Made by a program: the position numbers and the translations under genes | Part shown: positions 1 to 64,000 of the stretch, piece by piece | Layout of the letters: each line of letters opens with the position of its first letter | Numbering within the stretch: the stretch's first letter is position 1 | Assembly: GCA_945874225.1 (NCBI GenBank) | Contig: CAMCFT010000001.1 | Span: 62,001 to 126,000, forward strand | DNA: 64,000 nucleotides | Reading direction: 5' to 3' | DNA from: Flavobacterium psychrophilum | GTDB taxonomy: Bacteria > Bacteroidota > Bacteroidia > Flavobacteriales > Flavobacteriaceae | The notes under the pieces: generated by a model | Seen by the model: only the letters and a program-made list of their open reading frames with translations | Databases searched by the model: none | Told to the model about the DNA's origin: nothing

Positions 1-1290
1 AACATTTTGGCAGCAATTATAGAAAAAATTCCTCCACCAAAAGGAAATATCGATGAACCATTACAAGCTTTAATTTTCGACTCACATTACAATCCGTTTC
101 GCGGAATTGAAGTTATTTTCCGAGTGAAAAACGGACAAATCAAAAAGGGTCAAAAAATTAAATTTATGGCTACCGGAAATGAATATTTTGCGGACGAAAT
201 TGGAACATTGAAACTGAACCAAGTCCCGAAACAAGTTATTTCTGCTGGTGATGTTGGTTATTTAATTTCAGGAATTAAAGAGGCAAAAGAAGTAAAAGTG
301 GGCGACACGCTTACGGATGCAAAAACGCCAACCACGAATATGATTAAGGGTTTCGAAGATGTGAAACCAATGGTTTTTGCGGGAATTTATCCTGTGGACA
401 CGGAAGATTATGAAGAGCTGAGAAACTCAATGGAAAAACTGCAGTTGAATGATGCTTCATTGGTATTTTTACCGGAAAGCTCGGCCGCTTTGGGTTTTGG
501 TTTCCGTTGCGGATTCTTGGGAATGTTGCATATGGAAATCATCCAAGAACGATTGGAACGTGAGTTCGATATGACTGTTATTACAACCGTTCCCAACGTT
601 TCCTATTTGGCTTACACCAAGAAAGATCCAGAAACTCCCTTCGTGGTAAACAATCCATCGGATTTGCCGGAACCATCTCGTTTAGACAGAGTTGAGGAGC
701 CTTATATAAAAGCAACTATTATTACCAAAGCTGATTTTGTGGGTAACGTAATGAGTTTATGTATCGAAAAACGTGGTGTTATAACCAATCAAACGTATTT
801 GACGACGGAAAGAGTAGAGTTGAATTTCGATATGCCATTGGCCGAAATTGTATTCGATTTTTATGACCGATTGAAAACCGTTTCTAAAGGTTATGCTTCT
901 TTTGATTATTCTCCAATTGGGATGCGAACTTCTAAATTAGTTCGTTTAGATGTTCTATTAAATTCACAATCTGTCGATGCCCTTTCTGCTTTAATTCACG
1001 AAAGCAATGCATACAATATTGGAAAAAAAATGTGTGAGAAATTGAGAGAACTAATTCCGAGACAACAATTTGACATTCCGATTCAAGCAGCAATTGGCGC
1101 AAAAATTATTGCTCGTGAAACGATAAAAGCCTTACGAAAAGACGTTACTGCCAAATGTTATGGTGGTGATATTTCGCGTAAGCGTAAACTTCTAGAAAAA
1201 CAGAAAAAAGGTAAAAAGAGAATGCGTTTAGTGGGTAATGTAGAAATTCCACAAGAAGCTTTTATGGCCGTTTTGAAGTTGAATGATTAA
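1..1290 (+). CDS. lepA: Elongation factor 4 (LepA), 3' part
   Basis: This is the C-terminal part of the ribosome back-translocating GTPase LepA (EF4), which acts on stalled or mistranslocated ribosomes in the cytoplasm. The open frame runs in from the left edge, where a LepA-typical EKIPPPKG segment is read, so the N-terminal G domain (about 170 residues of a protein near 600) lies outside the window. Visible are domain II, the EF-G III-like and V-like domains (motif [19 protein letters not shown]), and the LepA-specific C-terminal domain with the lysine-rich segment around [20 protein letters not shown]. The TTG at base 7 is only an internal codon, not a start. A hairpin terminator follows the stop. 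Identification is secure. Confidence 0.96.
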
Positions 1291-1329
1291 TTTTTTTTAA
1301 AAATAGAAGAAAGAAAATAAAATATAGAG

Positions 1330-1363
1330 AAAACCTGATGATGGAAATTGTCAGGTTTTTTTG
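1330..1363 (+). terminator. Terminator after lepA
   Basis: The arms AAACCTGA and TCAGGTTT enclose a loop of about 12 bases and are followed by a run of seven Ts. It lies about 40 bases after the lepA stop. Confidence 0.8.
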
Positions 1364-1423
1364 TTTAGAATTGATTCACAGAAATCACTGAAATTCTATG
1401 TAATCTGTGGCTAAAAAACTTTG

Positions 1424-1431
1424 TACCTTTG
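1424..1431 (+). promoter_or_regulatory. Likely -7 box for thiL
   Basis: TACCTTTG fits the Bacteroidota -7 consensus TAnnTTTG and is followed by GCATCAC. I see no clear TTG in the -33 position. It would start transcription about 25 bases before the 24 bp repeat that precedes the thiL start. Confidence 0.55.
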
Positions 1432-1470
1432 CATCACAAAAAATTTAACTTAAAAACAAGTGAACGAAGA

Positions 1471-1494
1471 GATTGCTTCGTTCCTCGCAATGAC
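1471..1494 (+). repeat. 24 bp dispersed repeat, copy 1 (before thiL)
   Basis: The 24 bases starting GATTGCTTCGTTCCTCGC are identical to those at 53026-53049. In both places the repeat ends within a few bases of the next gene's start codon. The thiL frame is open through the repeat, which creates a spurious N-terminal extension from a GTG at 1460. Confidence 0.85.
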
Positions 1495-1495
1495 T

Positions 1496-2545
1496 ATGAT
1501 TGAAGATAAATCACCGCAACGCACGAGCATTGCTCAATTAGGCGAATTTGGACTTATAGACCATTTAACAAAAAACTTTAAAATTAATCAACCTTCCACT
1601 TTAAAAGGAATTGGTGATGATGCTGCGGTTCTGGATTTCAAAGATAAAAAAGTAGTTGTATCCACAGATATGTTGGTTGAAGGAGTTCATTTTGATTTGG
1701 GCTATATGCCTTTGAGACATTTGGGTTACAAAGCTGTTGTGACTAACGTTTCAGACATTTGTGCAATGAATTCGAAAGCTACCCAGATTTTAGTTTCTAT
1801 TGCGGTTTCCAATAGGTTTCCACTAGAAGCTTTAGAAGAATTATTTGACGGAATTACGCTTGCCGCCAATGAGTATAAGGTTGATGTTATTGGTGGTGAT
1901 ACCACTTCCTCGCAAAAAGGAATGATTATCAGCATTACCGTTATTGGTGAAGCCGATGAAGATGAAATTGTGTATAGAAATGGAGCTGGTCAGACAGACT
2001 TATTGGTTGTAACCGGTGATATTGGTGCGGCATATATGGGATTACAGGTTCTCGAAAGAGAGAAACAAGTTTTCCAAGTCAACCCAAATTCACAACCAGA
2101 TTTAGACGCTTATACTTATTTAATTGAACGCCAATTAAAACCTGAAGCTAGAAAAGATGTGCGCACTTTGTTGCACGCATTGGAAATAAAACCAACAGCG
2201 ATGATCGATATTTCGGATGGATTGTCATCGGAAATTATGCATTTATGCAAACAATCAAAAGTGGGTTGTAATTTATATGAAGATAAATTGCCTCTTGATC
2301 CGCAATTGATAAATGTTTGTGAAGAATTTAATTTGGACTCAACAACCGTGGCTATAAATGGCGGTGAAGACTACGAATTACTTTTCACTATTAAAATGGA
2401 AGATTTTGACAAAATAAAAGGAAATCCAAACTTTACGATTATTGGTCATATGACTCAGGAAAGCGAAGGAATTCATTTGGTAACAAGAGCCAATACAAAG
2501 ATTCCACTAAAGGCACGTGGGTGGAATGCTTTAAGTGAAGAATAG
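1496..2545 (+). CDS. thiL: Thiamine-monophosphate kinase
   Basis: ThiL phosphorylates thiamine monophosphate to thiamine diphosphate with ATP, the last step of cofactor synthesis. The 349-residue protein has the AIR-synthase/PurM fold motifs: an N-terminal GIGDDAAVLD metal/ATP loop, STDMLVEGVHFD, DVIGGDTTSS, and MIDISDGLSSE and GGEDYELLFT in the C-terminal half. I chose the ATG at 1496 (MIEDKSPQRT...) because the upstream in-frame GTG (1460) and ATG (1490) lie in or at the edge of a dispersed repeat. The gene appears to have its own promoter and ends in a bidirectional hairpin shared with the facing response regulator. Identification is firm; the exact start is an inference. Confidence 0.94.
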   Translation: MIEDKSPQRTSIAQLGEFGLIDHLTKNFKINQPSTLKGIGDDAAVLDFKDKKVVVSTDMLVEGVHFDLGYMPLRHLGYKAVVTNVSDICAMNSKATQILVSIAVSNRFPLEALEELFDGITLAANEYKVDVIGGDTTSSQKGMIISITVIGEADEDEIVYRNGAGQTDLLVVTGDIGAAYMGLQVLEREKQVFQVNPNSQPDLDAYTYLIERQLKPEARKDVRTLLHALEIKPTAMIDISDGLSSEIMHLCKQSKVGCNLYEDKLPLDPQLINVCEEFNLDSTTVAINGGEDYELLFTIKMEDFDKIKGNPNFTIIGHMTQESEGIHLVTRANTKIPLKARGWNALSEE

Positions 2546-2555
2546 TTTTAGACAA

Positions 2556-2586
2556 AAAAAATGGCACTTAATAGTGCCATTTTTTA
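2556..2586. terminator. Bidirectional terminator between thiL and response regulator
   Basis: AATGGCACT and AGTGCCATT form the stem with a short TAAT loop. It has A and T tracts on the two sides, so it can serve both convergent genes. Confidence 0.8.
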
Positions 2587-2602
2587 TTAATATTATTTGA
2601 GC

Positions 2603-3298
2603 CTAAAATAACAACCCTCTGTTTTTAGCTTCTCGCACCAAGTCAATATCACTGCCTTCTGGTAAATTCAATAATTTTTTCAGGTTAAGCTTTCTTTTTT
2701 CAATTGCTTCTATAGAAATAGGAACATATTGCGAAATATCATTTGTTTTTGTGCCTTTTGAAATATGAAAGAGAATTTGTTTGTCAAACAAATCAATTTC
2801 TATGGTTTCGTGTTGTGACTGATCTATCATTTTTTGGATTGACTGACTATAATAAGTTTCATTATTGATAACTTTATCAAAACCAAAAAGCAACTCGTCG
2901 AATGTTAAATCGTTCTTTATAACTAGTCCATTAGGATTTATTGTGTCAATAATATTCTGTATTTTTAACAATTCCGTGTACATAGTGAGCAAAATAATTT
3001 TGCAGTTTGGCATGTATTCTTTTAACAATTTTGCCAAATCTTCTCCTGAGAAAATGCCTTTTTCTTCATAAGTTGGCATACTGATGTCTAAAAAAGCAAT
3101 GTCAAAGACCAAAGTATTGGGATTTGTAATAATATCGTATGCCGATTTACAATCACTGGCTTGTTCAATAAAAAACTCATATTCTTTAGGATTGTACCTA
3201 GTAATGGCATTTTTATAGCCTTGAATAATAAATGGATGGTCATCTACTATTAATATATTATTTTTAATTATCTCTTTGGCAGTTGCGTCAAATGTCAT
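2603..3298 (-). CDS. NarL/LuxR-type response regulator
   Basis: A 231-residue two-component response regulator. The receiver domain (about residues 10-135) has all key residues: the acidic pair in ILIVDDHP, the phospho-acceptor Asp in FLDISMP, the Thr in ILLTMYTE and the Lys in LVIKND. The C-terminal part (about 165-225) resembles a LuxR-type helix-turn-helix (FDKQILFHISKGTKTNDIS...). The start lies 24 bases after the stop of the upstream histidine kinase on the same strand, so the two form a cognate pair. The signal and target genes are not visible; the repeat peptide and LytTR gene just upstream are possible targets. Confidence 0.88.
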   Translation of the reverse strand: MTFDATAKEIIKNNILIVDDHPFIIQGYKNAITRYNPKEYEFFIEQASDCKSAYDIITNPNTLVFDIAFLDISMPTYEEKGIFSGEDLAKLLKEYMPNCKIILLTMYTELLKIQNIIDTINPNGLVIKNDLTFDELLFGFDKVINNETYYSQSIQKMIDQSQHETIEIDLFDKQILFHISKGTKTNDISQYVPISIEAIEKRKLNLKKLLNLPEGSDIDLVREAKNRGLLF

Positions 3299-3322
3299 TT
3301 TGTTGTAAATTTTTGTTTTTCG

Positions 3323-5347
3323 TTAAATTGGGACTGTAACTGTAATAATTGTTCCTTCTCCTTTTTTTGATTTTATTTCAAATGTTCCTTCGCATTCATT
3401 AATTCTAGAAAGCATATTTTGCAATCCGATTCCCTTTTTTGCCTTATTTACATTAAATCCGACTCCATCATCACTTATCTGCAAAAGCAAATTGTCAATG
3501 TCTTTCTTAAATTCTACCTTGATAGAATTGGCGCTGGCATACTTATTAATGTTTTGGAGTGATTCCTGAATAATACGGTATAAATTTATTTTATTGGCAT
3601 TATTAATCAATTCCCACTTAATGTTTGAATCAATACTTGAAACTAATTTTGATTTAAACGTCTTTTTTTGATCTTCAAATAAGTTGTCTACAATGGCTAC
3701 GAAGTTATTAATTAATTCTGATTTTTCCCTATTCAAATCATGTGAAATTTCACGAATATCCTGCTCTATATTTTTCAATTCTGATAAGTAGCTGTTTCTT
3801 TGTTGAGAAGCCATTTCATCATGAATTTTATTCAAACTGTCCAAGTTCATCCGCACGCCAAACATTCTTCCAAGAACACCATCATGTAATTCTTGAGCCA
3901 CTCGTTTTTTCTCTTTTATACGGATGGTTTCAACATTGCTTTGTTGCGAAATCATTAAATTATAGATTTCCTCATTGACTTTTTGTTGTTCTTGCTTATA
4001 CAACAGCTCCCTGTTTTTAGCTTTTTGCGCTTTAATGATATACAAAAACATTCCCAAAATTAAAATAGAACCAAAGATGTAAACCAAGTTCCTGTTTTGA
4101 GTTGTTAAATTTGTGTTTTCTTGCTTAATCTCATCCGTTTCATATTCTATTCGGGAGAATTTATCCCCCATTTTGCGTTCTGCTTTTTGCAAACTATCGT
4201 TGATATGGATGTATTCTTTGTTATATGCAGCGGCCTTCTTTGGTTCTATAATAGCCAATTGTTTCAATGGCAATAAAACATTTCTATAGTTTTTGGAATT
4301 TCGAGCTGCATCAAGTGCTTCATTAGAATATTGTAGTGCTTTTAGTGTATCATTTTTAGATGCAAAATATTCTGATAAATTGAGTTTGCTTGCAATGATT
4401 CCTGTTGTTAATCCCATTTTCTCTCTCATTTTTAGAGATTCATAATACAGTTCTGGAAGCCCTTCTGATTTTTTTAATTTGAATCGAGAATATCCCAAAT
4501 TATTCAGCAACATAGCATATAAAGACGGTTTGTATAAAATTAATTCTTTTTTTTGTTGAAGTCCTTTTTCAAAATAAGGGATTGCTTGATTGTCTTTATT
4601 CGATTTTTGATATACCAAACCCAAATTATTTAATGAGGTGGCTCTTGACTGAAACTCAACAGGTGTTGTTTTGTCATCAATACTAGCCAATGCCTTTGTA
4701 TGAAAATCGATAGCCTTGTCAAACTCCCCTAGTTCATTGTATATTAATCCTAAAAGGTTATAGGATTCGTATAATATGTCAGTTGATTTTTCATCCTTCA
4801 AAACACGTAATGCTTTAAAAACCGATATCTCGCTTCCCAACAAATCACTTTCGTTAAATTGTAATAATGCAATGTTTAATCGAGTTCTTGCAGCATTGTA
4901 TTTTTCATTAAGATTAATGTACAATTTCTCTGATTTAAAATAATACAAAAAGGCACTATCAGAAACACTTTGTGATCCATAATAATCCCCTAAATAGGAA
5001 TACGCTTTTGACTTACTAGCCGTATCCTTACTGGTTTCTGATTTTTCTAAAACAATTAGGGCGATTTTTCGGTACTCTTCCCAATTGTTCAAATTATAAT
5101 AACGGTTGGCAACTCGAAAAAAGTTGGCTCTTTGCAAAGAATCGCTGGGTTGATTGATGATTATACCATACGCTTTCTGGATGTAATCTTGTCTTTTTTT
5201 AGTAGTGGAACTAAAATCGTTTGCTTTAGTCAGATAAGTAGAAAGACTGTCTTCAGATGAAGCATCTGTTTGAGTTGTTTGATTTTTCTTGGTACAAGCA
5301 AAGAAAGTAATCAGCAATAGTATAACTATGTAGTAAGTATTTTTCAA
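3323..5347 (-). CDS. TPR-containing lipoprotein histidine kinase
   Basis: A 674-residue sensor kinase of the Bacteroidota TPR type. An N-terminal signal ends in a lipobox-like ITFFAC. Residues about 35-400 are helical TPR repeats (for example SYNLLGLIYNELGEFDKAIDFH). A single transmembrane segment lies near residues 420-440, followed by a coiled-coil linker. A HisKA_3 segment carries the phospho-accepting His near 488 in RVAQELHDGVLG, and a HATPase_c domain follows with NINKYA, ISDDGVGF and GIGLQNM. It should autophosphorylate and pass phosphate to the regulator 24 bases downstream. The TPR region probably senses a protein or peptide ligand in the periplasm; the ligand is unknown. Confidence 0.9.
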   Translation of the reverse strand: MKNTYYIVILLLITFFACTKKNQTTQTDASSEDSLSTYLTKANDFSSTTKKRQDYIQKAYGIIINQPSDSLQRANFFRVANRYYNLNNWEEYRKIALIVLEKSETSKDTASKSKAYSYLGDYYGSQSVSDSAFLYYFKSEKLYINLNEKYNAARTRLNIALLQFNESDLLGSEISVFKALRVLKDEKSTDILYESYNLLGLIYNELGEFDKAIDFHTKALASIDDKTTPVEFQSRATSLNNLGLVYQKSNKDNQAIPYFEKGLQQKKELILYKPSLYAMLLNNLGYSRFKLKKSEGLPELYYESLKMREKMGLTTGIIASKLNLSEYFASKNDTLKALQYSNEALDAARNSKNYRNVLLPLKQLAIIEPKKAAAYNKEYIHINDSLQKAERKMGDKFSRIEYETDEIKQENTNLTTQNRNLVYIFGSILILGMFLYIIKAQKAKNRELLYKQEQQKVNEEIYNLMISQQSNVETIRIKEKKRVAQELHDGVLGRMFGVRMNLDSLNKIHDEMASQQRNSYLSELKNIEQDIREISHDLNREKSELINNFVAIVDNLFEDQKKTFKSKLVSSIDSNIKWELINNANKINLYRIIQESLQNINKYASANSIKVEFKKDIDNLLLQISDDGVGFNVNKAKKGIGLQNMLSRINECEGTFEIKSKKGEGTIITVTVPI

Positions 5348-5395
5348 TAGTTTTCTTGAATTGCATCAAAAATACTAAAATAAAACTATTGACAT

Positions 5396-5424
5396 AAAAA
5401 AAGGCTATCAAATTATTGATAGCC
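5396..5424 (-). terminator. Terminator after the repeat peptide gene
   Basis: The arms GGCTATCAA and TTGATAGCC are separated by five bases and end in a T run on the minus strand. This separates the small peptide gene from the kinase gene. Confidence 0.75.
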
Positions 5425-5467
5425 TAAGTATTATTGATAAATTTTAATCTAATTATGATAATGTTGA

Positions 5468-5707
5468 TTAATCTAATCTCTTATTTCCTCCAGCTGATCC
5501 ATTACCAACAGCATCTAATCTCTTATTTCCACCAGCTGATCCATTGCCAACAGCATCTAATCTTACATTTCCTCCAGCTGATCCATTACCAACAGCTTCA
5601 AGAGTTGTAGTATTGTTTACTGTTGCCTTATTTGTTTCAGGTGTAGTAAAAGAAGTTAATATCATTACTAATGACAATAAACCGATTGTTAATATTGATT
5701 TTCTCAT
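5468..5707 (-). CDS. Small secreted protein with three 14-residue repeats
   Basis: A 79-residue protein of unknown function. Residues 1-22 form a signal peptide (MRKSILTIGLLSLVMILTSF). After a short linker the rest is three near-identical units of the form LDAVGNGSAGGNKR (residues 36-77) and a final LD. The first unit reads LEAVGNGSAGGNVR. Each unit is encoded by a 42-base tandem repeat. The composition (Gly, Asn, Ser, Ala, few hydrophobics) suggests a disordered, exported peptide rather than an enzyme. A terminator follows and a two-component system lies downstream, so it could be a secreted signal, a surface peptide or a regulated target. I do not recognise the family. Confidence 0.7.
   Translation of the reverse strand: MRKSILTIGLLSLVMILTSFTTPETNKATVNNTTTLEAVGNGSAGGNVRLDAVGNGSAGGNKRLDAVGNGSAGGNKRLD
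5477..5602 (-). repeat. Three tandem 42 bp units inside the small secreted protein gene
   Basis: Three head-to-tail 42-base units encode the 14-residue repeat. The two distal units are almost identical in DNA, which points to recent unit duplication and possible copy-number variation. Confidence 0.85.
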
Positions 5708-5889
5708 AATAAGGGGGTTTTTATATTGTTATTTCGTTTTTACTTTCGTTATATGACTCGGGAATACCACAGAATCACGATGTAAAAGTATATAGCATAT
5801 CCCGATTTGAGCAGTGAAAATGGGCGTTTTTGGTAGAATGTAGGCGTTTGATAGTGAATGACCATCAAATCATGGTGAATGGATATTTC

Positions 5890-6813
5890 TTAAATCTCCA
5901 AATAATTGCCATTAGCAAAATCTGAGATAATACCGTCAATATTTTCCTTGTAGGATTTGGAAAATGGTATTTTTGTAGTGGTATTTTTAATATAACATAC
6001 CGCATTTCCTGTGTGAATTCTGGAAATGTAATTGCGGTTTACGATATAACTGTTATGAATTCTAGTAAAAGGAGAAGACAATATCCCTTCAAAATGTTTT
6101 AGTGTTTTGAAAGCCGTAACCATTTCCCCATTATTTAAGTGTATGTCAGTAGAATTATTGTCGGCCTGGAAATAGCAAATATCATTGGCGTCAATGTATC
6201 TATAATCACCATAAGATTTGATACATAATATTAGTGGTTGTTCCACGAGTGGAACTACTTGTTGTGCAAAAGCTTCTGGAATTTGTTCTTTTAAATTCTC
6301 TTGTTTTTCATCGATAGCTAGAGTCTCTTCTTCTATTGGCTCTTGTAAATCATCAGAAGATTGCGGCTGCTCGTCTATGAGTTCTTGAGACTCATTAAAA
6401 ACAGGTTTTTGAACCATAAAAACAGCATCTTCTCCAATCGCTTTTTTTATTTTTAAAATTGATTTTATAAAATCGATGCGTGCCAATGGTCTTAGTATAT
6501 AATCAGCTACTTCATATTGAATGGCTTCGAAAGCCAAATCTTTCTTAGAAGTAGTGATAATAATTTTCGGGATTACTTTCAAATAACGATAAAGCTCGTT
6601 GATAAGCGCCAATGACAAATTACTCGTTTTATCAGTTGGATCAATTTCGAGAAAAATTAATTTTGGAGTGTGTTCTAATATTAGATTTAAACCATCCCTA
6701 TAGTTATTAGCCGATGCTATAAAGACAAGCTCCGAAAAACTATCAGCAATTGCTTTAGTTTTCAAAACACTTTCTTGATCATCGTCAATAATAATGTATG
6801 GCAAATTCATCAA
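5890..6813 (-). CDS. LytTR regulator with degenerate receiver domain
   Basis: A 307-residue protein with a receiver-like domain (about residues 4-125), an acidic Glu/Gln-rich linker (about 140-190) and a LytTR DNA-binding domain (about 205-300, with ANDICYFQADNNSTDIHL and FTRIHNSYIVNRNYISRI). The acidic pair (IIIDDD) is kept. At the expected phospho-acceptor position the sequence reads IFLEIDP, with Glu for Asp, and the usual Lys-Pro reads LRPL, with Arg for Lys. It is therefore likely not phosphorylated in the normal way and may be constitutive or controlled by partner binding. No kinase is adjacent. The start could be either of two consecutive Met codons. Confidence 0.82.
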   Translation of the reverse strand: MMNLPYIIIDDDQESVLKTKAIADSFSELVFIASANNYRDGLNLILEHTPKLIFLEIDPTDKTSNLSLALINELYRYLKVIPKIIITTSKKDLAFEAIQYEVADYILRPLARIDFIKSILKIKKAIGEDAVFMVQKPVFNESQELIDEQPQSSDDLQEPIEEETLAIDEKQENLKEQIPEAFAQQVVPLVEQPLILCIKSYGDYRYIDANDICYFQADNNSTDIHLNNGEMVTAFKTLKHFEGILSSPFTRIHNSYIVNRNYISRIHTGNAVCYIKNTTTKIPFSKSYKENIDGIISDFANGNYLEI

Positions 6814-7145
6814 TGTTTTGTCCTAATTAGTTAGGCATAACATTAGACGTTCAAAGTGAGACACTTCAAAGTATTAAGTAATTAGGGTAGTTTTGGGGAA
6901 ACTAATTAAACAAAAGTGTCTAATTTTTTAAAAAAAACACTATTTAACAAGCTAAAAATAAACATTTACTTCATTTTTCATATAAGTTGTTAATATTTTT
7001 TCAACAAATGTTAATACATTAAAATGAACTGCAAATAAATCCGACGAAATACAGCAGTGCATTCGTTTTAATACCATTTTTGCAAAATTTATGAAATTTT
7101 CAAAATTATTTTTTTTCTTGTTGATATAAATCGTAATATTGCGAT
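6814..7145. other. Intergenic region between LytTR gene and arsR
   Basis: About 330 bases of very AT-rich DNA between divergent genes. It holds a small palindrome (CCTAATTAGTTAGG at 6822-6835) near the LytTR start and the arsR operator at its right end. I found no convincing gene; short open frames here look random. Confidence 0.5.
7130..7145 (+). promoter_or_regulatory. Likely ArsR operator abutting the arsR start
   Basis: ATCGTAATATTGCGAT is a nearly perfect 16 bp palindrome (14 of 16 positions symmetric) ending on the base before the arsR ATG. Its form and position suggest an autoregulatory ArsR binding site. It leaves no room for a conventional ribosome binding site. Confidence 0.6.
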
Positions 7146-7475
7146 ATGGGAATAACAAAAACAATAGGCTTTTCAAAAGAGACTAACGAAATGGCCGAAA
7201 TCCTAAAAGCATTAGGACATCCGGCTCGCTTGGAAATTGTGCAATTTTTGATGAAGTCGTCCTCTTGCATTTGTGGCGACATAGTAGAGGTTTTGCCATT
7301 AGCACAATCCACTGTTTCAAAACATTTATCCGAATTGAAAAAAGTGGGCATCATAAAAGGAACCGTTACCGGAAACAATATTTGTTATTGTTTAGATGAA
7401 AAAATCATTCAAAAAATTCAAATATTTATAACCTTGGTACAAAACTCTTGTATATCAGATTCGTCTTGTTGCTAA
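7146..7475 (+). CDS. arsR: ArsR-family arsenic-responsive repressor
   Basis: A 109-residue winged-helix repressor of the SmtB/ArsR family. The core ([16 protein letters not shown], then [23 protein letters not shown]) is the usual DNA-binding winged helix. Cys residues are present in SSSCICGD, between two helices, and at the C-terminus ([10 protein letters not shown]), and could bind As(III). It heads the operon arsR-acr3-arsC, and a palindrome directly upstream is its likely operator. Binding of arsenite should release repression. The inducer specificity is inferred from the operon partners. Confidence 0.9.
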
Positions 7476-7516
7476 TATTTCCAAAACTCTCTAAAAACAA
7501 GATCAAAATTAATCAT

Positions 7517-8545
7517 ATGAAAAAATTATCCTTCTTAGACAATTACTTAACACTTTGGATATTCCTGGCGATGCTTATTGGTGTGGGATTGGGATATTTC
7601 GTCCCGTCGGTTTCAACCAATATTAATGCAATGAGTTCCGGCTCAACCAATATTCCCATTGCCATTGGACTTATATTAATGATGTATCCGCCACTTGCCA
7701 AGGTCAACTATAAATTGTTGCCAACCGTTTTCAAAAACACAAAAATTCTAACAATTTCACTGGTATTAAACTGGATAATCGGACCCTTATTGATGTTTTT
7801 CTTGGCAATCACCTTCTTGCGGGAGTATCCGGAATATATGATTGGGTTAATATTAATTGGTTTGGCGCGATGCATCGCAATGGTTTTGGTTTGGAATGAT
7901 TTAGCCGAAGGAAATTCAGAATACGGCGCAGGATTAGTAGCATTGAATAGCATATTCCAAGTGTTTTTCTATAGTTTTTATGCCTGGATTTTCATTACAA
8001 AATTGCCTCCCTATTTTGGTTTCGAAGGCGCAATTGTTGACATTTCAATCATTACAATAGCTAAAAGCGTCGCAGTATATTTAGGAATTCCTTTTGTTAT
8101 GGGGTTTTTCAGCCGATTAATTTTGGTAAAACTAAAAGGCGAAGAGTGGTATACGAAAACATTCATTCCTACAATTTCCCCAATAACCTTGATTGCTTTA
8201 TTGGCAACCATAATCGTAATGTTCAGTTTGAAAGGCGAACTCATTGTCCAAATTCCACAAGACATAATTATCATTGCCATACCAATGCTCATCTATTTTG
8301 CCATAATGTTTTTGATTGGGTTTTTTGTAACCAAAGCTGTTGGTGCAACTTATGATAAAAATGCAGCGGTTGCTTTTACAGCAGCGGGAAATAATTTTGA
8401 ATTGGCGATTGCAGTAGCAATATCTGTTTTTGGACTCAATTCTGGTCAAGCTTTTACGGGAGTTGTCGGTCCATTAGTCGAAGTTCCTGCCTTGATTTTA
8501 TTGGTTAAAGTCTCTTTTTGGTTAAAGAAAAAATATTATAAATAA
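7517..8545 (+). CDS. acr3: Acr3-type arsenite efflux permease
   Basis: A 342-residue, roughly ten-helix inner-membrane protein that exports As(OH)3. The essential Cys of Acr3 is seen in [13 protein letters not shown], and the conserved Glu of the later helix in [15 protein letters not shown]. The frame stays open further upstream into arsR, but the ATG at 7517 gives the standard N-terminus ([19 protein letters not shown]) and lies 41 bases after the arsR stop. It is followed 14 bases later by arsC, giving an arsenite-plus-arsenate resistance operon. Confidence 0.94.
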
Positions 8546-8559
8546 TAGCATCTAAATAA

Positions 8560-8970
8560 ATGAAAAAAATTCTAGTTCTCTGCACCGGAAATTCCTGCAG
8601 AAGTCAAATGGCACACGGCTATTTACAACATTTTGGAAAAGACAAAGTACAAGTTTATAGTGCTGGTGTTGAAATACATGGACTCAATCCTTTTGCTGTT
8701 GGAATAATGGCCGAAGATGGAATTGATATCTCTAAAAACACATCAAATCACGTTGATGAATATTCAGATATTACTTTTGATTATGTTATTACTGTTTGTG
8801 ACAATGCCAAAGAAGCCTGTCCGTTTTTTCCAACGAAAACAAAAACCATTCACCACAGTTTTGAAGATCCATCTAAATCCTCGGGAACTGCCAAAGAATT
8901 AATTGCAGAATTCAGAAAAGTACGGGATCAAATAAAAGAGTATTCTCAGGAGTTTATCGCAACTATTTAA
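8560..8970 (+). CDS. arsC: Arsenate reductase, low-molecular-weight phosphatase fold
   Basis: A 136-residue ArsC that reduces arsenate to arsenite for export by Acr3. The N-terminal P-loop CTGNSCRSQMAHG carries the catalytic Cys and the CX5R anion site. A second Cys pair in VCDNAKEACPF matches the redox pair of the thioredoxin-coupled Staphylococcus-type enzyme (three-cysteine relay). It is the third gene of the ars operon and is closed by a strong hairpin. Confidence 0.94.
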   Translation: MKKILVLCTGNSCRSQMAHGYLQHFGKDKVQVYSAGVEIHGLNPFAVGIMAEDGIDISKNTSNHVDEYSDITFDYVITVCDNAKEACPFFPTKTKTIHHSFEDPSKSSGTAKELIAEFRKVRDQIKEYSQEFIATI

Positions 8971-8974
8971 ACAA

Positions 8975-9006
8975 AAAATGCTTCTCAAACGAGAAGCATT
9001 TTTTTA
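8975..9006. terminator. Bidirectional terminator between arsC and glyS
   Basis: AATGCTTCTC and GAGAAGCATT form a perfect stem with an AAAC loop and A/T runs on both sides. It serves the convergent arsC and glyS. Confidence 0.85.
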
Positions 9007-9025
9007 TAAAATCTTTATTGCAAGA

Positions 9026-10567
9026 CTACATTTTCATTAACCAGTTTTTCATCGAAACTTCATTTTCGATTATCGATTTCAAATCGGCAATTTTAACGCG
9101 ATCTTGTTTCATCGTATCTCTATGACGAATCGTAACCGTTTGGTCTTCGATAGTTTGATGATCAACCGTGATACAGAATGGAGTTCCTAATGCATCTTGC
9201 CTTCTATAACGTCTTCCAACTGCATCTTTTTCATCATAAGTCACATTGAAATCCCAACGTAAATCTTCGATGATTTTATGTGCTATATCTGGCAATCCGT
9301 CTTTCTTTACCAATGGCAAAACTGCCGCTTTTGTTGGTGCAAGCACCGATGGTAATTGCAAAACAGTTCTTGTAGAACCATCTTCCAGAGTTTCTTCTTT
9401 TAAGGAAGTGGCAAAAACAGCCAAGAACATTCTGTCCAATCCTACCGAAGTTTCCACTACATAAGGTGTATAATTCGCATTAGTTTCTGTGTCGAAATAT
9501 TGCATTTTTTTACCGGAGAACTTTTCGTGTGCTTTCAAATCGAAATCCGTACGAGAGTGAATACCTTCTAATTCTTTGAATCCAAAAGGGAAGTTAAATT
9601 CTATATCGGCAGCGGCATTGGCATAATGCGCTAATTTTTCGTGATCGTGAAAACGGTAGTTTTCTCTTCCTAAACCTAGAGATAAATGCCAGTTTAATCG
9701 AGCCGTTTTCCAATGTTCGTACCAATGCATTTCTTCGCCCGGTTTTACAAAAAATTGCATTTCCATTTGTTCGAATTCACGCATACGGAAAATAAATTGT
9801 CTCGCAACTATTTCGTTTCTAAAGGCTTTTCCGGTTTGTGCAATTCCGAAAGGAATTTTCATTCGACCAGATTTTTGAACATTCAAGAAATTCACAAAAA
9901 TACCCTGAGCTGTTTCTGGACGTAAGTATAAATCCATTGCCGTATCTGCCGAAGCACCTAGTTTCGTACCGAACATCAAGTTAAATTGACGCACTTCGGT
10001 CCAGTTTCTAGAACCTGATTCCGGACAAGCAATTTCTAATTCTTCGATTAATGCTTTTACATCTTCCAAGTCTTCGTTACCAAGAGAACGAGCCATTCTT
10101 TCGAGAATTTCTCTTTCTTTAGCTTTATATTCAACAACTCTGGCGTTTGTAGTTACAAATTCCTGTTCGTTGAAAGCGTCGCCAAAACGAGCACGCGCTT
10201 TTTCAATTTCTTTGATTGCTTTTTGATTCAGCTTTTCGGCATAATCTTCAATCAAAACATCGGCTCTGTATCTTCTTTTCGAGTCTTTGTTGTCAATTAA
10301 AGGGTCATTAAAAGCATCTACGTGGCCTGAAGCCTTCCAAGTCGTTGGGTGCATCAATATTGCCGCGTCGAGTCCAACGATATTATCGTTCATTTGGACC
10401 ATCGCTTTCCACCAATATTCGCGTATGTTCTTTTTTAATTCGACTCCGTTTTGTGCATAATCATAGACTGCACTTAAACCATCGTATATTTCGCTTGACG
10501 GAAAAATAAATCCGTATTCCTTTGCGTGCGAAACTACATTTTTGAATAAATCTTCTTGTTTTGCCAT
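9026..10567 (-). CDS. glyS: Glycine--tRNA ligase (class II, alpha-2 type)
   Basis: A 513-residue dimeric glycyl-tRNA synthetase of the eukaryote-like single-chain type, which charges tRNA-Gly. The N-terminus (FPSSEIYDGLSAVYDYAQNG), the motif 2 region (IGI-type segment PFGIAQTGKAFRNEIVARQF), motif 3 (VVETSVGLDRMFLAVF) and the C-terminal anticodon-binding domain (APTKAAVLPLVKKDGLP) are all visible. The gene stands alone between convergent arsC and divergent comF. A TATTTTTG -7 box sits just upstream. Confidence 0.96.
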   Translation of the reverse strand: MAKQEDLFKNVVSHAKEYGFIFPSSEIYDGLSAVYDYAQNGVELKKNIREYWWKAMVQMNDNIVGLDAAILMHPTTWKASGHVDAFNDPLIDNKDSKRRYRADVLIEDYAEKLNQKAIKEIEKARARFGDAFNEQEFVTTNARVVEYKAKEREILERMARSLGNEDLEDVKALIEELEIACPESGSRNWTEVRQFNLMFGTKLGASADTAMDLYLRPETAQGIFVNFLNVQKSGRMKIPFGIAQTGKAFRNEIVARQFIFRMREFEQMEMQFFVKPGEEMHWYEHWKTARLNWHLSLGLGRENYRFHDHEKLAHYANAAADIEFNFPFGFKELEGIHSRTDFDLKAHEKFSGKKMQYFDTETNANYTPYVVETSVGLDRMFLAVFATSLKEETLEDGSTRTVLQLPSVLAPTKAAVLPLVKKDGLPDIAHKIIEDLRWDFNVTYDEKDAVGRRYRRQDALGTPFCITVDHQTIEDQTVTIRHRDTMKQDRVKIADLKSIIENEVSMKNWLMKM

Positions 10568-10574
10568 AATGATG

Positions 10575-10582
10575 CAAAAATA
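10575..10582 (-). promoter_or_regulatory. Likely -7 box for glyS
   Basis: On the minus strand this reads TATTTTTG, matching TAnnTTTG, followed by CATC about eight bases before the start codon. The leader would be very short. No clear -33 TTG is seen. Confidence 0.45.
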
Positions 10583-10648
10583 TAAAAAGTGAACTTAAAA
10601 ATAAGGTTCTGCCGGATATTTTATAAAACATTCTGTTATTAGAAATTG

Positions 10649-10716
10649 AACCATTAAGATATTAAGTTTCATTAAGAAATTCTGCTAATAATGATTTCCT
10701 TAACACCTTAATGGTT
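10649..10716. repeat. AACCATTAAG palindromic repeat, copy 1
   Basis: It starts AACCATTAAGATATTAAG and ends with the inverted CTTAATGGTT. It belongs to a family also seen at 14286, 24273 and 38578. The sequence between the arms varies. Confidence 0.7.
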
Positions 10717-10823
10717 TTAAGAATAAAATCTTTTTTATGGTTTTAAAATAAAACCCAAATAATAGGAATTTCTTGAAGTTTGAAGCATTGATTTCCCTAT
10801 TTTTATAAATAAATTGCATTTTT

Positions 10824-11507
10824 ATGTTCAAAAACATTATCAATCTATTTTTCCCTCCCGTTTGTGCTGGTTGTCATTCCTTTTTATTGTCGAATGAAAA
10901 TGTGATTTGTACGCTTTGCCGACACAATATTCCGCTGACGAATCATCATTTGAATCCTGAAAACGAAGCCTTCAAAAAGTTTTATGGAAGAATTCCTGTC
11001 GAACATACCTCCGCATTGTTGTATTTTCATAAAAAAGGAATTGTACAAGAATTGATTCACAATCTGAAATACAAAGGGCAAGAAGAAATTGGAACTGTTC
11101 TTGGCGAATGGTATGCTGAAGATTTAAAAAATTCGTCAATAATCAACTCTGTAGATGAAATTATTCCTGTGCCTTTGCATAAAAGAAAACTAAGAGAAAG
11201 GGGTTACAATCAAGTTACTAATTTTGGAACTACACTTTCCAAAGGTTTGAATGTTCCATATAATCCAAATATATTGGTTCGAAATATTTATTCCAAAACC
11301 CAGTCCAAGAAAACCTTATTGCATCGAAGCGATGGAATCGACACCATTTTTGATGTTGCTTTTACCGAGAAAGACCATAACAAACATTTTCTCTTGATTG
11401 ATGATGTTATTACTACTGGTTCTACATTGGAAGCTTGCTCACACGCATTATTGAAAATTCCTGGAGCGAAAATCAGTATTGTTTGTATGGCGATGGCTCA
11501 TTCTTAA
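10824..11507 (+). CDS. comF: ComF-family phosphoribosyltransferase-like protein
   Basis: A 227-residue ComF/GntX-type protein. The N-terminal zinc-finger-like Cys pairs (CAGC and CTLC, about residues 14-34) are followed by a phosphoribosyltransferase fold with the PRPP loop FLLIDDVITTGSTLEACSHAL near residues 190-210. Homologues take part in DNA uptake for transformation and may bind DNA at the cytoplasmic side of the membrane. The gene is monocistronic here, with a chain of palindromes directly after its stop. Confidence 0.88.
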   Translation: MFKNIINLFFPPVCAGCHSFLLSNENVICTLCRHNIPLTNHHLNPENEAFKKFYGRIPVEHTSALLYFHKKGIVQELIHNLKYKGQEEIGTVLGEWYAEDLKNSSIINSVDEIIPVPLHKRKLRERGYNQVTNFGTTLSKGLNVPYNPNILVRNIYSKTQSKKTLLHRSDGIDTIFDVAFTEKDHNKHFLLIDDVITTGSTLEACSHALLKIPGAKISIVCMAMAHS

Positions 11508-11511
11508 TGAA

Positions 11512-11543
11512 AGACCTTATAGGTTTTAAAACCTATAAGGTCT
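11512..11543. repeat. Perfect 32 bp palindrome after comF
   Basis: AGACCTTATAGGTTTT is followed at once by its exact reverse complement. The core AACCTATAAGG is shared with the hairpin at 35378-35410. It lies 4 bases after the comF stop and may act in mRNA 3' end formation. Confidence 0.85.
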
Positions 11544-11557
11544 AAATAGCAGATTTT

Positions 11558-11637
11558 CCTGCAAGGTCTTTTTTTGACCTTGTAGGTATTTGAATCTAAT
11601 GAAACATACCTACAAGGTTTTGGAAACCTTGCAGGAC
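11558..11637. repeat. Nested CCTRCAAGG palindromes
   Basis: Four copies of a nine-base motif appear in the order CCTGCAAGG, CCTTGTAGG, CCTACAAGG, CCTTGCAGG. The outer pair and the inner pair are perfect complements, and adjacent pairs are also complementary except for one position. The segment can therefore fold as one long nested stem or as two hairpins. Confidence 0.75.
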
Positions 11638-11696
11638 ATAAACAGAAATAAATACTTTGATAATCGAAATCAAAAAACGTTATGAAATTCGGACTG

Positions 11697-11770
11697 TTTT
11701 AGCCCTGATAGCAGCGGCATCCCACGCTTTTTTGCGTGGATACAGCGAATAGCAGGAAAAAGCTCCCAAT
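11697..11770. repeat. Structured intergenic element, copy 1
   Basis: The element begins TTTTAGCCCTGATAGCAG and ends GCGAATAGCAGGAAAAAGC followed by TCC. A hairpin CCCACGC...GCGTGG lies in the middle. The conserved CCTG near the 5' end can pair with CAGG near the 3' end. The same ends occur at 35446-35552 around a different central hairpin. It could be a conserved structured RNA or a dispersed repeat; the Rfam Flavo-1 motif is a candidate I could not test. Confidence 0.65.
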
Positions 11771-11839
11771 AAAAAATTAAAACATTTCGTTTACAGCGAA
11801 TATAATTGTTATTTTGTAGGTTCTTAATTATGACTCATT

Positions 11840-13504
11840 ATGTTGAAAAACAACTTTAAATATATTCTGTTTCTACTTGTATTGGCAATGGTTAGTTGTG
11901 CCAAAAGAGGAAGTATTACCGGCGGTTTGAAAGACACTCTTGCTCCTGTTTTGAAGATGAGTTTCCCGAAAAATTTCAGTACTAATTTTAAAGGAAACGA
12001 AATTAAATTAACATTTGATGAGTACATCAAGCTGAAGGACTTGAAAAAGCAATTGATTATTTCGCCGCCAATGAAGAACGAACCTTTAATTTTGCCTACT
12101 ACTACAAGCAAATATCTTACTATTAAAATAAACGATACGTTAAAACCTAACACAACTTATAGTTTCAATTTTGGGCAAAGCATTGAGGATAATAACGAAG
12201 GAAATCCTTATAATCAGTTCAAATATGTTTTTTCGACTGGTGAATATATAGATTCTTTATCCCTTAGCGGAAGTGTGAAAGATGCATATAACAAAGAAGT
12301 GGAATCGTTTGTTTCTGTAATGCTTTATGATGTTAATGATGAATTTAAGGATTCAGTGGTTTACAATCAAACTCCAAGATATGTTACGAACACTTTAGAC
12401 AGTTTGAAAACTTTTAAATTAGAAAATTTAAAAGCCGGAAAATATCTTTTGGTAACAATGAAAGATTACAATTCCAACAATAAATTTAATTCCAAAAAAG
12501 ACAAAATTGGATTTAAAAAGGAGTTTATTACAATTCCGAATGATACAATTTATGAATTGAAATTATTTAAGGAAACGCAGCCTTTTAAAGCATACAAGCC
12601 TATACAGACTTCAGGAAACAAATTGATTTTGCCTTTTGAAGGGAAAACAAATGAGGTGAAAATTACTTTAAAAAACGGCGCCGAAATCCTGCCAACAATT
12701 ATCACCAAGTTTCCAAAAAAAGATTCACTTCAAGTTTGGTATAAACCCTTGAAAGTAGATTCGTTGGAAATAGCTGTAACCAAAGATAAATACCAGGCAA
12801 ACTTCCGTTTTAAAATTAAAGACCAGAAAAAAGACACCTTAAATATTAGTGCAGTTCAAGCAGGTGTATTGAATTTTAGGAAACGTTTCACTTTAGAAAG
12901 CGCCACACCATTGACTAAATTTGACAATTCAAAAATAAAACTCATCAATAAAGATTCTGTTTCGGTAGATTTTAAAACTGAATATGATGATTTTAACCAA
13001 CAACTGCATTTTGATTTCAAAAAGGAGCATTCTGAAAAATATACTTTCAAAATTATGCCGGGTGCTTTTACAGATTATTTGGAAAAATCGAACGACACTA
13101 TTATTTATAAAATAACTACAAAAAGTCTGTCTGATTATGGAAATCTGACCGTGAATTTACAAAAGGTAAAACGTTTTCCGGTAATTGTTGAATTGACAAA
13201 TGAAAAAGGAGATGTTCTGGCAACGGAATATTCTGAAAACAATACTAAAATCGAATTTAATTTGGTTGAACCTGCCCAATTTTGGCTTCGTGTTATTTAT
13301 GATGACAACAAAAATAAGGAATGGGATTCTGGGAATTATTTAGAAAAACGCCAAGCCGAGGAAGTGGTTTATTTTTCGAAAGAAATTGATGTTCGCGCTA
13401 ATTGGGATGTGGATCAAGTTTTTGATGTGAGTATTCCTTATACTCCCGAACCAAAAAAGAAAGTTGATAAAAATAAGAAGACTAAATCATCAATGGGACT
13501 TTAA
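11840..13504 (+). CDS. Ig-like (Big_5) domain lipoprotein
   Basis: A 554-residue exported lipoprotein. The signal peptide ends in LAMVSC, a type II lipobox with Cys at about residue 20. The region after it (APVLKMSFPKNFSTNFKGNEIKLTFDEYIKL...NTTYSFNFG, about 35-125) looks like a bacterial Ig-like domain of the Big_5 type. The rest is beta-rich with no enzymatic motif I can see, and ends in a Lys-rich tail. Function is unknown; it is probably an envelope structural or accessory protein. Its last 15 bases overlap the convergent amidase gene. Confidence 0.75.
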   Translation: MLKNNFKYILFLLVLAMVSCAKRGSITGGLKDTLAPVLKMSFPKNFSTNFKGNEIKLTFDEYIKLKDLKKQLIISPPMKNEPLILPTTTSKYLTIKINDTLKPNTTYSFNFGQSIEDNNEGNPYNQFKYVFSTGEYIDSLSLSGSVKDAYNKEVESFVSVMLYDVNDEFKDSVVYNQTPRYVTNTLDSLKTFKLENLKAGKYLLVTMKDYNSNNKFNSKKDKIGFKKEFITIPNDTIYELKLFKETQPFKAYKPIQTSGNKLILPFEGKTNEVKITLKNGAEILPTIITKFPKKDSLQVWYKPLKVDSLEIAVTKDKYQANFRFKIKDQKKDTLNISAVQAGVLNFRKRFTLESATPLTKFDNSKIKLINKDSVSVDFKTEYDDFNQQLHFDFKKEHSEKYTFKIMPGAFTDYLEKSNDTIIYKITTKSLSDYGNLTVNLQKVKRFPVIVELTNEKGDVLATEYSENNTKIEFNLVEPAQFWLRVIYDDNKNKEWDSGNYLEKRQAEEVVYFSKEIDVRANWDVDQVFDVSIPYTPEPKKKVDKNKKTKSSMGL

Positions 13505-14260
13505 TTCAAAAGCATCTCTGTCGTTGAGGAATCCAAGTTTCTTTCTGGTTTCAAGTAGTTTTTCCTTGTTTAATTCAACAACAAAAACACCATCTGTTTC
13601 TTGCGGTTCAAGAATATAATTTCCAAGAAAATCTAATGCTTGTGAATGCCCAATATATTCGAATTTACTGGCGTCAAAGCCAATTCTATTCACACCAATA
13701 GTATAACACATATTCTCGACCGAACGTGCTTTGAGCAAAATATCCCAAGCATTGATGCGAGGTTTTGGCCAATTGGCAACATACAGCAACAAGTCGTACT
13801 CTTCTATATTTCGTGCAAAAACCGGAAAACGCAAATCGTAACATACAAGCGGACAAATCTTCCAACCTAAGTAATCAACAATCAATTTTTCTTTACCGGA
13901 AGTATAGACTTTGTCTTCACCAGCTAGGGTGAACAAGTGACGTTTATCATAAAATTGGATTTCGCCTGAAGGAAAAACAAACACCAATCTGTTATAGAAA
14001 TTATTGTTTTCTTTGACAATTAAGCTTCCTGTAATCGCAATTTTCTTGGCTTTCGCCAAAGATTGTAACCACAAAACAGTTTCTCCTTGCATTGTTTCAA
14101 AAACAGTCTCGGGATTCATCGTAAAACCCGTCGTGAACATTTCCGGAAGCACAATCAAATCTACTTTTTCAGTAAGGGCATTGATTTTTTCTTCGAAATA
14201 GTTTCGGTTGGCAATTGGGTTTTCCCAGAATAAGGAAGATTGGATTAGTGCGAGTTTCAT
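13490..14260 (-). CDS. Nitrilase-family amidase (omega-amidase, YafV-like)
   Basis: A 256-residue carbon-nitrogen hydrolase. The Glu-Lys-Cys triad is visible: Glu in LIVLPEMFTTGF, Lys in YDKRHLFTLAGE, Cys in LVCYDLRFP. Length and motifs fit the omega-amidase group that hydrolyses alpha-ketoglutaramate or alpha-ketosuccinamate, a metabolite-repair role, though other amides are possible. It is convergent with the lipoprotein gene, with a 15-base overlap of the two coding ends. It appears to be monocistronic. Confidence 0.86.
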   Translation of the reverse strand: MKLALIQSSLFWENPIANRNYFEEKINALTEKVDLIVLPEMFTTGFTMNPETVFETMQGETVLWLQSLAKAKKIAITGSLIVKENNNFYNRLVFVFPSGEIQFYDKRHLFTLAGEDKVYTSGKEKLIVDYLGWKICPLVCYDLRFPVFARNIEEYDLLLYVANWPKPRINAWDILLKARSVENMCYTIGVNRIGFDASKFEYIGHSQALDFLGNYILEPQETDGVFVVELNKEKLLETRKKLGFLNDRDAFELKSH

Positions 14261-14285
14261 TTTATAAAATTAATTTAAATTTTTG

Positions 14286-14312
14286 AACCATTAAGATATT
14301 AAGGAAATTAAG
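14286..14312. repeat. AACCATTAAG repeat, half copy
   Basis: It reads AACCATTAAGATATTAAG and a few more bases, identical in its first 18 bases to the copy at 10649. The inverted right half is absent. Confidence 0.6.
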
Positions 14313-14328
14313 TTTTGGATTGAAACAA

Positions 14329-14356
14329 AAAACGTCCCGAAGTATCGGGACGTTTT
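14329..14356 (-). terminator. Terminator of the sdhCAB operon
   Basis: The stem AAAACGTCCCGA...TCGGGACGTTTT has a short loop and lies 22 bases after the sdhB stop. On the minus strand it is followed by a T-rich tract. Confidence 0.85.
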
Positions 14357-14377
14357 AAATATATTCTATTTTGGAAT

Positions 14378-15124
14378 TTATCCTTTCAAACTTGCCGATA
14401 AATATTCTCGGTTCATTTGAGCAATATAATCCAATGAAATTCCTTTAGGACATTCTACTTCGCAAGCTCCAGTATTAGTACAGTTACCAAAACCTTCTGC
14501 ATCCATTTGGTTAATCATGTTCAAAACACGATCAGTAGCTTCCACTCTTCCTTGTGGTAATAAAGCATATTGAGATACTTTTGCAGCTACAAATAACATA
14601 GCCGAAGAGTTTTTACAAGTGGCAACACAAGCACCACAACCAATGCAAGTAGCAGCATCAAAAGCTCTGTCTGCATCATGTTTTGGAATTGGAATAGTAT
14701 TGGCATCAACTGGATTTCCAGAAGTATTCACCGATATAAATCCACCAGCGTGTTGAATTCTGTCAAAAGCGCTTCTATCCACTACTAAATCCTTGATTAC
14801 TGGAAACGCAGCTGCTCTAAATGGTTCGATAAAAATAGTATCGCCATCTTTAAACATACGCATATGCAACTGACAAGTAGGTATTCCTCTGTCTGGTCCA
14901 TGCGCTTCTCCGTTGATAAACAAAGAACAAGTTCCGCAAATACCTTCGCGACAATCGTGGTCAAAAGAAACAGGTTCGTCTCCTTTGTTGATTAATTGTT
15001 CATTAAGAACATCTAACATCTCAAGGAAAGACATATCGCCCTCGATTCCGTCCAATGGATATTCAACTATTTTTCCCTCTGCTTTGGCATCCTTTTGACG
15101 CCATATTTGTAATGTAAGTTTCAT
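14378..15124 (-). CDS. sdhB: Succinate dehydrogenase/fumarate reductase iron-sulfur subunit
   Basis: A 248-residue electron-transfer subunit of complex II. The N-terminal [2Fe-2S] ferredoxin domain shows [15 protein letters not shown] and a later PTCQLHM. The C-terminal domain has [11 protein letters not shown] and [14 protein letters not shown] for the [4Fe-4S] and [3Fe-4S] centres. It passes electrons from the flavoprotein to the membrane cytochrome b and menaquinone. It is the last gene of sdhC-sdhA-sdhB, separated from sdhA by a 76-base spacer with an inverted repeat. Confidence 0.96.
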
Positions 15125-15140
15125 ATTTTTTAGTTTGAAA

Positions 15141-15180
15141 GTCTTAAAGTCGAAAGCCGAAAGTCATTTGACTTTAAGAC
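15141..15180. repeat. Inverted repeat between sdhA and sdhB
   Basis: GTCTTAAAGTC and GACTTTAAGAC are perfect 11-base arms around an 18-base loop. They lie in the middle of the only sizeable gap inside the sdh operon. There is no T run, so a processing or stability hairpin is more likely than a terminator. Confidence 0.7.
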
Positions 15181-15200
15181 GTTTGACCTTTGACTAATTT

Positions 15201-17201
15201 CTATTTATAACTACGAGTTACCAATTTAATATTTTCATAAACCAAAGGTTCTTTGTGTAAAACAGCATCACTTGGTTTTCCTTTATATTCCCATGCGGCA
15301 ACATAAGCGAAGTTTTCGTCGTCACGTTGTGCTTCTCCTTCTTCAGACTGGTATTCTTCACGGAAGTGACCTCCACATGATTCGTTACGGTGTAAAGCAT
15401 CTTTGGCAAACAATTCTCCTAATTCAAGGAAATCGGCCACACGACCTGCTTTTTCTAATTCTTGATTGAAACTATTAGCAGAACCAGGAACTTTTACATC
15501 TTTGTAAAACTCTTCACGTAAAGCGGCGATTTCTTCGATAGCTTCGGATAAACCTTCAGCATTACGAGCCATACCTACTTTATTCCACATGATTTTTCCT
15601 AATTTTTTATGGAAATAATCAACAGAATGCGTTCCGTTATTATTGATGAATTTTTCAATTTGATCTTTTACTTTTTTCTCAGCTTCAACAAATTCAGGTA
15701 AATCTGTAGAGATGGTTCCTGTTTTGATATCTGGAGCTAAATAATCACCAATTGTGTATGGCAATACAAAATAACCATCGGCTAAACCTTGCATCAATGC
15801 CGAAGCACCTAATCTATTGGCACCGTGATCTGAGAAGTTTGATTCTCCAATAGAGAAACAACCCGGAATTGTAGTTTGTAAGTTATAATCAACCCAAGTT
15901 CCACCCATTGTATAATGCACCGCTGGGTAAATCATCATTGGAGTTTTATATGGATCTTCATCAACGATTTTCTCATACATTTGAAACAAGTTACCATATT
16001 TATTAGCAACAACTGCCGCTCCTAAATTGATAATTAATTTGGTATCATTGGCATCCAAACCTTTTATGTAAGCTTGTTCTTTTCCGTAACGTTGTATTGC
16101 TGAAGCAAAATCTAAATAAACTGCTTCACCAGTTTTGTTAACTCCAAAACCAGCATCACATCTTTCTTTTGCAGCACGAGAAGCTACATCACGAGGTACT
16201 AAATTTCCAAAAGATGGGTATCTTCTTTCCAAGTAGTAATCTCTTTCTTCTTCTTTTAAATCGGCTGGTTTTTTCTTTCCTTCACGAATTGCTTTTGCAT
16301 TTTCTAAAGATGCAGGAACCCAAATACGACCGTCATTACGCAATGATTCTGACATCAAAGTTAATTTCGATTGGTGATCTCCTGAAACAGGAATACAAGT
16401 TGGGTGAATTTGTGTGTAACAAGGATTAGCGAAAAACGCTCCTTTTTTATGTATTTTCCAAGCTGCGGTAGCATTACTTCCCATAGCGTAAGTAGAAAGG
16501 AAGAAAACATTTCCGTAACCACCTGAAGCAATAACTACAGCGTGAGCAGAATGTCTTTCGATTTCTCCAGTAACTAAATTACGAGCAATAATTCCGCGGG
16601 CTTTTCCGTCTACCAATACTAAATCTAGCATTTCGTGACGTGTATTTGATTTTATTTTTCCACGACCAATTTGACGGTTCATAGCAGAATAAGCTCCTAA
16701 TAACAATTGTTGTCCAGTTTGACCTTTAGCATAGAAAGTTCTTGCTACCAAAGTTCCACCAAAAGAACGATTGTCTAATAATCCACCATATTCACGTGCC
16801 AATGGAACCCCTTGCATTACGCATTGGTCAATAATATTAACTGAAACTTCGGCTAAACGGTGAACGTTTGCCTCACGAGAACGATAATCGCCTCCTTTTA
16901 TAGTATCATAAAACAAACGGAAAGTTGAATCCCCATCGCCTTGATAATTTTTTGCTGCATTAATTCCCCCTTGTGCAGCAATAGAGTGCGCGCGACGTGG
17001 TGAATCTTGAAAGCAAAAAGTTTTTACGTTATATCCTAATTCTGCTAAAGTTGCAGCAGCAGAACCTCCAGCAAGTCCAGTCCCAACAACGATAATATCA
17101 ATATTACGTTTGTTAGCAGGATTTACTAAATTAATATGATCTTTATAACTTGTCCATTTATCCGAAATTGGACCGCTAGGAACTTTTGAATCTAATGCCA
17201 T
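15201..17201 (-). CDS. sdhA: Succinate dehydrogenase/fumarate reductase flavoprotein subunit
   Basis: A 666-residue catalytic subunit that oxidises succinate to fumarate with covalently bound FAD. It shows the N-terminal Rossmann motif [19 protein letters not shown], the FAD-linking region [19 protein letters not shown], the substrate-side segment [11 protein letters not shown], the late FAD motif GGTWVDYN...[19 protein letters not shown], and the C-terminal [13 protein letters not shown]. Its length fits the Bacteroidota/epsilon-type fumarate reductase-like enzymes. It follows sdhC by 11 bases. Confidence 0.96.
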
Positions 17202-17212
17202 TATTAATTGAA

Positions 17213-17887
17213 TTAAATTTGATTAAAATGATGAAATAAAGCAATAATAATGAATCCAAAAGGAACAATTATTGCAAAAGAATACCCTAGTTTATGTAGC
17301 GATTTTGAATATTTGTTATTAAATCCTACTGATTGAAAGGAAGAGTTAAAACCATGCCACAAGTGCAATGACAATAACAAGAAGGCCACACAATACAAAC
17401 CTGTACGAATTGGGCTTTCAAATTTGTGATTCAATTCTTCATAGAATCTAGTTGTATTTTCTGGATCCACAATTCCATTTACATATTTATGGGTCATTTC
17501 AGCTAACCAAAAATCATAAAAATGTAAAAACAAAAATGCTAAAACCACCACTCCAGAAATAATCATATTTCGGGATGCCCAAGAAGCATTTGCTGCTCCG
17601 TTGTAATTTACATAAGCGATTGGTCTCGCTTTTCGGTTTTTTATTTCCAAAACCATTCCCATTACAAAGTGAAAAATAACACCTGCAACCAAAACAGGTT
17701 GCATAACAAATTGGATAATTGGATTGTAACCCATAAAATGAGATGCCGTATTAAAAGCATACTCACTAAATACCGAAGTCAAATTAATAATAAAATGCAA
17801 CGAAAGAAACATAATCAGAAAAAGCCCTGAAAGCGCCATAGCAACTTTTTTTGCTATTGACGACTTCAATATTGAAGATTTTGCCAT
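17213..17887 (-). CDS. sdhC: Succinate dehydrogenase cytochrome b subunit
   Basis: A 224-residue membrane anchor of complex II with five predicted helices (for example [20 protein letters not shown] and the final [18 protein letters not shown]). His residues in helices one, two, three and five suit binding of two haem b groups, as in the B-type dihaem enzymes that reduce menaquinone. It is the first gene of the operon and has a well-spaced Bacteroidota promoter upstream. There is no separate sdhD, as expected for the single-anchor type. Confidence 0.92.
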
Positions 17888-17918
17888 AAGAAATTTGAAT
17901 AAAATTATAAATTTTATG

Positions 17919-17949
17919 CAAAAATAAAGTAATTATTAGCGAACTACAA
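17919..17949 (-). promoter_or_regulatory. Promoter of the sdhCAB operon
   Basis: On the minus strand a TTG (17947-17949) is followed 20 bases later by TATTTTTG (17919-17926). This is a good match to the Bacteroidota sigma-A consensus TTG-N19-TAnnTTTG. The leader to sdhC is about 25 bases. Confidence 0.7.
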
Positions 17950-18172
17950 CCTTTTCGAAGCTATTTATAATGATTCTTGAATTTATTGCATAATAAATAA
18001 TCTTACGCTATTATAAACTCTTCATTTTACCATATTGTCATTTTTCATAACTTAAAAAAACTTGATATATAAATTCTATTTGACTTAAAAATAGTATTTT
18101 CATCAATTAAAAAATTATTCTTCAGATATTACAAATGGATTGATTAGACTTGATCATTTTTGACATAAAACA
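17950..18172. other. AT-rich gap between sdhC promoter and the regulator gene end
   Basis: Apart from the sdh promoter on its right-to-left side, this part of the 356-base gap 17888-18243 shows no gene, hairpin or recognisable site. The remaining part holds the inverted repeat at 18173-18221. Confidence 0.4.
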
Positions 18173-18221
18173 CAAAATGTATCAAAAACACTTTCTATTA
18201 TAAAGTTCTTGATACATTTTG
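18173..18221. repeat. 13 bp perfect inverted repeat downstream of the RamB-like gene
   Basis: CAAAATGTATCAA and TTGATACATTTTG are separated by 23 bases. They lie just after the end of the regulator gene. It may be a weak terminator or an mRNA 3' stabiliser, although the following T run is poor. Confidence 0.6.
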
Positions 18222-18243
18222 AGTAAAAACATTCAAAATCTAT

Positions 18244-19725
18244 TTAACTATACTTGGCCATATATTGCTGCACGGTTAAATCGGTTTTTTCATTTCTTGT
18301 TTTTTGTTCTAAATGAATGGGTTCTGATGCTCTTTCTTGACAGTTTTTAACCGCACACGTTTCACAAGTTACACCTACAATCTGTTTTTGAAGCAACGGA
18401 TTGTCAATAAATTTAAACTTTTTCTTCATTCCGGGTGTAATCAATATTCCAACAGTGATACTTCTTATACAATCTTTCTTGAAAGGGTCTAAAGTTGCCG
18501 AGGAAAAAACCAGATATTCATTATTACTGTTATCATAGCGAGAAATCTGTGCATCGAAAAAATGGCTTTTGTTTTGCTTCAAGGCTTCCACTATCGTTTT
18601 AATAGAAACCCATCTTCTGCAATAATGCTCATTCATTTCATTGGCGTGTGGTTCTTGCTGATTTGTGATATGCAATTCTTTCTTTATTTGATACGTGTCA
18701 GCTCCTATCTGATGAGACAATCTAAGAAAAAACAGATTTTTTAATTGAAAATCTTTTGGTAAAATATTAGTAAGTCTTTGATAAAAAGATTCTGGAGAAA
18801 CATTAAATTTTCCAATCAAGTCAATCATTTCCTGAGGTTTTGGATCCGTTTTCGCCAAAAACAAATTCAATTCGTCAATTAACAATTGTCTTGGCAAAAG
18901 TAAAGCTCCGGCAAAGTAGGAGGCGTAAAAATTATTCAACACCTGGTCGAAATTATCAAACTTAATCCAGCTAAAAGTGTACAACCTTTCAGTGATTTCA
19001 AGATAATTATAAGCAATTTCTTTGGCTAAAATAAATGCTTTTTGAGGTTCATCAATTTCCACGGACAGCAATAGCGTTTTGCTTTTTGGAACAAAAATAG
19101 ATCTTAAGTCCCCTAATTCCTCTTGCTCTGAAAAAGCAATTTCCTTGATGGTATACCCGTATTCTTCAATCAGAATAGCACTTAATTCCTCTAAAGTAAT
19201 TTGAGATTCAATATTGATATGAAATGCTTTGCAAAACAACAGTACCTTTTGCTCTAAATCATCAAAATAATTATTGTGTGCTTCTTGGTATGAACGTAAA
19301 GAAGCCAAGAAAAAACTCTCGCGCGTTAAATTGTAATGCTGAGCAATTTCAATAATGGTACTTATAAACGCATTTACTTTAGCCGGAGCATTAGCAATAA
19401 TATCAATTAAATCATTTTCCTGAATACCAAAAATATCCAGCGGAATCTCTTTTAAAATTCCGGATTTCAGGATTTCTCCAATTGGAGCCAGATTATTATC
19501 CAGCTTCAATGAAACCATATTATCATAAGGGACGTCTAATTTTTCAGACAAAAGAATTATTTTATCCGTTTTGGGATATTTTTTTCCTTTCTCAATTTCA
19601 TTTAAATATGACTTTGAGAGGTCTGTTATTTTGGCTAAGCCAAATAAAGATAAATTCTTATTTGTTCGAGCCTGCTTGAGTTTAAGCCCAAAAATTAACT
19701 TGATATAATCCTTTTCTATATTCAT
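18244..19725 (-). CDS. RamB/ScfR-like XRE regulator with IrrE-type domain
   Basis: A 493-residue transcription regulator. Residues about 10-65 are an XRE helix-turn-helix (LGLKLKQARTNKNLSLFGLAKITDLSKS in part). The middle (about 190-300) resembles an IrrE-like peptidase fold with a FILAKEIAYNYL segment; the HExxH signature is lost (AKEIAY), so it is probably a sensor. The C-terminal DUF2083-like part ends in a Cys cluster CETCAVKNC. The family includes RamB and short-chain acyl-CoA sensors that control acetate and glyoxylate genes, and this gene is divergent from aceB-aceA. I take the ATG at 19725 (MNIEKDY) rather than the hydrophobic upstream extension. Confidence 0.84.
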   Translation of the reverse strand: MNIEKDYIKLIFGLKLKQARTNKNLSLFGLAKITDLSKSYLNEIEKGKKYPKTDKIILLSEKLDVPYDNMVSLKLDNNLAPIGEILKSGILKEIPLDIFGIQENDLIDIIANAPAKVNAFISTIIEIAQHYNLTRESFFLASLRSYQEAHNNYFDDLEQKVLLFCKAFHINIESQITLEELSAILIEEYGYTIKEIAFSEQEELGDLRSIFVPKSKTLLLSVEIDEPQKAFILAKEIAYNYLEITERLYTFSWIKFDNFDQVLNNFYASYFAGALLLPRQLLIDELNLFLAKTDPKPQEMIDLIGKFNVSPESFYQRLTNILPKDFQLKNLFFLRLSHQIGADTYQIKKELHITNQQEPHANEMNEHYCRRWVSIKTIVEALKQNKSHFFDAQISRYDNSNNEYLVFSSATLDPFKKDCIRSITVGILITPGMKKKFKFIDNPLLQKQIVGVTCETCAVKNCQERASEPIHLEQKTRNEKTDLTVQQYMAKYS

Positions 19726-19781
19726 AATAATCAAATATAATAATAAAAATATAATCCACAAAAAATATTTTTTTTAAATTT

Positions 19782-19795
19782 AGCGTACGTTCGCT
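19782..19795. promoter_or_regulatory. Candidate operator overlapping the aceB promoter
   Basis: AGCGTACGTTCGCT is symmetric at 12 of 14 positions and is unusually GC-rich for this region. Its last base falls on the first base of the -33 TTG of the aceB promoter, a natural place for the divergent RamB-like regulator to act. Confidence 0.45.
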
Positions 19796-19824
19796 TGTTT
19801 TGTAAAAAACTTTTTGTACTATTG
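19795..19824 (+). promoter_or_regulatory. Promoter of aceB-aceA
   Basis: TTG at 19795-19797 is followed after 19 bases by TACTATTG at 19817-19824, one base off TAnnTTTG. The predicted start is about 60 bases before the aceB ATG. Confidence 0.55.
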
Positions 19825-19833
19825 CAGTGTTGA

Positions 19834-19848
19834 ACAATTACAAATTGT
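19834..19848. promoter_or_regulatory. Palindrome at the predicted aceB transcription start
   Basis: ACAATT-ACA-AATTGT is a perfect inverted repeat flanked by TTGA and CAA. It sits 10-24 bases after the -7 box, where a bound regulator would block initiation. It could be a second operator of the same or another regulator. Confidence 0.45.
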
Positions 19849-19888
19849 CAACAAAAATTAATTATTGTTAAATTAAATACACCACGAG

Positions 19889-21490
19889 ATGAATTTAGAA
19901 GAATTATACTCGACAAATTTGTTAAATTTTTCAGAAGAAACTACTGAACAGTATCCTGAAATCTTAACCGATGATGCTATGACTTTTTTGTCATTGCTTC
20001 ACGAAAATTTTAATGAAAAAAGACTGGCTCTTTTAGAAGAAAGAAAAAAACAACAAGTATTATTCGATGAGGGCATATTGCCGACTTTTCCCGTCGAAAC
20101 CAAAAGTATAAGAGAAAGCAATTGGCAAGCGGCAAAAACTCCGGAAGATCTTTTAGACCGTAGAGTAGAAATCACTGGACCAGTTGATAGAAAAATGGTT
20201 ATCAATGCGCTAAATTCTGGTGCCAAAACATTTATGGCAGATTTTGAAGACAGCACTTCCCCTACTTGGAGCAATTTAATGGAAGGGCAACAAAATCTTA
20301 AAGATGCGGTAAACAAAACCATCACCTTAGACGACACTTTAAAAAATAAAAAGTATGCGCTGAATGAAAATACTGCTGTGTTAATTGTTCGCCCAAGAGG
20401 ATTGCATTTAAATGAAAAACATCTTTTGGTTGAAAACCAAGAGACTTCTGGATCACTAGTTGATTTTGGATTATATGCTTTTCATAATCATAAGCAATTG
20501 GCAGAGAATGGAACGGCTCCTTACTTTTATATTCCAAAATTAGAACACTATTTAGAAGCCCGATGGTGGAATGAAGTCTTCGAATTTACACAAGAATATT
20601 TAAAAGTGAAAAACGGTACATTCAAAGCCACTGTCTTAATTGAAACAATAACTGCCAGTTTTCAATTGGACGAAATAATCTTTGAATTAAAAGATCATAT
20701 CGTTGGACTGAATTGCGGTAGATGGGATTATATCTTTTCATACATCAAAAAATTTAGAAATAATCCGGCTTTTATTGTGCCAAATAGAGACCAAGTGACA
20801 ATGACATCTCCATTTATGAGCGCCTATTCACAATTAGTTATTCAAAGATGCCACAAAAGAAATATTCACGCTATTGGCGGAATGGCAGCGCAAATTCCGA
20901 TAAAAAATGATGAGGAAGCAAATACAATTGCGTTCAACAAAGTAAATGCTGACAAAGAACGGGAAGCGAAAAATGGTCACGACGGAACTTGGGTAGCACA
21001 TCCGGATTTAGTCTCAATTGCAATGAATGTTTTTGATAAATATATGCCAACTAAAAATCAAATCCATATAAAAAGAGAGGATGTAAATGTCACCGAAGCT
21101 GATTTACTGGAAGCACCAAAAGGAACAATTACCGAAGAAGGTATTAGAAAAAACATAAATGTCTCTATTCTGTACCTCGCTTCCTGGCTCAACGGACAAG
21201 GTGCAGCTGCCTTACATCATTTGATGGAAGACGCGGCTACAGCAGAAATCTCAAGATCACAGTTATGGCAATGGCTAGAAAACAAAGTGACATTAGACAA
21301 CGGCAAAGTGTTAACCGAAAAATATTATGATCGTTTAGCAATAGAAGAATTCGAAAAAATTAAAAGTTATGTCGGAGAAAAAAATTATGAAAATGGTAAA
21401 TACAGATTAGCAGAACAATTATTAGACATTTTAGTTGTAAACCATAAGTTCATAGAATTTTTAACAATACCAGGATACAAATACATTTAA
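19889..21490 (+). CDS. aceB: Malate synthase A
   Basis: A 533-residue malate synthase of the A type, which condenses glyoxylate with acetyl-CoA to give malate and CoA. Visible are the Mg/glyoxylate segment FMADFEDSTSPTW, VLIVRPRGLHL with the catalytic Arg, the conserved ETITASFQLDEI and GLNCGRWDYIFS with acidic metal ligands, and GHDGTWVAHPDLV near the CoA site. It is followed 27 bases later by isocitrate lyase, forming the glyoxylate shunt operon under the divergent RamB-like gene. Confidence 0.96.
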   Translation: MNLEELYSTNLLNFSEETTEQYPEILTDDAMTFLSLLHENFNEKRLALLEERKKQQVLFDEGILPTFPVETKSIRESNWQAAKTPEDLLDRRVEITGPVDRKMVINALNSGAKTFMADFEDSTSPTWSNLMEGQQNLKDAVNKTITLDDTLKNKKYALNENTAVLIVRPRGLHLNEKHLLVENQETSGSLVDFGLYAFHNHKQLAENGTAPYFYIPKLEHYLEARWWNEVFEFTQEYLKVKNGTFKATVLIETITASFQLDEIIFELKDHIVGLNCGRWDYIFSYIKKFRNNPAFIVPNRDQVTMTSPFMSAYSQLVIQRCHKRNIHAIGGMAAQIPIKNDEEANTIAFNKVNADKEREAKNGHDGTWVAHPDLVSIAMNVFDKYMPTKNQIHIKREDVNVTEADLLEAPKGTITEEGIRKNINVSILYLASWLNGQGAAALHHLMEDAATAEISRSQLWQWLENKVTLDNGKVLTEKYYDRLAIEEFEKIKSYVGEKNYENGKYRLAEQLLDILVVNHKFIEFLTIPGYKYI

Positions 21491-21517
21491 AAAAAACCAC
21501 AAGAAAAACAATAAATT

Positions 21518-22798
21518 ATGAAAACTACAGAAACAAGAATTCAAGAATTAGTTACCGATTGGATTACAAATCCAAGATGGAATGGCATCGAACGACCTTA
21601 CACAGCAGAAGAAGTTGTAAAACTTCAAGGGTCTTACCAAATAGAACATAGCGTTGCAAGAATTGGCGCCAACAATTTATGGAGCAAATTGAATGCTCAG
21701 GATTTTGTTGCTGGACTCGGAGCACTTACAGGAAATCAAGCTATTCAAGAGGTTGAAGCTGGTTTAGACGCAATATATTTAAGCGGATGGCAAGTTGCCG
21801 CAGATGCAAATGTTGCTGGGGAAATGTATCCTGACCAATCTTTGTATCCAGCTAACAGCGTTCCATTGGTTGTAAAACGAATTAATAATGCCCTTTTACG
21901 TGCAGACCAAATACAAGTTGTAAACGGAACAACAGATAAAAAAGATTATTTAGTACCAATCGTTGCGGATGCCGAAGCTGGTTTTGGAGGTAATCTTAAT
22001 GCTTTCGAATTGATGAAATCAATGATTGAAGCTGGAGCTGCCGGAGTTCACTTTGAAGACCAATTGAGTTCTGCAAAAAAATGTGGACACCTTGGCGGAA
22101 AAGTATTGGTTCCTACTCAAGAAGCAATCAATAAACTGATTGCTGCAAGATTAGCTGCCGATGTAATGGGAACTCCAACCATTGTTGTTGCTCGTACTGA
22201 TGCTGATGCTGCCAATTTATTGACCAGCGATATCGATCCAAGAGATGCTAAATTCATCACCGGAGAAAAAACAGGCGAAGGCTTTTTCTATGTAAACTGT
22301 GGTGTTGAACAAGGAATTGACCGCGGATTGAGCTATGCTCCTTATGCTGATTTGATTTGGATGGAAACCAGTAATCCAGATCTTGAATATGCAAGACAAT
22401 TTGCCGAAGGAATTCACGCAAAATTCCCAGGAAAAATGTTGGCTTACAACTGTTCGCCTTCTTTCAATTGGGCTGCAAAATTATCGGTTGCTGAAATGGA
22501 AACATTCAGAGAAGATTTGGCTGCTATGGGATATAAATTTCAATTCATCACATTAGCTGGATTCCACGCGCTAAACACAAGTATGTTCGAATTGTCAATG
22601 GCTTACAAACAAAGAGGAATGGCCGGCTATTCTGAATTACAGGAAAGAGAATTCGCTTTGCAAAAACAAGGATTCAAAGCTGTAAAACACCAAGGGTTTG
22701 TTGGAACTTCTTATTTTGATGCCGTACAAAACACGGTAACAATTGGGAAATCTACAACCACAGCAATGAAAGATTCTACTGAAGCTGCTCAGTTTTAA
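21518..22798 (+). CDS. aceA: Isocitrate lyase
   Basis: A 426-residue lyase that splits isocitrate to glyoxylate and succinate, allowing growth on acetate or fatty acids. The signature [18 protein letters not shown] carries the catalytic Cys. [10 protein letters not shown] with the Mg ligand, [11 protein letters not shown] and the late [13 protein letters not shown] are also present. The length fits the short bacterial form. Succinate made here feeds the SdhCAB complex encoded on the other side of the regulator. A long hairpin ends the operon. Confidence 0.97.
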
Positions 22799-22818
22799 GC
22801 AAAGACTTTCTTCTATTT

Positions 22819-22877
22819 AACTCTTCACGCAATCGATTGAGATGAAACTTATAATCGGCTGCGTTAAGAGTTTTTTT
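22819..22877 (+). terminator. Terminator of aceB-aceA
   Basis: The arms AACTCTTCACGCA and TGCGTTAAGAGTT (one mismatch) enclose a loop of about 29 bases and run into a T tract. It begins about 20 bases after the aceA stop. Confidence 0.7.
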
Positions 22878-22956
22878 ATATAAAATTGATGAATTCATAA
22901 CAAAAACGATTTAATCTTAGTATTTTTGAGTAATCAAAAGTATAAATAGAATAGTT

Positions 22957-24249
22957 ATGAAATACCATCAAATTGACCGACAATTATTCATAAAAAATCG
23001 CTCCAAATTTATGGCTCAAATGAAGCCAAAAAGTGTAGCTGTTTTCAATTCCAATGATATTTATCCCGTTTCTGCCGATAGCACTTTGCCGTTTGCACAA
23101 CATCGGGATATTTTTTATTTAAGCGGCGTTGATCAGGAAGAAAGTATCTTGCTGCTTTTTCCCGATGCTCCCTATGAAAATCAGCGTGAAATGTTGTTCC
23201 TTAAAGAAACCAGCGAGCATATTGCGATTTGGGAAGGAGAAAAGCTGACCAAAGACAGAGCATTTGAAGTTTCAGGAATCAAAACCGTGCATTGGTTGCA
23301 GGATTTCGAGAAAGTTCTATTCGAAATGATGACACATTGCGATACAATCTATATCAATACTAATGAGCATTATCGTGCTAGTGTAGAAACCGAAACCCGA
23401 GAAGCGCGTTTTATAAAATGGTGGAAAGAAAAATATCCAGCACACGCTGTTGCCAAAAGCAATCCTATTCTGCAACGCATTCGTTCTGTAAAAGAAACGG
23501 AAGAATTGGATTTAATCCAAAATGCCTGCGATATTACCGAAAAGGGGTTTAGACGATTATTGTCATTCGTGAAACCAAATGTAACTGAATACGAAATCGA
23601 AGCCGAATTGATACACGAATTTGTTCGAAATCGTTCCAAAGGTTTTGCTTATACTCCAATTATCGCTTCGGGCAACAATGCCAATGTTTTGCATTACATC
23701 GAAAACAATCAACAATGTAAAGCTGGTGATTTGGTTTTACTTGACGTAGCCGCCGAATATGCTAATTATTCCAGCGATATGACTCGAATGATTCCCGTTT
23801 CGGGAAAATTTACCGAAAGACAAAAAGCAGTTTACAATGCCGTTTTACGAGTAAAAAATGAAGCAACAAAAATGCTTACACCAGGAACATTTTGGAAACA
23901 ATATCAATTCGAAGTAGGTAAAATTATGACATCGGAATTGCTTGGTTTAGGACTTATTGACAAAGCCGATGTTCAGAACGAAAATCCGGAGTGGCCAGCC
24001 TACAAAAAATATTTTATGCACGGAACTTCTCACCATATGGGATTAGACACGCACGATTACGGAATTCTGACCGAGCCTATGAAAGCCAATATGGTTTTTA
24101 CCGTCGAGCCGGGAATCTACATTCCAGCCGAAGGTTTCGGAATTAGATTAGAAGATAATCTCGTGGTTCAGGAAACTGGTGATCCATTTAACTTGATGAG
24201 AAATATCCCTATTGAGGCAGAGGAAATTGAGAGTTTGATGAATAGCTAA
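22957..24249 (+). CDS. pepP: Xaa-Pro aminopeptidase (M24B)
   Basis: A 430-residue metallopeptidase that removes an N-terminal residue preceding proline. An N-terminal creatinase-like domain (about 1-165) is followed by the pita-bread fold with two-metal ligands: Asp in LLDVAAEY and in SSDMTRMIPV, His in HGTSHHMGLDTHDYG, Glu in VEPGIYIP and in IRLEDNLVV. It appears to be cytoplasmic, since no signal peptide is seen. TATTTTTG at 22921-22928 is a likely -7 box. It is probably monocistronic. Confidence 0.94.
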   Translation: MKYHQIDRQLFIKNRSKFMAQMKPKSVAVFNSNDIYPVSADSTLPFAQHRDIFYLSGVDQEESILLLFPDAPYENQREMLFLKETSEHIAIWEGEKLTKDRAFEVSGIKTVHWLQDFEKVLFEMMTHCDTIYINTNEHYRASVETETREARFIKWWKEKYPAHAVAKSNPILQRIRSVKETEELDLIQNACDITEKGFRRLLSFVKPNVTEYEIEAELIHEFVRNRSKGFAYTPIIASGNNANVLHYIENNQQCKAGDLVLLDVAAEYANYSSDMTRMIPVSGKFTERQKAVYNAVLRVKNEATKMLTPGTFWKQYQFEVGKIMTSELLGLGLIDKADVQNENPEWPAYKKYFMHGTSHHMGLDTHDYGILTEPMKANMVFTVEPGIYIPAEGFGIRLEDNLVVQETGDPFNLMRNIPIEAEEIESLMNS

Positions 24250-24272
24250 ATTATTATTTCTATCACTTTTTG

Positions 24273-24333
24273 AACCATTAAGAAATTAAGCAGGTTAAGG
24301 TTTTACTTAATGAAACTTAATTTCTTAATGGTT
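24273..24333. repeat. AACCATTAAG palindromic repeat, perfect copy
   Basis: AACCATTAAGAAATTAAG and its exact reverse complement form 18-base arms around a 25-base centre that itself holds TTAAGG and CTTAATG pieces. It lies between pepP and the hydrolase gene and is the best preserved member of the family. Confidence 0.8.
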
Positions 24334-24365
24334 TAATTTTTAATGCTCTTTATAAAGTATATTAA

Positions 24366-25148
24366 ATGAATCAAATCCACTACAAAAACACAAAAATCTC
24401 CTATTCTGAAACTGGAAAAGGCAGCACTATTGTGTTACTTCACGGTTTTTTGGAGAACCAAACAATGTGGCAGGATTTGATTCCTGAATTAAGCAAAAAA
24501 CACCGCGTTATAGCCATTGATTTATTAGGTCACGGCGAATCGGGTTGCTTGGGTTATGTTCACTCGATGGAAGAAAATGCTGCGGCAGTTCGAGCAGTTT
24601 TGTCGGAATTGAGGGTTCGAAAAGCGATTTTAGTTGGGCATTCAATGGGTGGTTATGTGGCTTTGGCTTTCGCCGAATTGTATCCGGCAAGTGTAAAGGG
24701 TTTGGTTTTATTAAATTCGACTTCGAAAGCCGACAGCGAAGAACGAAAAGCAAACCGTAATCGCGCTATAAAAGCGGTAAAGAAAGATTATTCCACATTT
24801 GTAAGACTTTCAATTGCTAATTTATTTAGCGAAGAAAATCGTGAAAAAATGATAGCTGAAATCGAAAAAGTAAAAACCGAAGCTTTAAAAACTCCATTAC
24901 AAGGCATCGTTGCATCGCTTGAAGGGATGAAAATTAGAAAAGACAGAGATGCTTTATTAAGTTCTGCGACTTATCCAATCCTGCTGATTTTAGGAAAAAA
25001 AGACCCCGTCTTGAATTATGAAAACGGCTTGAAACAAATCGAAAATACACCTATAAAACTTGTCACTTTTCCCGACGGACATATGAGTCATATTGAAAAT
25101 AGAGGAGAATTAAAAAAAGTGTTATTGGGATTTTTTAAAGGAATTTAA
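24366..25148 (+). CDS. Alpha/beta hydrolase
   Basis: A 260-residue hydrolase. LLHGFLENQTMW holds the oxyanion region, VGHSMGGYVALAFAELYP is the nucleophile elbow with Ser near residue 97, ILGKKDPVLNYE carries the acid, and PDGHMSHIE carries the catalytic His. The substrate cannot be read from sequence; esters of small acids are typical. Its stop overlaps by four bases the end of the convergent ABC ATPase gene. Confidence 0.88.
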   Translation: MNQIHYKNTKISYSETGKGSTIVLLHGFLENQTMWQDLIPELSKKHRVIAIDLLGHGESGCLGYVHSMEENAAAVRAVLSELRVRKAILVGHSMGGYVALAFAELYPASVKGLVLLNSTSKADSEERKANRNRAIKAVKKDYSTFVRLSIANLFSEENREKMIAEIEKVKTEALKTPLQGIVASLEGMKIRKDRDALLSSATYPILLILGKKDPVLNYENGLKQIENTPIKLVTFPDGHMSHIENRGELKKVLLGFFKGI

Positions 25149-25816
25149 ATCATTCCTGCTTTTAAATACCCTTTTCCCACCAACTCATTTTTGTCTTGCA
25201 AGTGGTGCAGTTTTCCTTCCTTCATTAACACTAGTTTTGTTGAGACTTTAATCACATTTTCATAATTATGATCTGTGATAATAATCCCTTTTATATTGGA
25301 CATTACGGTGATTAATCCATTAATTTTTTCAATTATTATGGGCGACAATCCATTATAAGGTTCATCCAATAAAACAAATTTTGATGGATTATTGAGGATT
25401 AACTTAATTTCTAAATACCGTAATTCTCCACCGGACAAATGCTTTATTTTTTTATTAAGTATTGATTGAATCATTTGATCTGCATAAAATTCCTCAAGTT
25501 TATCTTTGGAGATAGATAATAATATTGCTTTTTTTACAGAAAATATATTCGGAATAAAATTTTCTTGAGGCAAATAACTAATTTGATGTAATAATTCACT
25601 GGTTTTTGATTTCACTTCTCCATCAATGCGAACAAATTTAAAATCGGCGTTGACTATTCCGAAAATAATTTTTAGCAATGTCGATTTTCCAGAACCATTT
25701 CTTCCTAAAATACCAATAATATTGTTAGTTTCACATTTTAAATACACATCGGAAAGTACGATTTTACCATCATATTGTTTTTGGACACTATCCACTTCTA
25801 AGATACTTTTAGTCAT
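25145..25816 (-). CDS. ABC transporter ATP-binding protein
   Basis: A 223-residue ABC ATPase. Walker A GILGRNGSGKSTLLK, Q-loop region YLPQENF, signature LSGGELRYLE, Walker B KFVLLDEPYNGL and a switch His in IITDHNYENV are all intact, so it should hydrolyse ATP. Its start overlaps by four bases the end of the 101-residue membrane protein gene, which directly follows addB. The pair is probably a small ABC export or immunity-type system; the substrate is unknown. It is the last gene of a three-gene minus-strand unit. Confidence 0.9.
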   Translation of the reverse strand: MTKSILEVDSVQKQYDGKIVLSDVYLKCETNNIIGILGRNGSGKSTLLKIIFGIVNADFKFVRIDGEVKSKTSELLHQISYLPQENFIPNIFSVKKAILLSISKDKLEEFYADQMIQSILNKKIKHLSGGELRYLEIKLILNNPSKFVLLDEPYNGLSPIIIEKINGLITVMSNIKGIIITDHNYENVIKVSTKLVLMKEGKLHHLQDKNELVGKGYLKAGMI

Positions 25817-26118
25817 AAATTTTTCAATATTAAACTAATGACTAAAATCAGTATAGCCGAGAAAACAAAATTCATTAAATAACCGTAGACAATTAACTGT
25901 AGTTTTGAAATTCCGTTATTGCAATAAAAAAGGTATTCATTTATTGCATTCACTTCTTTTATTAAAACGCTAATGAAATAACCAAAAACAACAAACACAA
26001 GTTTAAAGGTTTCAAATCCTCCAAAAACTCCCGCCAAAACGCTTATTGAAATTGTTATTATCAAAGTGCTTTTGTAGAATTCAAATATGTTGGCTAGTTT
26101 TCTAATCGTAAATTCCAT
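25813..26118 (-). CDS. Small membrane protein, putative ABC partner
   Basis: A 101-residue protein with three likely membrane segments (ALIITISI-type near 18-35, FKLVFVVFGYFISVLI near 38-55, and the C-terminal FVFSAILILVISLIL). It has no recognisable family motif. Its ATG directly abuts the addB stop codon, and its end overlaps the ABC ATPase start, so the three genes are probably translated from one mRNA. It is too small for a normal permease and might multimerise or be a truncated permease. Confidence 0.7.
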   Translation of the reverse strand: MEFTIRKLANIFEFYKSTLIITISISVLAGVFGGFETFKLVFVVFGYFISVLIKEVNAINEYLFYCNNGISKLQLIVYGYLMNFVFSAILILVISLILKNL

Positions 26119-28884
26119 TTATTTAATTTTCTCTTCAAAAGGGATTTCTTCATCCAGAATCTCGTTCAACAACAAAACCATTTGTTCTAAATAATTATTC
26201 AAAATTCCTTCATCAATTATCGTGTTTTCTTCTTTTCCCTGTTTAAAATTGAATGGTAAAAACCCCGATTTCAGGTTTTTGAAAGATATAATTCCAGCTT
26301 CAATTGGTTGTTCTTTTGATTCTTTTTCATACATAAAAGCATATGCCAAAACCTGTATTATTTTGTCGTTTTTGATATCTTGCGTTAAGTCTTTCCACGA
26401 TTTTAAAGTTACACTTGCTTTTTCAACTTTTCCGGTTTTGTAATCTATAATTCGGATGTTTCCATTGCGCTCTTCAATTCGGTCAACTGAACCACCAATT
26501 TTGACGGGAAAAGGCAAACTAGGATGTTCCAAAACCCTTTCGAATCGTTGTTCCAATGCCAGAATTTTTATTGCATCTCCGTTTTTAATGCTTTCCAATT
26601 CTACTTTCAGGAAATTGGAAACATTACGTTTGGCCACTTCAAAAGCCAAAAGATTTCTACCTTTTTTGATTTCACCTTCTTTGTAAACGAGTTTGAATTG
26701 CTTTAGAACTTCATCATCCAAAAGTTTAAAACAACTTAAAATAGCTGCTTCTGATAAAAACTTTCCAATAAAAGGCTCATACAAAACTTTCAAGGTTTCG
26801 TGAATAATCGTTCCTAAAGTATTCAACGCAATGTTTTCCTCTACTTCTTCTACTTCGCTGATGCGCAAAATCTTTTGGAAATAAAACTGAATCGGATTCC
26901 TGATATAACTCGTCAATGCTGATGGTGAAAACCCTTTGTCGGCAATCTCTTTCAATCGCAACATCACTAATTCCGATTTTGGAACAATCATTGGTTGATA
27001 GGCAGTTTCGGGTAAAACAGCATTATAAATTTCGTGAGTCAACGTGTGTTTTGGCTGTTTTTCAACTTCTAATTGCGTGATAAAACGACTTTTTTCACCT
27101 GCATCCAGACCTTCACTTTCCGTGTTATAAATCAAATAAATATTCTTTGCGCGTTGCAATAAATGGTAAAAATGATAGGTGTAAATAGCGTCTTTTTCTT
27201 TGAAAGTCGGCAAACCCAATTCTTTTTTCACATCATACGGAATAAACGAATTTTGTGATTTCCCGGCCGGTAATTTCCCTTCATTCATTGAAGTGATAAT
27301 CACGGTTTCAAAATCCAAAACGCGGCTTTCTAAAACGCCCATAATTTGCAATCCATTCAAAGGTTCTCCTTCGAAAGAAACTTCGGCTAAATCAATTACT
27401 TGCTTGTAAATAGCATAAAGTGTTTCGATTTTATCGATATGAGTATGTTTCGAATAGTAATTAATCAGTTTGTTGATTACTTTGAAAATGGCATAGACAA
27501 AAGATTTGGTGATTTTTTCTTCTTCGTTGTCGTTGCTCAAATTTGTTTTGATTGTTTGCAAAAGACTAGAAATGGTTTCTAAAACCTCCATCGAACCCTT
27601 TTCCCATTTTTGGAATAATAAAAGAAACAAATCACTTGGATTTGGATTCAGTTCCATCAATTTATGATGTGTAATAAAGGTATAATTATTCTGATTGATT
27701 ACATTGACCAATGCACTGGTTTTGGCATAAGGCTCGACCAATGGATGCGTCAAAATATCCAAAACATCTTTGTAATACATAACATAACTTTTGGAATTTC
27801 TTGCCAGGGCATTAGTGTGCATTTTAAACAATTTGGCTATCAAAATCTGTGCGGGATTGTTCTTGCTAGAGTAACCCATAGTAATATTTAGAGCCCCAAC
27901 ACTTGAAGGTAACGAATACAAAAGTGGAACTAATAAGTTTTCCTCTCCAAGAACAACAGCAACTTTATCTAATGTGGCATTCGCATTAGTACTGATAATA
28001 TTTTCAATAATGCTTCCGGCAATTTTGGCTTGACCAATAGTTTTTGGCGTGCCAATAATTTGTATGTTTTTTGATTTTGAAAAGTCATCTACAATCCATT
28101 CAAAAGGATTAGACTTAAAATGTTTCCAGCTTTCTTTGAAACGTCGTACAAATAATCCTGCATCGTGAAACGGATCGTTAAGAAAAGCCTGGTCAATGTC
28201 CCAATAAATCCTGGCTTGATCCGAACCTATTAAATGTTGAACAATTTTTTCTTCAGCAGTATTCAAGGCATTGAAACCCGCAAAAACGAATTGTTTTTCT
28301 TTGATAGAATCCGAAAAATGATCGAGATTGTTTACCGCTTCCCGATAAATTAATCCTTGATAACCAATTCCTTTATTGATTAAATGATTGTAAAGCGATT
28401 GATAATAATTGGGTAACAATTTCCAAAAATCAATATAATTTTCAAGTAACTGGGTTTTGTTTTCGACTTCAATTCCCCATTTTTTAATATCTTCTATATC
28501 TTTTAGATACGAAAGAACGTGTGATGGTACTAATAAGTAGCGGTCAATTTCGTTAAAATCTTGTAAAAGTGTTTTAGCCCAATTGGCAAAGAGTTCAAAA
28601 GATTGTTGGTTTGGTTTTTCAGTAATCGTTAGATAAACTTCATAGAATTCAAATAATAATTCTATTGGATCTATTGTGCGAATGTCTGCAATATCTTGAA
28701 TAAATTCCTCAATACTAATAATCTCTGGAGATAGAATATTGGTATCAACTTGTTTTTTTAAAGCTTCAATCAAAAATATTTTGGCACGCTTGTTTGGTAA
28801 AACTACAATTGTGTTTGATAGTTTTTCTGAATAATCATCAATTAAAACTTTTGCGATTTTATCTAAAAAAGAAGTATTTGTCAT
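26119..28884 (-). CDS. AddB-like PD-(D/E)XK nuclease of DNA end processing
   Basis: A 921-residue protein resembling the AddB/RexB-type partner of AddAB double-strand-break processing enzymes. The inactive helicase-like N-terminal part (TIVVLPNKRAKIFLIEAL) leads to a C-terminal nuclease (about 630-900) with FSPSALTSYIRNPIQFYFQKIL and GGSVDRIEERNGNIRIIDYKTGKV, the PD-(D/E)XK core. The addA-like gene lies 3 kb away on the same strand. I start at the ATG at 28884 because the nine extra codons upstream lie inside the ompA terminator. Confidence 0.85.
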   Translation of the reverse strand: MTNTSFLDKIAKVLIDDYSEKLSNTIVVLPNKRAKIFLIEALKKQVDTNILSPEIISIEEFIQDIADIRTIDPIELLFEFYEVYLTITEKPNQQSFELFANWAKTLLQDFNEIDRYLLVPSHVLSYLKDIEDIKKWGIEVENKTQLLENYIDFWKLLPNYYQSLYNHLINKGIGYQGLIYREAVNNLDHFSDSIKEKQFVFAGFNALNTAEEKIVQHLIGSDQARIYWDIDQAFLNDPFHDAGLFVRRFKESWKHFKSNPFEWIVDDFSKSKNIQIIGTPKTIGQAKIAGSIIENIISTNANATLDKVAVVLGEENLLVPLLYSLPSSVGALNITMGYSSKNNPAQILIAKLFKMHTNALARNSKSYVMYYKDVLDILTHPLVEPYAKTSALVNVINQNNYTFITHHKLMELNPNPSDLFLLLFQKWEKGSMEVLETISSLLQTIKTNLSNDNEEEKITKSFVYAIFKVINKLINYYSKHTHIDKIETLYAIYKQVIDLAEVSFEGEPLNGLQIMGVLESRVLDFETVIITSMNEGKLPAGKSQNSFIPYDVKKELGLPTFKEKDAIYTYHFYHLLQRAKNIYLIYNTESEGLDAGEKSRFITQLEVEKQPKHTLTHEIYNAVLPETAYQPMIVPKSELVMLRLKEIADKGFSPSALTSYIRNPIQFYFQKILRISEVEEVEENIALNTLGTIIHETLKVLYEPFIGKFLSEAAILSCFKLLDDEVLKQFKLVYKEGEIKKGRNLLAFEVAKRNVSNFLKVELESIKNGDAIKILALEQRFERVLEHPSLPFPVKIGGSVDRIEERNGNIRIIDYKTGKVEKASVTLKSWKDLTQDIKNDKIIQVLAYAFMYEKESKEQPIEAGIISFKNLKSGFLPFNFKQGKEENTIIDEGILNNYLEQMVLLLNEILDEEIPFEEKIK

Positions 28885-28895
28885 TCTATAAATAT

Positions 28896-28927
28896 AAAAA
28901 AAGCCATTCAATTAAGAATGGCTTTTT
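28896..28927 (-). terminator. Terminator after ompA
   Basis: AAAAAGCCATTC and GAATGGCTTTTT enclose a short loop (AATTAA). It ends the ompA transcript and lies immediately upstream of the addB start, so addB needs its own promoter or read-through. Confidence 0.85.
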
Positions 28928-28948
28928 AAAATTATTTATAAAAGTAAA

Positions 28949-30412
28949 TTACAATTTACCTTCATATATAGAACCTACGTGTCTAACTTCAGTTCTTCTG
29001 TTTTGAGCTTTACCAGCTTTAGTTTTGTTTGAAGCAATTGGTTTAGATTCACCAAAACCTACAGCAGTTAAGTTTTCAGCTTTAACTCCTTTTTCTATCA
29101 AGACATTTCTAACAGCATTAGCTCTGTCTTCAGAAAGTTTTTGGTTTAATTTATCAGATCCATCGCTATCAGTATGTCCTTCAATGCTAAATTTAGCATT
29201 AGGATAGTTTCTAAGGATTTCTCTCATAGCGTCTAAACTAGCAATAGTTGCAGCATCACCGGCTTTGAAAGTTGATTTACCTGTATTAAAGTAAACTGAT
29301 CTAGCTTGAATTTTAAGACTTTCAACAACTTCAGGAGTTACTTCAGGACATCCTTTGTTGCTAGCAGGACCAGCTACAGTAGGACAATCATCTTCTAAAT
29401 CTGGAACACCATCTTTGTCAGCATCCAATACTGGACAACCTTGGTTGCTTATAGGACCAGCTACAGTAGGACATTTGTCATCTTTATCTGCAAGACCATC
29501 TCCATCAGTATCAGGACAACCTTTGAATTTAGCTAAACCAGCAGTATCTGGACAAGCATCATCTTTATCAGCAATTCCGTCTCCGTCTTTATCAGGACAA
29601 CCGTTCAAAGCAGCTAAACCAAATTCAGTTGGACAAGCATCGCTTCCGTCAATGATTCCATCTCCATCAGTATCAGGACAACCGTTGAATTGTTTTAAAC
29701 CAGCAACTTCTGGACAAGCATCGTCTTTGTCATAAATTCCATCTCCGTCAGTATCTTTACCTCCAAATTGAAAAGTAAGACCTGCAGTGTGTTGAAAATG
29801 AGAAGGAGAATCTGGAGCATTTGAAGTTCCAATATTTCTATCCCCAAATGATTTTTTATACGAAGTAGCTAAAGCTAAACCTACGTTCTCAGTAAACCAA
29901 AAAGTTAAACCAGCACCTGGATTAACAGTTCCAAAGCTACTGTCACCAAAAAATGTATAACCTCCACCAAGACTTAAGGAAGGATCAATCACTTTAGATT
30001 TAATCAATGACATAAAGCTATATTTAACACTAGCATCAACACCATAATACATTAAATCTCCAGGATTACTTACAGCATATCCAGAAGAATTACTTACAGC
30101 ATTACTAGGATCAAAAACTACAAATTTGTCAATTTTGTTTATTGATCCCTGAAGTCCAACAGAAAAATTGTTTCCTACCGATCTAGCTATGCTAAGGTAA
30201 GATACAGAAGGAAGAACATTCCAGTTATCATTTACATTGAACATTTGGGAAAAATGTTGGTCTAACCAATTTTTTCCTCCACCAGCACTAGTTCTTGTGT
30301 CAACTGCGTTAACACCAAACGAAAGTGCCCAAGGGTTGTTGTCGTTTTGTGCATGAGAGCTTATAGCCATCATCATCATTACGGCAAGTAAAAGTTTGTT
30401 AAGATGTTTCAT
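28949..30412 (-). CDS. OmpA-family outer membrane protein with TSP type 3 repeats
   Basis: A 487-residue outer membrane protein. The signal peptide (about 1-21, ending SSHAQ) is followed by an eight-stranded barrel-like domain (about 25-215). Five thrombospondin type 3 calcium repeats of the form DTDGDGIxDxxDxCP come next (about 220-335). A C-terminal OmpA peptidoglycan-binding domain shows IEGHTDSDGSDKLNQKLSEDRA and GFGESKPIASN. It probably links the outer membrane to the cell wall. A consensus promoter lies upstream and a strong terminator downstream, fitting an abundant protein. Confidence 0.93.
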   Translation of the reverse strand: MKHLNKLLLAVMMMMAISSHAQNDNNPWALSFGVNAVDTRTSAGGGKNWLDQHFSQMFNVNDNWNVLPSVSYLSIARSVGNNFSVGLQGSINKIDKFVVFDPSNAVSNSSGYAVSNPGDLMYYGVDASVKYSFMSLIKSKVIDPSLSLGGGYTFFGDSSFGTVNPGAGLTFWFTENVGLALATSYKKSFGDRNIGTSNAPDSPSHFQHTAGLTFQFGGKDTDGDGIYDKDDACPEVAGLKQFNGCPDTDGDGIIDGSDACPTEFGLAALNGCPDKDGDGIADKDDACPDTAGLAKFKGCPDTDGDGLADKDDKCPTVAGPISNQGCPVLDADKDGVPDLEDDCPTVAGPASNKGCPEVTPEVVESLKIQARSVYFNTGKSTFKAGDAATIASLDAMREILRNYPNAKFSIEGHTDSDGSDKLNQKLSEDRANAVRNVLIEKGVKAENLTAVGFGESKPIASNKTKAGKAQNRRTEVRHVGSIYEGKL

Positions 30413-30449
30413 ACTTAATTAGTTTAATTACAATTTAGTTAATTTTAAA

Positions 30450-30479
30450 CAAAAGTAATACGTAATTTTTTAACTACAA
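30450..30479 (-). promoter_or_regulatory. Promoter of ompA-family gene
   Basis: On the minus strand TTG (30477-30479), 19 bases, then TACTTTTG (30450-30457). This is an exact fit to TTG-N19-TAnnTTTG. Confidence 0.75.
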
Positions 30480-30524
30480 AATAAAAAGTTAAAAAAAACA
30501 CTCAAAAACCAATAAAAACGTGAA

Positions 30525-31715
30525 TTATATAACATTTAGATTCATTCCAACCTCCACAAAAGCTTCGATCGCTCTATCCAAATGTTCTCTTGTATGAGCA
30601 GCCGACAATTGAACTCTAATTCTTGCTTTATCCTTTGGTACAACTGGAAAAAAGAAGCCAATAACATAGATTCCTTTCTTCAAAAGTTCATTTGCCATAG
30701 TCTGGGCTAATTTCGCATCATATAACATCACTGGAACTATTGCTGAATCACCATTTATAATGTCAAAACCAGCTTTTTTCATTCCAGCCTTGAAATAATT
30801 TGTATTCCATTCCAATTTGTCTCGAAGTGCTGTGTCTTTTTCCAACAATTCAAAAACTTTGATGGAAGCACCAACTATTGCCGGAGCCAATGAATTTGAA
30901 AACAAATACGGCCTAGAGCGTTGACGCAACAATTCGACAATTTCTTTTTTGGCTGTGGTATAACCTCCCATTGCACCACCAAGTGCTTTTCCTAAAGTTC
31001 CCGTTATTATATCAACTCGTCCCATTACGCCTTTTGCTTCGAGTGTTCCTTTTCCGGTTGCTCCAATAAATCCAGCGGCGTGACACTCGTCAACCATAAC
31101 CATTGCATCGTATTTATCGGCTAAATCACAAATTTTGTCCAATGGAGCGACTATTCCATCCATAGAGAAAACACCATCAGTAACAATAAGTTTGAAACGA
31201 GCTCCATCTTTATTGGCTTTTATTAATTGTTGTTCCAAATCTTCCATATTGCTGTTTTCATAGCGATACCGATTCGCTTTGCACAAACGAACTCCGTCAA
31301 TAATGGAAGCGTGGTTTAGACTATCCGAAATTATGGCATCGTTTTCGTTTAACAAAGGCTCAAAAACACCTCCATTGGCATCAAAAGCCGCAGCATAGAG
31401 AATCGTATCTTCGGTTCCATAGAATTCCGAAATCTTTTTTTCCAATGTTTTGTGAATATCCTGTGTTCCACAAATAAACCGAACGGATGACATTCCAAAA
31501 CCGTGCGTATCCATTGTGTCTTTTGCTGCTTGAATTACTTCAGGATGAGATGACAATCCAAGATAATTATTGGCACAAAAATTCAAAACCGTTTCGCCAT
31601 TAACGGTAATTTCCGCTCCTTGTGGCGAAGTGATAATTCTTTCTTTTTTAAAAATTCCATTGTCTTCAATAGTTTGAAGCTCAGTTTGCAGGTATTCTTT
31701 TATTTTTCCGTACAT
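30525..31715 (-). CDS. kbl: 2-amino-3-ketobutyrate CoA ligase (glycine C-acetyltransferase)
   Basis: A 396-residue PLP enzyme of the alpha-oxoamine synthase family, which converts 2-amino-3-ketobutyrate plus CoA to glycine and acetyl-CoA in threonine breakdown. The N-terminus ([16 protein letters not shown]), the substrate-side [32 protein letters not shown], and the PLP lysine in [15 protein letters not shown] are all present. Length and motifs favour Kbl over BioF. Threonine dehydrogenase is not in the window. The gene lies 34 bases after the addA-like stop on the same strand and may be co-transcribed. Confidence 0.93.
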
Positions 31716-31749
31716 ATTTTTATTTCTTATGTTTAAGTCTCAAAGATTG

Positions 31750-34700
31750 CTACAAATTTACCACATTGATTTGTTCACCTATATAAATAAGTGCTTTTTT
31801 TACAACTTTATAACCCATTAATTCAATGGCATTTTGATAATTTTCCAATTGTAATTGATATTTAGGATTGTGAGTTCCAGTTTTATAATCCAAAAGGTAA
31901 ACTTCCTTGTTGTTTGTCAAAACCATTCGGTCTGGCTTGATGGTTTTGCCTTCTTTTTGAATAATCGTTTGCTCATTCAAAACTTCGTTTCCTTCGGCAA
32001 AATAAGTTGAAAGTTCCGAGTGATTTACGATTTCCTGAATGGTTTTATAAACCACTTCTTTTTGATTAATGGTAATTAATCCACTTTCGACGGCTTTTAT
32101 AATGGCTAAATCAACATCGTTTTTCGTCTTCACAAAAGCTAAAATCTCGTGAACTACATTTCCATATTCTATAGCTTCTTGCTGATGTGTTCCCCACATT
32201 AAAGCTTCTCTTTGTGCGATTTTAATGTTTCTTGGATTCAAAATCTCCGAAACTAAAGGGATGGTTTTTAATGTATCAATGTGTTTTGTCTCGTCTGACA
32301 ATTTGGTCGGGTTTCCAAATTCGTATTCCAGCTGATCTTCGTCAAATTGTCCTTTGTTAACCAAATAATTGACAAAAAAAGCAGCCATATTATTCTTTTT
32401 CACAACACCTTTAGAATCCAAATTCATATTCGAAATCACATACAATTGTTCTTCGGCTCGAGTCAAAGCCACGTATAAAATATTAATATTGTCTAATAAT
32501 TCTTCCTGTGACTTTAGACTGTAAACAGCTTTTGCCGTTTCTCCAAAACCTTCTACCGCCTTGCTATTATCTATTAAAACTTTCGGCAGTCCAAAATCCT
32601 CTACTTCTGTGTCAATCCATAATTTATTTTTTGGACTGCGACTATAATCTTCATCGGCAAATGGCATAATCACAACCGGGAATTCCAATCCTTTTGAGGT
32701 ATGAATTGTCATTATCCGAACTGCATTATTACCTTCGGGCGATGGAATGCTAAATTTCTCCGAATTTTTGTCCCAATAATTTAAAAAGTCTGATATTCCA
32801 GCTTGGTTGCGAATATCTCGTTCGAGTACGATGTCTAGAAAATATTGAACGTAAGCATTCCCCTCCCCGGCCCTCCCCGAAGGGAAGGGAGACGAAATTG
32901 GCAGGTTGGAATTTTGAAATATTTCTTGTTCCTTTAATTCTAGTTGGATTTTATTTAGGACGTTATGAATATTCGTTAAAACTTCATTATTAGTAAATCG
33001 AATTACTTTATATCCTAATTCATTTAGAATGATTGTTCGTTCATTATCTAATTGAATTTGCTCTTCGGTAAAATGATAATCTCCATCAACTTCGATTATT
33101 AATTTTTTTGACAAACAGACAAAATCAACAATAAAATCATCTATTAAATGCTGTTGCCTAAACTTATAATCTAAAACTTGTGATTTTAGCTCTGACCATA
33201 ATATTTTTTCTGCAACTGTTGGATTTTTCCTCATTTCTTGGGCCTTTTCTATCAACAAATGAGAATAATTTCCACCAGTCATATATCCTAACTTTCGGAT
33301 TTCGTCTCCTTCTCCTTTGGAGGAGGCTGGGAGGAGGAACTTCGAAACGATAATTTCTACCGCTTCATACAATGATTTTTTTCTGATGTTTTGAAAAGAT
33401 AAGCTAACATCAAAACTCTCAAGCCAGTTCTCGAAATCCATTTCATTTACATTAGCCATTCCTTGTGCTATAAAATCGTGAATTGGAAATTTGTCTTGGC
33501 TATTTTGCGCTAAATAATGCAAAAAATAGGCTTTTGATTCTTTATCTGAATTGTTTTTTAAGTACTTTAATAAATGGATTATGAATCGAACTTCGGTGGC
33601 ATTTTTAATCATCAACGTTTCTGAAGACAAAAGCGGAATTCCTTGCTCCGTTAAATAATTGGCAACAGCAATTCCTTGTTTGCGTTTTCGGGTCAAAATA
33701 ACAATGTCCTTATATTCAAAACCCTGTTTCACTGCTTTTTGAATGGTGTTTAAAGTCGCCAAAACATACAATTCTGTTTTACCCAAAGCCTCTTCGTCAT
33801 CTTCGCTTTCTTCTGTTTTTGGGATAAAAGAAATATTTACATAACCACCTGTTTTAGCATTGCTTTTTTGATAGCTATGATTGGCATACAAATCCTTGTA
33901 ATCTTCGTGTTCGAATTCATTGGACAACAATTGAAAAAAGTCATTATTGAATTCGATTATTTGCGAATAAGAACGGTAATTTTTATCTAAATGAAATAAC
34001 TCGTTTTTATGATTTTTGAAAGCATTTTGGTCTTTGCTCAACGCAATAAACTGTTCTGCTTTGCCTCCTCGCCAACGGTAAATGGACTGCTTTGGGTCGC
34101 CCACAATCATTAAAGTCCCTTTTTCTCCGTTTTCTTCTCCATCCAATGAGTTTCCAATAAGCGGAATCAGGTTTTGCCATTGCATTTCGGAAGTATCCTG
34201 AAATTCATCGATAAAAAAATGACGATAACGCTCCCCCAATCTTTCGTAGATAAATGGTGCCGGTTGGTTTTGAATTTCCCGATGAATAATGGCGTTAAAT
34301 TCGGAAATGGAAAGCACATTTTGTTCGCTTTGAATTTTTGCCAATTCATTGCTGACGGTATTTAGCAACGATAATGGCGTTATATTTTTTAGGAATGCTT
34401 TATAGAAATCTCGCTTTTCGAAGTTTTTATAAACAGTGTCGAGAATTTGCAATAATTCAGGGATAATATTTTCGATTAAAGCGCCGTCTTTGGCGGTTTT
34501 ATTGATTTTTATATCATCTGGTTCGTGGTAGGTTTTATTTTTTGGATTAAATTTTCCTTCCTGAATGCTTTGCAAATGTTTAGGAAAATAAGCTCCTGAA
34601 AAGGATTTTGTATCAATTCCATTTTTCTCAATTAACAACAAAGCGCTTTCGGCAAAAGTTGCATTTTCTTTTTCCAAAACTTTGCAGGCTTCTGCTAGTT

Positions 34701-35358
34701 TCTTTTTTATTTCGACAAATTCGGTGATGGATTTATCTTGAAAATGGGTGATTTCATTTCGGTTATTTTCATTGAGAACCAAACGACCCGTTTCGAGAAT
34801 CTCACGAGAAATATCCCAAGATTTATCGTCATCGGTTTTTTCCATTGTGAAATCGATGAGCAATTTGGTCAAGGTTTCGTCTTCGCCAGCTTGAGCAATA
34901 ATGGCGTCGACGGCTTCGACGAGCAGGTTTTCGGTGTCTAATGTTACTTCAAAAGTCATTGGCAAACCTAAATCGTGGGCAAACGCCCGAATTACTTTGT
35001 GGGTAAATTTATCAATGGTGGAAATATCAAAAGCAGCATAATTATGAATAATATGCTTGATGATTTGCTGAGATTTGGTTTTGATTTGGATTAGGGAAAG
35101 CTGGGTTTCTATTGCCAAATGTTGCATTAAATCCTGGGCTTTTTCGCTTGGATTGTCTTTTGAAAACTCGGATAAACTGCCTACGATTCTACTTTTCATT
35201 TCGTGAACCGCTTTGTTGGTAAACGTGATGGCGAGAATGTTGCGATAGGCATCGTTTTTCTTGGCAACAAGAATGATTTTTAGGTATTCTTTGACGAGCG
35301 CATAGGTTTTTCCGGAACCTGCCGATGCGTCGTATATGGAGAATGAGGGTCTTTGCAT
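31750..35358 (-). CDS. AddA-like UvrD helicase-nuclease with in-frame DUF559 insertion
   Basis: A 1202-residue superfamily 1 helicase with a C-terminal nuclease, probably the AddA-like partner of the AddB-like protein in double-strand-break repair. Motifs: Walker A DASAGSGKTYALVKEY near the N-terminus, DEFQDTSEMQW, GDPKQSIYRWRGGKA, MTIHTSKGLEFPVV, LYVALTRAEEQLYV, and a PD-(D/E)XK nuclease near the end (LLDYKTGTHNPKYQLQLENY). Residues 675-833 do not belong to the helicase: they form a DUF559 domain flanked by low-complexity Ser/Gly/Pro linkers encoded by inverted repeats. Without them the protein would be 1043 residues. The frame is kept across both junctions, so the enzyme may still be made. 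Confidence 0.9.
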   Translation of the reverse strand: MQRPSFSIYDASAGSGKTYALVKEYLKIILVAKKNDAYRNILAITFTNKAVHEMKSRIVGSLSEFSKDNPSEKAQDLMQHLAIETQLSLIQIKTKSQQIIKHIIHNYAAFDISTIDKFTHKVIRAFAHDLGLPMTFEVTLDTENLLVEAVDAIIAQAGEDETLTKLLIDFTMEKTDDDKSWDISREILETGRLVLNENNRNEITHFQDKSITEFVEIKKKLAEACKVLEKENATFAESALLLIEKNGIDTKSFSGAYFPKHLQSIQEGKFNPKNKTYHEPDDIKINKTAKDGALIENIIPELLQILDTVYKNFEKRDFYKAFLKNITPLSLLNTVSNELAKIQSEQNVLSISEFNAIIHREIQNQPAPFIYERLGERYRHFFIDEFQDTSEMQWQNLIPLIGNSLDGEENGEKGTLMIVGDPKQSIYRWRGGKAEQFIALSKDQNAFKNHKNELFHLDKNYRSYSQIIEFNNDFFQLLSNEFEHEDYKDLYANHSYQKSNAKTGGYVNISFIPKTEESEDDEEALGKTELYVLATLNTIQKAVKQGFEYKDIVILTRKRKQGIAVANYLTEQGIPLLSSETLMIKNATEVRFIIHLLKYLKNNSDKESKAYFLHYLAQNSQDKFPIHDFIAQGMANVNEMDFENWLESFDVSLSFQNIRKKSLYEAVEIIVSKFLLPASSKGEGDEIRKLGYMTGGNYSHLLIEKAQEMRKNPTVAEKILWSELKSQVLDYKFRQQHLIDDFIVDFVCLSKKLIIEVDGDYHFTEEQIQLDNERTIILNELGYKVIRFTNNEVLTNIHNVLNKIQLELKEQEIFQNSNLPISSPFPSGRAGEGNAYVQYFLDIVLERDIRNQAGISDFLNYWDKNSEKFSIPSPEGNNAVRIMTIHTSKGLEFPVVIMPFADEDYSRSPKNKLWIDTEVEDFGLPKVLIDNSKAVEGFGETAKAVYSLKSQEELLDNINILYVALTRAEEQLYVISNMNLDSKGVVKKNNMAAFFVNYLVNKGQFDEDQLEYEFGNPTKLSDETKHIDTLKTIPLVSEILNPRNIKIAQREALMWGTHQQEAIEYGNVVHEILAFVKTKNDVDLAIIKAVESGLITINQKEVVYKTIQEIVNHSELSTYFAEGNEVLNEQTIIQKEGKTIKPDRMVLTNNKEVYLLDYKTGTHNPKYQLQLENYQNAIELMGYKVVKKALIYIGEQINVVNL
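32860..32897 (+). repeat. Terminal inverted repeat, left
   Basis: It starts CCCCTCCCCGGCCCTCCCCG and ends GGGAGACGAAA. Compared with the right copy in inverted orientation, roughly three quarters of positions match, including an exact TTTCGTCTCC at the inner end. The repeat itself can fold through CCCTTCGGGG. Confidence 0.75.
32860..33336 (-). mobile_element. In-frame DUF559 element with terminal inverted repeats
   Basis: 477 bp, exactly 159 codons, inside the addA-like gene. The two ends (about 38 bases each) are imperfect inverted repeats rich in G and C. On the gene strand they are translated as LLPASSKGEGDEI at entry and ISSPFPSGRAGEG at exit. Between them lies a DUF559 (Vsr-like PD-(D/E)XK) domain with MRKNPTVAEKILWSELKS, FRQQHLIDDFIVDFVCL, IIEVDGDYH and GYKVIRFTNNEVL. 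No intein splice residues or transposase are seen. It interrupts the region between the QNIRKKSLYEAVEIIVSKF and NAYVQYFLDIVLERD segments of the helicase. I infer mobility from the structure; it has not been demonstrated. Confidence 0.82.
33300..33337 (-). repeat. Terminal inverted repeat, right
   Basis: On the plus strand it starts TTTCGTCTCCTTCTCCTTTG and ends GGCTGGGAGGAGG. It contains its own small hairpin around CTCCTTTGGAGGAG. It mirrors 32860-32897. Confidence 0.75.
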
Positions 35359-35377
35359 TAGTTATTTGTTGTTTGTT

Positions 35378-35410
35378 AAACCTATAAGGTTTTAAAAACC
35401 TTATAGGTTT
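35378..35410. repeat. AACCTATAAGG hairpin upstream of addA-like gene
   Basis: AAACCTATAAGG and CCTTATAGGTTT form perfect 12-base arms around a nine-base loop. The arms match the 32 bp palindrome after comF. It begins 20 bases before the addA-like start codon. Confidence 0.8.
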
Positions 35411-35445
35411 GTTTGTGAATGCCGAAAGTTCATTTTATCCAGAAT

Positions 35446-35552
35446 GCCCTAGCCCTGATTGAAGTGGAAATCCTTTTTCTAAACCCTGTCAGGGTTGAAA
35501 ACCCTGACAGGGTTGAAAAAGATTGCAACGGAAAGCAGGAAATAGCTCCTCA
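35446..35552. repeat. Structured intergenic element, copy 2, with nested hairpin
   Basis: It begins GCCCTAGCCCTGATTGAAGT and ends GGAAAGCAGGAAATAGCTCC, sharing both ends with 11697-11770. The central stem is replaced by a different repeat (AACCCTGTCAGGGTT and AACCCTGACAGGGTT), so one repeat family sits inside another. It lies between the divergent addA-like and sod genes. Confidence 0.65.
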
Positions 35553-35573
35553 CTTCGACAAGCTCAGTGTGAC
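35551..35573. repeat. CTTCGACNNGCTC hairpin repeat, copy 1
   Basis: CACTTCGACAAGCTCAGTGT and three more bases form a short hairpin (CACT...AGTG) with loop TCGACAAGCTC. A related copy with loop TCGACTGCGCTC lies at 45217. Confidence 0.6.
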
Positions 35574-35644
35574 GTTTATCAAACTATCAATTTATTTAAT
35601 AAAACTATAACGAAATAGAATTTCCAATTCCAAAGTTAAATGTT

Positions 35645-35652
35645 TAATTTTG
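35645..35652 (+). promoter_or_regulatory. Likely -7 box for sod
   Basis: TAATTTTG matches TAnnTTTG and lies 37 bases before the chosen sod start. No TTG is seen at the -33 spacing. Confidence 0.5.
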
Positions 35653-35688
35653 AATAAAATATTTATAAATCATTTAAACAACAATATT

Positions 35689-36294
35689 ATGGCTTTTGAA
35701 TTACCACAATTACCTTATGCTTATGACGCATTAGAACCACATATTGATGCACGCACGATGGAAATCCATCACACAAAGCATCATAATGCTTACATCACTA
35801 ACGTAAACGCCGCTATTGCAGGAACGGATTTAGAAGGAAAAAGCATTGAAGATATTTTGACAAATCTTGACATGAAAAATATGGCTGTTCGTAACAACGG
35901 AGGTGGGCATTTTAATCATAGTTTGTTTTGGACAGTAATGTCTCCAAACGGTGGCGGATTGCCAACAGGAGAATTAGCTGCTGCTATTGATAGCGCTTTT
36001 GGATCTTTCGATGTATTTAAAGCTGCTTTTGCAAAAGCTGGAGCGACACAATTTGGTTCAGGATGGGCTTGGTTATGTTTAAAAGAAGGTAAACTTGAAG
36101 TTTGCGGAACGCCAAATCAAGACAATACTTTAATGCCTGGTATAGGTTGTGGCGGAACTCCAATTTTGGGAATGGATGTTTGGGAACACGCTTATTATTT
36201 GCATTATCAAAACAGAAGACCTGATTATATTGAAGCTTTCTTTAATGTAATTAACTGGGCTGAAGTGTCTAGAAGATATGCTTTAGCGAAATAA
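35689..36294 (+). CDS. sod: Superoxide dismutase (Fe/Mn)
   Basis: A 201-residue Fe/Mn superoxide dismutase that converts superoxide to oxygen and hydrogen peroxide. Metal ligands are visible: His in [13 protein letters not shown], His in [11 protein letters not shown], and Asp and His in [21 protein letters not shown] start at the ATG at 35689 ([19 protein letters not shown]), the normal N-terminus; the 13 extra upstream codons follow directly on the -7 box and are not needed. Iron versus manganese preference cannot be fixed by eye. Confidence 0.95.
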
Positions 36295-36445
36295 GCTCCC
36301 TAACCCCCAAAGGGGGAATTAGCACAATAGGCAAGAAAAAAAGACTAATAAATCTTTTTTTCTTGCCTATTTTTTTTATGCTAAATCCAAGAATTTATTC
36401 TTGTTTTCCTTTTTTTTAAATTCCCCCTTTGGGGGTTAGGGGGCT
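36294..36445. repeat. Long inverted repeat enclosing the sod terminator
   Basis: The left arm (36294-36320, core CCCTAACCCCCAAAGGGGGA) and right arm (36419-36445, core TCCCCCTTTGGGGGTTAGGG) are 27-base inverted repeats with one mismatch. The left arm starts on the last base of the sod stop codon. Each arm is itself nearly palindromic. Confidence 0.8.
36327..36377 (+). terminator. Terminator of sod
   Basis: ATAGGCAAGAAAAAAAGA and its exact complement form an 18-base stem with an eight-base loop, followed by seven Ts. It lies within the longer inverted repeat. Confidence 0.85.
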
Positions 36446-36622
36446 TTGACTTTATTCCAATAAAAAAGGTGAAATTGCTTTCACCCTTTTTGCCCCAAAT
36501 CTACCATAAACTTAACCTACTAATATTATGGTGAGTCAAAGATATAATCACAATATAATTTGAACAAATAAATTAGATGAAATACTTAAAAAGTCGATGA
36601 AATGCTCAACTATTCCTTTTTT
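36446..36622. other. Rest of the gap between sod and the purF-family gene
   Basis: Apart from a terminator-like hairpin at 36462-36491 this stretch is AT-rich DNA with no gene or recognisable site. Confidence 0.4.
36462..36491 (-). terminator. Possible terminator of the purF-family gene
   Basis: AAAAAGGTGAAA and TTTCACC followed by CTTTTT form a hairpin with a four-base loop. It lies about 130 bases after the stop of the minus-strand gene, which is rather far. Confidence 0.5.
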
Positions 36623-38521
36623 TTAATAAGCTCTTGCATTTTTACCTTCATAAAAATTCATAAACGCCTTATTTACAACACGATTGCCTCCAGGAGTCGG
36701 ATAATCTCCGGTGAAATACCAATCGCCTAAATTCTTCGGACAAGCAATATGTAAATTCTCAACTGTTTGGAAAATAATTTTCACTTCGGCATTAATTTCA
36801 GGGGAACTCAAAAGTTGAGCTATTTTATCTGAAATTTCCTGTGGCTGAAATGGCGCATAGATTTCAGTGACAAAATTAACGACTTCGTGATCCATTAAAT
36901 CTTCCTGTTCTTTACATTTAGCATAAACCTCATCAACGATGTGGTATAAATTTCTTTCTTTTAAAAGCTCTAATGCAGCTCTGAACGCTACCAATCCTTC
37001 AAGCTTTGCCATATCAATTCCATAACAATCCGGATATCGAATTTGTGGCGCCGATGAAACAACAACAATACTTTTTGGTTTCAAACGATCCATCATTTTG
37101 ATGATACTCATTTTGAGTGTCGTTCCACGTACGATACTGTCATCAATAATCACCAAATTATCTGTTGGTTTTATAACACCATATGTCACATCATAAACGT
37201 GAGCAACCAAATCATCTCGGCTACTATCTTCAGTGATGAAAGTTCGCAGTTTTGCATCTTTAATAGCTACTTTCTCGGTTCTGATTTTTACAGAAAGGAT
37301 TTCCTCGAGTTTCTCTCTTGTTAGTTTTTTTCTGTTTTCGAGAATGTAATTATTTTTTCTTTGATTTAAAAAATCTTGAGCCGCTTCAACCATTCCGTAG
37401 AAAGAAGTTTCGGCAGTGTTAGGAATATAAGAAAAAACGGTGTTGTCCGTATCGTTGTCAATGGCTTCTAAAACTGTGGGAAGAATTAGTTTTCCCAAGT
37501 TTTTTCGTTCCTGATATATTTCGGCATCGCTACCACGAGAGAAATAAATTCTTTCGAAAGAACACGCTTTTTTAACGGTTGCCGGAAGAATTTCTTCTTC
37601 TGTAACTTTTCCGTTTTTCTTGATGATTAAGGCATTTCCTGGTTGAAGTTCTTTTACTTTTTCGAAATCTACATTGAAAACCGTTTGAATAACCGGACGT
37701 TCCGAAGCCACTACCACAATTTCGTCATCTTCGTAAAAATATGCTGGACGAATTCCGGCAGGATCTCTAAAAACAAAAGCGTCTCCGTGACCCAAAAGTC
37801 CTGCCATTGCATATCCACCATCTAAATTTTTTGAGGCTCTGGTCAAAATCTTGGCAATATCTAATCTTTTTGCAATTACTGGAGAAGCTTCTTGTTTTGT
37901 CAAGCCTTCATTTTTGCAATCTTGATACAATTCAATAACCGCTTTATCTAAAAAATGTCCTATTTTTTCCATTACGGTGACCGTATCCGTCATTTCTTTT
38001 GGATGCTGTCCTAAATCAACAAGATTTTGAAAAAGTTCTTTTACATTAGTCATATTGAAATTTCCAGCCAATATCAGATTTCTATGCATCCAATTGTTTT
38101 GACGTAAAAAAGGATGAACGCTTTCGATGCTATTTTTCCCAAAGGTTCCATAACGAACGTGTCCTAAAAACAATTCGCCTAAATAAGGGATTTTTCTTTT
38201 TTGCAAAGCTACGTCGTCCAAATATTCAGGATGTGATGTTAATTCTTCATTTATCCTGTCATTTATTTGGGCAAAAACATCTTGAATAGGCTGAGCATCA
38301 TTCGACCGAACTCTGCTTATATATCTTTCACCTGGTTCCACATCGAGTTTGATACTTGCAAAACCTGCTCCATCTTGTCCTCGATTGTGCTGCTTTTCCA
38401 TTAGGAGATACATTTTTTGTATTCCGTAGAAAGCGGTGCCGTATTTTTCTTTGTAGAATTCTAACGGTTTTTTTAATCTTAAAAGGGCAATGCCGCATTC
38501 GTGTTTAATTGCGTCGCTCAT
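36623..38521 (-). CDS. PurF-family amidophosphoribosyltransferase
   Basis: A 632-residue class II glutamine amidotransferase fused to a phosphoribosyltransferase domain, like PurF, which makes phosphoribosylamine from PRPP and glutamine in purine synthesis. The nucleophile Cys would be residue 9 (KHECGIALL), exposed after loss of a short propeptide. NRGQDGAG and HVRYGTFG mark the glutaminase domain, and LVIIDDSIVRGTTLKMSI is the PRPP loop. It is more than 100 residues longer than typical PurF (near 500), so it may be the long Bacteroidota version or a paralogue with another role. No Fe-S Cys set is obvious. Confidence 0.85.
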   Translation of the reverse strand: MSDAIKHECGIALLRLKKPLEFYKEKYGTAFYGIQKMYLLMEKQHNRGQDGAGFASIKLDVEPGERYISRVRSNDAQPIQDVFAQINDRINEELTSHPEYLDDVALQKRKIPYLGELFLGHVRYGTFGKNSIESVHPFLRQNNWMHRNLILAGNFNMTNVKELFQNLVDLGQHPKEMTDTVTVMEKIGHFLDKAVIELYQDCKNEGLTKQEASPVIAKRLDIAKILTRASKNLDGGYAMAGLLGHGDAFVFRDPAGIRPAYFYEDDEIVVVASERPVIQTVFNVDFEKVKELQPGNALIIKKNGKVTEEEILPATVKKACSFERIYFSRGSDAEIYQERKNLGKLILPTVLEAIDNDTDNTVFSYIPNTAETSFYGMVEAAQDFLNQRKNNYILENRKKLTREKLEEILSVKIRTEKVAIKDAKLRTFITEDSSRDDLVAHVYDVTYGVIKPTDNLVIIDDSIVRGTTLKMSIIKMMDRLKPKSIVVVSSAPQIRYPDCYGIDMAKLEGLVAFRAALELLKERNLYHIVDEVYAKCKEQEDLMDHEVVNFVTEIYAPFQPQEISDKIAQLLSSPEINAEVKIIFQTVENLHIACPKNLGDWYFTGDYPTPGGNRVVNKAFMNFYEGKNARAY

Positions 38522-38577
38522 TGTGTTGTTGTAATTTGTAGTTAGTTGTATTGTTTGACAATTAAATTGTCTGTTTC

Positions 38578-38625
38578 AACCATTAGGATGTTAAGAAAAT
38601 TAAGTCTTAATGAACCTTAATGGTT
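38578..38625. repeat. AACCATTAAG repeat, diverged copy
   Basis: It starts AACCATTAGGATGTTAAG and ends CCTTAATGGTT. It belongs to the family at 10649 and 24273 and lies between two minus-strand genes. Confidence 0.6.
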
Positions 38626-38651
38626 TTAAAATTTATGCTTTAGCATTAAAC

Positions 38652-38676
38652 AAAAAAAGCCCCGAAATTTCGAGGC
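38652..38676 (-). terminator. Terminator of the PfkB kinase gene
   Basis: On the minus strand GCCTCGAAATTTCGGGGC (one mismatch) is followed by a run of seven Ts. It begins eight bases after the stop. Confidence 0.8.
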
Positions 38677-38684
38677 ATACTTTA

Positions 38685-39608
38685 TTAAAGTTCAATATCA
38701 AATTGAGTTAGCGATTTAAATTGCTGCAATCTAGCAATCACTTCGTCTTTCTCAAGATCAACCATTCTTTCTGTTCCAAATTTTTCTACACAAAAAGAAG
38801 CTAAATTAGAACCATAAATTATGGCGCTTTTCATATTTTCGAAAGATACGTTTTCGCTTTGCGTAATATATCCTGCAAATCCTCCTGCAAATGTATCTCC
38901 AGCTCCTGTTGGATCAAAAACTTCTTCTAATGGCAAAGCTGGGGCAAAGAAAATTTTGTGGTCGTGAAACAACAAAGCGCCGTGTTCTCCTTTTTTTATA
39001 ACCACATATTCTGGTCCCATAGTATGGATTTTTGCTGCTGCTTTTACCAATGAATATTCTCCTGATAATTGTCTCGCTTCTTCATCATTAATTGTAATAA
39101 CATCAATTCGTTTAATCACAGCCAATAATTCCGGCAAAGCACAATCCATCCAAAAATTCATGGTGTCGAGAACTACTAATTTTGGTTTAACATCCATTTG
39201 ATCCAGAACGCTGCTTTGAACTAAAGGATGAAGATTTCCTAGCATCACAACATCGGCAGTTTTAAAATTCTGAGGAACTTTTGGTTGAAAATCAGCCAAT
39301 ACATTTAATTGGGTATCCAATGTGTCTCTTGAATTCAAATCGTTATGGTAACGACCACTCCAAAAGAAAGTTTTTCCTCCTTTGACCACTTCAAGACCTG
39401 AAATATCTATGTTTTTATCTGTCAATAAATCTAAATATTCTTGTGGAAAATCATCGCCAACAACAGAAACTATTGCAGATTGAAGTTTAAAATGAGAAGC
39501 CGAAAGTCCTATGTAAGTTCCTGCTCCGCCTAAAATTTTGTCTGTTTTGCCAAAAGGCGTTTCAATAGCGTCGAAAGCAACGGTTCCAACAATCAATAAT
39601 TTATTCAT
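38685..39608 (-). CDS. PfkB-family sugar/nucleoside kinase
   Basis: A 307-residue ribokinase-family enzyme. The N-terminal GG motif region (ILGGAGTYIGLSASHF) and the C-terminal DPTGAGDTFAGGFAGYI, with the catalytic Asp and anion hole, are clear. The substrate could be a sugar, a nucleoside or a sugar phosphate; sequence alone does not tell. It has its own terminator, and the upstream peroxidase gene ends in another. Confidence 0.88.
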   Translation of the reverse strand: MNKLLIVGTVAFDAIETPFGKTDKILGGAGTYIGLSASHFKLQSAIVSVVGDDFPQEYLDLLTDKNIDISGLEVVKGGKTFFWSGRYHNDLNSRDTLDTQLNVLADFQPKVPQNFKTADVVMLGNLHPLVQSSVLDQMDVKPKLVVLDTMNFWMDCALPELLAVIKRIDVITINDEEARQLSGEYSLVKAAAKIHTMGPEYVVIKKGEHGALLFHDHKIFFAPALPLEEVFDPTGAGDTFAGGFAGYITQSENVSFENMKSAIIYGSNLASFCVEKFGTERMVDLEKDEVIARLQQFKSLTQFDIEL

Positions 39609-39699
39609 TTTTTCAATTTCGAATTAAGCGGCAAAGATAGTTTATAAGTTTGAAGTATAAAAACGGATTATTTTATAAAATCATCTTTCTTTTTCCAAA

Positions 39700-39731
39700 A
39701 AAAGGTCAGACAAATAAATGTCAGACCTTTT
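39700..39731 (-). terminator. Terminator of the cytochrome c peroxidase gene
   Basis: AAAAGGTCAGACA and TGTCAGACCTTTT (one mismatch) form a stem with a six-base loop, giving a T run on the minus strand. Confidence 0.75.
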
Positions 39732-39775
39732 AAAAATTGTGTTCAAATAAATTAAGAATTGAAGGGCAAAATTAT

Positions 39776-40795
39776 TTATTCTTTGTATTTAGAATCAACA
39801 TCGGCGGTTAATGTTTTCAAAAATGCTTCCATATCATTAGCATCAGCATCTGAAATATCTTTATTAGATTGTAACTTCCCCATTATTATTATGGATTCTT
39901 TGAGCGAAGCAACAGAACCATCGTGAAAATAAGGATATGTTTTTTCTACATTTCTTAAACTTGGTGTTTTAAACATAAATTGGTCTCCTTCTTTTTTTGT
40001 TCTGTCATAAACACCCATATCTATTTTTTTGCTGTGTGTTAGTTTTGCATAATCACCATACAATCCAAATTTCTGCATCAATTGACCACCTATTGCAACA
40101 CCACCATGACACGTGGTACACCCATTGTCGATAAAAGCTGTTAAGCCTTTTTTCTCTTGGTCATTTAGCGCTTTATCATCACCGTCTAAATAGTTGTCAA
40201 ATTTACTTTCAGGAGCTAATTGACGTTCAAATGCTCCAATCGCATTGGTTAGATTTGCAAAAGTTAAGGGTTCTTTGTCATTTGGAAACACACTTTTAAA
40301 AGCAGTTTGATATTCAGGAATTGCTCTTAATTTTTTTTCTAAAAAAGCTTCGTTCGGAATTCCGTGTTCTACTGGATTCAAAAGTGGACCACCAGCCTGT
40401 TCTTCAACATCTTTGGCACGACCATCCCAAAATTGCATTCCGTGCAAATACGCATAAATAACCGATGGAGAGTTTCTTCCTCCTAATTGTCCTGTATCAC
40501 CAACAGAAAAAGATTTGTTGTCCACCCCAAAAGTTGCCAGATTGTGACAAGAATTACAACTTACGGTTCCGTTTTTTGACAAAGCTTTGTCAAAATACAA
40601 TTTTTTCCCTAAATCAATTTTATTCTGCGCAATTGTAGTGCTTTCAACAGTTGAAATAGATTTAAAGAAATTATCTGCTTTTTTGGCGAGTTCCGTTTTC
40701 TCTACAACGGGTTTTGTTGAGAAATCATCTTTGGCTTCTTCTTTCTTGCAACCAAATAAAGCTAATCCTACGAGTACAAAAACTACTTTTTTCAT
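39776..40795 (-). CDS. Di-haem cytochrome c peroxidase (MauG/CcpA family) lipoprotein
   Basis: A 339-residue periplasmic peroxidase that reduces hydrogen peroxide with electrons from cytochrome c. The signal peptide ends in LALFGC, a lipobox, so it is probably membrane-anchored. Two haem c sites are seen: CNSCH (about residue 80) and CTTCH (about residue 226). The distal part has TPSLRNVEKTYPYFHDGSV, the conserved TPxLRN...PYFHDG region. A TAACTTTG -7 box lies 21 bases upstream. It fits an oxidative-stress role alongside sod. Confidence 0.92.
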   Translation of the reverse strand: MKKVVFVLVGLALFGCKKEEAKDDFSTKPVVEKTELAKKADNFFKSISTVESTTIAQNKIDLGKKLYFDKALSKNGTVSCNSCHNLATFGVDNKSFSVGDTGQLGGRNSPSVIYAYLHGMQFWDGRAKDVEEQAGGPLLNPVEHGIPNEAFLEKKLRAIPEYQTAFKSVFPNDKEPLTFANLTNAIGAFERQLAPESKFDNYLDGDDKALNDQEKKGLTAFIDNGCTTCHGGVAIGGQLMQKFGLYGDYAKLTHSKKIDMGVYDRTKKEGDQFMFKTPSLRNVEKTYPYFHDGSVASLKESIIIMGKLQSNKDISDADANDMEAFLKTLTADVDSKYKE

Positions 40796-40815
40796 CTTTT
40801 TTAAATTTAATGATT

Positions 40816-40823
40816 CAAAGTTA
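40816..40823 (-). promoter_or_regulatory. Likely -7 box of the peroxidase gene
   Basis: On the minus strand TAACTTTG matches TAnnTTTG. No clear -33 TTG. Confidence 0.45.
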
Positions 40824-40998
40824 CGCGGGATTAGACTAAAACACTAGTTATAATTGCCTGAAATATGGATATTTAAGTGAATCTTAAGGCAGGTTTAAAG
40901 CACCGAAAGCTAAGGTGATAACAATCAATATCTTTGAAATTAAAAAGGAAATGCAGTAAATAAGTTTGAAGTTACAAAAGAATCAATATTATAGGTTT
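40824..40998. other. Gap between peroxidase gene and rnhA fragment
   Basis: AT-rich sequence with no open frame or hairpin of note. The full gap between annotated genes runs 40796-41230 and includes the rnhA fragment. Confidence 0.4.
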
Positions 40999-41109
40999 TT
41001 ACAAAAGTTTAGTTTCTTCCTTTTCATAAAAAACATCCACAGAAAGTTTTTCCTGCATCGATGCCATAACGGCAAGTTCATCACAACGCTCGTTTTGAGG
41101 ATGGTTGTT
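40999..41109 (-). pseudogene. rnhA: Fragment of rnhA: last 36 codons and stop
   Basis: On the minus strand this reads NNHPQNERCDELAVMASMQ, then QEKLSVDVFYEKEETKLL-stop. It is the same 36 residues that end the intact rnhA at 44718-44828. The DNA differs at eight positions over 111 bases, and all eight are silent (including TAA for TAG at the stop). Similarity ends abruptly at 41109. It has no start codon of its own and is a remnant. The silent pattern means that both copies evolved as functional gene ends before they were brought together. Confidence 0.92.
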
Positions 41110-41230
41110 AGTGTTTGACAAGAACTAAGCATGAGATGAATTGTTTTTGTGTATTATGTTTGCCCTTTTTGTACAAGGTCAAAGCAAGAACACTTTAAAT
41201 AATTTGAAAAACGGTTAAAAATTTTTGATG
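41110..41230. other. Gap between rnhA fragment and the regulator gene
   Basis: This stretch holds the break point where rnhA similarity stops. No gene or clear signal is seen in it. Confidence 0.35.
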
Positions 41231-41899
41231 TTAAATCATTCCTAAATCCTTAGTTAAGGCAATTAAATGAGTATTATTTTTTGCTCTAAATAAAATTTTT
41301 AATTTGTTAATGCGCTTTTCAATGCTACTACTTCCATAAGGTATAATTTCATTTTTCTTGAATTGATATGCAATTTTATCTTGAGTTAGACCTTTTGAAA
41401 GACACTTTAGCAGTTCAATATCATAGTTTTCAATTTCCAGCAAAGCCTTGTCCTTTATTTGATTGGTAATAGTTGGAGAAAGAAAAACTGCATCATTGAA
41501 ATAAACACTCTGAATTGCTTTTTTGAGTTCGGAAATACCGTTGCGCCCATTTAGAACGTAACCATTTATCCCTTCATTTTCAATCAGTTTATTGATACGA
41601 TATGTTTTATTTTCAATGGAAAAAACAAGGATTTTTAAAGTTGGTTGCATTTTTTTTACTGCACGAATTAATTCCATTCCTGATTGTAATTTTTCGTTTC
41701 GATGATCTTTTTTGAAAGTTAAATCAGCAATCAGCAAATCAAAGGGTTCGGAGTCAATTTGCGCTTTTTTAATTTTTAAAAATGTTTCATCACAATAATT
41801 TGAATGCTGAATGTTTGGAATATTTAATTCCTGCAAGGTTTTAATTATGGCAATGTTAATTGAATCTAAACAATCTGTTGTTATTACTTTTTTAAACAT
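41231..41899 (-). CDS. LuxR-type response regulator with degenerate receiver
   Basis: A 222-residue regulator. The receiver-like part (about 1-135) keeps a likely phospho-acceptor Asp in FDLLIADLTF and a Ser/Thr in ILVFSIEN. The acidic pair reads VITTDC, with Thr for the first Asp, and the conserved Lys position reads GYVLNGR. The C-terminal region (about 160-220, ELLKCLSKGLTQDKIAYQF) is LuxR-like with a few extra residues between the helices. It is an orphan with no kinase next to it; the adjacent Kelch membrane protein is a possible partner. Confidence 0.78.
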   Translation of the reverse strand: MFKKVITTDCLDSINIAIIKTLQELNIPNIQHSNYCDETFLKIKKAQIDSEPFDLLIADLTFKKDHRNEKLQSGMELIRAVKKMQPTLKILVFSIENKTYRINKLIENEGINGYVLNGRNGISELKKAIQSVYFNDAVFLSPTITNQIKDKALLEIENYDIELLKCLSKGLTQDKIAYQFKKNEIIPYGSSSIEKRINKLKILFRAKNNTHLIALTKDLGMI

Positions 41900-42003
41900 C
41901 TTATGAGTTTTTAAAAAGGAATGGGGAAACTTAAATCGAATCTTTAAACAATATTAATGTTATAATTATTTCTTCTATTTATAGATAAACAAGGTTTTAT
42001 TAA

Positions 42004-42972
42004 TTATTGAAGTATAATTTTCTTCGTGTTCATTAAGTTGTTCGAAGCATCATAAATTTTTACGAAATATATACCCTGACCAGTCCAAGTATTTAAAGGC
42101 ACAACATATTGTTGGGTATTCATTGCTCCGCTAAATACTTCTTGTCCCAATATGTTACTGATTTTAATAATCCAACCGCTCACATTAGCTAAATTGCCGC
42201 AATCAATGGTGATATGGTCATTTGCCGGATTTGGATAAATTGTTGCCGTATTACTGTAAGTTGGTGGATTAAAACTTAGAACACCAGTATTAATAACCAA
42301 AGACTGACAAGTGATTTCAGAATAATATAATCCTGTTATTTCTTCCTGAGTTAAAGCACGATTCCAAATACAAACATCATCCATAATTCCCTTCCAAAAC
42401 CTTGCATTATCAACCACCCAATATCCTAAATTCAATTTAGATGGATAAACATATGAGATTGTCGTATTTGTTTGAGATACCAAAACATTATTTAAAAATA
42501 CCTGAATTAAACTACCATTAGATGTTAATACTATATGAGACCAATTATTTGTTTGTGGAAAGAAAGTACTCGAATTCAAAAAGTTATATCCGTTTGTAGC
42601 GTAATCTGTAATCGTCTGACAAACCCAATTATCACTTCCACTATGGTTATTATCAATTATAACAGCGTGTCCGGTTTGATTATCAGGCTTGATCCAGATT
42701 GAGATAGAAAAAGTTGAATGATTGAACCAGTTACCCAAAGCAATGAAATCATTTATTCCGTCAAGTTGGTATGCAGCATTGATATTGCCAAATCTATCTG
42801 TTGTTAATGTCGCCCCGTTTACCGCTCCATTATTTCCGTTAACGCTCTCATCAGTAGCATTTCCATTAAAAGGCCAATATCCAACTAATCCATTAGAGGA
42901 AACATACGATGGTATTTGTGCAAAAATAAAAGTTGTGCTAATAATCGATAAAAGGGTAATTATTTTTTTCAT
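42004..42972 (-). CDS. LamG-domain protein secreted by the type IX system
   Basis: A 322-residue surface or secreted protein. Residues 1-18 are a signal peptide (ending IFAQ). A LamG/concanavalin-like domain follows (about 28-215: GLVGYWPFNGNATDESVNGN, FSISIWIKPD, ARFWKGIMDDVCIWNRAL). The C-terminal 75 residues are a type A T9SS sorting domain (IYPNPANDHITI, SNILGQEV, GIYFVKIYD...KKIIL), which directs export through the outer membrane. It probably binds carbohydrate or adhesion targets. It is located in the putative island. Confidence 0.9.
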   Translation of the reverse strand: MKKIITLLSIISTTFIFAQIPSYVSSNGLVGYWPFNGNATDESVNGNNGAVNGATLTTDRFGNINAAYQLDGINDFIALGNWFNHSTFSISIWIKPDNQTGHAVIIDNNHSGSDNWVCQTITDYATNGYNFLNSSTFFPQTNNWSHIVLTSNGSLIQVFLNNVLVSQTNTTISYVYPSKLNLGYWVVDNARFWKGIMDDVCIWNRALTQEEITGLYYSEITCQSLVINTGVLSFNPPTYSNTATIYPNPANDHITIDCGNLANVSGWIIKISNILGQEVFSGAMNTQQYVVPLNTWTGQGIYFVKIYDASNNLMNTKKIILQ

Positions 42973-43192
42973 AATTTTAAGTTTTTATAGTTTGTTGTTA
43001 ATGATAAAATGAGGCAAGGAAATCTATATTGTTAAGCGTTTTTAATAGTAGTATTTCAGATGAAAGGTCCTATGTTTTTTATTATTTCAAATTTCATAAA
43101 ATCCTCCTTTTGCCTTACAAAAATCGTTGGAAACTGTATTTTCCGTTATTTTTAAAACAGTAATTCGCTGATAAACAGAAATGTAATAAAAT

Positions 43193-43220
43193 AAAAAAAC
43201 GCCCCATTTTGAGCGTTTTA
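43193..43220 (-). terminator. Terminator of the Kelch protein gene
   Basis: On the minus strand AAAACGC and GCGTTTTTTT form a stem around a short loop, 29 bases after the stop codon. Confidence 0.7.
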
Positions 43221-43248
43221 TCTTGTTTCAGACTAGATTAATTTTGTT

Positions 43249-44607
43249 TTATTTCAATTTCAACAGATTTGTCAACAGCATAATGTCTTTTATTCGTTTG
43301 TCTATTTCATTCTTTCTTTCTATTGCCAACTCTATTTCGTCAATACCAGTTATTTTTGAAACCTTGGCAAGTAATCCATTAATTGCTTGTTCCCTCCTTT
43401 TTACCGTTGCCGAAATGGTTTCGGTACCGCTATTATTTTCAAACAATTGATTGAGTTCATTTAAAGAAACAAATTGATTTTGATGGTCTAAGAGGAATAA
43501 CAATACTTTTTTCTCTTGTTCTTCAAATAATGTTATTGTCTTTCCTTTAAATAAAAAAATCTGTTTTTGTTGGTTATAAGTAATTCCTCTAAAGGGTTTA
43601 GCAATTGCTTTTAATCTTTTCCTAAAGGGAACTATCAGGATAATCAACAATATTGAGATTGACGCTGCAAACATAATCTTGTTCGAGTCGTCTAAAGGAG
43701 AAATAAAAACGTTAGTTGATTTTAGTTTGCCTTTAAATTCGTTTATATCCCCTGCATGAAAAAATGTTTTTGAACCAACTTGATACACTCCAATAATAGT
43801 TTTGCCTTCAATATAGAAAGACAATACTTTGGGGAAATAGTTGCATTCATAGGTGTAAATTTTGTTAGTAAAGTAATCAATTTCGTAAAAATTTTTGGAA
43901 CAAAAATAAAGTTTTACTGAATCGTGTATTACTACCTCAGGTTCTGTTTTCATTGAGATAGGTTCATATTTACCAACACAATCCCAATGCATCGTTGGTA
44001 AATGCAAACGCCATACTTTATCGTCTAATGGTTTAACATCCGGTACATTGTTTACATCCGAAGTAACTCCTCCAAAAACATACAAATCATTTCCTTTTAT
44101 GAAACTATAGGCTGCTGTTCGAGGTTCTTGGACATTTTCTCCACGAGTTTGAACTTCAATCCAATCGCGAGTTTTAAAATTATATTTTGTCAAAATATTT
44201 TTAGTTGTGAAAAGCCCATAACCTCCAAAAAAGTAAATTTCGTTCTTGTAAACAAATTGAACAGCACGGTATTGATTGCGTTGCAAATAAGCATTGTTGA
44301 TTTTCACTATAGAATCATTTCTGAATTCTAAAACTGGCCCACAACCATCATTAACAAGATACGTTTTGTCTTCAATATTAAAGAATTTATAGCCTTGAAG
44401 TTTGTCTGGATATTCAGTATGCTTAAATGGACTTTTTATTGCTTTAACCCCTTTATAAACCAATGAATCATTTATGATTAAGACAGGTTCTTTGGTTTTA
44501 GCTTCCCTAAACAGAATGAAACCTCCGTCAAATTCTAAATTTTGGGCAACAATGGTAGTTGGCACAAAAGAAAGGAAAAAAAATATGAAGACAAATTTTC
44601 TAAGCAT
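43249..44607 (-). CDS. Kelch-repeat membrane protein with intracellular winged-helix-like domain
   Basis: A 452-residue protein. A signal peptide (MLRKFVFIFFFLSFVPTTI...) is followed by a periplasmic beta-propeller-like region with Kelch motifs (IYFFGGYGLF, DLYVFGGVTSD; about 25-290). One transmembrane helix (about 308-325, FAASISILLIILIVPF) and a Lys/Arg-rich juxtamembrane segment follow. The C-terminal cytoplasmic region (about 345-445: ITLFEEQEKKVLLFLLDHQ...SLNELNQLF) resembles a winged-helix regulatory domain, giving a ToxR-like layout. An in-frame ATG five codons upstream (44622) is also possible. Confidence 0.75.
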   Translation of the reverse strand: MLRKFVFIFFFLSFVPTTIVAQNLEFDGGFILFREAKTKEPVLIINDSLVYKGVKAIKSPFKHTEYPDKLQGYKFFNIEDKTYLVNDGCGPVLEFRNDSIVKINNAYLQRNQYRAVQFVYKNEIYFFGGYGLFTTKNILTKYNFKTRDWIEVQTRGENVQEPRTAAYSFIKGNDLYVFGGVTSDVNNVPDVKPLDDKVWRLHLPTMHWDCVGKYEPISMKTEPEVVIHDSVKLYFCSKNFYEIDYFTNKIYTYECNYFPKVLSFYIEGKTIIGVYQVGSKTFFHAGDINEFKGKLKSTNVFISPLDDSNKIMFAASISILLIILIVPFRKRLKAIAKPFRGITYNQQKQIFLFKGKTITLFEEQEKKVLLFLLDHQNQFVSLNELNQLFENNSGTETISATVKRREQAINGLLAKVSKITGIDEIELAIERKNEIDKRIKDIMLLTNLLKLK

Positions 44608-44717
44608 TGTAAGTCTTGACAATTAAGATTAGATTTTTAATTTCTTACCCGTGAAAGTAGTGAAGTTTTCTTTAAAAACATCAAAAGGACTGATATAAAA
44701 ATATAGATTAGAAGTTA

Positions 44718-45197
44718 CTATAAAAGTTTAGTTTCTTCCTTCTCATAAAAAACATCCACAGAAAGTTTTTCCTGCATTGATGCCATTACAGCCAATTCAT
44801 CACAACGCTCGTTTTGAGGATGGTTGTTGTGCCCTTTTATCCATTTGAAATCGACTTGGTGTTTTCTGTAAACAACCAGCAATCGTTTCCATAAATCTGG
44901 GTTTTTCTTGCCGGCAAACCCTTTTTTCTCCCAGCCAAAAACCCATTTCTTTAAAACAGAATCCACCACATATTTAGAATCCGAAACGATTAAAACTTTC
45001 ATATTGGGGTTTTTCAACTTTTCAAGGCCAACAATTACCGCCAGCAATTCCATTCTGTTGTTCGTAGTATGGCGAAATCCTTCGTAGAATTCCTTTTTAT
45101 GCGGCGTTCCCACGAGTTCCATCACAACGCCGTAACCGCCTCGTCCGGGATTTCCTTTGGCAGCGCCATCCGTATAAATGTGTACGTCGTGTTCCAA
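44718..45197 (-). CDS. rnhA: Ribonuclease HI
   Basis: A 159-residue RNase H that cuts the RNA strand of RNA-DNA hybrids. Catalytic acids are visible in IYTDGAAKGNPG (Asp), NNRMELLAVIVGL (Glu), VSDSKYV (Asp) and ERCDELA (Asp). The last 36 codons are repeated at 40999-41109 beyond a 3.6 kb insertion, with only silent differences. It lies in a short minus-strand run with purN, 48 bases apart, with a hairpin repeat between them. Confidence 0.95.
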   Translation of the reverse strand: MEHDVHIYTDGAAKGNPGRGGYGVVMELVGTPHKKEFYEGFRHTTNNRMELLAVIVGLEKLKNPNMKVLIVSDSKYVVDSVLKKWVFGWEKKGFAGKKNPDLWKRLLVVYRKHQVDFKWIKGHNNHPQNERCDELAVMASMQEKLSVDVFYEKEETKLL

Positions 45198-45216
45198 TTT
45201 TAGATTTAGGATTTAG

Positions 45217-45240
45217 CCCTTCGACTGCGCTCAGGGTGAC
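45217..45240. repeat. CTTCGACNNGCTC hairpin repeat, copy 2
   Basis: CCCTTCGACTGCGCTCAGGG plus GTGA form a hairpin (CCCT...AGGG) related to the one at 35551. It lies between rnhA and purN. Confidence 0.65.
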
Positions 45241-45245
45241 ATTAG

Positions 45246-45806
45246 TTACTTTAAAATTTCCTCAATTACCGATGGGAAATTTTCTTGCTCGAGTTTGTGT
45301 ATTTTTTCAGCCACACTTTCTGGCGAATCGGTGTTGGTTAAAGACACCTTTTTTTGAAAAATAATATTTCCTTCGTCATAATTCTCGTTGACAAAATGAA
45401 TGGTAATTCCGGTTTCTTTTTCTTGATTTTCAACAACCGCTTTGTGCACATTCATGCCATACATTCCTTTTCCGCCATATTTGGGCAACAAGGCGGGATG
45501 AATATTTATTATGGTATTAGGATAAGATTCAATGATACTTTTGGGCAATTTTAATAGAAACCCGGCGAGAACTATCAGATCGGGCGCCAAATTATTTAGC
45601 TTTTGTAGTACTTTGCTTTCAAATAATTCTTCTTTAGAGAAAATTTCTGTTGGAACTTGAAAGTTTTTGGCTCTTTCAAGAACTTTCGCATTTGGATTAT
45701 TGGTAAAAACGGAAACAACAGTTCCAGTCTCTTTAGTCTCAAAATATTTTATGATGTTTTCGGCATTAGTCCCCGATCCAGAAGCGAAAATTACTATTTT
45801 CTTCAT
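45246..45806 (-). CDS. purN: Phosphoribosylglycinamide formyltransferase
   Basis: A 186-residue PurN that formylates GAR with 10-formyl-tetrahydrofolate in purine synthesis. KIVIFASGSGTNAENI is the phosphate-binding loop, and NIHPALLPKYGGKGMYG carries the Asn-His catalytic pair. The conserved Asp is in ENYDEGNIIFQ. I start at the ATG at 45806 (MKKIVIFASGSG); the 19 upstream codons are hydrophobic and AT-rich and not part of the family. Confidence 0.95.
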   Translation of the reverse strand: MKKIVIFASGSGTNAENIIKYFETKETGTVVSVFTNNPNAKVLERAKNFQVPTEIFSKEELFESKVLQKLNNLAPDLIVLAGFLLKLPKSIIESYPNTIINIHPALLPKYGGKGMYGMNVHKAVVENQEKETGITIHFVNENYDEGNIIFQKKVSLTNTDSPESVAEKIHKLEQENFPSVIEEILK

Positions 45807-45922
45807 ATCTAAAGTGATTTCTTTTATGCAAAAAAAAGCATAAAAAATGATAATAAATAACATTATGAAGTCTTTGTGAAATTTATTTTATAAATTAGCT
45901 GACACATTTATTAACTAAATAG

Positions 45923-45951
45923 TTGTTTTAAAATAAAGTTTTTTATTTTTG
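45923..45951 (+). promoter_or_regulatory. Promoter of acpP
   Basis: TTG (45923-45925), 18 bases, then TATTTTTG (45944-45951), a good Bacteroidota promoter. It lies 30 bases before the acpP start. Confidence 0.75.
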
Positions 45952-45981
45952 CCAACAAATTAAATTTTAAAATTAAAGATT

Positions 45982-46218
45982 ATGTCAGACATTGCATCAA
46001 GAGTAAAAGCTATTATCGTAGACAAATTAGGTGTTGACGAAAACGAAGTTGTAACAGAAGCTAGCTTCACTAATGATTTAGGAGCTGACTCATTAGACAC
46101 TGTAGAGCTTATTATGGAATTCGAAAAAGAATTTGATATTCAAATTCCAGACGATCAAGCAGAAAACATTGCTACTGTAGGTCAAGCGATTTCTTATATA
46201 GAAGAAGCTAAGAAATAA
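45982..46218 (+). CDS. acpP: Acyl carrier protein
   Basis: A 78-residue ACP that carries growing fatty acids on 4'-phosphopantetheine. The attachment Ser is in [13 protein letters not shown]. It is acidic and of usual length. It is followed by two hairpins and then fabF, the usual partner, and has its own strong promoter, which fits the need for much more ACP than FabF. Confidence 0.97.
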
Positions 46219-46227
46219 TAATAAAAA

Positions 46228-46262
46228 ACACCCGTTTGCTTGATTGTAAACGGGTGTTATTA
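46228..46262 (+). terminator. Terminator-like hairpin after acpP
   Basis: AACACCCGTTT and AAACGGGTGTT enclose a ten-base loop and are followed by a broken T tract. It may terminate most but not all transcripts before fabF. Confidence 0.7.
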
Positions 46263-46319
46263 TTTTTAAAACTAAATTTCGGATTGAATTTCAATCACAA
46301 TAATATTTAAAATAGAATT

Positions 46320-46364
46320 ACCCATGGCTCTTTTGTAGTAATAATACAGATAGAAAGCATGGGT
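46320..46364 (+). promoter_or_regulatory. Second hairpin before fabF
   Basis: ACCCATGGCT and AGCATGGGT (one bulge) flank a 26-base loop and are followed by TTTTATTTG. It lies 38 bases before the fabF start and could be an attenuator or a leader structure. Confidence 0.4.
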
Positions 46365-46401
46365 TTTATTTGTTGAAATATATAAAAAAACACCCTATGT
46401 T

Positions 46402-47655
46402 ATGGTATTAAAAAGAGTTGTAGTTACAGGTTTGGGTGCGCTTACTCCAATAGGAAATAATATTCAAGAATATTGGAATGGTCTAATTAATGGTGTTAGT
46501 GGAGCCGCAAACATAACTCATTATGATGCTTCAAAGCATAAAACCCAGTTTGCATGTGAAGTGAAAAACTTCAATGCTGAAGACTTCATAGACCGGAAAG
46601 AAGCTCGGAAAATGGATCGATATGCTCAATATGCTATAGTTACTGCAGAAGAAGCTGTAAAAGATGCTGGTTTCGATTTAGAAAAATTAGATAAAGACAG
46701 AGTTGGAGTTATCTGGGGTTCAGGAATTGGCGGATTGGAAACATTTCAAAATGAAATGCTTGATTTTGCCAAAGGAGATGGAACACCTAGATTCAATCCT
46801 TTCTTTATTCCGAAAATGATTGCCGATATAGCTGGTGGTCATATCTCTATCAAATACGGATTTAGAGGCCCAAATTTCACAACCGTTTCAGCTTGTGCTT
46901 CCTCAACAAATGCTATTATTGACGCTTTCAATTACATTCGATTGGGTCACGCAGACGCTATGATAACTGGTGGTTCAGAAGCGGCAGTAACTATTGCAGG
47001 AATGGGCGGATTTAATGCCATGCACGCGCTTTCAACAAGAAATGACGATCCAAAAACTGCTTCCAGACCTATGGATAAAGACCGTGATGGTTTTATTTTA
47101 GGCGAAGGTGCTGGCGCTTTAATTCTTGAAGAATACGAACATGCTGTAGCTCGTGGAGCAAAAATATATTGCGAAATTGGTGGAGGCGGAATGTCTGCGG
47201 ATGCTTATCATATTACAGCTCCACATCCGGAAGGATTAGGCGCAAAAAATGTAATGCTAAACTGTTTAAGAGATGCAGGATTAAAACCTACAGATGTTGA
47301 TGGTGTAAATATGCACGGGACTTCAACACCTCTTGGTGATTTAGCAGAATCAAAAGCTATTCTGCATGTTTTTGGCGAACACGCTTATACAATGAATTTG
47401 AACTCTACAAAATCAATGACTGGCCATTTACTTGGTGCAGCTGGTGCTATTGAAACCATATCGTCAATCCTTTCGATTAAACACGGAATTATTCCTCCTA
47501 CCATAAATCATTTTACCGATGATGAAAACATTGATGCTAAACTAAACTTTACTTTTAATGTTGCCCAAAAAAGAGATGTGAATGTTCTGATGAGCAATAC
47601 TTTTGGTTTTGGTGGACATAATGCCTGTGTATTGGTTAAAAGATTAGATTTCTAG
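46402..47655 (+). CDS. fabF: Beta-ketoacyl-ACP synthase II
   Basis: A 417-residue KAS II that extends acyl-ACP with malonyl-ACP. The Cys-His-His triad is visible in VSACASSTNAI, MHGTSTPLGD and TGHLLGAAGAI, with Lys in LNSTKSM. MVLKRVVVTGLGALTPIG is the standard N-terminus. The rnc gene starts three bases after its stop. Confidence 0.97.
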   Translation: MVLKRVVVTGLGALTPIGNNIQEYWNGLINGVSGAANITHYDASKHKTQFACEVKNFNAEDFIDRKEARKMDRYAQYAIVTAEEAVKDAGFDLEKLDKDRVGVIWGSGIGGLETFQNEMLDFAKGDGTPRFNPFFIPKMIADIAGGHISIKYGFRGPNFTTVSACASSTNAIIDAFNYIRLGHADAMITGGSEAAVTIAGMGGFNAMHALSTRNDDPKTASRPMDKDRDGFILGEGAGALILEEYEHAVARGAKIYCEIGGGGMSADAYHITAPHPEGLGAKNVMLNCLRDAGLKPTDVDGVNMHGTSTPLGDLAESKAILHVFGEHAYTMNLNSTKSMTGHLLGAAGAIETISSILSIKHGIIPPTINHFTDDENIDAKLNFTFNVAQKRDVNVLMSNTFGFGGHNACVLVKRLDF

Positions 47656-47658
47656 TTA

Positions 47659-48399
47659 ATGAGAATAATCAGAAAAATATTTTCGAAATCCCGTTCTCTT
47701 GAAGACGGGATTTTTTTTGATGCTATGAGTGAAATTCTAGGATTTGTTCCAATAAATCTGGATTACTTTAAAAAAGCATTCACACATCGCTCCTCAAATA
47801 AGCAGGACGAAAAAGGAAATGCAATTAATTATGAACGATTAGAATTTCTAGGTGACGCTATGTTAAGTTCAGTTATTGCTGCACATTTGTTTAACAAAGC
47901 TCCTGCTGGCGATGAAGGCTATTTAACAAAAATGCGTTCCAAAATTGTTAGCAGAGAACATTTAAACGAACTAGGGAAAGATTTAAATCTCGTTGGATTC
48001 ATACATAGCAAAGTTCCAGTACAACATTTTGGAGATAATATCCACGGGAATCTTTTTGAGTCTTTAATTGGGGCAATTTATCTTGACCGAGGCTATGAAT
48101 ACTGCGAAAAGTTTATTCAAAAAAGAGTCGTTATTCCTTATGTGGATATTGCCAGACTTGAGGGAAAAGTGATTAGTTACAAAAGTCTGTTGATTGAATG
48201 GTGCCAAAAAGAAAAGAAACAATTTCATTATGATATTTTTGAGGATAACGGAATCGATGGACAACGATTTTTTGGTGTAAAACTGAGCATCGATGATAAA
48301 GTAATTGCTAAAGCCAGAGCAACCTCTAAAAAGAAAGCTGAAGAAAAAGCATCTCAACGTGCCTATTTTGCGTTTCAAAAAAAAATTGATAATAAATAG
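47659..48399 (+). CDS. rnc: Ribonuclease III
   Basis: A 246-residue double-strand-specific RNase that processes rRNA and some mRNAs. The signature ERLEFLGDAMLSSVIA and the second metal site (NLFESLIGAIYLDRG) lie in the N-terminal domain. The C-terminal dsRNA-binding domain ends with ATSKKKAEEKASQRAYF. It follows fabF by three bases and is co-transcribed with it. Confidence 0.96.
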   Translation: MRIIRKIFSKSRSLEDGIFFDAMSEILGFVPINLDYFKKAFTHRSSNKQDEKGNAINYERLEFLGDAMLSSVIAAHLFNKAPAGDEGYLTKMRSKIVSREHLNELGKDLNLVGFIHSKVPVQHFGDNIHGNLFESLIGAIYLDRGYEYCEKFIQKRVVIPYVDIARLEGKVISYKSLLIEWCQKEKKQFHYDIFEDNGIDGQRFFGVKLSIDDKVIAKARATSKKKAEEKASQRAYFAFQKKIDNK

Positions 48400-48484
48400 G
48401 TGAAATTTCCTTATACTATAACGTTTTCGTTTTTAAAATAGAAAAAACATCTGATCTGTGAGGTTAATGCTTCAATAGAAATAC

Positions 48485-48492
48485 TATATTTG
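48485..48492 (+). promoter_or_regulatory. Likely -7 box for the IPExxxVDY-pyk pair
   Basis: TATATTTG fits TAnnTTTG and is followed by CACC. It lies 20 bases before the start codon. The -33 element is weak. Confidence 0.5.
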
Positions 48493-48512
48493 CACCTTAT
48501 TTTTTTCTTGAA

Positions 48513-49001
48513 ATGGCTATTCATAAATTAGATTTAGGCGAATTTGACGAGATAGATTATTATCTTATTGCTATTCATACTTCATTAGAAGACTATAGAT
48601 TAGCCTATTTTATTAATCAAAAACTCCCGATAAATTTAAGCAAAAATAAGGATGAGATTCAAATTAATATAAAAGAAGGAGAGACAAAATTCTCGAGATT
48701 TTATTTTTACGATAACGAAAAAGCAATTTCTTGGAATTTGATTCAAAATAAAAATGAAGTGATTCAACAAAAAAATGAGAATAGCCAAAATCTATTTTCG
48801 AACATAAATCTAGAAGTTTCAACAAAAGTATATTTACTTCCGGAATTTAAAAAAGTCGATTATTTTTTAAAAATAGAAAACGTAGAAGAAGGAATGGATG
48901 TGACAGCAATACAACTTCTATTAAACACAATCGACAGCATATCGACCGTTTATAAAGTCGAAACAAATAAAATAAAATCAAAAAATAATTTAATTTTTTA
49001 A
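48513..49001 (+). CDS. IPExxxVDY family protein
   Basis: A 162-residue cytoplasmic protein of a Bacteroidota-specific family. The defining motif appears as LLPEFKKVDYFLKIE near residues 110-124, and the N-terminal LGEFDEIDYYLIAIHTSLEDYRLAYFIN is typical. Function is unknown. It sits between rnc and pyk, five bases before pyk, so it is probably translated with pyruvate kinase. Confidence 0.85.
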   Translation: MAIHKLDLGEFDEIDYYLIAIHTSLEDYRLAYFINQKLPINLSKNKDEIQINIKEGETKFSRFYFYDNEKAISWNLIQNKNEVIQQKNENSQNLFSNINLEVSTKVYLLPEFKKVDYFLKIENVEEGMDVTAIQLLLNTIDSISTVYKVETNKIKSKNNLIF

Positions 49002-49006
49002 TATCA

Positions 49007-50437
49007 ATGTCAACAAACAAAAAAACAAAAATTGTAGCCACACTTGGACCTGCATGCAGTACGCGAGAAATCATAAAAGACATGATTGACGCAGGTGTAA
49101 ACGTGTTTAGAATCAATTTTTCTCATGCTGATTATGATGATGTAAAAACAAAAATCGCTCTTATTAGAGGCCTCAATGAAGAGTTTGGTTATACCACTGC
49201 AATTCTTGGTGATTTACAAGGCCCCAAACTTCGTGTAGGTATTATGGAAGATGGTGTAATCGTAAACGATGGCGATTTAATTACGTTTACAACTGCCGAA
49301 GACATTTTAGGGACAGCCCAAAAAGTTTTTATGAAATACAAAAATTTTCCAAACGATGTAAATCCAGGAGAACGTATTTTGCTCGATGACGGTAAACTTA
49401 TTTTCGAAATTGTTGAAACCGACAAAAAAACAGAAGTTATTGCCAGAGTAATTCAAGGTGGTGAATTGAAATCTAAAAAAGGAGTCAATCTTCCGAATAC
49501 AAAAATATCGTTGCCTGCTTTGACAGAGAAAGATATTGCCGATGCAATTTTTGCTATTGGACAAAATGTAGACTGGATTGCGCTTTCATTTGTAAAAACA
49601 CCAAGAGATCTTCAGGATTTACAGGAGTTAATTGCAGAACATTCAGAACATAAAATTCCTATTATTGCAAAAATAGAAATGCCGGAAGCACTAGAGAATA
49701 TCGATAAAATTGTCGCGTATTGTGATGCTTTAATGGTTGCTCGTGGTGATTTAGGTGTTGAACTTCCAGCGCAAGAAGTGCCGCTTGTACAAAAAGAATT
49801 AATTCTTAGAGCAAAAACTGCTCGAATTCCGGTAATTGTTGCCACCCAAATGATGGAAACCATGATTACCAGCCTGACACCAACTCGTGCAGAAGTAAAT
49901 GATGTTGCCAACTCTGTTATGGATGGTGCTGATGCGGTGATGCTTTCTGGAGAAACAGCCACTGGTCTTTATCCTGTTCAGGTTATTGAAAAAATGACCC
50001 AAATCATTGAAGCTGTTGAAGATTCTCCACTTATTAAAGTACCACAAAACACGCCTCAAGTAAGAACAAACCGTTTTATCACAAAAACGATTTGTCATCA
50101 TGCAGCCCTAATGGCAAATATTATCGAAGCAAAAGCCATTTGTACTTTGACTAATAGTGGTTATACTGCTTTCCAGATTTCGGCTTGGAGACCATCAGCT
50201 CATATTCTTGTTTTTACTTCAAATAAAAGAATCCTTACACAACTCAATTTATTATGGGGTGTAAAATCTTATTTTTACGATAAGATGAAAAGCACCGATG
50301 AAACTATTGCTGATGTTAATGAAATAGCAAGAGAAAAAGGATATGTTGCCAAAGGTGAGTTTCTAATTAATCTGGCTGCAATGCCATTAAAAGATAAAGG
50401 AATGGTAAACACATTGAGAGTTTCTGAAATTTCATAG
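49007..50437 (+). CDS. pyk: Pyruvate kinase
   Basis: A 476-residue pyruvate kinase making pyruvate and ATP from PEP and ADP. KTKIVATLGPACSTRE, VFRINFSH, ILGDLQGPKLRVG, the catalytic Lys region IIAKIEMPEAL, MVARGDLGVELP, and VIVATQMMETMI then DGADAVMLSGETATGLYP are all standard. A hairpin follows the stop. Confidence 0.97.
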   Translation: MSTNKKTKIVATLGPACSTREIIKDMIDAGVNVFRINFSHADYDDVKTKIALIRGLNEEFGYTTAILGDLQGPKLRVGIMEDGVIVNDGDLITFTTAEDILGTAQKVFMKYKNFPNDVNPGERILLDDGKLIFEIVETDKKTEVIARVIQGGELKSKKGVNLPNTKISLPALTEKDIADAIFAIGQNVDWIALSFVKTPRDLQDLQELIAEHSEHKIPIIAKIEMPEALENIDKIVAYCDALMVARGDLGVELPAQEVPLVQKELILRAKTARIPVIVATQMMETMITSLTPTRAEVNDVANSVMDGADAVMLSGETATGLYPVQVIEKMTQIIEAVEDSPLIKVPQNTPQVRTNRFITKTICHHAALMANIIEAKAICTLTNSGYTAFQISAWRPSAHILVFTSNKRILTQLNLLWGVKSYFYDKMKSTDETIADVNEIAREKGYVAKGEFLINLAAMPLKDKGMVNTLRVSEIS

Positions 50438-50455
50438 TACTCTCTATACCCAAAC

Positions 50456-50496
50456 AAATCCGTCTGTTTAGAAATTAAACAAGGCGGATTTTTTTT
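50456..50496 (+). terminator. Terminator of pyk
   Basis: AAATCCG..CT..TTT and AAAC..AG..CGGATTT form a stem with two mismatches and a T run. Confidence 0.75.
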
Positions 50497-50526
50497 GGAC
50501 TTATTTTATTTTTTAATATATCTTTG
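50495..50526 (+). promoter_or_regulatory. Likely promoter of the Bax inhibitor-1 family gene
   Basis: TTG (50495-50497), 21 bases, then TATCTTTG (50519-50526). The -33 element overlaps the T tract of the pyk terminator. Confidence 0.5.
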
Positions 50527-50548
50527 GTAAAAACAAATCTAAAACAGT

Positions 50549-51319
50549 ATGGCTTTCAAATCGAATAATCCGTTTTTAAACAATAAATCTTTTTCGGCGA
50601 CAACAGCTTCAAAAAATGATGAAGTGCATCACGCAACACTTATTGATTATAACCAAGATATGACTTTGGCTGGAACAATCAATAAAACTTTAATCTTGTT
50701 TTTATTACTTTCAGCATCTGCCATTGTTATTTGGTGGATGACTTTTAACGGAATGAACCCCATTGTCCCAACTTTTGGAGGAGCAATTGTGGGATTAATT
50801 TTAGTAGTAATTGCTGCTTTTAAACCTCAGTATTCCCCGGTTTTAGCTCCTGGCTATGCCTTATTTGAAGGTTTGTTTATTGGAGGTATCTCCGCAATTT
50901 TCGAAAACAAGTATCCAGGAATAGTAATTCAGGCCGTTGGCGCCACTTTTGTAACATTTGCTGTTTGTTTAGGATTGTATAAATTTAAAATCGTAAAAGT
51001 AACGGAGCAGTTTAAATCGGTTGTTGTAGCGGCAACGCTAGCCATCGCAACGTATTACCTGATTTCTTGGCTGTTCTCCATGTTTACCAGTTTTGTTCCT
51101 GTTCATTACGGCAATTCGATGATGAGCATTGGCATCAGTGTTTTTGTGATTGTAATTGCTGCATTAAATTTATTCTTAGATTTTGATCGAATGGAAAAAG
51201 GAGTAGAACAAAAAATGCCAAAATATATGGAATGGTTCGCCGCTATGGGCTTAATGATAACTTTAGTTTGGTTGTATATTGAGTTTTTAAGATTGCTGTC
51301 TAAACTGAGCCGAAAATAA
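50549..51319 (+). CDS. Bax inhibitor-1/YccA family membrane protein
   Basis: A 256-residue inner-membrane protein with about seven helices after a polar N-terminus of some 45 residues. Family features are the final hydrophobic pairs (GLMITLVWLYIEFLRLLSKLS) and the FEGLFIGGISAIFE helix. Bacterial members are linked to calcium/proton leak or protein quality control; the role here is not shown. Confidence 0.85.
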   Translation: MAFKSNNPFLNNKSFSATTASKNDEVHHATLIDYNQDMTLAGTINKTLILFLLLSASAIVIWWMTFNGMNPIVPTFGGAIVGLILVVIAAFKPQYSPVLAPGYALFEGLFIGGISAIFENKYPGIVIQAVGATFVTFAVCLGLYKFKIVKVTEQFKSVVVAATLAIATYYLISWLFSMFTSFVPVHYGNSMMSIGISVFVIVIAALNLFLDFDRMEKGVEQKMPKYMEWFAAMGLMITLVWLYIEFLRLLSKLSRK

Positions 51320-51342
51320 ATCAAAACTTTTTTTTAAGTTTC

Positions 51343-51371
51343 AAAACCACGCTTTTCGGCGTGGTTTTTTT
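51343..51371. terminator. Bidirectional terminator between the BI-1 gene and dinB
   Basis: AACCACGC and GCGTGGTT with a CTTTTCG-type loop, A run on the left and T run on the right. Confidence 0.85.
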
Positions 51372-51375
51372 GTGA

Positions 51376-52458
51376 TTAAAAAGCAAATTTTAACTGTACC
51401 ACAACTGTCTTTTTCTCTTCCGTATTTAAATTACTTAAAGAAATTCCCAACAACCGAACAGAATCTTTCATTCGTTCTTGGTATAAAAGTTCCTTCACAG
51501 TTTCTAAAACCAATCCTTTGTCAGAAATAAAATAAGGCAAGGTTTTACTTCGGGTTTGTTGCGTAAAATCACTGTATTTTATTTTTAAAGTAACTGTTTT
51601 GCCTGCAATATTGTATTTTTTTAAGCGTTTTTCCAATGAAGTTGCAATGTTTTCCAATTGCTCCATCATAAAAATCTCGGAGGATAAATTAATGTCAAAA
51701 GTATGTTCGGCAGCTACAGATTTAGTAATTCTATCCGGTTTCACTTCACTGTTGTGAATGCCTCGCACGACATTATAATAGAAATTACCTGATTTCCCGA
51801 AATGTTTCTCCAAAAATTCCAAGGATTTACTTTTTAATTCCAATCCGGTAAAAATGCCTAATTGATACATTTTTTCAGTGGTCACTTTCCCAACTCCATA
51901 AAATTTTCGGATGGGCAATACTTCCAAAAAAGAAATAACCTCATCAGGATTTACCGTTTTTTGACCATTCGGTTTATTGAAATCACTAGCAATTTTTGCC
52001 ACAAATTTATTGACTGATATCCCTGCCGAAGCTGTTAAACCCACTTCGTTGAGAATTCGCAATCTGATTTCTTGTGCCAATAAAGTGGCGCTCGGATTTC
52101 CTTTTTTGTTTACAGTGACATCAAGATACGCTTCATCAAGCGACAGCGGCTCAACCAAATCCGTGTATTCGTTAAAGATTTTCCGAATTTTATTTGATAT
52201 TTCTTTGTAACGTTCAAATCGAGGTCTTACAAAAATTAAATCAGGACAATTCTTCTTAGCCAAAACACCGCTTATTGCACTTCGAACTCCAAATTTTCTG
52301 GCTTCATAACTTGCCGCAGCAACCACGCCACGGTTTTCTGCACCACCAACAGCAACAGGTTTTCCGCGCAACTGAGGATTATCCATTTGCTCTACCGAAG
52401 CAAAGAAAGCGTCCATATCAATATGGATAATTTTTCTATTTGGATTCATTTCAGGCAT
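51376..52458 (-). CDS. dinB: DNA polymerase IV
   Basis: A 360-residue Y-family translesion polymerase. IHIDMDAFFASVEQ and SLDEAYLDVT carry the metal-binding acids of the palm, and FYGVGKVTTEKMYQLGI is the helix-hairpin-helix thumb. The little-finger domain follows from about residue 240. The C-terminus ends in VVQLKFAF; no clamp motif is obvious by eye. The ATG at 52449 (MNPNRKIIHID) is an equally good start. A 26 bp inverted repeat begins four bases upstream of the longer form. Confidence 0.94.
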   Translation of the reverse strand: MPEMNPNRKIIHIDMDAFFASVEQMDNPQLRGKPVAVGGAENRGVVAAASYEARKFGVRSAISGVLAKKNCPDLIFVRPRFERYKEISNKIRKIFNEYTDLVEPLSLDEAYLDVTVNKKGNPSATLLAQEIRLRILNEVGLTASAGISVNKFVAKIASDFNKPNGQKTVNPDEVISFLEVLPIRKFYGVGKVTTEKMYQLGIFTGLELKSKSLEFLEKHFGKSGNFYYNVVRGIHNSEVKPDRITKSVAAEHTFDINLSSEIFMMEQLENIATSLEKRLKKYNIAGKTVTLKIKYSDFTQQTRSKTLPYFISDKGLVLETVKELLYQERMKDSVRLLGISLSNLNTEEKKTVVVQLKFAF

Positions 52459-52461
52459 CTA

Positions 52462-52535
52462 TTTGTCATTTCGACGAAGGAGAAATCTCATTTGTTGCTC
52501 ACGATATGTGATTTCTCCTTCGTCGAAATGACAAA
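52462..52535. repeat. 26 bp perfect inverted repeat upstream of dinB
   Basis: TTTGTCATTTCGACGAAGGA plus GAAATC at 52462-52487 is exactly inverted at 52510-52535. The 22-base loop includes TTGTTGCTCACGATATG. A third, single copy lies at 52947-52973. Confidence 0.85.
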
Positions 52536-52705
52536 ATCACACTAACTTAAAATGATATTACAAATTTATGTAAATTATTATTCAGAGATACGTTTAGAAA
52601 TTTTTTACATTTGACATAAATTGTAAATTCTTATCCGTAACAAAATATAATTTAAAGGATTGTTATCCGATTTAAATTTTAAAAAAGATAATTACCCTAA
52701 CCTAT

Positions 52706-52846
52706 ATAGTCCCTACGGGACATTTGAACTGGGTTGGATTTATTTTTATTCTACCAACATTTAGCTCCTAACGGAGCATACCTCGTAGAGGTTAAATATT
52801 GGTAGCAAGATAGTTATAAATCGAAAATTTGTCCCGTAGGGACTAT
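52706..52846. repeat. Cloverleaf-like nested palindrome
   Basis: A perfect 17-base outer stem (ATAGTCCCTACGGGACA, 52706-52722, with its complement at 52830-52846) encloses a 13-base inner stem (CTACCAACATTTA with TAAATATTGGTAG, one mismatch). Within this lie two perfect hairpins, GCTCC-taac-GGAGC and ACCTC-gta-GAGGT. Each outer arm is also palindromic alone. Confidence 0.85.
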
Positions 52847-52946
52847 ACTTTGATTTTATCGGACAACCATGAATTTAAAGAATTAGACTTCTTTATTTTT
52901 GTTAGTCCGACACATGTAGAATCGCTGTTAGTTGCTCAATTTTGTT

Positions 52947-52973
52947 GAGATTCCTCCTTCGTCGAAATGACAA
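52947..52973. repeat. Single copy of the TTCGTCGAAATGACAAA repeat
   Basis: AGATTCCTCCTTCGTCGAAA and TGACAAA match the right arm of the inverted repeat at 52510-52535, with TTCC in place of TTTC. Confidence 0.7.
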
Positions 52974-53025
52974 ATAGACTGGATAAAATAAATTTTAAGA
53001 ATAAATCAAACGAAAATCTATAAAA

Positions 53026-53049
53026 GATTGCTTCGTTCCTCGCAATGAC
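53026..53049 (+). repeat. 24 bp dispersed repeat, copy 2 (before CYTH gene)
   Basis: Identical to 1471-1494 over 24 bases (GATTGCTTCGTTCCTCGC...). It ends three bases before the CYTH start codon. Confidence 0.85.
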
Positions 53050-53052
53050 AAA

Positions 53053-53523
53053 ATGATAGAAATAGAAAGAAAATTCCTCACGACTTCAGATGCTTTTAAG
53101 GCAGCAGCTTTTGCACAAAACCGAATTACACAAGGTTATTTGAGCTCTGTTCCAGAACGAACAGTTAGAGTTCGGATAAAAGGAGATAAAGGATTTCTGA
53201 CCATAAAAGGAGCCTCAAATGAGTCGGGTATTTCTCGTTTTGAATGGGAAAAGGAAATTCCGGTTGTTGAAGCACAAAAATTATTGCTCTTGTGCGAAAA
53301 AGGTGTTATCGACAAAACCCGTTTTGAAGTAAAAGTCGGCACACACATCTTTGAAATTGACGAATTTTACGGCGAAAATGAAGGGCTGATTATGGCCGAA
53401 ATTGAGCTTGATTCAGAAACCGAAACTTTCGAAAAACCGTTTTGGCTTGGTAAAGAAGTGACTAATGACAATAGATATTATAATTCTTATTTAAGCAAGA
53501 ATCCTTTTGCGAATTGGAAATAA
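53053..53523 (+). CDS. CYTH-domain triphosphatase
   Basis: A 156-residue CYTH (triphosphate tunnel) protein. The ExExK motif is EIERKFL near the N-terminus. Charged strands typical of the tunnel follow (RVRIKGDKGFLTIKG, SRFEWEKEIP, EIDEFYGENEGLIMAEIELDSE). Bacterial members hydrolyse inorganic tripolyphosphate or, in some groups, act as adenylate cyclases; the short length fits a triphosphatase. It ends directly against the convergent rlpA-type gene with no bases between. Confidence 0.9.
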   Translation: MIEIERKFLTTSDAFKAAAFAQNRITQGYLSSVPERTVRVRIKGDKGFLTIKGASNESGISRFEWEKEIPVVEAQKLLLLCEKGVIDKTRFEVKVGTHIFEIDEFYGENEGLIMAEIELDSETETFEKPFWLGKEVTNDNRYYNSYLSKNPFANWK

Positions 53524-54006
53524 TTATTTTTGAAGCACCTCAATAGTCACTATTACTGCTCCAGATGATTTGTTGCTTGCAATTTCCATAAAAGCGCGTT
53601 TAGAAAGATCTATTTCTCTTGATCTTACAAATGGTCCTCTGTCGATGATTTCTACGATTACAGATTTCCCATTGGCTTCGTTGGTGATTCGAACTTTGGT
53701 TCCAAAGGGTAGTTTTTTGTGCGCCGCAGTATATTTGTTATTATCGAATCTTCTTCCGCTTGAAGTTCTTTTACCGTTAAATTTATTGGCATAATAAGAG
53801 GCGTGAGCGTCTTTTTTGTAGAATTTGAAGTTTCCATTTACAATAAATACACTATCCACTGCGATTTCTGGTGACAAAACAAGCATTTTACTTTTTTTGA
53901 TAGTGTCTTTAGATGCCGTAGATTTTTGCTTGTCTGTAATCAAGTTTTGACTCATTACAAGACCAACAATGGAAATGGAAAGAAAAAGCGTGACTAATTT
54001 TTTCAT
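53524..54006 (-). CDS. RlpA-like septal ring lytic transglycosylase family protein
   Basis: A 160-residue exported protein. The signal peptide spans about residues 1-19 (VGLVMSQ). The double-psi beta-barrel spans about 70-157 (ASYYANKFNGKRTSSGRRFD, LPFGTKVRITNEANGKSV, IIDRGPFVRSREIDLSKRAF), with the Asp of IDRGPF at the RlpA catalytic site. It probably trims glycan strands. It has no SPOR domain, so its septal targeting is uncertain. No lipobox is seen. Confidence 0.88.
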   Translation of the reverse strand: MKKLVTLFLSISIVGLVMSQNLITDKQKSTASKDTIKKSKMLVLSPEIAVDSVFIVNGNFKFYKKDAHASYYANKFNGKRTSSGRRFDNNKYTAAHKKLPFGTKVRITNEANGKSVIVEIIDRGPFVRSREIDLSKRAFMEIASNKSSGAVIVTIEVLQK

Positions 54007-54052
54007 TTTAAACTTTTAGTTAAACTCAATTTAGCAAAAACCATACCTAGGT

Positions 54053-54077
54053 AAAAAAAGTCCTTTTCAGGACTTTT
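54053..54077 (-). terminator. Terminator of the small membrane protein gene
   Basis: AAAGTCC and GGACTTT with a six-base loop and flanking A/T runs, ten bases after the stop. Confidence 0.75.
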
Positions 54078-54087
54078 CTTTGTTTTT

Positions 54088-54510
54088 TTAGAACCACAAT
54101 CCCCAAGGAATTTTACTCAAAATTATAACTAATCCTAAACCATAATAAATAGAAAAAGTTTTGAATTTTGAATCGCTCGTCGTCAATTTTTTATGTTTCA
54201 TCCAACCAATGGTAATCAATGTAATCCCTATTAGATTCATTAACGGATGCTCTAAAGAAGTTAGTCTTAATGCCGCATCTTTCATTTGGCCTAAAGAAGA
54301 AAATCCTAATGGAGAAACGAAATAAACAATTAAACCAATGAGTAATTGAGTGTGTATTGCTGCTAAACCAAATAGTGCAATTTTACGGTCTCTTTCAGTA
54401 AATTCTTTTTTGGAAAATAGTCCAATGAATGAATTGACAACCGCAATTACTAATAATAAAAAGGCTAAATAAGCAAAGCCAGAATGCAATTTTTGAATGA
54501 TTTCGTACAT
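54088..54510 (-). CDS. Small four-helix membrane protein, cytochrome b-like
   Basis: A 140-residue integral membrane protein with four helices (SGFAYLAFLLLVIAVVNSFI, IHTQLLIGLIVYFVSPLGF, LMNLIGITLITIGWM and YYGLGLVIILSKIPWGLWF). His residues near helix ends (KLHSGF, AAIHTQL, LEHPLMN) are spaced as in small b-type cytochromes or the CopD superfamily, so haem binding is possible but not shown. The family is common in Flavobacteriia and has no known role. Confidence 0.65.
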   Translation of the reverse strand: MYEIIQKLHSGFAYLAFLLLVIAVVNSFIGLFSKKEFTERDRKIALFGLAAIHTQLLIGLIVYFVSPLGFSSLGQMKDAALRLTSLEHPLMNLIGITLITIGWMKHKKLTTSDSKFKTFSIYYGLGLVIILSKIPWGLWF

Positions 54511-54558
54511 AAAATATTTTTTGTTTTAACAAATATAGATAAAAAAAGAATAAAAAAA

Positions 54559-54590
54559 AACGGCATCTGCAATGAAGCGATGCCGTTTTT
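54559..54590 (-). terminator. Terminator of the TonB-dependent receptor gene
   Basis: AACGGCATC and GATGCCGTT with an 11-base loop; a T run follows on the minus strand. Confidence 0.85.
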
Positions 54591-54608
54591 GTAATTATTG
54601 GGTTTCTT

Positions 54609-57317
54609 TTAGAAATTGTAACGTAAACTAAAGTTCCAAGTTCTTCCAAATCCGAAGTATACTTGGTTAGTAACATTAACTCCATTATAGTTTGTACTTG
54701 TTGGAGTCGTGAAATTATTAGTTTTAGATTCAGAAATATATACTTCGTCTAAAACGTTATTCACATTTAATCTAAAATTAAGTGAATCATCCCCGTTTTT
54801 TCCAACCAACATTTTGTAATTGAACCCAGCATCCATCAAACCATAAGAAGGTAATTCTAAAGTACCAGTATTTACTTCAGTAGTAAATTTAGCAGGATCA
54901 ATTGTAGCGTATAATTTTTGAGCAACTCTGTAGTTTGCGTCAAAAGATACTCTTGTTAGAACCTCGTAAGATGCTCCAATACTTGCAGTTGTTTGTGCAG
55001 CATCCCCTACTTTTAGACCGTCTAAATATAAAGTCTTAGCTGCTCCATCAATTGGCTCATTATTTGCATCATATCTATTACTGATAGAGTTTCCGCTATA
55101 AGTCCAATCACCAACAGAAATCATTGCATTTATGTTTAATTTAGGCAATGGTTTTGCATTCATTTCTAACTCAACACCAGAGTGAATCTCTGTGATTCCA
55201 GTGTAATCATAATAACCACCAACGTTAAGTGCGTCTGCATCAGAAGCTCTTTGGTATCTATCTTTCCAAGAAGTATAGTACAAATTTAATTTAGCATTAA
55301 ACATTCTTGAACGGAAACCATATCCTGCTTCTACACCAAATATTTTTTCATTTGTTAAGTTTTCACCAACAATAGATTTATTGTTTGGATAAACAGCCTG
55401 GAAATTTGGTTGTTTTGAATAATAACCAGAATTGAAAAACACATTTTGTTGTTCGCTGATATTATAGTTTACTCCTGCTTTAACGTTACCTCCAAGAATG
55501 TTTTCGAAATCGGTTTTATAAAGCGGATCAGTAGTTTTATATATAAATGTGTCCTCTCTTTGAAATCCTTGTTGAGAAACTGCTCCTTGGAAAAAAGCAG
55601 AAAGATTGTCATTAGAATATTCTAATTGAGTAAAGGCACCATACCATCTTACATAACCATTATTGTTGTATTCAATTTTTTCTTGGTTTTTAACATCTGT
55701 CCACGGATTCAAACTTGGTGAAGCTGAATAGGTTTCATACAAATATCTACCTGCCGGTTGGTTGTTAACATTAACATTATCGTAATACACACTTGCTCCC
55801 AATCTATCATTGATGTTTCTAAAGTGATATCCTACATAACTTCTAGCATCAACTCCAAAATCAAGTACTAATTTATCGCTTAGTTTTGTATTAAAATCAA
55901 TTACAGCTCCATACCAGTCATGCGAATTGATAGAGGCTCTTCTGGTAAAACCAGTAGTTCTATTTGTAATAAACTCTCCAGTATGTCCCGCAATTGTACT
56001 TGGAGAAAGTGGTGTGCCAATACTATTAGGTTGCCCAGTGTTAAATTTTACAAACTCATCAAAAGGAACTAAACCATTTGCAGTTTTGTAGGCGAATGGG
56101 CTTTTACCAATATTCCCTGTTCCTCCACCACGACCCCAAGAGCCATAAACTACAGATGATAATTTTGATTTTTCAGTGATTTTATAATCCCAGTTGAATG
56201 ACATTACAGGTTTGTGATAGAAGTTTCTTGTCCAAGCATATTCCTCTCCGTTTTTATAACCCCAGTCAGAACTGTATTTGATATTTGGCTTATTTTCAGC
56301 AGGATTGCCGTATTTTATGTATTCTGAAATTGGATTCGCATAACTTCTTTGATTGTGCCATTGAGGAGCACCTGTAAAAGTAAATTGGAAATCATGTTTA
56401 GCATTTGGTTTGTATCCAAAAGCAATAAAATAATTCTTTCCTTCAAATTTAGTTCCATCAGCATAACCGTCACCTGTTGTAGAGCTTAACAAGACCGAAG
56501 CTGAAAAAGCATTTTTCATAATTCCTGTATTGTAAGATGCTTGCGTTTTAAAATAATTTGCATTACCAAAACCTGTTGAAACTGCTCCTCCTTCTTTCAT
56601 ATCAGAAGATTTTGTTATAACATTTATTGTTCCGCCCACCGATGAAATAGCCAATTTAGAAGAACCTAAACCTCTTTGTACCTGCATTGCTGATGTAACA
56701 TCAGACAAACCTGCCCAGTTACTCCAATAAACAGCTCCGTTTTCCATATCATTTACAGGAACTCCATTAATCATGACAGCTACGTTTCTTTGATCAAATC
56801 CACGAATGTTAATTCTAGAATCTCCAAAACCACCACCTTGTTTAGTTACATAAACAGAAGGTGTGTTTACTAAAATTTCAGGAAATTCTTGCGTTCCTAG
56901 TTTTTCTTGAATTTCAGATGCTTTAATAGTAGAAACAGCAACAGGCGTTTTTCTGTCTTTTGCAACATCTATAACTCCAGATGTTACAATAACTTCGCTT
57001 AATTCATTTGAAGTAGCAGTTAAAACGATGGTGCCTAAATCTGTAGTTCCTCCGGTTGAAACCGAAAATTTAACAGTTTTGGCATCATAACCAATAAAAG
57101 AAATAACTAATTCTCCTGAATTAGCAGTAGTATTAATAGAAAATTTTCCGTCAAAATCTGTTGATGTGCCTGTTTTTGTTCCTTTGACAGCAACATTTGT
57201 TCCAGGCAATGAGTTTTGACCATCAGTGATTGTTCCAGTGATTTTTCCTTGTGAAAATACCGTCGAAACTACCATAAGCAGTAATCCAGAGAGTAACCAA
57301 TTTTTCATTGTTTTCAT
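54609..57317 (-). CDS. TonB-dependent receptor
   Basis: A 902-residue outer-membrane receptor. A signal peptide (about 1-22, TVFSQ) is followed by a carboxypeptidase regulatory-like domain (about 25-105, GKITGTITDGQNSLPGTNVAV), a plug (about 125-235, INIRGFDQRNVAVMINGVPVNDMENG) and a 22-strand-type barrel ending in the aromatic SLRYNF. The ligand is not evident; no SusD partner is adjacent, so it is not a standard Sus pair. It is monocistronic with a strong terminator. Confidence 0.93.
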   Translation of the reverse strand: MKTMKNWLLSGLLLMVVSTVFSQGKITGTITDGQNSLPGTNVAVKGTKTGTSTDFDGKFSINTTANSGELVISFIGYDAKTVKFSVSTGGTTDLGTIVLTATSNELSEVIVTSGVIDVAKDRKTPVAVSTIKASEIQEKLGTQEFPEILVNTPSVYVTKQGGGFGDSRINIRGFDQRNVAVMINGVPVNDMENGAVYWSNWAGLSDVTSAMQVQRGLGSSKLAISSVGGTINVITKSSDMKEGGAVSTGFGNANYFKTQASYNTGIMKNAFSASVLLSSTTGDGYADGTKFEGKNYFIAFGYKPNAKHDFQFTFTGAPQWHNQRSYANPISEYIKYGNPAENKPNIKYSSDWGYKNGEEYAWTRNFYHKPVMSFNWDYKITEKSKLSSVVYGSWGRGGGTGNIGKSPFAYKTANGLVPFDEFVKFNTGQPNSIGTPLSPSTIAGHTGEFITNRTTGFTRRASINSHDWYGAVIDFNTKLSDKLVLDFGVDARSYVGYHFRNINDRLGASVYYDNVNVNNQPAGRYLYETYSASPSLNPWTDVKNQEKIEYNNNGYVRWYGAFTQLEYSNDNLSAFFQGAVSQQGFQREDTFIYKTTDPLYKTDFENILGGNVKAGVNYNISEQQNVFFNSGYYSKQPNFQAVYPNNKSIVGENLTNEKIFGVEAGYGFRSRMFNAKLNLYYTSWKDRYQRASDADALNVGGYYDYTGITEIHSGVELEMNAKPLPKLNINAMISVGDWTYSGNSISNRYDANNEPIDGAAKTLYLDGLKVGDAAQTTASIGASYEVLTRVSFDANYRVAQKLYATIDPAKFTTEVNTGTLELPSYGLMDAGFNYKMLVGKNGDDSLNFRLNVNNVLDEVYISESKTNNFTTPTSTNYNGVNVTNQVYFGFGRTWNFSLRYNF

Positions 57318-57583
57318 TTTTGTTTAGTTTAGTTTAGTAATTTTTGGCAAAATTCTAACATTTAAACGATAAATATGTTAACGAAATGTTAATAATAATG
57401 TGTTTTGATAACACATTATTAACAAATATCACTTTTTATTAGAAATATGTTAGATTCTATTATGCTATAAAATTGATAATCAAACGAATAGTCCATGACA
57501 TTATCATAACAACTGTTGATAAATAAGTAGAGGAAATTAGCATCAAATGTGGCAAAAAAAGTTGACTTAGAACTAGTTACATA
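57318..57583. other. Gap between the TonB receptor gene and the pgi terminator
   Basis: AT-rich DNA. On the minus strand a weak -7-like GAATTTTG lies about 35 bases before the receptor start. I see no gene or strong hairpin in the rest. Confidence 0.4.
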
Positions 57584-57617
57584 AAAAACCCTTGGTTTTA
57601 TAAAAAATCAAGGGTTT
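57584..57617 (-). terminator. Terminator of pgi
   Basis: AAACCCTTG and CAAGGGTTT form the stem around a loop of 14 AT-rich bases, about 40 bases after the stop. Confidence 0.7.
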
Positions 57618-57656
57618 GAAGTGTGTTTTCATTTTCTTAAGCCGATAATAATAACT

Positions 57657-59300
57657 CTATTTATTCTTCAAAAAGTGATTTAATAAAAACTCTGTTGAAC
57701 AATCATGGGAATTTACGGTTTTTGACTCTATTTCATCAAGAATTGAATTGGCTAATTGCTTGCCTAGTTCAACTCCCCATTGGTCATAACTAAAAATGTT
57801 CCAAATAATTCCCTGTACAAAAATCTTGTGTTCATATAATGCAACCAAAGAACCCAAAGTTTTGGGTGTCAATTTTTGTATCAGAATTGTATTCGTTGGC
57901 TTGTTACCACTGAATACTTTAAATGGTAAAAGAAATTTTGCTTTTTCTTCAGTAAGTCCTTGTTTGTCAAATTCAGCTTGAACTTTTTCCTTTGTTTTGC
58001 CATTCATTAACGCTTCGGTTTGTGCAAAAAAGTTTGACATCAATTTATTGTGATGGTCTTCGTTTCCATACAATGGTTTTACAAATCCAATAAAATCTGT
58101 TGGAATCAACTTGGTTCCTTGATGAATCAATTGAAAGAAAGCGTGTTGTGCATTAGTCCCTGGTTCGCCCCAAATAATGGTTCCTGTTTGATATTCGACA
58201 GGTTTCCCGTCTCGTCCTATGCTTTTTCCATTGCTTTCCATAGTTCCCTGCTGTAAATAAGGAGCTAGTTTTTGTAAATATTGTGTGTATGGAATCAAGG
58301 CTTCGCTTTCTGACCCAAAAAAGTTGTTGTACCAAATACTCAACAAAGCCAAAACTACTGGAATATTTTCATCAAAATCGGCAGTTTTGAAATGCTCGTC
58401 CATTTCATTGGCACCAGCTAATAATTCATCATAATTATCAAACCCAACAGCCAAACTTATGGAAAGTCCAACGGCGCTCCAAAGAGAAAATCGTCCGCCA
58501 ACCCAGTCCCACATAGGAAAAACGTTCTCAGGATTAATTCCAAATTCGGTTACTTTTTGAATATTGGTTGAAACCGCCACAAAATGTTTGGCAACATCTT
58601 CCTGTTTTGCTGATTTCAAAAACCATTCTCTAATCGTTTCTGAATTAGTTAATGTTTCCTGAGTGGTAAAAGTTTTAGAAACAATAACAAAAAGCGTAGT
58701 TTCAGGATTAAGTTTTTTAATGACTTCATTTACGTGATCACCATCTACATTCGACACAAAATGAACGTTTAAATGATTTTTATAATATTGTAAAGCTTCT
58801 ACAACCATCACCGGACCAAGATCTGAACCACCAATGCCAATATTAACGATATCCGTAAATGGTTTTCCTGTATATCCTTTTCTTTCTCCGCTTAGAACTT
58901 CATTCGTAAAGGCTTTTATTTTGCTCTTAACTTCAAAAATCTCTGGAATCACGTTTTCTCCGTCAACTTTTATGAATGATGCCTCATTCGCTCGCAAAGC
59001 AGTATGCAAAACTGCCCTGTTTTCGGTTTGATTGATGATGTCTCCATCAAAATATTTAGCAATTGCATCTTTTAACTGTGTTTCGTTTGCTAATTCAAGC
59101 AACAAATTCATCGTTTCCTTGTTGATGATATTCTTAGAATAATCAACTACAAAATCATTCCATTGTAAATGAAATTGTGATGTTCTTGTATTGTCGTCAT
59201 TGAACATTGCTGACATAGAAGCATTTTGCATTTCATTAAAATGTTTCTGAAGTTTTTGCCAGGCTAATGTGGTAGTGGGATTTGTATTTTGTAATGCCAT
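57657..59300 (-). CDS. pgi: Glucose-6-phosphate isomerase
   Basis: A 547-residue PGI interconverting glucose-6-phosphate and fructose-6-phosphate. Both family signatures are present: [14 protein letters not shown] and a C-terminal [44 protein letters not shown] and MESNGKS are also seen. A TAAATTTG promoter box lies upstream. Confidence 0.97.
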
Positions 59301-59323
59301 TGTGAATCGTTTTTTTGAAAGTG

Positions 59324-59356
59324 CAAATTTACACTATTAGTTTGTAAAATAAACAA
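59324..59356 (-). promoter_or_regulatory. Likely promoter of pgi
   Basis: On the minus strand TTG (59354-59356), 22 bases, then TAAATTTG (59324-59331). The spacing is at the long end of the usual range. Confidence 0.5.
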
Positions 59357-59423
59357 TGCTTTCAATATCATTGAAAAAATGAAATGCGTTTTTTTAATGA
59401 AAATTGCACGAATCATAAGACGC

Positions 59424-59519
59424 TAAACCATTGCTAACGGTTTCAACTGTTGGAATTGAAACAATAGAAACAATAGAAAAATAATATGTCAAACATATTA
59501 CCCACGGTTGAAACCGTGG
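59424..59519. repeat. AACGGTTTCAAC / CCACGGTTGAAACCGTGG repeat
   Basis: The right part CCACGGTTGAAACCGTGG (59502-59519) is a hairpin with perfect 8-base arms. The left part (AACCATTGCTAACGGTTTCA at 59426 onward) is a degenerate inverted copy of it. The gap 59301-59578 holds nothing else that I can recognise except the pgi promoter. Confidence 0.6.
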
Positions 59520-59578
59520 CCTATGGAATAGTATCAAAGGAATTTATATTTGAATATTGAATTAGCCAATGATTCAAA

Positions 59579-60814
59579 TTACAAATTTGCAATGCTATCT
59601 AATTCCCACTTCAAAGGTTCTATTTTAGCTTTAAATCGAGGTAAATTTTTCCGGTCCATAGGTTGAGAATTTGGTAGTTTTAATCTTAAGGCATCAACTT
59701 GAACCCCGTTTTTCCAAAATCGGTAGCATACATGTGGTCCCGTTGCCAGACCGGTGCTTCCAACTTTGCCAATAATACTTCCCTGAGCAACTCTTTGTCC
59801 TCTACGAACCAAAATTCTTGACATATGTAAATATTGCGTTGAGTACGTTTTATCGTGTTTTACTTTAACAAAATTTCCATTTCCTGCTGTATAACCCGTT
59901 TGCTCAACAATTCCGGAGGCAGTTGTCATAATTGGTGTTCCAGTTGGCGCAGCATAATCGGTTCCTTTATGTGCTTTCCAAATAAGTTGCACTGGATGAT
60001 ATCTGTTTTTAGTGAAACGCGATGTGATATTCACAAATTTGAGTGGTGCTTTTAGGAAAAAATTCTTAAGTGCTTTTCCTTGTTCATCATAATAATCCAA
60101 TTTCCCGGAATTTGGATTTTGGGCAAACGGAAAAGCATAAATCAACTTTCCTTTGTATTCAAAAAAGGATGCTTTTAGACTGTCAACTCCATCATAAATG
60201 GTATCATCAATATATCTTTCGGTAAAAGTGATACCAAATTTGTCCCCTTTTTTCAACTTGAAAAAGTCAATTGACCAAGCATATACTTTTGTTAATTTAC
60301 TGGCCAAAGCCACGTCAACGCCTTGCTTGTTTAAAGCCTCTGACAAGGAACCGTCTAATTTTCCGGTGATAGTTCTTTGTTTAATTCTGATGGGTCTGGT
60401 TTTTTTATAGACTGTAACAGAATCTCTCAAATCAATAACATAATAACTTCCTCTATCAGGCTGATAAACGAAAACCTCTAATTTTTTATAACGGTCTTTT
60501 GACCTTAAAAAAGTAAATGGTTTTCCAACTCTAACATTCCTTACATCAAAACTGTCTTTTACTTTTTCGATAATATCATAAACCTGTTTATCACCAAGAT
60601 TTTGATTTTCTATTATACTCCCAAAGGTGTCTCCTCTTTGAATGGTATCGTGAAAAACATTAAAATCATTGAGGTTAAACCCAAAGTTATTAATTTCTGG
60701 AAGTGGTTTTTGATCTTGAATTATGCTTACAGAATCAGATTGTTTACAAGAAAACACTGAAAATAAAACGATAATAAATAGAAATACTTTTTTCAAATTG
60801 GATATATTATTCAA
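59579..60814 (-). CDS. M23-family peptidase lipoprotein
   Basis: A 411-residue cell-envelope endopeptidase. The signal peptide ends in LFSVFSC, a lipobox. The N-terminal part (about 50-90, DTIQRGDTFGSIIENQNLG) looks like a LysM/OapA-type wall-binding segment. The M23 domain lies near 265-375, with zinc ligands in HKGTDYAAPTG, LHMSRI and GPHVCYRFW. It is predicted to cut peptidoglycan cross-links. It lies 94 bases after the DUF3108 gene stop and may share its mRNA. Confidence 0.9.
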   Translation of the reverse strand: MNNISNLKKVFLFIIVLFSVFSCKQSDSVSIIQDQKPLPEINNFGFNLNDFNVFHDTIQRGDTFGSIIENQNLGDKQVYDIIEKVKDSFDVRNVRVGKPFTFLRSKDRYKKLEVFVYQPDRGSYYVIDLRDSVTVYKKTRPIRIKQRTITGKLDGSLSEALNKQGVDVALASKLTKVYAWSIDFFKLKKGDKFGITFTERYIDDTIYDGVDSLKASFFEYKGKLIYAFPFAQNPNSGKLDYYDEQGKALKNFFLKAPLKFVNITSRFTKNRYHPVQLIWKAHKGTDYAAPTGTPIMTTASGIVEQTGYTAGNGNFVKVKHDKTYSTQYLHMSRILVRRGQRVAQGSIIGKVGSTGLATGPHVCYRFWKNGVQVDALRLKLPNSQPMDRKNLPRFKAKIEPLKWELDSIANL

Positions 60815-60908
60815 TTATTTTTCTTTTACAAAGTCACAATTTTGAATGAATTTTAGTTGCTATTCAAACCCTATTTCGGTTAAAATGTATACCGAATATC
60901 AATTGCGC

Positions 60909-61688
60909 TTATTTTATTTTTACTTTAAACGGGTATTTTAATCCTTTGAAAGCCTCTAAATCTGCTTTAATTGAACCCACAAGAAGATTCGCTTTTATTC
61001 GCATAGGCAATTTATTGTCATCATCCGATATCCAAACGGTTAAACTTTCTTCTTCTTTGAAAATGCGTCCAGTTTGAACAAATGGCCGAAAAATCATTGT
61101 TGAAATAACCCCAAATTTAGTTGTAATATCTTCACGTCCTATAAACTTTAACCTAAATTTAGTGATTGCATCATCCAAAAACATATCAATAGCCATGAAT
61201 TCTCCTGGTTTCATTTTGTCAATATTTTGATAATTTCGCAAATAATAAAAAGATGACAAAATGTCCTGAGTGTTTTTGGGAATTGCAACAGTTTTTTCTG
61301 TAGCGTGTTTGTAATCTTTTACGAGGATATTGTTTTCTGAATGATTAAAAAATCCTTCTTGGTTTTTTGTGTAGCCTCCTTCATTAATTTTTCTGACAAA
61401 CTGATATGGATTCCCCGTTTCCTTATCTATATAGCTTTCATATAAGTCATTTACATTAAAAAAAAGTTTGGACACTCCAGTGGTGTACCCTCTGCCAATT
61501 ACATGAAAAACATTTTTGTTACTTAAGGTGGCATCTCTAACTTCCATAGTGGCATAACCCGCATTTACAAACTCATAATGTATTCGAAATTTAAACCATT
61601 CGCCAGAGGCGAAAGCATCCTCTTTTTGAGATTTAAAGCCTACCGCAGTACTAAATAGTATTAATAAAATTATTTTTTTCATTTTCAT
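60909..61688 (-). CDS. DUF3108 domain protein
   Basis: A 259-residue exported protein of unknown function. Residues 1-20 are a signal peptide (MKMKKIILLILFSTAVGFKS). The DUF3108 core begins with GEWFKFRIHYEFVNAGYATMEV and ends with PMRIKANLLVGSIKADLEAF. It is beta-rich, probably periplasmic and lipocalin-like. The M23 peptidase gene downstream suggests an envelope role. Two Met codons at the start are both possible. Confidence 0.82.
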   Translation of the reverse strand: MKMKKIILLILFSTAVGFKSQKEDAFASGEWFKFRIHYEFVNAGYATMEVRDATLSNKNVFHVIGRGYTTGVSKLFFNVNDLYESYIDKETGNPYQFVRKINEGGYTKNQEGFFNHSENNILVKDYKHATEKTVAIPKNTQDILSSFYYLRNYQNIDKMKPGEFMAIDMFLDDAITKFRLKFIGREDITTKFGVISTMIFRPFVQTGRIFKEEESLTVWISDDDNKLPMRIKANLLVGSIKADLEAFKGLKYPFKVKIK

Positions 61689-61741
61689 ATTGGACTATTT
61701 ATTGACTGCAAAAGCAAATTTTGTTCCAAATGTATTAAAAC

Positions 61742-61769
61742 AAAAAAACTCAGTCAAATAATGACTGAG
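61742..61769 (-). terminator. Terminator of the candidate small RNA
   Basis: CTCAGTCA and TGACTGAG with a five-base loop, followed by seven Ts on the minus strand. Confidence 0.75.
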
Positions 61770-61852
61770 AATTCATGCTATTAACTAACCAAAAAATATA
61801 AATTATGAAAATTTATATGAAATTAGGAAGGAAACCACCCCGTCCCTTTTTG
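61742..61852 (-). ncRNA. Candidate small RNA of about 110 nt
   Basis: A TACCTTTG promoter box (61859-61866, minus strand) is followed by a transcript region with an unusual G-rich then C-rich start (GGGACGGGG, then CCTTCCT). The region has no long frame on this strand and ends at a perfect hairpin CTCAGTCA...TGACTGAG with seven Ts. The distance from the predicted start to the terminator is about 110 bases. It lies between the DUF3108 and patatin genes. I do not recognise a known family. Confidence 0.5.
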
Positions 61853-61858
61853 CGAGTG

Positions 61859-61866
61859 CAAAGGTA
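61859..61866 (-). promoter_or_regulatory. -7 box of the candidate small RNA
   Basis: Minus strand TACCTTTG, followed by CACTCGC. It is identical in its -7 box to the one before thiL. No good -33 TTG is seen. Confidence 0.5.
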
Positions 61867-62031
61867 TTTTATAAATCAAGAATGTTTTAGAAAAAATTAA
61901 AGTTTAACACATTGCTTGCTAAGACAAATACTGTTTGTGAGTTATTTTTTCACATTGTATAAAAAAAAACTACTTTTTCAACTTTCTTCGTAATTTCATT
62001 GTTTTACGTTAAAAGAATTTCAACTTTTTAA
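61867..62031. other. Gap between candidate small RNA promoter and the patatin gene
   Basis: AT-rich DNA without a clear gene or hairpin. It should hold the 3' end of the patatin-type transcript, but no terminator is seen. Confidence 0.35.
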
Positions 62032-64000
62032 TTAAAACCAAAATCCAATACTGAACCAAGTATATCCTTTATCGGTTTCTGGAGACCACGTATATTTAAT
62101 TTCCAAAGGTCCAATTACTGTTTCCATCCCATAGCCGAGTGCATATCCCGAATATTTTGGCAGTGAAATCCATTCAAGAGAATCAAAATAATTGTTTCCA
62201 ATATTTGCATAATTAGCGGTAAAATTAAGATGGTTTTTCTTAAAAATCTCATAGTCAATGATTACGGAAGATTTTAGATAACTATTGCCTGCAAGGCTCA
62301 AAAAATCATAGCCGTAAAAAGGTCTGAAATTATATATAGGAACAAAACCATAACCCCCCAAAACAAAATTAAAAAAAGGAACGCTTTCGTCACTAATAGA
62401 GAAACCAGCTTCCGTTTGAAATTTGAAGGTGGCTTTTTTTAAAATTTTGACTGCAAATCCTATATCTGCTTTAGCTATCGAAAAAGGATTGAATTTTCTG
62501 GTATAATCAGAAGATAATAAATAATTATAAATATCCCCTGTGAAATACCACCCTTTTGTTGGAAAATATTGATTATCGAAAGAGTCATATTTCATATAGG
62601 CAAAAACACTACCGTAAGTGCTTCTGTCAAGTATAGGGTTTGTAATAGCGAGTGTTTCGGATTTAATTTCTAGGTATTTATGTTCTAAACCTACTCCTAT
62701 TAAGAATTTTTGCGCAAAGATAGATTGAAAATAAAGCTGATTTGTTAAGTCTAGAAAATCAATATTTATATAGTTTACATCTTCTAAAGGATCAACAGAC
62801 AAATTACTAATTTGTTTGGTAACATTTTTATTAAATTGATTGAGTTGTGATTTAAACCCAACGCTCAAATTATATCCATTATCAATGTAATAATCTAAAT
62901 TGTACCTTATATTATCCCCAATAATCAGATCAAATGAGGCAACATCATTTTTATACAGCGTTTTTTTGTTCGTAATATTTGCCAAAACCGCACTTTTATA
63001 AAGTCCGTCATAATGCAATCCAAATTTTAAATAGGTTTTTACAGGGTTTTCAATCAAGTTAAGAACCAAGTCGTCTCCTAATTCATTAGGCTCTAAGGAA
63101 TATGTTACTGTTCCAAAATTACGAGTTGCATCAATATTATTGATTCCCTTTTCTAAATCTTTATATCGAATTTTTGCTCCAGATTTAAACTTTAATTTTC
63201 CTTGGATATAAGCTTTTGAATAATTAGTCAAATTATTACAACTAATGTTTACAATGTTTAAACTATCGGATTCGATTTTTAGTTTCGGTTTTTGATACAG
63301 ATTTGATTTATCCACTAATTTATCAATTTCTTCGTAAACAGAGAATGCAGCTTCTTCTCCTCTTAGAATAATTTCTTTCGCTCTTTCAAAGGATACAACC
63401 CCAAAGTCTTTGATGTCTGGTTTTATATAAACATCAGTATTTTTAGAATTTAACTTCATTTTTTCAATCGAATGAAGATTAGTGATTTGAAATAAAATCT
63501 TTGTAGCATCCTTAAGTTGCTCTCTGTCTCTTAGCCCGCTTTGCACATCAACCCCAATAATGATGTCGGCTCCAAGTTTCCGAATTTCTTCTATTGGATA
63601 ATTATTAGTAACACCACCGTCAACCAAAAGTTTTCCGTCAAGGATTACCGGTGAAAATACAGAAGGCAATGCTGAACTGGCAAATAAAGCTTGCGCCAAA
63701 ACGCCTTTGTCCAATACAACTTGCTCTCCTATTTCAATGTCTGTGGCAATACATAAAAAAGGAATTGGCAATTGGTTAAAATCTCTTATATGCCTTACGT
63801 GTAAAGTAAGTCGATTAAATAAATTGTAGTTAAACATCCCTTTCGAGAGTGATTGTGGAATTTCAATTTGGAATTTATTAAACGGGAGTACCAAAGCATA
63901 TAACTCATCATTCCTTTTTTCATAAAAACTTTTAGAAGAACGCGGAACATAATCAATTAATAAATTGTCAAAATTAGTTACTGTAACAATCGAATCAATT
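62032..64000 (-). CDS. Patatin-like phospholipase with POTRA and BamA-like barrel, 5' end missing
   Basis: The C-terminal 656 residues of a larger protein; the frame is open to the right edge, so the start and the GxSxG nucleophile lie outside. Visible are the patatin end with its catalytic DGG (SSALPSVFSPVILDGKLLVDGGVTNN in part), a POTRA-like segment (about window residues 240-320) and a surface-antigen barrel (about 330-656) ending in YTWFSIGFWF. It belongs to the class of outer-membrane patatins that pair a lipase with a translocation-type barrel. It may process or export lipids or itself. Confidence 0.88.
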   Translation of the reverse strand, partial: IDSIVTVTNFDNLLIDYVPRSSKSFYEKRNDELYALVLPFNKFQIEIPQSLSKGMFNYNLFNRLTLHVRHIRDFNQLPIPFLCIATDIEIGEQVVLDKGVLAQALFASSALPSVFSPVILDGKLLVDGGVTNNYPIEEIRKLGADIIIGVDVQSGLRDREQLKDATKILFQITNLHSIEKMKLNSKNTDVYIKPDIKDFGVVSFERAKEIILRGEEAAFSVYEEIDKLVDKSNLYQKPKLKIESDSLNIVNISCNNLTNYSKAYIQGKLKFKSGAKIRYKDLEKGINNIDATRNFGTVTYSLEPNELGDDLVLNLIENPVKTYLKFGLHYDGLYKSAVLANITNKKTLYKNDVASFDLIIGDNIRYNLDYYIDNGYNLSVGFKSQLNQFNKNVTKQISNLSVDPLEDVNYINIDFLDLTNQLYFQSIFAQKFLIGVGLEHKYLEIKSETLAITNPILDRSTYGSVFAYMKYDSFDNQYFPTKGWYFTGDIYNYLLSSDYTRKFNPFSIAKADIGFAVKILKKATFKFQTEAGFSISDESVPFFNFVLGGYGFVPIYNFRPFYGYDFLSLAGNSYLKSSVIIDYEIFKKNHLNFTANYANIGNNYFDSLEWISLPKYSGYALGYGMETVIGPLEIKYTWSPETDKGYTWFSIGFWF

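Follow-up and report, generated by a model that had tools for sequence, protein, structure and literature searches.

A DUF559 nuclease domain bounded by BoxC/PIT/TM-type repeats lies in frame within a helicase gene of Flavobacterium psychrophilum

The window, by which we mean the whole 64-kb stretch of Flavobacterium psychrophilum DNA analysed, contains a helicase gene whose reading frame runs through a segment encoding a DUF559 nuclease domain. The features of the locus are as follows.

31750..35358, minus strand: host gene, UvrD/AddA-like helicase, 1202 amino acids including the insert (translation of the open reading frame, Pfam)
32860..33336, minus strand: in-frame DUF559 element, 477 bp, 159 codons, amino acids 675–833 (reading frame, relatives)
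32935..33249, minus strand: DUF559 nuclease domain, amino acids 704–808 (Pfam; fold by AlphaFold and Foldseek)
33073..33126, minus strand: putative active-site stretch D-F...E-V-D-G-D-Y-H, amino acids 745–762 (positions counted by hand from the translation)
33308..33337, plus strand: End 1, the 5' end of the element in the direction of the gene, a Y-R-R triplex/hairpin motif (motif scan)
32860..32889, minus strand: End 2, the 3' end of the element, a second Y-R-R motif of the same dimensions and inverted to End 1 (motif scan)

The preliminary description of this DNA, made from the sequence, had the 477-bp segment as exactly 159 codons open in the helicase frame, and this is what the open reading frame contains. 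Pfam identifies UvrD-helicase, UvrD_C, and DUF559 domains in the frame, with DUF559 (PF04480) at 113.7 bits against a membership cut-off of 20.6, and it found no Y1_Tnp domain there. As described earlier, splice residues are absent from the junctions, which read LLPASS at the start of the insert and AGEG before NAY at its end, and an intein was therefore rejected. A known RNA element or intron was rejected as well, as Rfam returned a single sub-threshold miRNA match (22.3 bits; cut-off 54) between 32500 and 33700. The AlphaFold model of helicase amino acids 500–960 has a mean pLDDT of 48 and is confident over part of the DUF559 stretch only. Near the helicase gene, a large open reading frame (26119–28911) gives the impression of an AddB-type partner.

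The ends of the element were located with a scanner for Y-R-R intrastrand triplex motifs, which consist of a pyrimidine block, a loop, a complementary purine block, a spacer, and a mirror-image third purine block. Two such motifs occur in the whole window, and these are the two element ends; five block-shuffled windows gave 1, 0, 0, 0, and 0. In both ends the blocks are 8 nt long, the loops are 3 and 3, and the hairpin has one mismatch and the third block none, which places them within the limits of BoxC/PIT/TM repeats (stem 6–15 nt, at most one mismatch, loops 1–6). The intergenic placement of the E. coli MG1655 BoxC copies is not found for the window ends, which are in frame inside the helicase gene, and we therefore call them BoxC/TM-type by structure rather than copies of E. 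coli BoxC. The proposal that the ends form an inverted repeat held up: their alignment score of 53 compares with a maximum of 51 reached by 2000 pairs drawn at random from the window with matching geometry, which exceeds chance, though not by far by this alignment measure. The exact sequence once taken as the signature of the element, TTTCGTCTCC (at 33300, with a reversed copy at 32888), did not survive comparison. It is not kept in relatives, and we consider it incidental. What the ends have in common is, as these comparisons indicate, a structural motif whose sequence varies from genome to genome.

CGTC occurs at both window ends, and membership of the CGTC REPs was considered for this reason. 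These REPs are characterized by a CGTC tag, a stem of 8–9 bp starting with complementary A/T, and a CCA tail, according to the available part of one report (PMC3733652). The window-end stems start instead with TCC/CCC, and CGTC is not kept in relatives, so that membership was rejected. The ends had also been thought specially translatable. The two window units are indeed free of stops in all six frames, but over many units the lack of stops is slight, with stops in 185 of 798 frames (23%) of 133 end units as compared with 1241 of 3990 frames (31%) of random segments. In three helicase-site elements (L002, L007, and L017), a second palindrome of the CCCGA...TCGGG type is nested in one end repeat.

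Searching genome contigs with the 159-amino acid insert yielded 30 loci. Of these, 19 (L001–L018 and L023) represent this helicase site, either in Flavobacterium or in Bacteroidetes bins that are unassigned. Insert-bearing helicase frames, 1204–1286 amino acids in length, occur in at least 8 of 121 Flavobacterium genomes drawn, a count that leaves out the best rows of G030, G057, G081, G092, and G103. Most other listed Flavobacterium helicase frames are ~1045–1111 amino acids, and seven are shorter (481–809 amino acids), from contig ends or a stop. The domain is therefore not a fixture of all orthologues, the case that had been named as speaking against insertion; most listed Flavobacterium orthologues lack it. 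In the closest relative (G009, locus L057), which is 94% identical to the window upstream of the site and 89% identical downstream, the site is empty and has LNLKKS between KF and NAY. L071 carries one 30-bp hairpin at this site, which looks like a fusion of the element's outer left and outer right parts, and L066, L069, and L072 have inverted hairpin pairs of 85–93 bp with no DUF559, the pair in L069 being out of frame and containing a stop. The remaining DUF559-free relatives that were read have loops or remnants of 18–42 bp. Alignment of orthologues accordingly brought out empty, solo-hairpin, and hairpin-pair alleles, in keeping with the earlier expectation of an insertion, but not the direct joining of KF to NAY that had been predicted for the uninterrupted form. 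At least six variable residues separate the two in relatives lacking DUF559, and the insert therefore appears to have replaced a short loop.

With a 6-nt minimum, the triplex motif is present on both strands in 18 of 23 different helicase-site elements and on at least one strand in 22 of 23, and 2 of 22 DUF559-free helicase sites hold one motif. The solo hairpin and hairpin pairs at this site would fit precursors and leftovers equally well. No target site duplication was seen between the window and the empty L057, where the loop sequence itself differs between the two. As regards co-conversion beside the insert, the two are 85% identical over the 150 bp that precede the site, a drop that the other relatives show there as well.

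On a host-protein tree with 45 tips (23 occupied and 22 unoccupied, after removal of five loci that duplicated others in the same genomes), site occupancy requires 13 changes or more. The sister of the window on this tree is the empty L057 (support 100/100), and the occupancy label is not significantly clustered, with 69 of 500 shuffles as low. The element tree mostly follows the host tree, which suggests that the element is old at the helicase site. It pairs the window with L001 (99/98), while the host tree puts the window with L057, L059, and L002 (100/99), and this conflict points to some lateral movement or recombination. Because the closest relative is empty, at least 8 of 121 genomes are occupied, and at least 13 changes are needed, the window segment is, by comparison with its relatives, an insertion. 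The element is probably old at this site, often lost, and sometimes exchanged, with few clear gains.

Units of repeat, DUF559, and repeat are also found elsewhere, some in frame within unrelated genes and others as separate small frames. The expectation that DUF559 with similar ends would be found in other host genes is thus supported. Among the 30 loci, DUF559 is in frame in leucyl-tRNA synthetase (LeuRS) in eight (L019–L022 and L024–L027) and in an isoleucyl-type tRNA synthetase in L028, and forms small separate frames in L029 and L030. Pfam-confirmed hosts include class I tRNA synthetases, RecG, MetH, and methylmalonyl-CoA mutase; HsdR, HsdM, Eco57I-like enzymes, and Type ISP enzymes; and Sua5, an FtsJ-type methyltransferase, an M23 peptidase, and an L,D-transpeptidase domain. 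Pfam also places DUF559 at a second LeuRS site (L142), in another UvrD-type helicase (L139), and at the C-terminus of N-formylglutamate amidohydrolase; further copies in RecG, MetH, LeuRS, HsdR, and HsdM were assigned by sequence likeness. Most in-frame inserts have hairpin-coded Pro/Ser/Gly-rich linkers on both sides, with exceptions such as the RecG of L155 and L044. In Flavobacterium, LeuRS contains DUF559 in at least 5 of 81 genomes (G001, G032, G035, G038, and G069) and likely in G023 and G051, and 25 of 30 LeuRS loci read are without it; end sequences vary between species at one LeuRS position. A DUF559 match is present in 138 of 247 Bacteroidota genomes (102 with E<1e-10) and in 86 of 249 Pseudomonadota genomes (62 with E<1e-10), and at least 30 DUF559 places among the 150 Bacteroidota matches listed are in frames of 600 amino acids or more. 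Searches of plasmids and phages gave 38 and 3 records, respectively.

Several of these hosts contain other short insertions. At another LeuRS position (~6390–6520 of L027), L026 and L027 have an in-frame hairpin pair that encodes PLPTSP..GGG ... PPSGEVGRGSG without DUF559 and resembles a non-autonomous copy. Other short in-frame repeats, of the GTCATTGCGAG...AAGCAATC and GTCATCCCGAGCGCAGTCGAGG types, were seen in the LeuRS CP1 loop of L044/L179, L194, and L203; in L179, such a repeat replaces the left end of the DUF559 element at the CP1 site. The DUF559-bearing tRNA synthetase of L028 additionally contains an in-frame GNAT acetyltransferase (~5810–6240; Pfam Acetyltransf_3, amino acids 558–701), and no hairpin is evident at the edges of this domain.

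The DUF559 gene lies between repeats of the BoxC/PIT/TM triplex/hairpin type, which are mostly inverted. We examined the flanks of 114 DUF559 loci, obtained from 128 by dropping 13 duplicate or weak loci and one more whose flank was short or whose score was low. Loci L001–L018 and L023, at the helicase site, are not part of this set, in which large frames and multi-copy genomes are over-represented by the choice of stretches and related sites are included. In 76 of the 114 loci, the two flanks form inverted repeats that exceed the 99th percentile for random places within the locus. Left and right flanks taken from different loci also match each other above random (95th percentile 33 versus 24), which we attribute to the motif they have in common. 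The triplex motif occurs within 200 bp on at least one side of 85 of 114 DUF559 loci versus 21 of 636 random places, and on both sides of 48 of 114 versus 5 of 636; the pair is inverted in 41 of the 48 two-sided loci. The scanner found no motif within 200 bp in the other 29, several of which were probably missed because a second hairpin splits the second and third blocks, according to our own reading of the sequences. Such a second small hairpin seems to part the purine blocks in L108, L122, L137, L164, L165, L172, and others, which appears to be a variant end architecture that the scanner misses.

The DUF559 gene of E. coli is ycjD, located between sapF and fabI. By eye, BoxC-like repeats are present downstream of ycjD only, with a different palindrome upstream; in Neisseria gonorrhoeae, BoxC-like repeats are seen by eye on both sides of a DUF559 gene. 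At least 80% of the ycjD stretch is present in 3361 of 5426 complete E. coli genomes. Between sapF and fabI (L212–L215), ycjD with its BoxC-like repeats and an efflux operon alternate between strains, an exchange also described in the available part of PMC12817139. The three strains read that lack ycjD carry the efflux operon at this place and therefore provide no clean empty site.

By profile and predicted fold, the DUF559 nuclease is related to the homing endonuclease I-Bth0305I. Profile searches matched 3hrl (7e-31), which is the N. gonorrhoeae protein ngo0050, and 3r3p, which is I-Bth0305I (2.4e-6). The AlphaFold model of DUF559 has a mean pLDDT of 83.6, and Foldseek matched it to the same two structures (3hrl, 9.5e-8; 3r3p, 6.6e-6) and weakly to Vsr (E 0.03). 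Of 138 sequences, 133 retain the D-F...E-x-[DE]-G...H signature, among them 62 of 65 in-frame copies; it is altered in L023 and L014. The dN/dS of the element is 0.13–0.37 in 11 chosen pairs, as compared with 0.055 and 0.074 in two host pairs, which suggests that the element is kept as a protein under looser constraint than its host. An older survey grouped YcjD with Vsr by profile (PMC1189080, in part). The Caulobacter DUF559 protein VsrA is described as responsible for the SOS response in cells lacking cytosine methyltransferase (PMC12907096, in the portion available), and at least one DUF559 protein therefore appears to act on DNA in vivo.

The repeats are also linked to DUF559 at the level of genomes. 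Of 249 Pseudomonadota genomes, 70 contain the hairpin core CCCTCTCCC-N2-8-GGGAGAGGG, with 2084 copies in total, against 2 occurrences of a scrambled hairpin of the same composition. Two or more copies are present in 42 of 62 genomes with a strong DUF559 match, 3 of 24 with a weak match, and 8 of 163 with none (11 of 187 without a strong match; odds ratio 33.6, P 3e-22, a P value overstated, as is that for Bacteroidota, because the pattern was picked after viewing DUF559 flanks and the genomes are related). Some counted copies are the DUF559 flanks themselves. At five or more copies, the figures are 34 of 62 versus 10 of 187. A shorter pattern in Bacteroidota gave 38 of 102, 2 of 36, and 7 of 109 for strong, weak, and no match, respectively (odds ratio 9.0, P 1.3e-9). 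The correspondence is incomplete: among the 62 Pseudomonadota genomes with a strong DUF559 match, 20 contain the searched hairpin once or not at all, and the 8 DUF559-free genomes with at least two copies have up to 107.

BoxC/PIT/TM-type repeats occur without DUF559 as well, either singly or in short inverted pairs. A 400-kb sample of G392, taken at even steps, contains 66 triplex motifs versus 1 in shuffled sequence, and inverted pairs 32–93 bp apart are common and lack DUF559. All three motif pairs 300–700 bp apart in this sample (two inverted, one same-strand) contain DUF559, two pairs 1.0–1.3 kb apart do not, and a fourth DUF559 place (2992476) gave no scanner motif pair. In G588, G290, and G326, hairpin pairs 438–453 bp apart bracket DUF559 matches. 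G426 has 15 motifs in 400 kb versus 4 in shuffled sequence and no gene-sized pair. Gene-sized pairs with DUF559 together with bare short pairs are what one would expect to see if an autonomous element were accompanied by non-autonomous kin. G392 also has a tandem array of same-strand triplex motifs ~150–180 bp apart (L255, 6430–7490).

Taken singly, the components of this arrangement are already known: the repeat and the nuclease family, homing nucleases, REP/RAYT systems, and palindromic inserts that stay in frame. Knowledge of BoxC/PIT/TM repeats goes back to the 1990s. They are reported from >260 genomes, with 23 copies in E. coli MG1655 that are always intergenic; the E. coli motif forms a triplex in vitro, its loci are variable, and its gene contexts revealed no mobility activity (PMC4666352). 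The ends described here resemble these repeats in the three-block Y-R-R motif and its dimensions and in occurring as solos and inverted pairs; unlike the intergenic MG1655 copies, which are described without any mobility gene, they bound DUF559 and lie in frame in a gene. The type member of the EDxHD homing family, I-Bth0305I, is an intron protein that has a long target and additional DNA-binding parts (PMC3943268). The window protein shares homology, fold, and E-x-D...H...D with it, whereas DUF559 is compact, in no intron or intein, and bounded by repeats. REP/RAYT systems similarly combine numerous short palindromes and inverted dimers with an enzyme gene that has these repeats on its flanks; here the enzyme is DUF559 rather than a Y1 transposase, a GTAG tag is absent, and the motif has a third block. 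Rickettsia palindromic elements and intragenic REPs are likewise translated in frame, several in repair or tRNA-related genes, but a nuclease domain is not mentioned for them (both comparisons from the available part of PMC3733652). Within the open-licence PMC literature, we found neither a link between DUF559 and BoxC/PIT/TM repeats nor in-frame nuclease elements in essential genes.

We consider it likely that the window segment is a member of a widespread family of nuclease-bearing repeats, with DUF559 as its enzyme and BoxC-type repeats as its non-coding copies; cleavage and mobility are what we infer for it. The DUF559 protein would recognise the repeat and cut at it, whether in duplex form or extruded as a hairpin/triplex, and break repair would then copy the repeat, or repeat, nuclease, and repeat together, into a new site or one holding a solo repeat, in a homing-like manner. 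On this view, DUF559 would act as the autonomous enzyme, with the bare repeats as non-autonomous passengers. In important genes, copies would survive where they preserve the frame within a tolerant loop, and would be translated as an extra tethered domain. Such survival would need no special design, because the repeat is mildly stop-poor and frame-breaking insertions in needed genes are lost.

It is rather unlikely that DUF559 is instead cargo of recombination-prone repeats that spread by slippage, template switching, or an unrelated enzyme and often trap the nuclease gene. Motif instability has been put down to replication effects (PMC4666352, available part), and hairpins are numerous with no strong DUF559 match in G508 (107), G529 (105), and G422 (57), observations that suit cargo; yet, in small numbers, all three gene-sized pairs in G392 and those in G588, G290, and G326 contain DUF559, the active-site signature is kept, and the hairpin is associated with DUF559 (odds ratio 33.6) and not with the transposase domain Y1_Tnp (0.87).

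AddAB-like complexes use nuclease domains, and the helicase could have acquired a second nuclease long ago and put it to use, with the repeats as dead scars. The mostly vertical history at the helicase site, purifying selection, and the active site kept in 62 of 65 in-frame copies agree with such domestication. We nevertheless regard it as very improbable, given that most listed Flavobacterium orthologues lack DUF559, that at least 13 changes are needed on the tree, that the signature is altered in L023 and L014, and that the same domain occurs in tRNA synthetases, MetH, and Sua5, where a role for a nuclease is not evident. Movement of the repeats by a RAYT/IS200-type HUH transposase with DUF559 as bystander is more improbable still, for although the layout is like that of REP dimers and REP-flanked RAYT genes (PMC3733652, available part), the hairpin has no association with Y1_Tnp in the same 249 Pseudomonadota genomes (29 of 143 versus 24 of 106; odds ratio 0.87, P 0.75).

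Taking the nuclease-bearing repeat family as the preferred reading, we lean slightly towards a broader proposal, in which DUF559 would be the missing mobility enzyme of BoxC/PIT/TM repeats across bacteria, a compact EDxHD nuclease that copies the repeats with or without its own gene and survives in essential proteins by being translated through, unspliced. The link gives BoxC/PIT/TM repeats a candidate enzyme and gives DUF559, a common nuclease family of 'unknown function' in Pfam, a candidate substrate. The element offers a candidate for a selfish gene that resides in important proteins and is not spliced out. This matters for the annotation of tRNA synthetases and helicases with a nuclease inside, and bears on the origin of domain insertions. 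The presence of ycjD in E. coli K-12 allows the link between DUF559 and the repeats to be tested.
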